Shown here: in pieces, positions 1-24,446 of the stretch
Numbering within the stretch: position 1 is the first letter of the stretch
How the letters are laid out: every line of letters begins with the position of its first letter
IMG/VR virus record: IMGVR_UViG_3300042397_001225
Span: 1-24,446 of that record
DNA length: 24,446 bases
Strand: one strand, 5' to 3'
From: a virus
Position numbers and translations under genes: made by a program
Notes under the pieces: generated by a model
Database searches by the model: none
What the model was told of the DNA's origin: nothing
What the model saw: the letters and a program-made list of their open reading frames with translations, nothing else

Positions 1-566
1 TATAACTTAGCAGTGTTCAATGTGTCTGATGGAATTTTCTCTTTTATTTTCTCATGCATTATTGTTCTTCCACCTTCTGATACTCCCCATATACCAAAGT
101 GTACTAATTTTTCTTTTGGATTGTTTCGAAATAATTTGTCGCTACGTTGATCTTCATAAACATTTTTTGAAAAAATATCTAACAAGTTTTCTTGAGATAC
201 AAATCCATTTTTATAAGATTCTACATATATTTTTTTTACTTGTTCTTTAGTAAAGTCAAAAAATACCCCTTCATCAACTGCATTATCAACAGTAACTTCT
301 CTTTTAAAATTTGAACTAGTGACATCAATACGATAAACATCAGTGGCATTTACTATTACAAACTTTGTGGTCGGATCAGCAATTGCTTTTTCTATTTGTG
401 CAGTAATAGAAAAATTAGTGGCACCAATAAAAGCTAAATTTTTTATATTGTATTCCGGTACTTTTCTTGCTAGTTGCTCGGACCAGTGTTGGTTTTTGAA
501 TCCAATATGGGGCACACAAATACTGTCTCCGCAGATATATATTGATCCCTTATTCACACTAGCCAT
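1..566 (-). CDS. SGNH/GDSL-hydrolase-like protein (partial, C-terminus beyond window)
   Basis: An open reading frame of 188 codons runs off the left edge without a stop. It starts at ATG 566-564, directly after the TAA of the upstream gene, so the two are probably co-transcribed. The N-terminus reads SIYICGDSICVPH, a strand followed by the GDS nucleophile motif of SGNH/GDSL esterases. About 30 residues later comes GATNFSI, and then a hydrophobic strand VIVNATDVYRID, roughly where the block-III Asn of the family lies. The catalytic Asp/His block would be beyond the window or lost. In phages such domains occur as sugar or peptidoglycan deacetylases and as structural decorations. The fold call is moderate; substrate and role are unknown. 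Confidence 0.55.
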   Translation of the reverse strand, partial: MASVNKGSIYICGDSICVPHIGFKNQHWSEQLARKVPEYNIKNLAFIGATNFSITAQIEKAIADPTTKFVIVNATDVYRIDVTSSNFKREVTVDNAVDEGVFFDFTKEQVKKIYVESYKNGFVSQENLLDIFSKNVYEDQRSDKLFRNNPKEKLVHFGIWGVSEGGRTIMHEKIKEKIPSDTLNTAKL

Positions 567-1745
567 TTATTTTTTTCCGTTAGAAGTATACACATCAGCG
601 GCAAAATAAATTATTTTTTCCGCACGTTGAAGTAACATTGTTTTTTCACCACCATGCATCATACCTGCACTACTGACTAATAGTGGTATATTATCCATCC
701 ATCTATAATTATACTTATTGAAATATACTATCTTTTTGTTAGTAATATTAATTTCATCTCTATGATTTTTTACTTTTAAAATTTCATCTTCTTCGAAATT
801 AGTAACAATCATTCCCTGATAAAGTCGATCTGACATATCTGGTTCGTAAACAAAAATAGGCCAACGATTCACTGCATTAGCGTATTCAATAATATCTGAA
901 TAGTATTCAGTATTATCTTTTTCATTTAAAATATCAGGAGAAAATTTAATTTGTTTACGTGCAAGTAAATTATAAAATCTTTGTGATTTACTATTGCGTA
1001 TTTCATCTTCTATACTTGAAGAAACAGAATATCCCAATATAGAAGAATTATCTACCAAATTATATAAGTTAGAATGTTCTAGTCCACCAATATTATCATT
1101 GATATACTGTAAAAGATTTTTATCTGCATTTGTTACTGTAAATTGATTTTCTATTTTTTGTAATTCAATTGCATATGGAATTGATTCGCAATCGGTAATC
1201 GTTTTTTCAATACTAGAAAATTCAGGAGATATTTCAAATCCATTGATTTTAGCAAACCCACCGGCAGCTACAACATTAGTTTCTGTAAGTGATAATATCC
1301 ATTTACGTGTTGTTTTATCAAAAGTCCACCGACCCTGACTCAATTTTGCCAATTCACGAATACCATCAATTAGTTTAGTATCATAAGGAAATTGCAATAT
1401 GATTTTACCATTATCAATATACACCGCACGTGTACGGTCAACAACACGCAAGGGTTTTCTAAATGGTGGATGTTCGCAATCAACTGGAGTTACATCTATA
1501 TTAACCGCAGATAGTTGTCTACGATATTTTAAAATCAATTTGACTGCCAAATCACCTTGTTTATCCGTCAACGCATTACCGTTACCAGACGAGCTAGACA
1601 TATTTGATATTATATTAACATCATACCTTGCAAGATTAATAATTGGGGGAGTAGTATCAAACAGTCCGTAGGGTTTTCCAGTCTGCGGGTTTACATCACC
1701 ATTAATAACTTCTATATAATCTTCGACATGTGAAAAAGTTTTCAT
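567..1745 (-). CDS. HARP-like (helicase-associated) domain protein
   Basis: A 392-residue protein. Residues about 105-160 contain a strand ending FPYDTKLIDGIREL, then GRWTFDKTTRKWIL and LTETNVV. This follows the HARP pattern (hydrophobic-Phe-Pro-Tyr, helix, GR-W-x-D, K-x-W) found next to SNF2-like annealing helicases such as SMARCAL1. No Walker A or DEAD/DExH box is visible, so this is not a complete helicase. The C-terminus (PLLVSSAGMMHGG, AEKIIYFAADVY) looks like strands of a second, unidentified domain. A consensus sigma70 promoter sits so close upstream that the transcript would start at or next to the ATG, and no Shine-Dalgarno is seen. A role in DNA or RNA strand handling during replication is inferred. 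Domain identity is moderate, function uncertain. Confidence 0.55.
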   Translation of the reverse strand: MKTFSHVEDYIEVINGDVNPQTGKPYGLFDTTPPIINLARYDVNIISNMSSSSGNGNALTDKQGDLAVKLILKYRRQLSAVNIDVTPVDCEHPPFRKPLRVVDRTRAVYIDNGKIILQFPYDTKLIDGIRELAKLSQGRWTFDKTTRKWILSLTETNVVAAGGFAKINGFEISPEFSSIEKTITDCESIPYAIELQKIENQFTVTNADKNLLQYINDNIGGLEHSNLYNLVDNSSILGYSVSSSIEDEIRNSKSQRFYNLLARKQIKFSPDILNEKDNTEYYSDIIEYANAVNRWPIFVYEPDMSDRLYQGMIVTNFEEDEILKVKNHRDEINITNKKIVYFNKYNYRWMDNIPLLVSSAGMMHGGEKTMLLQRAEKIIYFAADVYTSNGKK

Positions 1746-1751
1746 AGATAT

Positions 1752-1780
1752 ATTATATCATTATCCAAAAAGAAAGTCAA
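1752..1780 (-). promoter_or_regulatory. Consensus sigma70-type promoter, transcript possibly leaderless
   Basis: On the minus strand TTGACT (1780-1775), a 17-base spacer and TATAAT (757-752 within 1752-1757) precede the gene starting at 1745. The expected start, 6-7 bases past the -10 box, falls at or next to the A of the ATG. The -35 box shares two bases with the T-tract of the upstream terminator. Confidence 0.8.
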
Positions 1781-1805
1781 AAAAAAGCCCACCGAGTCGA
1801 TGGGC
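1779..1805 (-). terminator. Rho-independent terminator after the AAA+ gene
   Basis: The minus strand reads GCCCATC-GACTC-GGTGGGC followed by eight T. This is a 7-bp stem with one T-G wobble and a 5-base loop. It lies about 40 bases after the stop of the AAA+ ATPase gene and directly before the next promoter. Confidence 0.85.
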
Positions 1806-1810
1806 AAATA

Positions 1811-1841
1811 CCGAAGTAAAAGGAGCTATCAAAAACTTCGG
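1811..1841 (-). other. Hairpin between stop codon and terminator
   Basis: A perfect 7-bp inverted repeat, CCGAAGT and ACTTCGG, encloses a 17-base loop and begins one base after the TAA of the AAA+ gene. It has no T-tract of its own. It may protect the 3' end of the mRNA or slow polymerase before the terminator; no function is proven. Confidence 0.5.
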
Positions 1842-1842
1842 G

Positions 1843-2886
1843 TTAAACCTGAGAAGATTTCATACATGTAGTAGAAGCCAACTCTTTCCATTTTGATGGA
1901 AAAGATTTGTACAATTGACCAATTTTGATTGCCATACGCAACGACATCTCACGCAGACGATTTTTGTTTTCATCCATAAATTGAATTATGGAATCTTGAT
2001 CTTCTTGTTGCAATTCAAGATCGCCAAACAATTCGCCAGTACGAGCAATTTGTTTAATACGCAAAATTTTATCACGCATCGTATCAAGAGTAAGATCAAG
2101 ATAGTGACAACGTGACTGCAATGCATCTAGGTGATCACGCAAACGTTGACTCTTAGTTTTATCAAATTTAATATTAGTAATAAAAATTACCGAACCTTTA
2201 AACGTGAATGAACTAGGAATACCTTCTTTACGTAAAAGGTTACTATCTGCCAACCAAGAAATCTTACGTGACTTACCACTATCCAATGCACCCTTGAGCA
2301 AGTTCAACGACGTATCATCAAACAAAATGCTATCACAATCATCAAACACCACAACACAATTAGGATCGGAATATTTGTAAAGAGTCTGATAAAGACCAAT
2401 AGGACTTGCAGCACCCTTAACTACTTCTGCACGAAGCCGTTTGCCAGCGATTTGATCAAATAGTGTTGCTTTTTCAATCTCATGTTCGACACCATATGAT
2501 TTACCAACACCGGGCGGACCACTGACAATCATTGCACGAATATCACCATTTGTGGTAGCTTTGGTCATTTCATGAAGAATTTCAAAACGTGCAGCTATTT
2601 CTGCCATGCGTTCTTCGTCTGATTGATTGCTATGGTCATCAAGTTCTGGCTGAGTAATAGCCGTTACTGCATCAGATTCAGATACGAATTCATAGTCTGT
2701 AAATGAATTTACATTGATTCGAAGTTCGTCTGGCATTCCAAGAAAAGTACCATTATTTTTGACAGTAACAAATCCACCACCTTTTTTTTCAGAAGGCTTG
2801 AATTGTTTTAATAGTTCAAATACTTTGCCCGACACATCATTTTTACGCCAGACACCGTTTTTAATACGAATAAAAGAAGTTGTCAT
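1843..2886 (-). CDS. Phage AAA+ ATPase
   Basis: A 347-residue protein with a complete AAA+ core. Walker A is GPPGVGKS at residues 123-130, Walker B is VVVFDDCD at about 178-185, and a sensor-1 strand VIFITN ends in Asn 238. A later DALQSRC segment (Arg 259) could supply an arginine finger. Residues 1-70 form a separate small N-terminal domain of unknown type, joined by an acidic linker of about 25 residues. Similar stand-alone ATPases are widespread in T4-like phages, with no settled role; remodelling of DNA-protein complexes is inferred. The gene has its own perfect consensus promoter and a terminator, so it can be transcribed as a single-gene unit. No strong Shine-Dalgarno is seen. The fold is certain, the function open. 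Confidence 0.85.
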   Translation of the reverse strand: MTTSFIRIKNGVWRKNDVSGKVFELLKQFKPSEKKGGGFVTVKNNGTFLGMPDELRINVNSFTDYEFVSESDAVTAITQPELDDHSNQSDEERMAEIAARFEILHEMTKATTNGDIRAMIVSGPPGVGKSYGVEHEIEKATLFDQIAGKRLRAEVVKGAASPIGLYQTLYKYSDPNCVVVFDDCDSILFDDTSLNLLKGALDSGKSRKISWLADSNLLRKEGIPSSFTFKGSVIFITNIKFDKTKSQRLRDHLDALQSRCHYLDLTLDTMRDKILRIKQIARTGELFGDLELQQEDQDSIIQFMDENKNRLREMSLRMAIKIGQLYKSFPSKWKELASTTCMKSSQV

Positions 2887-2918
2887 TTTGAAAATAGCTC
2901 GTTTGTTGAGGAATAATA

Positions 2919-2947
2919 ATTATATTATTTTATGGTTTTTTTGTCAA
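2919..2947 (-). promoter_or_regulatory. Perfect-consensus sigma70-type promoter
   Basis: On the minus strand TTGACA (2947-2942), a 17-base spacer and TATAAT (2924-2919) match the bacterial consensus at all twelve positions. The expected start near 2912 gives a leader of about 26 bases to the AAA+ gene. The -35 box and part of the spacer lie inside the 3' end of the upstream small zinc-ribbon gene. Confidence 0.85.
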
Positions 2948-3136
2948 ACTGTTTTTCGTTGGGAATTTAGAGCACCACATACACATAGTTGATTTTATAT
3001 TATTAAAATATAAAGAACAATCTAAAAATTTAGTGTTGCAATTTTTGCAAATAAAATAGCTCATTGGTACGGATATTCCTTCTGCAAAAAATGATTGTTT
3101 TTCTCCCAATTCTGTTGATAATGGACGAGGTATCAT
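2930..3136 (-). CDS. Small zinc-ribbon-like protein
   Basis: A 68-residue ORF starting at ATG 3136 with GGAG seven bases upstream. The middle holds CKNC and, 20 residues on, CMWC, a CxxC-x20-CxxC arrangement suited to one structural zinc ion. The remainder is polar and short. The 3' end overlaps the promoter of the AAA+ gene. No enzyme motif is present. A small nucleic-acid- or protein-binding zinc ribbon is the only reasonable inference. The Shine-Dalgarno and paired cysteines argue that it is real. Confidence 0.6.
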   Translation of the reverse strand: MIPRPLSTELGEKQSFFAEGISVPMSYFICKNCNTKFLDCSLYFNNIKSTMCMWCSKFPTKNSLTKKP

Positions 3137-3174
3137 TTAAGACTCCATGAATTTAATTTTTGTAATAAAAATAT

Positions 3175-3200
3175 TCATGATTCAACTCCAAAATGTTCTT
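3175..3200 (-). repeat. FGVE(E/S)-tail junction repeat, copy 1
   Basis: The plus strand reads TCATGATTCAACTCCAAAAT then GTTCTT. On the minus strand it encodes the HFGVES tail. This most divergent copy ends in ATGA but is not followed by a well-supported gene. Confidence 0.6.
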
Positions 3201-3300
3201 GCAATTGTAAGTAAGATTCAATTTCATCCCAATAATAGTTAATGGCATCATCTCGTGAAATCTGATAAAACTCCATTACAAAAAGAATTGCAGCTTCCAT
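3175..3300 (-). CDS. 41-residue protein ending in the FGVES tail
   Basis: A short ORF that begins at ATG 3300-3298, sharing one base with the TAA of the upstream gene (TAATG). It encodes a 41-residue acidic protein with a Tyr-rich helix (FYQISRDDAINYYWDE) and ends QEHFGVES. That tail matches those of the genes ending at 3931, 4170 and 4605, which makes a chance ORF unlikely. It is probably a reduced member of the same small phage family. Function unknown. Confidence 0.6.
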   Translation of the reverse strand: MEAAILFVMEFYQISRDDAINYYWDEIESYLQLQEHFGVES

Positions 3301-3731
3301 TATTCCTGCCCTTCTGCTGTTTCTTCTTTAGCGTGAGCATCACAAGCGGTATATATCCAGCTACGACCTCTCATTTTACCAGGAGCACCACATTCTTCAC
3401 AAGTGACAGCACTCATTGATTCAGCCATACGGATCATGCCATAAATTTGATCATTGCCCCCGTTGGTATAAAATCTCAGTGTTCCAAACTTTTCTTTGAT
3501 CTGTACAGCCACAACCTGTGAACAGCCTTCGCCACGCCCGTACTTTTCTTTCTGTTCCTGTGCCCAATCAACATGATGTTGTATGTTGGAACACAGTTGA
3601 TTGATAATATTGTACCAACCATCCCCGCACTCAAAACCCCAACACATCAATGTTTCTTTTGGGTCTCCGTGGCGATTAACAAAAATCTTAGGATAGCGTT
3701 GACATAGCAGTTCGTCTAGTTCTTGTTTCAT
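3300..3731 (-). CDS. Conserved phage protein with GFECGDGW and treble-Cys motifs
   Basis: A 143-residue protein whose start (ATG 3731) overlaps the stop of its upstream neighbour. Clear blocks are CWGFECGDGWYNII near residue 30, VQIKEKFGTLRFY around 80-92, and VTCEECGAPG with a downstream Cys at the C-terminus. I recognise this as a protein common in tailed phages and proteobacterial prophages, without an assigned function. The CxxC-GxPG part and the late Cys may bind zinc. It sits in a run of small overlapping genes typical of early phage regions. Confidence 0.7.
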   Translation of the reverse strand: MKQELDELLCQRYPKIFVNRHGDPKETLMCWGFECGDGWYNIINQLCSNIQHHVDWAQEQKEKYGRGEGCSQVVAVQIKEKFGTLRFYTNGGNDQIYGMIRMAESMSAVTCEECGAPGKMRGRSWIYTACDAHAKEETAEGQE

Positions 3732-3934
3732 TTCGTACCTCCATAATAGTCGATCAATAACTCCATCGCCGGAATCAACTTGACCATGGATTTATGATAA
3801 TCTTCCGGATGAAGATACTGACCTTCTTCAGTATGCAATCGAATTTCTTCTTTCAGATAATCAATATGCTCGGTTAGTGAAGCAATCACAATGCCATCTG
3901 CAACTTCAAATGGAATTTCTAAACCTTTAGTCAT
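3728..3934 (-). CDS. Conserved small phage protein (HPEDY type)
   Basis: A 68-residue, mostly helical protein with the pattern LEIPFEVADGI, EHIDYLKEEI, LHPEDY and LLIDYYGG. Small proteins of this build (two helices, a W/H-PxD turn, a YYGG end) recur in T4-like phages of aquatic bacteria. The start overlaps the TGA of the preceding gene (ATGA), and its Shine-Dalgarno GGAG lies inside the FGVEE tail codons of that gene. Function unknown. Confidence 0.65.
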   Translation of the reverse strand: MTKGLEIPFEVADGIVIASLTEHIDYLKEEIRLHTEEGQYLHPEDYHKSMVKLIPAMELLIDYYGGTK

Positions 3935-3956
3935 TCTTCAACTCCGAAATGTTTCT
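3931..3956 (-). repeat. FGVEE-tail junction repeat, copy 2
   Basis: The same junction with one change (TCCGAAAT). The minus strand carries GGAG, then GTTGAAGA, then ATGA. It provides the tail of one gene and the ribosome binding site plus start of the gene at 3934. Confidence 0.75.
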
Positions 3957-4173
3957 TAATCTCTTTCGAATAATCGGCAATAGAAGCCAATAACATCACC
4001 TGTTCCTGTTCGGGGTGTGTATTGATGTAGTGGTTTGCTAAAGTATCGCCTTGTCCAATACATTCCTTAATAATCAACTCGGCGAACTCTTCCAAAAACT
4101 CTGCATTGTATAGCACACTATTACCCATCTTGTGAGCATACTTCATTGACAATTCTTTAATTCGTTCGTTCAT
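3931..4173 (-). CDS. Small phage protein, FAELI...HFGVEE family
   Basis: An 80-residue protein starting MNERIKEL and containing EFAELIIKECI, then an insert, and ending EIKKHFGVEE. The neighbour at 4170-4421 has the same order: MNDRIKEF, FAELIVQECI, EIKEHFGVEE. The two are tandem paralogues. I recognise the type as a frequent small protein in marine T4-like phages, with no known function. It starts by ATGA overlap with its paralogue, and the GGAG in the upstream FGVEE codons acts as ribosome binding site. Confidence 0.75.
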   Translation of the reverse strand: MNERIKELSMKYAHKMGNSVLYNAEFLEEFAELIIKECIGQGDTLANHYINTHPEQEQVMLLASIADYSKEIKKHFGVEE

Positions 4174-4195
4174 TCTTCAACTCCAAAATGTTCTT
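4170..4195 (-). repeat. FGVEE-tail junction repeat, copy 3
   Basis: Nearly identical to copy 2 over about 25 bases. It joins the two FAELI paralogues and supplies GGAG and ATGA for the gene starting at 4173. Confidence 0.75.
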
Positions 4196-4421
4196 TTATC
4201 TCACTAATAATATGATTCACATCATTAGGTGCAGCCCAATCAAATGCGGCACGATCTTGAGCAATGCTGATACATTCCTGCACAATCAACTCGGCGAACT
4301 TTTCAAACCATTCGTTCATCCATTTCTCTTTTTCGCCATTGTTAAGTTCTACATGATATCGTGCAGCCCAATCTATTTCGGGACGAGCAGATTCTTTGAA
4401 TTCTTTGATTCGGTCATTCAT
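4170..4421 (-). CDS. Small phage protein, FAELI...HFGVEE family (paralogue)
   Basis: I choose ATG 4421 (MNDRIKEF) because it aligns with the paralogue's MNERIKEL and has GGAG six bases upstream. A start at 4475 would add 18 unaligned residues. The 83-residue product has FEKFAELIVQECI in the middle and ends in EIKEHFGVEE. An internal repeat-like pair (RPEIDWAARYH, AAFDWAAPNDV) flanks the central helix. The tail codons carry the Shine-Dalgarno and start for the next gene. Function unknown; the family is common in aquatic T4-like phages. Confidence 0.72.
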   Translation of the reverse strand: MNDRIKEFKESARPEIDWAARYHVELNNGEKEKWMNEWFEKFAELIVQECISIAQDRAAFDWAAPNDVNHIISEIKEHFGVEE

Positions 4422-4468
4422 CTCAGACTCCATACAATGATTGTCAAGCATATCATAAACCAGAACAT
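4418..4468 (-). CDS. Possible 16-residue hydrophobic mini-ORF
   Basis: A mini-ORF encodes MFWFMICLTIIVWSLR. Its ATG shares one base with the TAA of the 46-residue gene (TAATG), and its TGA is nested in the ATG of the next gene (ATGA). The peptide is a short membrane-type segment with a C-terminal Arg. The coupling on both sides makes translation plausible. The same DNA could instead encode an 18-residue N-terminal extension of the next gene in another frame. Confidence 0.25.
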   Translation of the reverse strand: MFWFMICLTIIVWSLR

Positions 4469-4608
4469 TAGTCATCCTTCATTAGAATAGCCAGCCATGT
4501 ACCATCACCATACACTACAGATTGAATATACCAGCCATGAAATATAGCCTCTTCCAACTGTTCCATTATATGATCTGTCGATTCACCTCTGATTACTTTC
4601 TGTTTCAT
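4468..4608 (-). CDS. 46-residue small phage protein
   Basis: The ORF starts at ATG 4608, inside the ATGA overlap with the stop of the upstream FGVEE-tail gene, whose GGAG supplies the ribosome binding site. The 46-residue product has a helix (TDHIMEQLEEAIFHG) followed by strand-like WYIQSVVYGDGTWLAIL. This resembles the small alpha-beta proteins phages often carry. The translational coupling is the main argument that it is real. Function unknown. Confidence 0.6.
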   Translation of the reverse strand: MKQKVIRGESTDHIMEQLEEAIFHGWYIQSVVYGDGTWLAILMKDD

Positions 4609-4625
4609 TCTTCAACTCCATATTC
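4605..4625 (-). repeat. FGVEE-tail junction repeat, copy 4
   Basis: Identical to the other copies through TCATTCTTCAACTCCA, then diverging. It encodes YGVEE and supplies GGAG plus ATGA for the 46-residue gene starting at 4608, although the two genes are otherwise unrelated to the FAELI pair. Confidence 0.7.
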
Positions 4626-4808
4626 TTGGTAAAGTTTACCTATCTCAGCACGTACTCGTTCTGCCATAGGACGATACTTTTCAGGCAGAATTGGATAGTA
4701 TACCCATTCCATACCACCCCAAACTTTATTACTATCGAATACCCTATCAAGGTCTGCTAATAGTTGGAACCGTGGATCGGCCCACATCTTTTCAATTTTT
4801 TTGTTCAT
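4605..4808 (-). CDS. Small phage protein ending in YGVEE
   Basis: The frame is open up to an ATG at 4856, but the terminator hairpin at 4819-4841 lies inside that extension. I therefore choose ATG 4808, giving 67 residues starting MNKKIEKMW, similar to the MN-R/K-I starts of the FGVEE paralogues. The body (GGMEWVYYPILPEKY, MAERVRAEIGKLYQEYGVEE) has no FAELI segment, so only the start and tail are shared. No good Shine-Dalgarno is seen. Function unknown. Confidence 0.6.
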   Translation of the reverse strand: MNKKIEKMWADPRFQLLADLDRVFDSNKVWGGMEWVYYPILPEKYRPMAERVRAEIGKLYQEYGVEE

Positions 4809-4818
4809 ATTATGATTT

Positions 4819-4841
4819 AAAAAAAGGGGAACTAGCCCCCT
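4819..4841 (-). terminator. Weak rho-independent terminator
   Basis: The minus strand reads AGGGG-GCTAGTT-CCCCT followed by a T-tract (seven T in all). This 5-bp, mostly GC stem lies six bases after the stop of the 79-residue gene. Genes downstream lack an obvious promoter, so read-through is likely. Confidence 0.6.
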
Positions 4842-4846
4842 GTTTA

Positions 4847-5086
4847 TTAACCCCAATCCTTCTTATCACCAAATTGTTCATTGTAATCATAACCTGCGTA
4901 GTAAGCTTCAACTTCTTCTTTGCTCATACGCTCTTCGGTTACCATTTCACCATGACCAGTTCCTTCTGGCCACCAGTGCGGTTTAGCACCACGATGGTAG
5001 TAGCTGTCAGCACTACCACGATCAAAAGGACTACCATGACTAGTATCATAATCAGTAGTACGAGTATCAGTAATTACTTGAGTCAT
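4847..5086 (-). CDS. Conserved small protein (SPFDRGSADSYY / FGDKKDWG)
   Basis: A 79-residue protein starting at ATG 5086 with AGGAG eight bases upstream and its own sigma70-type promoter. Recognisable blocks are SPFDRGSADSYYHRG, PHWWPEG and EEVEAYYAGYDYNEQFGDKKDWG. This is a small protein family shared by tailed phages and proteobacteria. It is rich in Tyr, Gly and charged residues and has no catalytic motif. The terminator behind it suggests a short, strongly expressed unit. Function unknown. Confidence 0.75.
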   Translation of the reverse strand: MTQVITDTRTTDYDTSHGSPFDRGSADSYYHRGAKPHWWPEGTGHGEMVTEERMSKEEVEAYYAGYDYNEQFGDKKDWG

Positions 5087-5115
5087 TTTGAACTCCTATT
5101 AGTTAAGGTAAAGAT

Positions 5116-5144
5116 ATTATAAGGAAAAAGATATTTTTGGTCAA
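5116..5144 (-). promoter_or_regulatory. Sigma70-type promoter TTGACC-N17-TATAAT
   Basis: On the minus strand TTGACC (5144-5139), a 17-base spacer and TATAAT (5121-5116) match 11 of 12 consensus bases. It drives the 79-residue gene starting at 5086 and lies just after the stop of the upstream gene. Confidence 0.8.
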
Positions 5145-5152
5145 GAGTATTG

Positions 5153-5467
5153 TTATATTGCAACACCCTGAACAACTGGCAGTTCAAAGTTATCATAGTA
5201 ACTACCAAGATTGCCATCATTGAAATAAACTTTTGAATTAGGATACGGCACACCTTTTTCATCGCCGTACACAATGCGATCAGTTAACCGACCTTTACTT
5301 GCCATACGATCACTGGAAGTTGCACCAGATTGGAAATGCATTTTATTGTTAAATTTTTGACTATCCCAACCGAAATATGGTTTATATGCAAATATAGCAA
5401 CATTTGCTTTTTTGCCATCGCTGCAAGTAACTTGTTTGGCAGTTACACGATATACGTAAGTACCCAT
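5153..5467 (-). CDS. Hypothetical small phage protein
   Basis: A 104-residue protein with a good Shine-Dalgarno (AGGAG) before ATG 5467. It begins MGTYVYRVTAK and is predicted mainly beta, with VAIFAYKPYFGWDS, then KVYFNDGNLGSYYDNF. Two short stretches rich in Ser, Asp and Gly separate the strands. No known motif is recognised. It follows the 67-residue gene by 24 bases and probably shares its promoter at 5732-5760. Confidence 0.65.
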   Translation of the reverse strand: MGTYVYRVTAKQVTCSDGKKANVAIFAYKPYFGWDSQKFNNKMHFQSGATSSDRMASKGRLTDRIVYGDEKGVPYPNSKVYFNDGNLGSYYDNFELPVVQGVAI

Positions 5468-5491
5468 TTTTAGCTCCTGAAGTAATGATGT

Positions 5492-5695
5492 TTAAATTGC
5501 AACGATTTCGTCGTTGTTGATAAGAACACGATTAGTGGGTTCCGAACGCCACCTGAATTGAACTGGCTTGTCAAGGTTGACAGTATATTGAACCTTACCG
5601 CCGTATTTTACACGACTAGATTCAACAGTACCAGTTACTTGTTCACCAAGATAGTTGGCAGTAATTTGTTCGCCGTCTTTAATCCAGTTGTTCAT
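5492..5695 (-). CDS. Small beta-rich (SH3-like) phage protein
   Basis: A 67-residue protein with ATG 5695 preceded by an AGAGAG ribosome binding site. The alternation WIKDGEQITANYLGEQVTGTV, VQYTVNLDKPV, NRVLINNDEIVAI suggests a small five-strand SH3-like barrel. Such small barrels are common in phages and often have no assigned partner. It is the first gene after the promoter at 5732-5760. Function unknown. Confidence 0.65.
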   Translation of the reverse strand: MNNWIKDGEQITANYLGEQVTGTVESSRVKYGGKVQYTVNLDKPVQFRWRSEPTNRVLINNDEIVAI

Positions 5696-5731
5696 TTTTG
5701 GCTCTCTGTGGAGTTGTTTAACAATGACTAC

Positions 5732-5760
5732 ATTATGCCAAAAAATGGATTTATGGTCAA
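5732..5760 (-). promoter_or_regulatory. Sigma70-type promoter TTGACC-N17-CATAAT
   Basis: On the minus strand TTGACC (5760-5755), 17 bases and CATAAT (5737-5732) precede the 67-residue gene by about 36 bases. It matches 10 of 12 consensus bases with ideal spacing. It lies in the 113-base gap after the 176-residue gene. Confidence 0.75.
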
Positions 5761-5808
5761 CTATTTTTACACATGTGGAAAAAATACAACGGTTGTTATT
5801 TTGATAAC

Positions 5809-6339
5809 TTATTCTTCTGAATCATCTAGTGAGTCTTCTTGTGCCCAACGTTTACGACGTTCAATATCTTCTTTTTCTTTTACAATTCCTGCTTCAGTGA
5901 GTTCTACATCACTTTCGCAATAAGGACATATATTCTTGTATTTTTCCAGTTCTTGACCATTTTCATCTACAAATAATGTATGTGCCTCATAACTTTGACC
6001 AGTCCATTTACACTTTGTACATTTGTGTGTAGGTTCTGGTGGAGGAGGTTCATGATGCCAGCTATCTTCATCACCGTATTCATATGTAATATCATATCCA
6101 CCCTTACGATCTGTCCACCAATCGTCGTACTGGCGATCCCATTCTATCTCAACATCATTGCTCCACGCATCTTGCAAAATTTGATCTAAATCTGCGTCCC
6201 CATATTCTACATCTGCCCAAAGTTGGTCAAGTTCATCTTCATCCATATCTGGATAAATTTCTTCTAGAGTATCTTTAGTTAGTTCGTATGCAAATTGGCT
6301 ATCAACTTGATGCCATTCATGTTTAACAATTGTTACCAC
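5809..6339 (-). CDS. Acidic protein with C-terminal zinc ribbon
   Basis: A 176-residue protein starting at GTG 6339, chosen because a full AAGGAGG lies five bases upstream. The first half is very acidic (DMDEDELDQLWADVEYGDAD, then EYGDEDSW). Residues about 110-145 form a treble zinc site: HKCTKCKWTG with CPYCESDVEL 30 residues later. An acidic body plus a zinc ribbon suggests binding to the host's transcription or nucleoid machinery, or DNA mimicry, but this is inference. The C-terminus is a highly charged helix. Confidence 0.65.
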   Translation of the reverse strand: MVTIVKHEWHQVDSQFAYELTKDTLEEIYPDMDEDELDQLWADVEYGDADLDQILQDAWSNDVEIEWDRQYDDWWTDRKGGYDITYEYGDEDSWHHEPPPPEPTHKCTKCKWTGQSYEAHTLFVDENGQELEKYKNICPYCESDVELTEAGIVKEKEDIERRKRWAQEDSLDDSEE

Positions 6340-6354
6340 GGTAACCTCCTTGAA

Positions 6355-6579
6355 TTATCTGTTATATCTTCTAATGTGATGAAAAATTGGTTTTTCTTTT
6401 TGTCTTGTACCAGGATCTCCCCCAACTGTCAATCTTAAGTTTGGGTTAATTCCCTTACTATGTTCATGAACAAATCTAGCTATAGCACCATTGGTAGTGC
6501 GAATCAGGCATAGTCCCTGATCGTTACATACCATATATATGGTTTCTCCACCCACATCGTCTCTATCAACAAATAACAT
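6355..6579 (-). CDS. Hypothetical 74-residue protein
   Basis: The ORF begins MLFVDRDDVGGETIYMV and has a strand-turn pattern up to ICLIRT-type residues, then a basic C-terminus (KPIFHHIRRYNR). No clear Shine-Dalgarno is visible. It fills the gap between the HldD gene and the zinc-ribbon gene, 21 and 15 bases from each, with no competing frame. No family is recognised. Confidence 0.5.
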   Translation of the reverse strand: MLFVDRDDVGGETIYMVCNDQGLCLIRTTNGAIARFVHEHSKGINPNLRLTVGGDPGTRQKEKPIFHHIRRYNR

Positions 6580-6600
6580 ACCAATATTTAATTGGCATTG

Positions 6601-7395
6601 TTAAATTTTGATAGTCTGCCTTAATTTGGTTAGATCAGCACACGTATAGTACTGGTAACTTGCTTTTAGATTGTCCGGCATTGGAATCTCGTGGATCAAT
6701 GCACCGTACTGATCAGCGTATTTCTTGGCGACATCCATAAAACTCATGGTTGTCCCCGTACCAATGTTCCATATTCCATTTTCTTTTACATCTTGTCTCA
6801 TGAATTGATACTGAACTTTAATTAACTCATCAACATGAACAAAATCACGACGCAAATTTTCGCTTCCTTCAAATACTTTTATTGTTCCAGTGGTTTCTGC
6901 TTGAAGTTTAAATTGGCAAAATGGACTTGCTTGTGTTCCCTTATGTTCTTCGCCTTCTGGACCATAAACATTAAAATAACGGAATCCATGACACTTACGA
7001 TGCGTTGGATGTTTTTCTACATAATGTTCGAATAGGTATTTTGACCAAGAGTATGGGCTACGTGGGTCAACAGGATCAGACTCTTTGAATCCAACACCAG
7101 AACCATATACACTAGCACTGCTAGCCCACTGCATATCCACATCATATTTTCTACATTCCTCGTATAACCACACCGAAAAGTCAACATTCTGTTTCATGAC
7201 TTGTGCAACATCACGTTCAGTGGTTGCACTAATAGCACCTAAATGAATAACCCAATCTAGCCCCTCAATACGTGGCATAAGATTTTCATCCCATTCATAC
7301 GTGATTATTTCATTTCGACCTTGACTAAAGTCTTGCCAAAATTTTTCAAATCGGCTACCTATAAAGCCTTTATTTCCTGTTATTAATATTTTCAA
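6601..7395 (-). CDS. hldD: ADP-L-glycero-D-manno-heptose 6-epimerase (HldD-like)
   Basis: An extended SDR of 264 residues. It has the Rossmann GNKGFIG (7-13) and the HldD hallmark ISATTERD near 55-62. The active-site Tyr and Lys are Y115-SWS-K119, and HKGTQAS at 151-157 carries the second catalytic Lys. GSENLRRDFVHVDE near 177-190 binds substrate. These blocks follow E. coli HldD closely. The enzyme inverts C6 of ADP-D-glycero-D-manno-heptose, the last step to the ADP-L,D-heptose of inner-core LPS. It stops at LTKLRQ, about 35 residues before the usual C-terminus (family length about 310). It overlaps the adenylyltransferase gene by 26 bases. Confidence 0.9.
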   Translation of the reverse strand: MKILITGNKGFIGSRFEKFWQDFSQGRNEIITYEWDENLMPRIEGLDWVIHLGAISATTERDVAQVMKQNVDFSVWLYEECRKYDVDMQWASSASVYGSGVGFKESDPVDPRSPYSWSKYLFEHYVEKHPTHRKCHGFRYFNVYGPEGEEHKGTQASPFCQFKLQAETTGTIKVFEGSENLRRDFVHVDELIKVQYQFMRQDVKENGIWNIGTGTTMSFMDVAKKYADQYGALIHEIPMPDNLKASYQYYTCADLTKLRQTIKI

Positions 7396-7777
7396 TTAAT
7401 TTACTCGTCGAATATCCACTTACTAAATCATAAAAAACAATCGTATTACAATATTGAGAACCAACTATTGGTTTGCCACTATAATCACTGCCCTTTACCA
7501 TTACATGAGGCTTATATAATTTACATATATGTTCTAATTCTTCTGCGGTATCAAATAACCAAACTGCATCTACTGATTTTAAATTATCCAAGTGAAATTT
7601 ACGATCTTCTTGCCGGTTAATTGGTCTGGTATCGCCTTTTAATTCTTTTACCCTACGATCAGAATCAATACAAACTAAAAGATAATCACCCAAACTTCTT
7701 GCATAATTAATCATTTCGATATGTCCACGATGAACAATATCAAAGGTACCATTAACAATTATTCTTCTGTTTATCAT
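7370..7777 (-). CDS. hldE2: D-glycero-beta-D-manno-heptose 1-phosphate adenylyltransferase (HldE2-like)
   Basis: A 135-residue cytidylyltransferase-fold protein. The nucleotide-binding HxGH signature is NGTFDIVHRGH at 9-19. RPINRQEDR lies in the middle and YSTSKLIE near the end, matching the C-terminal domain of bifunctional HldE. It would transfer AMP from ATP to D,D-heptose 1-phosphate. In most Gram-negatives this domain is fused to the kinase. Here it stands alone, separated from the kinase gene by the cupin and oxygenase-like genes. It overlaps both neighbours, so it is cotranslated with HldD. Confidence 0.85.
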   Translation of the reverse strand: MINRRIIVNGTFDIVHRGHIEMINYARSLGDYLLVCIDSDRRVKELKGDTRPINRQEDRKFHLDNLKSVDAVWLFDTAEELEHICKLYKPHVMVKGSDYSGKPIVGSQYCNTIVFYDLVSGYSTSKLIENINNRK

Positions 7778-8370
7778 TTTTTTATATATGGGTTAAACCA
7801 GTCTACTATATCAGCCCATTCACCAAAATAATTATGGAATCTTAAGCTAATAGTCCACCGTTGTTGATTGCTTTCATTGACTGCTTGATGTGGTGCACTA
7901 ACACGAATCAAAGTTGGTCCAACAAGTGTGTGACGCTCCACCTCTACCATTTTTGAATCGTCCATCTTTAAATAGTATATGTTATTAGTGTATTCACTGT
8001 CAATACAATTTTTTAAATCTTCACCATATTCATTTTTTGGTTTATACCAAATAGTATATGAATCGGGGATAGAATCTTTTACCCAATTAATTACAACAGG
8101 ATTAAAATTTAAACTAGAACTATCTGTGTGAATCACTGTGCGAAAACCAGGCATAGTTAAAAATATATACATTGATTCAAGTTCTAGATTATTTTTCTTA
8201 GACCATTTTACTATTTCTGGATTTGTTATATTTAAAAGATCATTACCACGATAATCCCATACTCGTGCAATTCTAGGATCATCAAACTTTAAACTAGTCG
8301 ATGGTTCTGGAAATACGAAATCAGATTTTAATGGATTTTCAAAAAAATCTAATTCAAAAAAATTTTTCAT
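7774..8370 (-). CDS. 2OG-Fe(II) oxygenase-like protein
   Basis: A 198-residue protein with a likely double-stranded beta-helix core. An H-x-D pair (H81, D83 in VIHTDSSSLNFNP) is followed about 80 residues later by APHQAVNES (H161) and RWTISLRF (R171). This spacing fits the Fe(II) triad and 2-oxoglutarate Arg of small hydroxylases. A strand DSYTIWYKPK between them fits the same fold. The gene overlaps HldE2 and the cupin gene by four bases each, so it probably acts on the same sugar or its acceptor. A catalytically inactive cupin-type relative is possible. Family call moderate, substrate unknown. Confidence 0.55.
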   Translation of the reverse strand: MKNFFELDFFENPLKSDFVFPEPSTSLKFDDPRIARVWDYRGNDLLNITNPEIVKWSKKNNLELESMYIFLTMPGFRTVIHTDSSSLNFNPVVINWVKDSIPDSYTIWYKPKNEYGEDLKNCIDSEYTNNIYYLKMDDSKMVEVERHTLVGPTLIRVSAPHQAVNESNQQRWTISLRFHNYFGEWADIVDWFNPYIKK

Positions 8371-8729
8371 TTTTGATTGTCGCCTGGCAGTACACGATAA
8401 TTGTCTTCAACACTATCTGGCGTTGAAACTTCAATAATTGTACCAGCTTCAATGCATATCAATTGATGAGGTAACAACGGTGGATTGTGCCATGTATCGC
8501 CAGTACGTAAAATAGTTTCATGTTGAGAAGCATTTTTTGTATCTATTGTTTTAACAATAAAAGTCCCACTCAGTACATACCATGTCTCATCTTTTTCTGA
8601 ATGAAAATGCATACTAAATTTTGCCCCTTGATTAAAGGTCATCATTTTTCCACAATATTTGTCGTTAGTGCACCAAATTAATTCGTTACCCCAACCTTTT
8701 TCTACAAATCCTTCAAGCCTTGTACTCAT
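8367..8729 (-). CDS. Cupin protein, sugar-phosphate isomerase-like
   Basis: A 120-residue single-domain cupin. Motif 1 is textbook: G35-x5-H41-x-H43-x4-E48-x6-G55. Motif 2 starts at G77 and supplies the fourth ligand, H88, in LLPHQL. The end VEDNYRVLPGD and the first block WGNELIW recall the cupin domains of mannose-6-phosphate isomerase-type proteins. An isomerase or epimerase acting on a sugar phosphate or nucleotide sugar is the natural reading. Position between kinase and adenylyltransferase genes, overlapping the kinase by 17 bases, ties it to the heptose pathway. Whether it replaces a missing heptose step is speculation. Confidence 0.75.
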   Translation of the reverse strand: MSTRLEGFVEKGWGNELIWCTNDKYCGKMMTFNQGAKFSMHFHSEKDETWYVLSGTFIVKTIDTKNASQHETILRTGDTWHNPPLLPHQLICIEAGTIIEVSTPDSVEDNYRVLPGDNQK

Positions 8730-9453
8730 TATTAATCTCCATTACTGTTGGACTATAAACTCCAACATGTTGTATTGTAACACTTGCAGCCCTAACTGCA
8801 AAATTAATTGCTTTTAAAATATCTTTAGTAATTACATATTCGTATGTAAGGGCAGATAAAAAGGTATCGCCAGCACCACACACATCAAACGCTTCTACCT
8901 GCGGGGTAGATATTTCATGTTCCTTATACTTGACTCCATTTCTGCCCAATGTGACAATAAGTTCAGTGGGGTACGTTTTTGCTGCTTCATATTCAACTTG
9001 ATTTATTTTTACATAGCAGCCTTCAAAACGTTTTAAGTCAGTTTTTTTGGTATCAACAAAAATAGGACCGTTATATCTATGTCGTAGATTTTCTACAGTA
9101 TCATAATCTACGCTTCCTTTATTGTAATCACTAACAACTATTGCGTCATACTGATCTATATCAGTGTAGTCAATTTTTACAGCACGACTAGGTGCGTCTT
9201 GATCTATCCTTACTAAGTGTTGTTTGGTGCGTTCATCAATTACTCTAGTTTTGATACATGTTTTAATACCATGTACAAAATTTACATCACATCCTAACTT
9301 CTCTAAATTATCTCGAACGTTAGCCGCCATACCAGGTTTGGTAACGGTATGTGTGTAATTAACCACAGGCACTGGTGCTTCTGGGCTAATACGATTTACA
9401 ATTCCATATTGATATTGATCAATACCATTGTCGCCAATTAAAAGTATTTTCAT
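8713..9453 (-). CDS. hldE1: D-glycero-beta-D-manno-heptose-7-phosphate kinase (HldE1-like)
   Basis: A PfkB/ribokinase-family kinase. From ATG 9453 (246 residues) it starts KILLIGDNGIDQYQYG, then NRISPEAPVPV, the HldE substrate segment. It later has RIDQD, VVSDYNKG and the anion-hole and catalytic-base motif DVCGAGDTF (Asp 196). It would phosphorylate D,D-heptose 7-phosphate at C1. About 25 residues are missing after VHG compared with E. coli HldE, and the adenylyltransferase half is a separate gene. I chose 9453 because it follows the upstream TAA by one base. An in-frame ATG at 9495 would add 14 residues and overlap that gene. Neither has a clear Shine-Dalgarno. Confidence 0.85.
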   Translation of the reverse strand: MKILLIGDNGIDQYQYGIVNRISPEAPVPVVNYTHTVTKPGMAANVRDNLEKLGCDVNFVHGIKTCIKTRVIDERTKQHLVRIDQDAPSRAVKIDYTDIDQYDAIVVSDYNKGSVDYDTVENLRHRYNGPIFVDTKKTDLKRFEGCYVKINQVEYEAAKTYPTELIVTLGRNGVKYKEHEISTPQVEAFDVCGAGDTFLSALTYEYVITKDILKAINFAVRAASVTIQHVGVYSPTVMEINNEYKA

Positions 9454-9454
9454 T

Positions 9455-10210
9455 TTAGAAGTACTGGCAGTTATCTCTGGGGAAATAGCATTCATTATTT
9501 TGTAGTGGTTTAATTTTAATCGTTTCTAGAACAGAACTTTTCCCCAATCCCATTGCTATACTATATGCTGCACTTTGGTTGCCCATAAACAAATCTGCAC
9601 CCGCAATAACATCAGATAATTCTTTAAAGTCTTTAACTGGATAATATGAAATATCAAATCCAGTAGATTTTTGAAAATCTTCGTGTTCTTCTTTAGTTCC
9701 TACAAAAATGCCATTTTGTGTAATATTAGCTTGTTCTAATAGTCCTTGCCATGCCCTTGTGCCGTTAGGACAACGATATCTGAATGTACGATTTATTACT
9801 ACTGAAGCCACTGGTTTTGGATCAGCTTCTAACCATGTTTCGTTATACATGTCTGGAGTAAATGGTATGCTAAATGTTCTATGATAGGCTTCAACATAGT
9901 TGCCCTCAAATCCTCTAAACAGTACACCACGAAAACGATCCAAGTCTACTGCAACTTCGTTTTCATTCCATACTTTTACATCAGTAATATAATTTTGTCT
10001 TTCCAAGAATGGTAACAATAATTGAAAGTCTTTATTAGAAAACCTACCTCGATGTTCTGGTGAGACCTCTTCTGGCTTATATCCATATTTTGAAACACAC
10101 TTTTCTATATTGCCCAATGCAATTGCAAAAGTTCCTGCACCCATTTTTTTAATTACACTTAGGCTATAAATTAAATCCCCAAATGTTCCTGAATGTTTGT
10201 ATATTGTCAT
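9455..10210 (-). CDS. GT-B glycosyltransferase, GT9-like (NQS variant)
   Basis: A 251-residue protein. The N-terminus GTFGDLIYSLSVIKKMG matches the G-D-x-I-x-S loop of GT9-type enzymes. Near the C-terminus, where heptosyltransferases have DSGxxHxA, it reads GNQSAAYSIAMGLGK. A middle segment gives a second Rossmann-like half (NGIFVGTKEEHEDF). This NQS variant is familiar from phage and bacterial sugar clusters and is usually labelled glycosyltransferase. Loss of the Asp and His may mean another donor or a non-catalytic role. It overlaps the zinc-ribbon gene by ATGA and abuts the kinase gene. Confidence 0.6.
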   Translation of the reverse strand: MTIYKHSGTFGDLIYSLSVIKKMGAGTFAIALGNIEKCVSKYGYKPEEVSPEHRGRFSNKDFQLLLPFLERQNYITDVKVWNENEVAVDLDRFRGVLFRGFEGNYVEAYHRTFSIPFTPDMYNETWLEADPKPVASVVINRTFRYRCPNGTRAWQGLLEQANITQNGIFVGTKEEHEDFQKSTGFDISYYPVKDFKELSDVIAGADLFMGNQSAAYSIAMGLGKSSVLETIKIKPLQNNECYFPRDNCQYF

Positions 10211-10428
10211 TCTTCTAACGTTTTAAAATTAATTTCTGAATATGCACTACCTATTTGACCCACTTCATTGCTGTCAGTGCATGATAATTCGTGATCAGTG
10301 GCATGTGGGCACCTTTTATTACCGCACACGGAGCACAAAATCATTTTTGTCAGTGTAACCGGCAGTTTACCAACACTAACGTCTATAGTCAATCCATCTA
10401 GACATTTGTGACAATTTCCACAGTTCAT
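10207..10428 (-). CDS. Small zinc-ribbon phage protein (CPHATDH type)
   Basis: A 73-residue protein with CGNCHKC at the N-terminus, then MILCSVCGNKRCPHATDH and LSCTDSNEVGQ. The second part is a well-conserved phage and prophage motif (CSVCGNKRCPHA, CT-SNE-GQ). The paired cysteines suggest one or two zinc ions. The usual protein lacks the first CxxC segment, which may be an added knuckle. It sits between the two GT9-type genes with four-base overlaps on each side. Function unknown. Confidence 0.75.
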   Translation of the reverse strand: MNCGNCHKCLDGLTIDVSVGKLPVTLTKMILCSVCGNKRCPHATDHELSCTDSNEVGQIGSAYSEINFKTLEE

Positions 10429-11294
10429 AAGTAGTTTAAAATTGCTGTGCTTATTTCGTTAGCATTAAAATTATCTTTACAACGAAAATCTCCATACTTA
10501 CAAATAACCTGTCTAATTGGTCTAATCTGTGTATCGTTACACCCCACACAATCAACATTTGATAAAATAGGAGTTACTAACTTATTTTGTGGAATAATCC
10601 TATCCGGCAACAGATGTGTATGTAATGAAACAAAATTAGTTGTAGCACAACTAGCAATATGATACGGACCAGAATCAATGCCGACAAAACAAGCAGCGTT
10701 GTCCATTAATAGTTTTTGTTGTTGAATGCTAAATTTATCCCTAGCATCGACAAATAACGGATGATCTACATATCCATCTTGGATAGTACCTACACACAGA
10801 ATCTTAAAATCTGTACGTTCAGTAAACAACTGTTCAAAAACTGTATACCAAGTATCCCACGACATATTCTTTAATTCCCAATACCATTGACGAATGTGAA
10901 CGACAATATATTTGTCAATTTCATTATCTTGATAAAACGAATTTAAGATATCTTTGTCAAATTCTGTCGGGAAGAGTTCTGGGTTTTTAACCATTGCTGA
11001 TGTGCCAAAAGCACGATAAAAATAACTGTCAACATAATGGTTAAGAGGATTGCGTTCGTAGGCATCATCCAAATTAATATACAAATCGTAGTTAGCAATA
11101 TCCGGCATTGCGTTTGTATGATAGATAGCCCTAACATTAGGATTATTATCAAATACATTCGGAAACTCTGTAGCAACATCAATGTCACAGTTATAACGAT
11201 ATTTTAGTTCACGAACAACACCAGTGCTCATAATCACATCACCCAATGCTGCATGTCTACGAACTAAAATTTGAATTGGTTTTTCAATGTTCAA
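10425..11294 (-). CDS. Glycosyltransferase family 9, heptosyltransferase-like
   Basis: A 289-residue GT-B enzyme. The N-terminal HAALGDVIMSTGVVREL (14-30) and the C-terminal FVGIDSGPYHIAS (203-215, with D207, G209 and H212) are the signature pair of ADP-heptose:LPS heptosyltransferases. The family is usually 320-350 residues; this one is somewhat short. The last 50 residues add a cluster VDCVGCND with ICKYGDFRC, which may bind a metal. With HldE1, HldE2 and HldD in the same operon, ADP-heptose is the most likely donor. It overlaps the C-methyltransferase gene by 11 bases. Acceptor unknown. Confidence 0.8.
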   Translation of the reverse strand: MNIEKPIQILVRRHAALGDVIMSTGVVRELKYRYNCDIDVATEFPNVFDNNPNVRAIYHTNAMPDIANYDLYINLDDAYERNPLNHYVDSYFYRAFGTSAMVKNPELFPTEFDKDILNSFYQDNEIDKYIVVHIRQWYWELKNMSWDTWYTVFEQLFTERTDFKILCVGTIQDGYVDHPLFVDARDKFSIQQQKLLMDNAACFVGIDSGPYHIASCATTNFVSLHTHLLPDRIIPQNKLVTPILSNVDCVGCNDTQIRPIRQVICKYGDFRCKDNFNANEISTAILNYL

Positions 11295-12492
11295 TGATTA
11301 CCTCTGGAAAATATTTTAAGAATCTATCATTATGATTCGAGCGTTTTTGTTGAATTTTATTTTTAATTTCTGAATACACATTCCATGCAAGTGGTACAAA
11401 AAGAATTTTATCTGTACTAGCAAATGTGTCAATTATAGAAGAACCCACAACAGGAATATCTCTACCAGGACTATATGTATTTTGTTTTAATGGATTATCA
11501 TCTATAATATAGTCCAAAGATATATTTGCATAATTTAAAAGTGTATTTCCTTTGGCAGCAGCACCGTATCCCACAAGCTTAAAATCATTATTTCTATATT
11601 GTTCACAAATATGAAGAAAATTTTCAGTTAATGTTTCAGCCGTATGTTTCCATGTTTTGTAAATTTTTTTATCAAGCAAATCTTTTTCTAATTCTATTAA
11701 ATTTTTTATATGCTCGGTTCTTCCAGTATTTCCTATAACAAACACATAACTAGTTCCATGTATCGGTGTTTTTATTACATCTAGTAATCCCAAACCAGCA
11801 CGTTTACATAATTCATTCATAGAATTAATATTATAAAAATTTACATGCTCATGATAGATAGTATCAAATTCGCCGTTACGAACCATATCTGCTTGACTAG
11901 TTTGAACAAAGAATAATCCACGTTCTTTTAATAAAGGTTTTAATAACTTCAAGTATGTAAGTGGATCAGGATTGTGTGCAAAAGCATTTTGCGACACGAC
12001 TATATCAAATTGCCTGTTGTCCAGATTCCCTATAGATTGTTCGTTCCAAAATCCACAAACTACTCGATGCCCTTTTGCTGTGCTTGTTGCATGAATATTT
12101 TCTGCAGGATCTACTCCGTAAGTTAAAAATCCTAACTTTTCAAAATAATCGAGTTGACTTCCATCATTACATCCAATATCCAATACACTGCCAAATTGCG
12201 TTTTACTGTATTCTCTTGTCCATTTTGCAAACCAAAACATATAATCTAGATATGTTTGGCTTGTTCCACTTACATATGCATAGTTTTTATAAATTATACT
12301 TGGATCAACAACGTGAGTTAATTGCAAATGATAACAGTTATTACATAAATTTACTTCTAACGGATAAAAATCATTACTGTTTGGTTCTTTAAGAAAATTA
12401 TTAGCTAATGGTTGATTTCCTAAATTTATGGCTGACGTTAATTTGTCACTACCACATGCTAAACAATTTAATAATTCACGACAATTATCCAT
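11284..12492 (-). CDS. SAM-dependent deoxysugar C-methyltransferase (NovU/TcaB9 type)
   Basis: A 402-residue, three-part enzyme. The N-terminal zinc domain has C10-LAC13 and C50-NNC53. The SAM fold has VLDIGCNDGS (103-112) and GVDPA. The active-site loop TIYHEHVNFY (211-220) carries the His/Glu pair of the family. A C-terminal Rossmann-like domain (GYGAAAKGNTLLNY, YIIDDNPLKQNTYSPG) completes the architecture. Full-length relatives add a methyl group at C3 of a 4-keto-6-deoxy sugar nucleotide. That fits the 4,6-dehydratase upstream and predicts a methyl-branched sugar. Shine-Dalgarno AAGGA precedes ATG 12492. Confidence 0.85.
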   Translation of the reverse strand: MDNCRELLNCLACGSDKLTSAINLGNQPLANNFLKEPNSNDFYPLEVNLCNNCYHLQLTHVVDPSIIYKNYAYVSGTSQTYLDYMFWFAKWTREYSKTQFGSVLDIGCNDGSQLDYFEKLGFLTYGVDPAENIHATSTAKGHRVVCGFWNEQSIGNLDNRQFDIVVSQNAFAHNPDPLTYLKLLKPLLKERGLFFVQTSQADMVRNGEFDTIYHEHVNFYNINSMNELCKRAGLGLLDVIKTPIHGTSYVFVIGNTGRTEHIKNLIELEKDLLDKKIYKTWKHTAETLTENFLHICEQYRNNDFKLVGYGAAAKGNTLLNYANISLDYIIDDNPLKQNTYSPGRDIPVVGSSIIDTFASTDKILFVPLAWNVYSEIKNKIQQKRSNHNDRFLKYFPEVIIEH

Positions 12493-12493
12493 A

Positions 12494-13204
12494 TTAGTTC
12501 CTTATAGCTACGCCATTGGGTGCTATGCTACCTTCTACCCCAAGAACTGGGATTTCCGTGACTAATTCCGAAGGTAAAAATTTATACAGTACATGTTCAA
12601 TATCTGCATACCCACCCTGACTTACACGTTGTCCAATATAGTCTAAGCTATCTTTGTATACTTGAATAACTCGTTCAGTTTGATTGACTGGCCAAGACCA
12701 CAGCCGTGCCATGTATTGCAATTCAATACCAGTAATCTCATATGGAAATTGACTTTGATTTTTTGGACCGATAATAATGCGATCAGGGAGTTCTTCATAA
12801 ACTTCTAAATTAAATTCATTGTTTAACACATATCGACCAGACATTTTGTGGATTCTATCTATGTCTGCAAAGTCACCATCATCTTGACACATACGCAACG
12901 CACGACCAAAACACATAATTTCTGTAGAATTTTTAACTACATCCCAATTATCACTTTTATAAATTTCAATAACATCAGGGTCTTTACTAAAGTCTAATAG
13001 TAAATCACAATTTTCTTCTATAAGTGAACTTTGTGCATCAGTTAATGGTGTACCCGCACATTCCATAACAATAATTTTACAATTTGGAACTCGTGCACGT
13101 ACATTTTGCAACGTGGTAATAGTTTGCTGTAAACGTGCTGCTGGACTATAAACTCCAAATTTACTATTAACAGCAGAAGTAACTACAAAACAATGTTTAA
13201 TCAT
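12494..13204 (-). CDS. Putative glycosyltransferase-like protein (KMSGRY motif)
   Basis: A 236-residue protein. It opens with a hydrophobic strand HCFVVTSAVN, then a helix and KIIVMECAG, as in GT-A folds. RIHKMSGRYVLNNEFNLE lies near residue 117. An R/K-x-SGRY element is seen in WavE-type LPS biosynthesis proteins and similar glycosyltransferases. No clear DxD is visible; DFADID may serve. The end (PVLGVEGSIAPNG) resembles the tail of such proteins. It starts inside the TGA of the dehydratase gene (ATGA). A sugar-transfer role is inferred mostly from context. Confidence 0.5.
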   Translation of the reverse strand: MIKHCFVVTSAVNSKFGVYSPAARLQQTITTLQNVRARVPNCKIIVMECAGTPLTDAQSSLIEENCDLLLDFSKDPDVIEIYKSDNWDVVKNSTEIMCFGRALRMCQDDGDFADIDRIHKMSGRYVLNNEFNLEVYEELPDRIIIGPKNQSQFPYEITGIELQYMARLWSWPVNQTERVIQVYKDSLDYIGQRVSQGGYADIEHVLYKFLPSELVTEIPVLGVEGSIAPNGVAIRN

Positions 13205-14235
13205 TTACGTAACCATCTTTCATTTACCAACGTCCAGTCAACCATTTCTTTTATTCTTTCACTTAATTTAATTTTTGGTTCCCAACCAAGTGATTTGAGT
13301 AGTCCGCCATCGAGTGCATAACGCATATCATGACCGGGACGTGAACTATGAAAATCTACCATTTCATAGTTCAATGGTTTTCCAACAGCGGCGGCAATCA
13401 TTTGTGCTAGTGTGAGATTATCAATTTCTTCAGTTCCAACTAAATTAAATTTAGGACAATGTGCACCCCCATAATCACCAGTATGCATATAATTTTTTAA
13501 ATTAAGTATAAACATAAGACCTTCAGCTACATCTTTTGCATGTATATACATTCTACTTCCGGCTTGAGTTTTTGTTGGGTCACTGTGTATCACTACTAAT
13601 TCGCCATCTCTTGCTTTCTGAATAGTGGCAGGAATGAATTTTTCTGGGTGTTGTCGTTCACCAAATACATTCATTGTGTGAGTCACGATGATAGGCATTT
13701 TGTAAGTATTTTCATACGCCACACAAAATTCTTCTGCGGCTGCTTTGCTTGCACTATAAGGATTAGTTGAATTGTATCTATCGTATTCTTTATAAGCCAC
13801 ACCAGGCGGTGCAACTCCATATATCTCGTCGGTAGAAAAGTATACAAACTTTTCCAGATTTGGTAAGTTTTTCCTTGCATAGTCCAACATATTGACGGTA
13901 CCAACTACATTGTCCTGTACAAATTCCATAGGATAAGTGATTGAACGATCCACATGACTACCAGCAGCAAGATGCAAAACAATATCGACATGCCCAATAT
14001 CTTGGACAATTTGACTATTAATTTCTGCTTTAAGATCGTGAAATATAATTCTTACACGTTTTGATATTTCTTTTGAATCATAATTTTTTAAAACATCATA
14101 TAATCGATTCAAATTGCCAGAAATATCAAGTCTATCTAAACTTACAATATTCCAGTCAGTATCTCGTAAAATTTTATCGATAACGTGATGGGCGATGAAT
14201 CCTGCACCGCCAGTGATTAAAACTGTTTTTGACAT
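13201..14235 (-). CDS. dTDP/UDP-glucose 4,6-dehydratase-like SDR
   Basis: A 344-residue extended SDR with Rossmann GGAGFIA (9-15, last Gly replaced by Ala), AAGSHVDRS and FSTDEIYG (133-140). The catalytic Asp136-Glu137 pair is typical of 4,6-dehydratases, and Y160-SAS-K164 completes the active site. HTMNVFGERQHPEKFIP and RPGHDMRY are the substrate and C-terminal blocks. It would turn a nucleotide-glucose into its 4-keto-6-deoxy form, the substrate for the C-methyltransferase two genes down. THTMN instead of RxxNxYG-P is nearer to UDP-sugar or plant-type enzymes than to RmlB. ATG 14235 has GGAG upstream. Confidence 0.85.
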   Translation of the reverse strand: MSKTVLITGGAGFIAHHVIDKILRDTDWNIVSLDRLDISGNLNRLYDVLKNYDSKEISKRVRIIFHDLKAEINSQIVQDIGHVDIVLHLAAGSHVDRSITYPMEFVQDNVVGTVNMLDYARKNLPNLEKFVYFSTDEIYGVAPPGVAYKEYDRYNSTNPYSASKAAAEEFCVAYENTYKMPIIVTHTMNVFGERQHPEKFIPATIQKARDGELVVIHSDPTKTQAGSRMYIHAKDVAEGLMFILNLKNYMHTGDYGGAHCPKFNLVGTEEIDNLTLAQMIAAAVGKPLNYEMVDFHSSRPGHDMRYALDGGLLKSLGWEPKIKLSERIKEMVDWTLVNERWLRK

Positions 14236-14277
14236 GTTTCTCCAGTGATTATTGAATATTTTTATTTAGGTATTACT

Positions 14278-14306
14278 ATTATAGCATTGCAGGAAGGTAT
14301 TGTCTA
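14278..14306 (-). promoter_or_regulatory. Sigma70-type promoter TAGACA-N17-TATAAT
   Basis: On the minus strand TAGACA (14306-14301), 17 bases and TATAAT (14283-14278) lie over the stop codon region of the GT17-like gene. It matches 11 of 12 consensus bases. The start would be near 14271, about 36 bases before the dehydratase ATG, so the sugar operon may be transcribed from here. Confidence 0.7.
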
Positions 14307-15142
14307 GCTGATTTTACCATCTTGTCTAAAATTAAACCATTTTTAAATTCTTCGATATTGTTAATTATAGTTTTGGGGAAATAATCATCGACCGCAACTG
14401 GAGTAAAACGATAATCTTCATTTGTTCTAATTATCCCAACCCCACGTTGAATACTATCTTCAACATTTAATTGATCCAAAACTTCAGGTTTGTTAGTTTC
14501 ATCATGTGCAAAACTTTGAATTTTAGTACGTGCAAATTCTTCATTACCCATATATGTAAAATGCCATCCTGCGTGTTCAACAATTTGAACATTACTATCA
14601 CTAAAATTATATGGACATTCATTTAATATATGTCGCATGCGACGAAAATCTTCTGGGCTTCCAAGTGCACTTCTTCGTATAGCACCAGACCAAACTGAAT
14701 AGTAGTCCTGTGTATACATCATATAGTTGTATTTGAAATTAAACAGAGGCATTCTAAATCCCCAAATAGATTGGGTACTTTCACGTAATTTGTGAATAGT
14801 TTCCACACGTGGAATTTCATCAACATCCCCGATCATAATAATATCATCGGGTTCTGCGTGAGATAAAAGACCCTGTAATATGGCATCACGTTGATGCCGT
14901 TCTCTGCCCCATGGATCGGTGTCTTCTGGCATGTCAACTATCCGAACATTAATTATTTTGTCTAACCATTTTCCAAATCGTTCATGTGCTTGTTGAGTAA
15001 AATACAAAGGTTTGTCTTTATTTTGGAATGTTTTATTGGCTTCGACTAAAACAAAATAATCTACGTGATCATATAACTCACGTAGTCTGAGTTCTAGTAG
15101 GTCAAACTCATTAAAAAAGGTAAAACAATCATAGATTTTCAT
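14279..15142 (-). CDS. Glycosyltransferase family 17-like protein
   Basis: From ATG 15142 the product has 287 residues and begins KIYDCFTFFNEFDLLELRL, then VLVEANKTFQNKDKP. A metal-binding DxD is seen in IGDVDEIPR, the family's most typical block. SGAIRRSALGSPEDFR and GWHFTYMGN follow. These match GT17, named for the mammalian beta-1,4-N-acetylglucosaminyltransferase III, with many bacterial and phage members. The frame is open to an ATG at 15211, but those extra 23 residues are unrelated to the family and would cross into the opposite gene. It is divergent from the plus-strand block across 49 bases. Confidence 0.8.
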   Translation of the reverse strand: MKIYDCFTFFNEFDLLELRLRELYDHVDYFVLVEANKTFQNKDKPLYFTQQAHERFGKWLDKIINVRIVDMPEDTDPWGRERHQRDAILQGLLSHAEPDDIIMIGDVDEIPRVETIHKLRESTQSIWGFRMPLFNFKYNYMMYTQDYYSVWSGAIRRSALGSPEDFRRMRHILNECPYNFSDSNVQIVEHAGWHFTYMGNEEFARTKIQSFAHDETNKPEVLDQLNVEDSIQRGVGIIRTNEDYRFTPVAVDDYFPKTIINNIEEFKNGLILDKMVKSARQYLPAML

Positions 15143-15154
15143 AGTAGTATATAG

Positions 15155-15165
15155 TATAATAAATA
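15155..15165 (+). promoter_or_regulatory. Possible promoter, TATAAT overlapping late-type AATAAATA
   Basis: Within the 49-base divergent gap, the plus strand has TATAATAAATA. It contains both a -10-like TATAAT and a NATAAATA word, the pattern of T4-like late promoters in aquatic phages. No good -35 box stands 17 bases upstream, which favours the late-promoter reading. It lies 27 bases before the plus-strand operon's ATG. Confidence 0.5.
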
Positions 15166-15191
15166 CCTGACAGTGAATTTCAAGGAGTTTT

Positions 15192-15833
15192 ATGTACGCA
15201 GTTGCCAGCAACCACGATGATAATTACGCCGATCTTGCTGCTATCACTGATCGATCAAAACAAGAATACTGCAACATTCATGGGTATAAGTTTTTTGTTC
15301 TGACAGAACTTAAGTATAGCACAATCGTCGGCTTTAACAAAATACATTTTGCCCTAGAGTTATTTAAACAACATCCAGAAATAGAATGGCTTCTATTTTC
15401 CGAGTGCGATGCAATGATTACCAACTTAACAATACCAATTGAAGAACGTATTGACAATGATTACCATTTTATTATTCCAGTAGATAGGCTTAATCTAAAT
15501 TCCGGCAACTTTCTTGTTAGAAATTCAGAACAAGGTCGTGCATACTTACAAATGATTATAGATAAAGAATCAGATTATGCAAAAGTAGAATGGGCTGAAC
15601 AACAAGTCATTATTGACACATTGGAAGAATATCAAGATATTATCAAAATTGTACCACAAAAATATATGAATAGTTATGAACCACAAATTTATGACTATTG
15701 TGATGCACGTTTTGATATATTAGGCAATAGTGGTGCATGGGAACCAGGCGATTGGATAGTACATTGGCCTGGAACTTACAAACCTGCACGATTAGAACGT
15801 GCTGCTTATCATACTGCGAACTTAATGAAATGA
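15192..15833 (+). CDS. Glycosyltransferase, GT34 (GMA12/MNN10)-like
   Basis: A 213-residue GT-A protein beginning the plus-strand operon, with AAGGAG a few bases before ATG 15192. It has FALELFKQHPEIEWLLFSECDA (split here: FALELFK, WLLFSECDAMITN near 67-78), the family's DxD strand with Glu-Cys-Asp. NLNSGNFLVRNS near 101-112 and DWIVHWPGT near the end are also typical. GT34 members transfer galactose, mannose or xylose in eukaryotes; the phage and bacterial relatives are uncharacterised. Its TGA overlaps the next gene's ATG. Donor and acceptor unknown. Confidence 0.75.
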   Translation: MYAVASNHDDNYADLAAITDRSKQEYCNIHGYKFFVLTELKYSTIVGFNKIHFALELFKQHPEIEWLLFSECDAMITNLTIPIEERIDNDYHFIIPVDRLNLNSGNFLVRNSEQGRAYLQMIIDKESDYAKVEWAEQQVIIDTLEEYQDIIKIVPQKYMNSYEPQIYDYCDARFDILGNSGAWEPGDWIVHWPGTYKPARLERAAYHTANLMK

Positions 15834-16672
15834 AAATATTCATTACCGGATCAACAGGTTTTGTTGGAAAAAACCTAGTGAACTATTATTCTCAGCGTGG
15901 ACACGAAGTTTACGCATTTCAACGAGATGAAGATTTATCTGAGAGACTGCGTTACTTTACTCCGGACGCAATTATCAATTCGGCCGCAGAAATTTATGAC
16001 TTAGAGTATATGTTTGAACCAAATATATTAATGGTACAAACTATTTTAGACTATGTAAAAAATTGTGAACAGTGGTGTCGTGTAGTACAAATAGGGTCAA
16101 GTAGCGAATATGGTCCTACCGATCACCCAACTGCTGAAGATACACTACTTAAACCTGTAGACTTTTATCAAGCAACCAAAGGTGCTGCTACATTACTATG
16201 CCAAGGTTGGGCACGTTATTTAAATTTACCAATATGGATAGTTCGACCTTATAGTGTATACGGACCCGGTGAACGCCCACATAGATTGTTTCCTAGATTG
16301 TACAAAGCTTTTTATCATGATGAACCTATGACCCTATATCAAGGTCATCACGATTTCATTTATATAAATGATTTTGTTAGGGGAATTGATTTGGTTTTAC
16401 AAGAATGGGACTTAGAACCAGGTGAAATTGTTAACTTTGGTAGTGGATTTCAAACAAGTAACTTTGAGTTACTTGATTTATGGACTAAAATAACAGACAA
16501 CACTGAAGCACCAGTAGCCAAAGTAGCAGAAATGAAAAAGGCATTTGAAAACACAGTATGGGTCTGTGACACAGCAAAATCTGTTAACTTAGGATTTAAC
16601 TGCGAATACGATCTAGAAACAGGAATTAGAGATTTTTTATTAAAGGCAAAATATGATAGAACGAACACTTAA
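15830..16672 (+). CDS. NAD-dependent sugar epimerase/dehydratase (SDR)
   Basis: From ATG 15830 (ATGA overlap with the preceding stop) the product has 280 residues. It starts with the Rossmann GSTGFVG (7-13). It has INSAAE, the active-site IGSSSEYG (Ser91-Ser92-Glu93-Tyr94) and Y113-QAT-K117, then RPYSVYGPGERP and HDFIYINDFVRG. SSSEYG resembles GDP-mannose 4,6-dehydratases and GDP-6-deoxy-4-keto reductases; the Glu is where dehydratases carry their acid. It may be a dehydratase, reductase or epimerase; the sequence does not decide. An upstream in-frame ATG at 15737 lies inside the other gene and is rejected. Confidence 0.75.
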   Translation: MKIFITGSTGFVGKNLVNYYSQRGHEVYAFQRDEDLSERLRYFTPDAIINSAAEIYDLEYMFEPNILMVQTILDYVKNCEQWCRVVQIGSSSEYGPTDHPTAEDTLLKPVDFYQATKGAATLLCQGWARYLNLPIWIVRPYSVYGPGERPHRLFPRLYKAFYHDEPMTLYQGHHDFIYINDFVRGIDLVLQEWDLEPGEIVNFGSGFQTSNFELLDLWTKITDNTEAPVAKVAEMKKAFENTVWVCDTAKSVNLGFNCEYDLETGIRDFLLKAKYDRTNT

Positions 16673-17360
16673 AACAAGTAAACAAAAAGATTTTACTTAT
16701 CAAAGCAGACATCCAGATGTGACTGCATGGTTTGGTAATCCAGAAAATTACACTGATGTTATATTAAAACAAATTAATGAAGAACGCATGTACGATCCTA
16801 TTTTTAAAGATAGAGATAATATGATCGTACTAGACTTAGGTGCTAATTGTGGATTGTTTAGTTTATATGCCGCTGATAGTTGTGAGCGTCTAATATCTGT
16901 TGAACCAACCCCCTCAACATATAACGTACTGCAAGAAATTGTAAAAGATCATACAAATATTACCCCTTTGCAACTTGCTATTGGTCCACATAATGAATTG
17001 ATTTCATTTTTTATTAACGAAAATAGTACTACAAATAGTATGTTAAATCGCAACGGTATGGAAACTAAAGTGCAATGTATGACATTAGAAACTTTACTGC
17101 ATATGCAAGGACTGGATCATGTAGACTTTATTAAATGTGATATTGAAGGTTCGGAAATGCAAGCACTAACAGATGAAACACTTAGCCCAATTGCAAACAA
17201 AGTAAATTTTTGGTTTGTCGAAGTTCATCAAACCAATGTAGACAAAGAAGCATGGCCTGGTAATTTAGAATCTAATAGACAACAGCTTGCTGAACTGTTT
17301 GAACGACACGGATATAAAACTGAACCAGTAATACACGACCAATTATATGCTTGGAAATGA
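16653..17360 (+). CDS. FkbM-family methyltransferase
   Basis: A 235-residue SAM-dependent enzyme. Motif I is VLDLGANCGLFSLYAA (59-74), followed by ISVEPTPSTY and the FkbM hallmark DFIKCDIEGSE around residue 155. FWFVEVHQ is the next strand. FkbM proteins O-methylate sugars and polyketides and are frequent in phage and bacterial glycan clusters. It overlaps the SDR gene by 20 bases. It probably caps or decorates the sugar made by its neighbours, possibly to shield it from receptors or enzymes; that part is inference. Confidence 0.85.
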   Translation: MIERTLKTSKQKDFTYQSRHPDVTAWFGNPENYTDVILKQINEERMYDPIFKDRDNMIVLDLGANCGLFSLYAADSCERLISVEPTPSTYNVLQEIVKDHTNITPLQLAIGPHNELISFFINENSTTNSMLNRNGMETKVQCMTLETLLHMQGLDHVDFIKCDIEGSEMQALTDETLSPIANKVNFWFVEVHQTNVDKEAWPGNLESNRQQLAELFERHGYKTEPVIHDQLYAWK

Positions 17361-17361
17361 T

Positions 17362-17976
17362 ATGACTCCCACTGAACGCCGATTGATTGATATTACATAC
17401 CAAGAACGGTTAAGTCATCTAAGCTCAACGCTAAGTGCGTTACCTATTATAGAAGAAATATACGCTAAGAAAAAAGATGACGAAGTTTTTATTCTTAGCA
17501 ACGGTCATGCAGGACTTGCTCTATACGTGGTACTAGAAAAGTATCACGGAGTAGATCCGGTTGCTATGCTTCACAAACATGGGATCCATCCAGGTAGAGA
17601 CATGAAAAATCACCTGTATTGTAGCACAGGCAGTCTTGGTTCAGGGTTACCTATCGCAGTTGGACACGCACTAGCAAAACCAGAGCAGCAAGTTTACTGC
17701 ATGATCAGTGACGGAGAAGCTGCCGAAGGTAGTATTTGGGAGTCACTACGTTTTATCAATGATAATAAAATTGATAATCTTCATGTGTATGCAAACTTAA
17801 ATGGTATGGGTGCTTACGATATGATCGATACTGTGTCATTAAGTCATAGACTAATTGCGTTCTTACCCAGAATTAATATTAGGTATAGTTATCCCCCAGA
17901 ATGGTCATTTGCTAAAAATTTATTAACTCATTATTATGTACTAAAACCAGAAGATTATGAGGAGATAACGCAATGA
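17362..17976 (+). CDS. Transketolase N-terminal (TPP-binding) subunit, short
   Basis: From ATG 17362 the product has 204 residues. It carries SNGHAG (46-51), TGSLGSGLPIAVGHA (89-103) and the TPP/Mg signature SDGEAAEG (116-123) with Asn145 and Asn147 in VYANLN. These are the diphosphate-binding elements of transketolase. The usual separate N-terminal subunit has about 270 residues, so this is a reduced form. The partner domain is the next gene, overlapping by ATGA, and the two should form one active site. An ATG at 17347 would add five residues and overlap the FkbM gene; 17362 follows that stop by one base. Confidence 0.85.
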   Translation: MTPTERRLIDITYQERLSHLSSTLSALPIIEEIYAKKKDDEVFILSNGHAGLALYVVLEKYHGVDPVAMLHKHGIHPGRDMKNHLYCSTGSLGSGLPIAVGHALAKPEQQVYCMISDGEAAEGSIWESLRFINDNKIDNLHVYANLNGMGAYDMIDTVSLSHRLIAFLPRINIRYSYPPEWSFAKNLLTHYYVLKPEDYEEITQ

Positions 17977-18455
17977 GAAAAGAATGTGCAATGCTTCTAT
18001 TAGAAAGCATGGTTGAGGATCCTAGTATTCGTGTTATTACCGCTGACTTAGGATTTGGTATATTAGATCAAATACGCAATGCTTTCCCTGATCGTTTTTA
18101 TAATGTAGGTGCAGCCGAACATTTAATGATTGGTGTTGCAATTGGTATGGCTAACGAAGGATTAAAACCTGTCTGCTATAGCATGAGTAGTTTCCTACTA
18201 TATCGTCCGTTTGAAATGCTACGCAATTATGTTAGCTATGAAAACGTACCTGTCAAACTTATTGGTAGTGGACGTGATAAAGATTATAGTCATGATGGCG
18301 TTAGTCATTGGGCACACGACGACGAACTAGTCTTAAAGGCATTACCAAACATTGGGTGCTTTAAACCTGGCAGTATAATAGATTTAGAAAATATTTGGGA
18401 TAGATTTATTAATAGCAATACCCCAGAATATCTTAACTTGACAAGAAAAATATGA
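17973..18455 (+). CDS. Transketolase pyrimidine-binding subunit, lacking C-terminal domain
   Basis: A 160-residue protein with GAGGAG eight bases before ATG 17973. RFYNVGAAEHLMIGVAIGMA (42-60) contains the TPP-activating Glu (E49; AEH where transketolases have AEQ). SHDGVSHWAHDD near 95-106 and CFKPGS match the pyrimidine domain. It ends right after this domain, without the third (transketolase C) domain of about 120 residues. With the preceding gene it gives a minimal two-protein ketol-transferase. Possible jobs are making sedoheptulose 7-phosphate or attaching a two-carbon unit to a 4-keto sugar. The fold is sure, the reaction is not. Confidence 0.85.
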   Translation: MRKECAMLLLESMVEDPSIRVITADLGFGILDQIRNAFPDRFYNVGAAEHLMIGVAIGMANEGLKPVCYSMSSFLLYRPFEMLRNYVSYENVPVKLIGSGRDKDYSHDGVSHWAHDDELVLKALPNIGCFKPGSIIDLENIWDRFINSNTPEYLNLTRKI

Positions 18456-19402
18456 GCACAAAAGTAGTTTATGTAACAGGTTGTTTAGGATTTATCGGAT
18501 ATCACGTAACACAGGCTTGTTTAGATGCTGGTTATTATGTAATCGGTGTTGATAAAAAGACCTATGCTGCAAATATACAATTTCTTCCTAAGTTAGCAAC
18601 AAGTAAACAGTTTAAATTTATTGAATCAGATATCAACGATCTTGATATGCTATACGACTGCGATTATATTATTAACACCGCAGCAGAAACGCATGTAGAT
18701 AATAGTATTGTTAGTAGTGATGTGTTTTTACGAAGTAATGTAAATGGCGTACATCATTTACTCAATCTTATCAAAGAACGTCACCGTTTTAAAATGCCAA
18801 CATTGTTACACTTTAGTACCGACGAAGTATACGGAGATATTGTTGATGGCAGTCATATTGAAACAGATTTATTAAAACCAAGTAATCCATATAGTGCTAC
18901 CAAGGCAGCAGCAGATCAACTAATACTCGCATGGGCACGTACTTTTAATGTTCCATATGTAATTGTTAGACCAACAAATAATTATGGAATTGGACAATAT
19001 ACAGAAAAGTTTATTCCTAAAAGTATAAAAAGTCTGCAACTAGGAAGAATTATTCCGCTACATGATGAAGGGAAACCACGCCGAACTTGGTTACATGTTA
19101 GTGATACAGCAACAGCTATTATAAGAATAATTGAATCTAATGTTCAAAATGAAATTTACAATATATCAGGAAATTACGAAGAACAGAATATCGTCATAGC
19201 AAGACAAATAGTAAATTTATTTCATAATAAAATTACCGATTTAGATGCACATCTTGATCTTAGTATTACTAGACCAGGACAAGATGTAAGATATAGCATT
19301 AACGACAACAAGCTTAAAGCACTTGGGTGGAAACCACAAGCCGTGTTTGAAGTCGAACTTACTAAAATTGTTGAGTATTATTCTCGGACGTTTGTGTGGT
19401 AA
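18452..19402 (+). CDS. dTDP-glucose 4,6-dehydratase-like SDR (RmlB-like)
   Basis: A 316-residue extended SDR: Rossmann TGCLGFIG (9-16), AAETHVDNSI (78-86), HFSTDEVYGD with T123, D124 and E125, Y147-SAT-K151, RPTNNYGIGQYTEKFIP, RTWLHVSD and TRPGQDVRY. All are typical of RmlB, so a 4-keto-6-deoxy nucleotide sugar is the likely product. It is closer to canonical RmlB than the SDR at 13201-14235. The start overlaps the transketolase stop (ATGA). Its 3' end runs 41 bases into the 3' end of the opposite-strand DUF2452 gene. Confidence 0.88.
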   Translation: MSTKVVYVTGCLGFIGYHVTQACLDAGYYVIGVDKKTYAANIQFLPKLATSKQFKFIESDINDLDMLYDCDYIINTAAETHVDNSIVSSDVFLRSNVNGVHHLLNLIKERHRFKMPTLLHFSTDEVYGDIVDGSHIETDLLKPSNPYSATKAAADQLILAWARTFNVPYVIVRPTNNYGIGQYTEKFIPKSIKSLQLGRIIPLHDEGKPRRTWLHVSDTATAIIRIIESNVQNEIYNISGNYEEQNIVIARQIVNLFHNKITDLDAHLDLSITRPGQDVRYSINDNKLKALGWKPQAVFEVELTKIVEYYSRTFVW

Positions 19403-19865
19403 CCTCTTGCCACGTGTAATCTCCTAACCATTTTACAGGTGCAATGTAACTGTAATGTTCCGGTGCACCAGTAGTCCAATCATCAGGACCTTGATGGCAC
19501 AGTCTGGTTCGATTTATCTTACTATCAAAACATAGCCAGTACGTTTGTCCGTGATATACTTGAAATTGATATTCAGCAGAATGTACTGCATCTGTAATAT
19601 ATAATCTACGTTTTATATCATCAGCTTGTTTCTGTAACACCTTTACTAAATCCATTATACGATTATATTCTTGCTCGGCATGCATACGAGCAACATTAAC
19701 CATAATGTCTTTTTGTTTTTGTATAGGAATTAGATCAAAGGCGGGACCACCAACTTCGGTAGCGTAAGGTGTAATATTTTTATTAAAAAAGGCGACTAGT
19801 TCGCCGCCTATTTCTTGATCGTAACTAGTAGCACCCTTGGCTACATTACTCTTTTTCTTTGCCAT
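19362..19865 (-). CDS. DUF2452 protein
   Basis: From ATG 19865 (AKKKSN) the product has 167 residues. The core is GGPAFDLIPIQKQKDIM, ARMHAEQEYNRIMDL, VLQKQADDIKRRL, FQVYHGQTYWL and GPDDWTTGAP, ending KWLGDYTWQEV. I recognise this as the DUF2452 family of phages and bacteria, without known function. It has a helical hairpin followed by a beta sandwich-like half. A start at 19895 would add ten residues and overlap more of the upstream gene. It is the last gene of the minus run, convergent with the plus-strand RmlB-like gene. Confidence 0.8.
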   Translation of the reverse strand: MAKKKSNVAKGATSYDQEIGGELVAFFNKNITPYATEVGGPAFDLIPIQKQKDIMVNVARMHAEQEYNRIMDLVKVLQKQADDIKRRLYITDAVHSAEYQFQVYHGQTYWLCFDSKINRTRLCHQGPDDWTTGAPEHYSYIAPVKWLGDYTWQEVTTQTSENNTQQF

Positions 19866-20247
19866 CTTTTTTAACAATGACAGGTGATTCATCAAATGAT
19901 GGTGAAATTCTTTCTTTTTCTTTTATAGATGTTAACAGATCATCGGGTTGTGGATTTCTAGTATTTCTCAACAATAAGGCTGAATATCTTAGCAATGCCT
20001 CAAACGGATAAAACACTATTGCTAACGTCGCTATCATTGCAACTCCAATAATAAGACACAATAGAGAAAAAGTAGTCAGTGTTATTTCCAACATCAAATT
20101 CCAAAAACCAATAACTCCAACGTCCATATAGTTATGTGGGTCTTCTGTTTCTGATCTAAAAGATTGAATATGCGTTCTAAACGAAAGAATCAATTCATAA
20201 AATTTATTAATAACTACCAACAACAAACCACGATATAAATCAGTCAT
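19846..20247 (-). CDS. Membrane-anchored phage protein
   Basis: From ATG 20247 (one base after the upstream TAA) the product has 133 residues. An ATG at 20259 would add four. A hydrophobic stretch from IGFWNLMLEI through LLCLIIGVAMIATLAIVF gives one or two transmembrane helices at about 47-80. The N-terminal part is amphipathic, and the C-terminal 45 residues are charged and soluble (DDLLTSIKEKER, VKKDGKEKE). No signal peptide cleavage site is evident. No family is recognised. Its 3' end overlaps the DUF2452 gene by 20 bases. Confidence 0.65.
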   Translation of the reverse strand: MTDLYRGLLLVVINKFYELILSFRTHIQSFRSETEDPHNYMDVGVIGFWNLMLEITLTTFSLLCLIIGVAMIATLAIVFYPFEALLRYSALLLRNTRNPQPDDLLTSIKEKERISPSFDESPVIVKKDGKEKE

Positions 20248-20248
20248 A

Positions 20249-20434
20249 TTATTCTTCATCCTCTATTAAGTCAAAATCTTCTACTATTGGAATTAGTTTC
20301 CAATCTGTATTACCTTCAATTTCTTTAACCATATCTTTCGCTGCTTTTTCAGCGGCTTTGTATGTATAGTGTGCTGTTCCAAAAACTCTATCTTCTTCTT
20401 GAGTTTGTGCCATTGCTATATAAATTTTTTTCAT
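20249..20434 (-). CDS. Hypothetical 61-residue protein
   Basis: A small ORF starting at ATG 20434 with AAAGGA six bases upstream; that site directly follows the CCA end of the tRNA. It begins MKKIYIAMAQTQEED, then HYTYKAAEKAAKDMVKEIEG, then an acidic end. A strand-helix-strand pattern like many small phage proteins is likely. It probably shares the tRNA promoter, so processing of the tRNA 3' end would create the mRNA's 5' end. No family recognised. Confidence 0.6.
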   Translation of the reverse strand: MKKIYIAMAQTQEEDRVFGTAHYTYKAAEKAAKDMVKEIEGNTDWKLIPIVEDFDLIEDEE

Positions 20435-20444
20435 AATAATCCTT

Positions 20445-20521
20445 TGGTGGGCCGGGTGAGACTCGAACTCACTGTCACCCGATTATGAGTCGGACGCTTA
20501 TACCAGTTAAGCTTCCGGCCC
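20445..20521 (-). tRNA. tRNA-CAU, probably tRNA-Ile2 (reads AUA after lysidine modification)
   Basis: A full cloverleaf of 77 bases including the encoded CCA. The acceptor is GGGCCGG/CCGGCCC, the D arm GCTT/AAGC, the anticodon arm TCCGA-CTCATAA-TCGGG (anticodon CAT), the T arm GTGAG-TTCGAGT-CTCAC. C4-G69 and C5-G68 in the acceptor stem are known positive determinants for TilS, which converts the C34 of tRNA-Ile2 to lysidine; E. coli elongator tRNA-Met lacks them. AUA-rich phage genes fit this. Odd bases: A at position 8 instead of the nearly invariant U, and T at 21 instead of A. Elongator Met is the alternative. Confidence 0.9.
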
Positions 20522-20533
20522 GACACATTAATA

Positions 20534-20562
20534 ATTGTAGACTAAAACTTAAATTTTGTCAA
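20534..20562 (-). promoter_or_regulatory. Sigma70-type promoter TTGACA-N17-TACAAT for the tRNA
   Basis: On the minus strand TTGACA (20562-20557), 17 bases and TACAAT (20539-20534) match 11 of 12 consensus bases. The start would be near 20527, about six bases before the tRNA. The -35 box lies in the last codons of the radical SAM gene. Confidence 0.8.
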
Positions 20563-21409
20563 CTACTAAAGCATCGGTACAACTTTTACATAAACTTTTA
20601 TCGGAGTAACAACTTTTTGAGTTTTCTCTTATTAAATTTACCATTCCCTCTCCGGTAAACATATCTTCATAACTTTGAGTTACCATATTACCTAAAATAT
20701 GTTTGGCATCGTAATCCATACAGCACAATACTATATCACCGTTTGGTAAAAGAACATGCTGATCGTAGTTTATTGTTTTAGAGCACACAATTGGTTTTTC
20801 GTGCTTTGAAATAAAATTAATAGGTTGTTCTTTTACTTGCTCTTTATTAAGACTGCCAGCACGATCATGCCCAAACCAATTATATAATTGAATTCCCAAA
20901 TGCTGTAAGTCTTGATGTATTTTTCCATGATCACTCATAGTCATTGCTTCCAATTTTATTCCCATTTGTTGAACTCCATTACTCATCAAATGAAAAACTT
21001 TTTCCCATTCTTCACTATATTTCCAACCTTTCATATTACCGTATTCGTCTGGAAAATGAATACTAAACACTTCGACTTGTTTTCGGTGTTTGTTAAGCAA
21101 ATTTAACACCTCACGTGCAGTATTTTCAGTCCAATTGTACAGTGTGGTATACACAGCAACATTTCTGCCTGACTGTAAAGTATATTCTAACATAGCGGTG
21201 CAGTCCGGATTGACCCAAGCTTCAGCCATTCCAGAAAAATCAATCCTACAATTCTGCGGCAGCTTGTTAATCACAGTTTTAAATGTATCCAATGACATAT
21301 ATTTTGGAGATTCTTTACCGTAAGCATCTCGTAAGTTATCCTGTGGGCAAAAGTTGCACATTAACGGACAGCCAATCATTGTTGTTATTTCTAAAGTAGG
21401 TCTTTGCAT
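20549..21409 (-). CDS. Radical SAM protein with SPASM-like C-terminus
   Basis: A 286-residue protein with the [4Fe-4S]-SAM motif C14-PLM-C18-NF-C21 right after a strand LEITTMIGC. RIDFSGMAEAWVNPD follows, as in SPASM/twitch radical SAM enzymes. The C-terminus has cysteines in IVCSKT, DIVLCCMDYD, SCYSDKSLCKSC, enough for an auxiliary cluster. LPNGDIVLCC is a typical SPASM entry. Such enzymes modify peptides, sugars or cofactors by radical chemistry; they recur in T4-like phages without known substrate. No peptide substrate is obvious next to it. A late-type word AATAAATA lies upstream of the ATG. Confidence 0.85.
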   Translation of the reverse strand: MQRPTLEITTMIGCPLMCNFCPQDNLRDAYGKESPKYMSLDTFKTVINKLPQNCRIDFSGMAEAWVNPDCTAMLEYTLQSGRNVAVYTTLYNWTENTAREVLNLLNKHRKQVEVFSIHFPDEYGNMKGWKYSEEWEKVFHLMSNGVQQMGIKLEAMTMSDHGKIHQDLQHLGIQLYNWFGHDRAGSLNKEQVKEQPINFISKHEKPIVCSKTINYDQHVLLPNGDIVLCCMDYDAKHILGNMVTQSYEDMFTGEGMVNLIRENSKSCYSDKSLCKSCTDALVVDKI

Positions 21410-21430
21410 AATTGAAGAATATTATTGTCT

Positions 21431-21438
21431 TATTTATT
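21431..21438 (-). promoter_or_regulatory. Possible T4-type late promoter (AATAAATA)
   Basis: The minus strand carries AATAAATA 22 bases before the ATG of the radical SAM gene. It fits the NATAAATA pattern of late promoters in T4-like aquatic phages. The word is short and AT-rich, so chance is possible. Confidence 0.4.
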
Positions 21439-21462
21439 AGTAGTTTTTATGTTGCGTTGCGG

Positions 21463-21470
21463 TATAAATA
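21463..21470 (+). promoter_or_regulatory. T4-type late promoter (TATAAATA)
   Basis: The exact T4 late promoter word TATAAATA is followed 15 bases later by AAGGAG and 26 bases later by the ATG of a short plus-strand gene. Together with the minus-strand word it makes this 86-base gap a divergent control region. Confidence 0.7.
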
Positions 21471-21495
21471 TACATATCACCCATAAGGAGAAATA

Positions 21496-21666
21496 ATGGA
21501 CTTTCAAAGTCTTGTGGAACGACTACGAGAAATGTTCCCAAATCAATACAAAAGCGATATAGAGCAATTTATCGAAAGCAAGAATCCAAAAACTGCTGCC
21601 GATGTAGAACATTTAATGCAAGAGTATACATATCATACTTCTAGAAACTGGTTACCAAATGCGTAA
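21496..21666 (+). CDS. 56-residue plus-strand phage protein
   Basis: An isolated plus-strand gene of 56 residues with AAGGAG five bases before ATG 21496 and an exact TATAAATA word upstream. The product starts MDFQSLVERLREMFPNQY, then IEQFIESKNPKTAADVEHLM and ends TSRNWLPNA. It is a small helical protein; the IxSKNPK-x-AAxVEH block resembles small proteins I recall from T4-like aquatic phages. Late expression is inferred from the promoter. Function unknown. Confidence 0.7.
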   Translation: MDFQSLVERLREMFPNQYKSDIEQFIESKNPKTAADVEHLMQEYTYHTSRNWLPNA

Positions 21667-21742
21667 AATTATTTTTGCCATAATCGAATATCGTCAACGT
21701 CAAGCAGATTTGTATCTACGCTGCCTGACTGCTGGTATCTGA
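21659..21742 (+). CDS. Possible 27-residue ORF coupled to the preceding gene
   Basis: An ATG overlaps the last codons of the 56-residue gene (ATGCGTAA) and opens a 27-residue frame, MRKIIFAIIEYRQRQADLYL and seven more. It is a basic amphipathic helix. The end overlaps the 3' end of the opposite nucleotidyltransferase gene by 27 bases. There is no separate Shine-Dalgarno. Coupling is plausible, but the short length keeps confidence low. Confidence 0.3.
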   Translation: MRKIIFAIIEYRQRQADLYLRCLTAGI

Positions 21743-22150
21743 CCAACGCTGTAAAAATTCACTGCTGCTGGCGGTTTTTGCTCCACCGACCCCGAACACA
21801 AACTCTATATCTGGCACTGCCATTTCTGGAATGTTTTCGGCTGTTCGGTCACCGCCATTTGCAAAAATTACTTGGGCATCTGTCCACAGATTTTTTACAT
21901 TTTTTATTGCTTCTATGGCAGTATCGTCGTCATCGTTAAAAAGTATGCATCCGTCTACCATAGAAAGACTCTGAACAATTATTGTTCTTTCATGGCTAGG
22001 CATAAATGGTTTTCCTTTTTTACGAATTAACCAAGCATCACTGTTTATTCCAACTATTAATTTATCGCCTAATTTTTTTGCTTCATTAAAATAAGCGATG
22101 TGACCAGAATGAAGAGGGTCAAATCCACCAGTTACTAGTACTATTTTCAT
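21716..22150 (-). CDS. Cytidylyltransferase-fold nucleotidyltransferase
   Basis: A 144-residue protein with VTGGFDPLHSGH (6-17), the HxGH nucleotide-binding signature, then VGINSDAWLIRKKG and HERTIIVQSL. NGGDRTAENIPE and SSSEFLQRW complete the family pattern. Relatives include glycerol-3-phosphate cytidylyltransferase and HldE2; which nucleotide and substrate it uses cannot be read from the motifs. It is not a copy of the HldE2-like gene at 7370-7777, and GGFDP-H differs from that protein's NGTFD-H. It overlaps the methyltransferase gene by ATGA. Confidence 0.8.
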   Translation of the reverse strand: MKIVLVTGGFDPLHSGHIAYFNEAKKLGDKLIVGINSDAWLIRKKGKPFMPSHERTIIVQSLSMVDGCILFNDDDDTAIEAIKNVKNLWTDAQVIFANGGDRTAENIPEMAVPDIEFVFGVGGAKTASSSEFLQRWSDTSSQAA

Positions 22151-22911
22151 TCTTTTGAAAAATTAAAATCTTTATCCAACCAATTAGTAACAATATTGTC
22201 TTGTTTTACATACCCAAATCTATTAAGACTATCTTCAACACTTTCATTCAATAAATTTTTTTCTGCTAAATCATACCAACTAGTAGTCTTTGGATTCATT
22301 GGCGGAATATCACTTTTATATACCGCTGCATACAACCACGGATTATTTTCTTCTTTTTTAAAATATGCATCTTTACAATCAAAACCGTTTACAGCTAACA
22401 TGTACATTAAACTAACAATATTGTGATTATAATAACACCAATTGTAACTCGTATTTTGATATCTATTATATTCGTATCTACTAGCCTGTGGGAAAATTAA
22501 TACAAGCATACCGTTAACATTCATCCTAGCGTTCCATGTTGCTAACGTTTGAATCGGGTTTACAACATATTGAAATGCATCGTGACACCATATAAGATCA
22601 GCAGCCACCGGAATAATTGTATCACCTGGAACATCAAAATCTTCTTCTAGTAATTTAATATTTGGTAATTGTTTTATTTCTTGATTAAATTTTGATATCT
22701 GTTTGTCAACAGAATAAACAGTATAGTTTCTTGGTTCTGGTGGTTCATCTCTGGTTTCTAAGGTAGCCCACCACTGTGAATCAAGTCCAACCCCACAACC
22801 AAAATCTGCAATAACTTCTAAGCTATCAAGAAAACTATCATATCCATAAAGAATATTTAATGTTTCTAAACTATGTTGATGACTGTCCGATACGTTATTA
22901 AACGGTGCCAT
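22147..22911 (-). CDS. Class I SAM-dependent methyltransferase
   Basis: A 254-residue protein with motif I IADFGCGVGLDSQWW near 34-48, an acidic strand end YSVDKQ and the motif IV-like DLIWCHDAFQYVVNP near 104-118. GMLVLIFPQ follows as the next strand. The C-terminal third (ending WLDKDFNF) has no recognised domain. Phage enzymes of this type modify DNA bases, proteins or sugars; nothing here selects between them. It overlaps neighbours on both sides, so it is in the uvsX-uvsY transcription run. Confidence 0.75.
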   Translation of the reverse strand: MAPFNNVSDSHQHSLETLNILYGYDSFLDSLEVIADFGCGVGLDSQWWATLETRDEPPEPRNYTVYSVDKQISKFNQEIKQLPNIKLLEEDFDVPGDTIIPVAADLIWCHDAFQYVVNPIQTLATWNARMNVNGMLVLIFPQASRYEYNRYQNTSYNWCYYNHNIVSLMYMLAVNGFDCKDAYFKKEENNPWLYAAVYKSDIPPMNPKTTSWYDLAEKNLLNESVEDSLNRFGYVKQDNIVTNWLDKDFNFSKE

Positions 22912-23149
22912 TTGTTAATACCTCTATGATAATTTTTTCTTTAAGAATTTTTAATCTTGATTCTAATTGATAGCATGCTTCTGCTAATTCAGACTCTGAT
23001 CCCCACAATTTAACTCTCATAACATGCATCGCCCATTTTTCACAACTATCTTTGTCTAATTGAATATCCACTGCATTTGATTTTGGTTTAGCATGTAAAC
23101 ACAAACTCCATTCTTCTATTAACTGGTGAGCATGTTCTTGGGGGGTCAT
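22898..23149 (-). CDS. Hypothetical 83-residue helical protein
   Basis: The ORF starts at ATG 23149 inside the stop of uvsY (ATGA) and runs 14 bases into the methyltransferase gene. The product is mostly helical (HAHQLIEEWSLCL, SELAEACYQLESRLKILKEK) with two Cys and several His. No motif is recognised. The overlaps on both sides argue that it is translated. Confidence 0.6.
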   Translation of the reverse strand: MTPQEHAHQLIEEWSLCLHAKPKSNAVDIQLDKDSCEKWAMHVMRVKLWGSESELAEACYQLESRLKILKEKIIIEVLTNGTV

Positions 23150-23598
23150 ACAGTAACGTCTTCCATTCCCGCTGTTCTTAACCTGACTATGTGCCCTAGC
23201 ATAAAATTTTTACTTTCTATACCTTTCATAATACCTAACCATCTATTGCGAAGAAGTGCTACTTCATTAATGATTGTTTCCATATCAATCACTTCATCTT
23301 CACCATCTGTGTATTTTTCGGCATCACGACTACTTAGTGCACGGTTGTATGACTCTAGATATTTTTTGAAATGTGTTTTTCGTATTTTTCTAAGTTGAAT
23401 ATTAAGATATTCTAATACTGCTTCCATTTCTTGAAGTTGATTGAATCTGTGTTCTGTAATACCTGGTAAATTTGCAACCGCCCGTTCAACATTACCACTT
23501 ATGTGAATATCACGTTTTGTGGCTGCAAGTTCGCCTTCATAGTAAGCAATGAAATTTGGAATTTCACTAAGATCAGAAACTATTTTGTTATACCACAT
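23146..23598 (-). CDS. uvsY: UvsY-like recombination mediator
   Basis: A 150-residue protein. The C-terminal half has the pattern of T4 UvsY: a basic helix IRKTHFKKYLESYNRAL, then YTDGEDEVIDMETIINEV and LRNRWLGIMKGIESKNFMLGHI. UvsY binds single-stranded DNA and helps UvsX replace gp32 during strand exchange and recombination-primed replication. Nearness to uvsX, with one small gene between, supports the call. It lacks strong identity to T4 UvsY in the N-terminal third. It starts three bases after the stop of the small acidic gene. Confidence 0.85.
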   Translation of the reverse strand: MWYNKIVSDLSEIPNFIAYYEGELAATKRDIHISGNVERAVANLPGITEHRFNQLQEMEAVLEYLNIQLRKIRKTHFKKYLESYNRALSSRDAEKYTDGEDEVIDMETIINEVALLRNRWLGIMKGIESKNFMLGHIVRLRTAGMEDVTV

Positions 23599-23601
23599 TT
23601 A

Positions 23602-23826
23602 TTATAATTCGTCGTAATCTTCGTCGATGTCGTCGTCATCTAGATATTCATCAATACTTCTTTTAGTATAATTATCAGTACTTCCGAATTCCCTAAGTTC
23701 TTTATCAGATAATATATCAACAAGAACACTGACTAAATTATCACATGCAGCTTGTCTTTCTTTACTTGGTATATATTCCTTAAGAGTGGTATAAGTCTCA
23801 ATAAGGGCATCAATTTCAATACTCAT
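23602..23826 (-). CDS. Small acidic protein between uvsX and uvsY
   Basis: A 74-residue protein with IETYTTLKEYIPSKERQ, a central helix and a very acidic tail (DEYLDDDDIDEDYDEL). A small gene of this kind lies between uvsX and uvsY in many T4-like aquatic phages. Its ATG overlaps the uvsX stop (ATGA). The acidic tail may contact a recombination protein, but nothing is shown. Function unknown. Confidence 0.7.
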   Translation of the reverse strand: MSIEIDALIETYTTLKEYIPSKERQAACDNLVSVLVDILSDKELREFGSTDNYTKRSIDEYLDDDDIDEDYDEL

Positions 23827-24446
23827 TCGGTAATTTCCTCTTCTATAGATTCGATAGCGATACTGACTTGTTGTGATTTTTTAACAAATTCTTTCATCAC
23901 CAAATCAAAAATACCATTTTCGTTTTTGTTCCATTCTTTACGGAAGTACTTATGCACTACACCATCAAGGTCAGTATAAGCATAACGATTACCATCTTTA
24001 GTAATTAGTGCTTTCTTTTCTAGTAAATCAAAAAATCCAGAGAATGGACTCATACCAGTATCGTAGGGAATACGAACTTCAATATCCTCAAATGGTTTGT
24101 TGTATCGTGTTTTCATGATCTTGCAACCAGCACGAATACCATTTACAGTAGTAGTCTTGTTACCATCCTCATCTTCTTTAAGTTTAAGTTTCTTCATTGC
24201 CACAACAATTGAACTTGCATACACAAAGCCTTGACCACCGCTGATGTTTGGATCAGGGTTATATGGGTCTTGTGATGCATAGGTGTGATTAGTACAAACC
24301 ATACCAACATTGTAACTACCAAACATGTTTACGCAGTTACGAACAAGTGCAGTTAATGACTTAGGTTTACGACCCATGTCACCCTTCATATCACCAGCTT
24401 CAAACTGATTTACGTCAGTTGGTGTTAGCAACATACCAAGTGAGTC
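23823..24446 (-). CDS. uvsX: UvsX (RecA-like recombinase), C-terminal part
   Basis: The reading frame is open to the right window edge, giving the last 207 residues. It begins with DSLGMLLTP, the Walker B strand of RecA/UvsX, followed by AGDMKGDMGRKPKSL (the L1-type loop region) and MVCTNHTYASQDPYNP, then ISGGQGFVYASS (the L2-type loop). The C-terminal DNA-binding part follows, ending EEEITE. UvsX forms the filament for strand invasion in T4-type replication and repair. The N-terminal Walker A half is outside the window. ATG 24434 is an internal Met, not the start. Confidence 0.92.
   Translation of the reverse strand, partial: DSLGMLLTPTDVNQFEAGDMKGDMGRKPKSLTALVRNCVNMFGSYNVGMVCTNHTYASQDPYNPDPNISGGQGFVYASSIVVAMKKLKLKEDEDGNKTTTVNGIRAGCKIMKTRYNKPFEDIEVRIPYDTGMSPFSGFFDLLEKKALITKDGNRYAYTDLDGVVHKYFRKEWNKNENGIFDLVMKEFVKKSQQVSIAIESIEEEITE

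Follow-up and report, generated by a model that had tools for sequence, protein, structure and literature searches.

Two overlapping genes on a phage fragment were found to encode a new variant of split-gene transketolase, which is real and well conserved. The best-supported role for this enzyme, at about even odds or slightly better, is the synthesis of a branched sugar. The whole fragment, a virus record from IMG/VR that is 24,446 bases long, is referred to below as the window. UvsX- and UvsY-like genes are present in the window; the UvsX shares 69% identity with its counterpart in the jumbo phages GAP32 and CBB. Five related records (51-357 kb) contain a Gp23 capsid gene of T4 type, indicating that the parents are T4-type phages, several of them of jumbo size. 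The window is a fragment of such a T4-type phage, probably a jumbo phage. The two genes are located as follows.

17362..17976, + strand: ThDP/pyrophosphate-binding (PP) chain of the split transketolase, 204 aa
17973..18455, + strand: pyrimidine-binding (Pyr) chain, 160 aa, without third domain

As described in an earlier note on this DNA, the open reading frames of 204 and 160 residues overlap, by the 4 bases ATGA. Each chain was assigned by Pfam, PDB profile search, AF2 modelling, Foldseek and alignment. The PP chain matched the Pfam families TPP_enzyme_C (3.5e-6) and Transketolase_N (1.7e-5), exceeding the gathering score in each case, and the Pyr chain matched Transket_pyr (1.7e-20). When a profile of the Pyr chain was searched against PDB, the C-chain of the split transketolase from Carboxydothermus (ChTK; 6YAJ) was the sole sequence at <=1e-15, with 1.3e-23; the PP-chain profile retrieved human transketolase and, with 5.5e-17, the N-chain of ChTK. 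Single-chain AF2 models reached pLDDT of 92.8 for the PP chain and 88.0 for the Pyr chain, of which the loop 106-112 was the less confident part. The best Foldseek matches of these models were the N-chain of 6YAK for the PP chain and 6YAJ for the Pyr chain.

The third (TKC) domain is absent, as the earlier note had claimed: no Transketolase_C match was obtained by Pfam search, and no TKC open reading frame was detected among the neighbouring window genes examined. At 160 aa, the Pyr chain extends no further than the Pyr domain of ChTK-C, which comprises residues 1-162 (PMC7661550), indicating that the third domain is missing and not merely split off. The PP chain is also about 70 residues shorter than ChTK-N, and the region of ChTK K240 is missing. 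Domain, residue, fold and comparative evidence altogether give good support to the description of the pair as a minimal split transketolase. Orthology to a dehydrogenase E1, the outcome named in that note as speaking against it, was not observed, since matches to transketolase and DXPS rank ahead of those to E1. Three other identities were ruled out: E1 dehydrogenase of the alphaKADH2 type by sequence and fold matches, both chains being nearest to transketolase; DXPS by its matches and by an invariant His76, which is Phe in DXPS; and a single-chain decarboxylase of the YerE type by the presence here of two transketolase-type chains.

Residue conservation was read from alignments of 16 diverse members per chain. 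Among these members, H19, H49, H76, H190, D117, G118, E119 and N147 are invariant in the PP chain, and R2, E49, F74, R101 and H112 in the Pyr chain; the catalytic Glu49 is therefore kept across the family, in agreement with the earlier note. The residues of ChTK, with its ThDP site as described (PMC7661550), were then mapped to the phage chains through HMMER alignments. ChTK-N H70, G117, L119, D148, G149, E150 and N178 correspond to the invariant H49, G90, L92, D117, G118, E119 and N147, and the catalytic Glu and stacking Phe of ChTK-C, E55 and F80, to the invariant E49 and F74 of the Pyr chain. ChTK K68 is not kept, being replaced by N47 in the PP chain. The (G)DG...N metal motif is found as SDG(116-118)...N147, in which D117, G118 and N147 are invariant and the first Gly is Ser. 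Incompleteness of the TPP site had been considered as another outcome against the pair; this was not observed at the residue level, the ThDP-site residues being present.

The donor-site residues H66, H100, G114 and H473 (E. coli numbering as in PMC7661550) correspond to H49, H76, G90 and H112, all invariant. The position of E. coli H100 is Phe in DXPS and controls the use of hydroxylated versus pyruvate donors, and mutation of H100 in transketolase permits pyruvate as a donor (PMC7661550). From the invariant His76 at this position, a hydroxy-ketose is predicted as the donor. The position of E. coli His461, a phosphate-binding residue, is Gly100 in the phage family and is followed by the invariant Arg101, suggesting a different acceptor or donor end. 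At the position of E. coli D469, which shapes the acceptor preference of E. coli transketolase, stands D108 of the Pyr chain, and this residue is Asp in most members.

We examined the distribution of the pair by two scans of viral contigs, which yielded 23 and 50 loci, or 55 distinct contigs after removal of duplicates and not counting the window. Both chains lie side by side in all 55, with some PP chains cut by contig ends. Relative to the window, the PP chains of the first scan share 68-86% identity and the Pyr chains of the second 46-94%. With dN of 0.05-0.20 and dS near saturation, the pair is under strongly purifying selection, and its conservation is far beyond chance. Among phage isolate records no close relative of the pair was found; the relatives returned for cultured phages were weak matches of 24-36% identity, mostly from unannotated gut metagenome contigs and bacterial-looking records, and were rejected. 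In the openly accessible literature, we found no report of a phage split transketolase.

The minimal pair is rare in cellular genomes. One scan of these genomes yielded ten loci, of which nine were real relatives. Most of these came from Patescibacteria MAGs, the rest from single MAGs of Omnitrophota and Bacteroidales and from some phage-like contigs in other MAGs. By profile search, a Pyr chain of the minimal form, in open frames of 171-189 aa, was detected in 3 of 380 genomes in the phylum of the Levyibacteriota genome and in 4 of 237 in that of the Omnitrophota genome; the next-best matches in these phyla were full-length chains of 309-329 aa with an adjacent PP chain and often also with the same SDR family. 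Of the nine genomes that carry the minimal pair, seven additionally have a longer match of the transketolase-family Pyr type, indicating that the pair is not the housekeeping enzyme there. Among individual loci, a TylF-like methyltransferase gene lies between the PP and Pyr genes in a Roizmanbacteria MAG (L081, 9974-11725), and the PP gene of L086 (742-1466) is apparently split into two frames of 106 and 133 aa, perhaps by sequencing error or decay. A near-identical phage-like order of glycosyltransferase, split-transketolase pair, SDR, RfbH and RmlB-like gene was observed in a Thaumarchaeota MAG (L077) and a Maricaulis MAG (L078); these contigs are probably viral and binned with the wrong organism.

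Around the pair, the window carries the following sugar-related genes.

11284..12492, - strand: sugar C-methyltransferase of a divergent operon (Methyltransf_13/23/14 architecture)
13201..14235, - strand: second RmlB-like 4,6-dehydratase, 344 aa, of the divergent operon
14279..15145, - strand: GT17-like glycosyltransferase of the same cluster on the divergent strand (Pfam PF04724, 2.6e-30)
15192..15833, + strand: GT34-like glycosyltransferase, a recurrent neighbour (Pfam PF05637, 1.4e-20)
15830..16672, + strand: SDR, designated SDR4, 280 aa counted from ATG 15830; it carries the motifs GSSSEYG and YxxxK and is a predicted keto-sugar reductase
16653..17360, + strand: FkbM-type O-methyltransferase, a usual neighbour of the pair (Pfam PF05050, 1.2e-16)
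18452..19402, + strand: RmlB-like NDP-sugar 4,6-dehydratase, 316 aa, with STDEVYG and YxxxK kept; its TIGR01181 score of 284 bits does not reach the equivalog cut-off

The order in the window is thus GT34, SDR4, FkbM methyltransferase, PP chain, Pyr chain and RmlB-like gene. The glycan operon of the earlier note stands as a sugar cluster, although, the window being a virus fragment, the term operon is to be read as a phage glycan cluster. That an RmlB-like dehydratase directly follows the pair holds for the window, where its gene overlaps the Pyr gene by 4 bases, and the same overlap is seen in many relatives; it is a usual neighbour but not always the next gene in relatives. By profile assignment, an RmlB-like gene lies nearby in 49 of the 55 viral contigs (in a few contigs, L019, L062 and L065, it was not found near the pair), and SDR4 lies upstream in 49 of the 51 that hold upstream sequence. 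SDR4 is the most constant partner of the pair. The same SDR family adjoins the minimal pair, as well as the full-length split relatives, in Patescibacteria and Omnitrophota, and no RmlB-like gene was seen within range of the loci in these two groups.

The motif STDEVYG is kept in 51 of 51 RmlB-like proteins, and these neighbours score below the cut-off for dTDP-glucose dehydratase. In SDR4, YxxxK and GSS(S/A)EYG were found in 49 of 54; this motif resembles one of GDP-4-keto-6-deoxymannose reductases, and 2PK3, the structure of one such reductase, was among the SDR4 matches. A nucleotidyltransferase for the sugar was not recognised in the window, so that the host may have to supply the NDP-sugar. 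The divergent operon (11284-14235, - strand) consists of the C-methyltransferase, a 236-aa protein without Pfam match and the second RmlB-like dehydratase. This C-methyltransferase cluster faces the split-transketolase operon in many related contigs, hinting at a methyl-branched sugar as well. A radical-SAM-like protein (20549-21409, - strand) is a conserved neighbour of the cluster in 41 of the loci studied.

Of the two roles that the earlier note had proposed, a C2-branched sugar is the better supported, since the pair travels with genes for an SDR reductase, a 4,6-dehydratase and sometimes RfbH; the chemistry is what we infer from these neighbours. With a probability of roughly 0.55, the pair takes a hydroxyacetyl (C2) unit from a ketose phosphate and transfers it onto a 4-keto sugar that is bound to a nucleotide, followed by reduction by SDR4. 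The two gene products would together make up a single heteromeric ThDP enzyme, a transketolase of which only the two catalytic domains remain, with PP and Pyr chains paired, probably in an alpha2beta2 tetramer like ChTK, and ThDP bound at the interface. A host ketose phosphate (xylulose 5-P, fructose 6-P or similar) would be cleaved and the dihydroxyethyl-ThDP carbanion kept. The acceptor would be not an aldose phosphate but the ketone of an NDP-4-keto-6-deoxysugar supplied by the adjacent RmlB-like dehydratase, in some phages probably after 3-deoxygenation by RfbH. The predicted product is a 4-C-hydroxyacetyl (octose-type) sugar, of which SDR4 would reduce the branch ketone; YerF is thought to act likewise on yersiniose. 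The sugar could then be O-methylated by FkbM- or TylF-type enzymes and transferred by the glycosyltransferases to a host-surface or virion glycan.

RfbH is the 3-dehydrase of 3,6-dideoxyhexoses. It was detected near the pair in 8 of the 55 viral contigs, and above the curated cut-off in 5 of 24 long records and in L078. When set as a label on the tree of the pair, cellular loci included, RfbH takes four changes. The phage copies that were read carry SFYPAHH and four Cys (GRGCYC...C-G-T-C-like), and their Fe-S cluster ligands look kept. The substrate of YerE, a ThDP enzyme of Yersinia, is CDP-3,6-dideoxy-4-keto-glucose (PMC12247030). Together with this precedent, the action of RfbH on 4-keto-6-deoxysugars favours a C2-branched, O-methylated, 6-deoxy sugar. 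The yersiniose-type neighbourhood with RfbH, like the two-chain layout shared with alphaKADH2, would also suit a C2 transferase that uses pyruvate, that is, an acetyl-branching enzyme similar to YerE or to alphaKADH2 of aldgamycin and kibdelomycin. We regard this as very improbable, because both chains are nearest to transketolase and not to E1 or AHAS, and because the His at the E. coli H100 position, invariant here, is Phe in the pyruvate-using DXPS.

The presence of RfbH was compared with the residue at the D469 position. Where Asp108 is replaced by Leu, RfbH lies nearby in six of seven rows (the first copies of L020 and L021, and L073, L074, L077 and L078, but not L079). Since this represents two independent changes on the tree, and since RfbH is also found in four contigs of the Asp type (L053, L055, L057 and L066), the link between Leu at D108 and RfbH is only suggestive. 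Two copies of the split-transketolase pair are contained in one operon of L020 and L021 (~4.5-9.1 kb); the first directly follows RfbH and has Leu at the D469 position, and the second follows SDR4 and has Asp.

The other role in the earlier note was the supply of sedoheptulose 7-phosphate (S7P) to a heptose module, located in the window as follows.

6601-9495, - strand: heptose module, with HldD-like gene (6601-7395), heptose-1-P adenylyltransferase-like gene (7370-7777) and shortened HldE-type kinase gene (8713-9495)

A 198-aa gene (7774-8370) and a cupin-like gene (8367-8729) also lie within this module. None of the heptose genes reaches the NCBIfam equivalog cut-offs, and neither GmhA nor GmhB was recognised in the window. 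GmhA consumes S7P. It was found in none of 24 long related viral records of up to 357 kb, and clear RfaE2 and HldD were found in 3 of the 24; as most of these records are fragments, the co-occurrence is to be read as statistical and not absolute. If it served heptose synthesis, the pair should follow the heptose genes, but it is conserved without them, and supply of the module is not supported. An ordinary transketolase, either feeding S7P to the phage's own ADP-heptose genes or boosting the pentose phosphate pathway, is thus an unlikely explanation. The retained transketolase active-site residues, D108 included, would fit an ordinary hydroxyaldehyde acceptor, the heptose genes do lie in the same window, and a virome survey listed tkt with the virome-associated genes and assigned it to the pentose phosphate pathway (Roux et al. 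2013; PMC3877843). Against this stand not only the missing heptose genes but also the replaced phosphate-site His and the tie of the pair to SDR and RmlB-like genes; in addition, the hosts are expected to own a transketolase.

A glycan-cluster transketolase might instead act on another acceptor, either an aldehyde or a keto sugar oxidised by SDR4 at a different carbon, with the RmlB-like enzyme serving a different sugar. For miharamycin, the oxidoreductase preceding the split transketolase was proposed to oxidise the sugar (PMC12247030). SDR4 could run as oxidase or reductase, is as constant in phages as the RmlB-like gene, and occurs in cellular loci without RmlB. In the window as well as in many relatives, however, the RmlB-like gene is translationally coupled to that of the Pyr chain, the co-occurrence of RfbH points to a 4-keto-6-deoxysugar route, and the GSSSEYG motif of SDR4 resembles that of the reductases of GDP-4-keto-6-deoxymannose. 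Another acceptor is therefore rather improbable, if slightly less so than ordinary transketolase activity.

Transfer of the C2 unit to a 4-keto sugar has parallels in proposals that split transketolases branch keto sugars in miharamycin and amipurimycin, although in vitro acceptance of a ketone has so far been demonstrated for no split transketolase (PMC12247030). It is an even bet that T4-type jumbo phages widely encode a transketolase of two genes and two domains that forms C-C bonds on the ketones of nucleotide sugars and so builds hydroxyacetyl-branched (octose-type) sugars for a glycan directed by the phage. If so, the pair would be a natural transketolase without any TKC domain that acts on a ketone, and some of what is now assigned to pentose phosphate metabolism as viral transketolase could belong to glycan chemistry. 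It would also suggest that jumbo phages make surface sugars of unusual chemistry. Enzymes that add carbon branches to ketones are scarce and sought after. A compact enzyme of 204+160 aa, conserved in dozens of phage contigs beside its probable dehydratase, reductase and methyltransferase, offers a direct test case.

The pair was finally compared with known ThDP enzymes. DXPS has a Pyr domain similar to the phage chain, giving the next-best PDB matches, but is a single chain of three domains with Phe at the donor position, in contrast to the two chains and His of the phage pair. The alphaKADH2 enzymes (KbDH and the aldgamycin enzymes) are also two-chain ThDP enzymes and form acetyl-branched sugars, but are of E1 type with pyruvate as donor, whereas the phage pair has transketolase-type residues and best matches. 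The yersiniose system of Yersinia O-antigen would be alike in placing a ThDP-bound C2 unit on a 4-keto (3,6-dideoxy) sugar, with RfbH and SDR reduction; its YerE is, however, a single-chain, AHAS-like decarboxylase using pyruvate, and is not homologous at the family level. The split transketolases of Streptomyces for miharamycin and amipurimycin resemble the pair in gene setting, a keto-sugar cluster with adjacent sugar oxidoreductases; they belong to secondary metabolism, and their hydroxyacetyl transfer to a keto sugar is a proposal (PMC12247030). The closest solved relative is the split transketolase of Carboxydothermus hydrogenoformans (6YAJ/6YAK, PMC7661550), which likewise carries PP and Pyr chains on separate genes, with the same fold and matching ThDP, metal and donor residues. 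ChTK differs in the TKC domain of ChTK-C (residues 164-312) and in the longer ChTK-N, both extensions being absent from the phage pair, which in turn has Gly at the E. coli H461 position, followed by an invariant Arg, and resides in a glycan cluster of phages.
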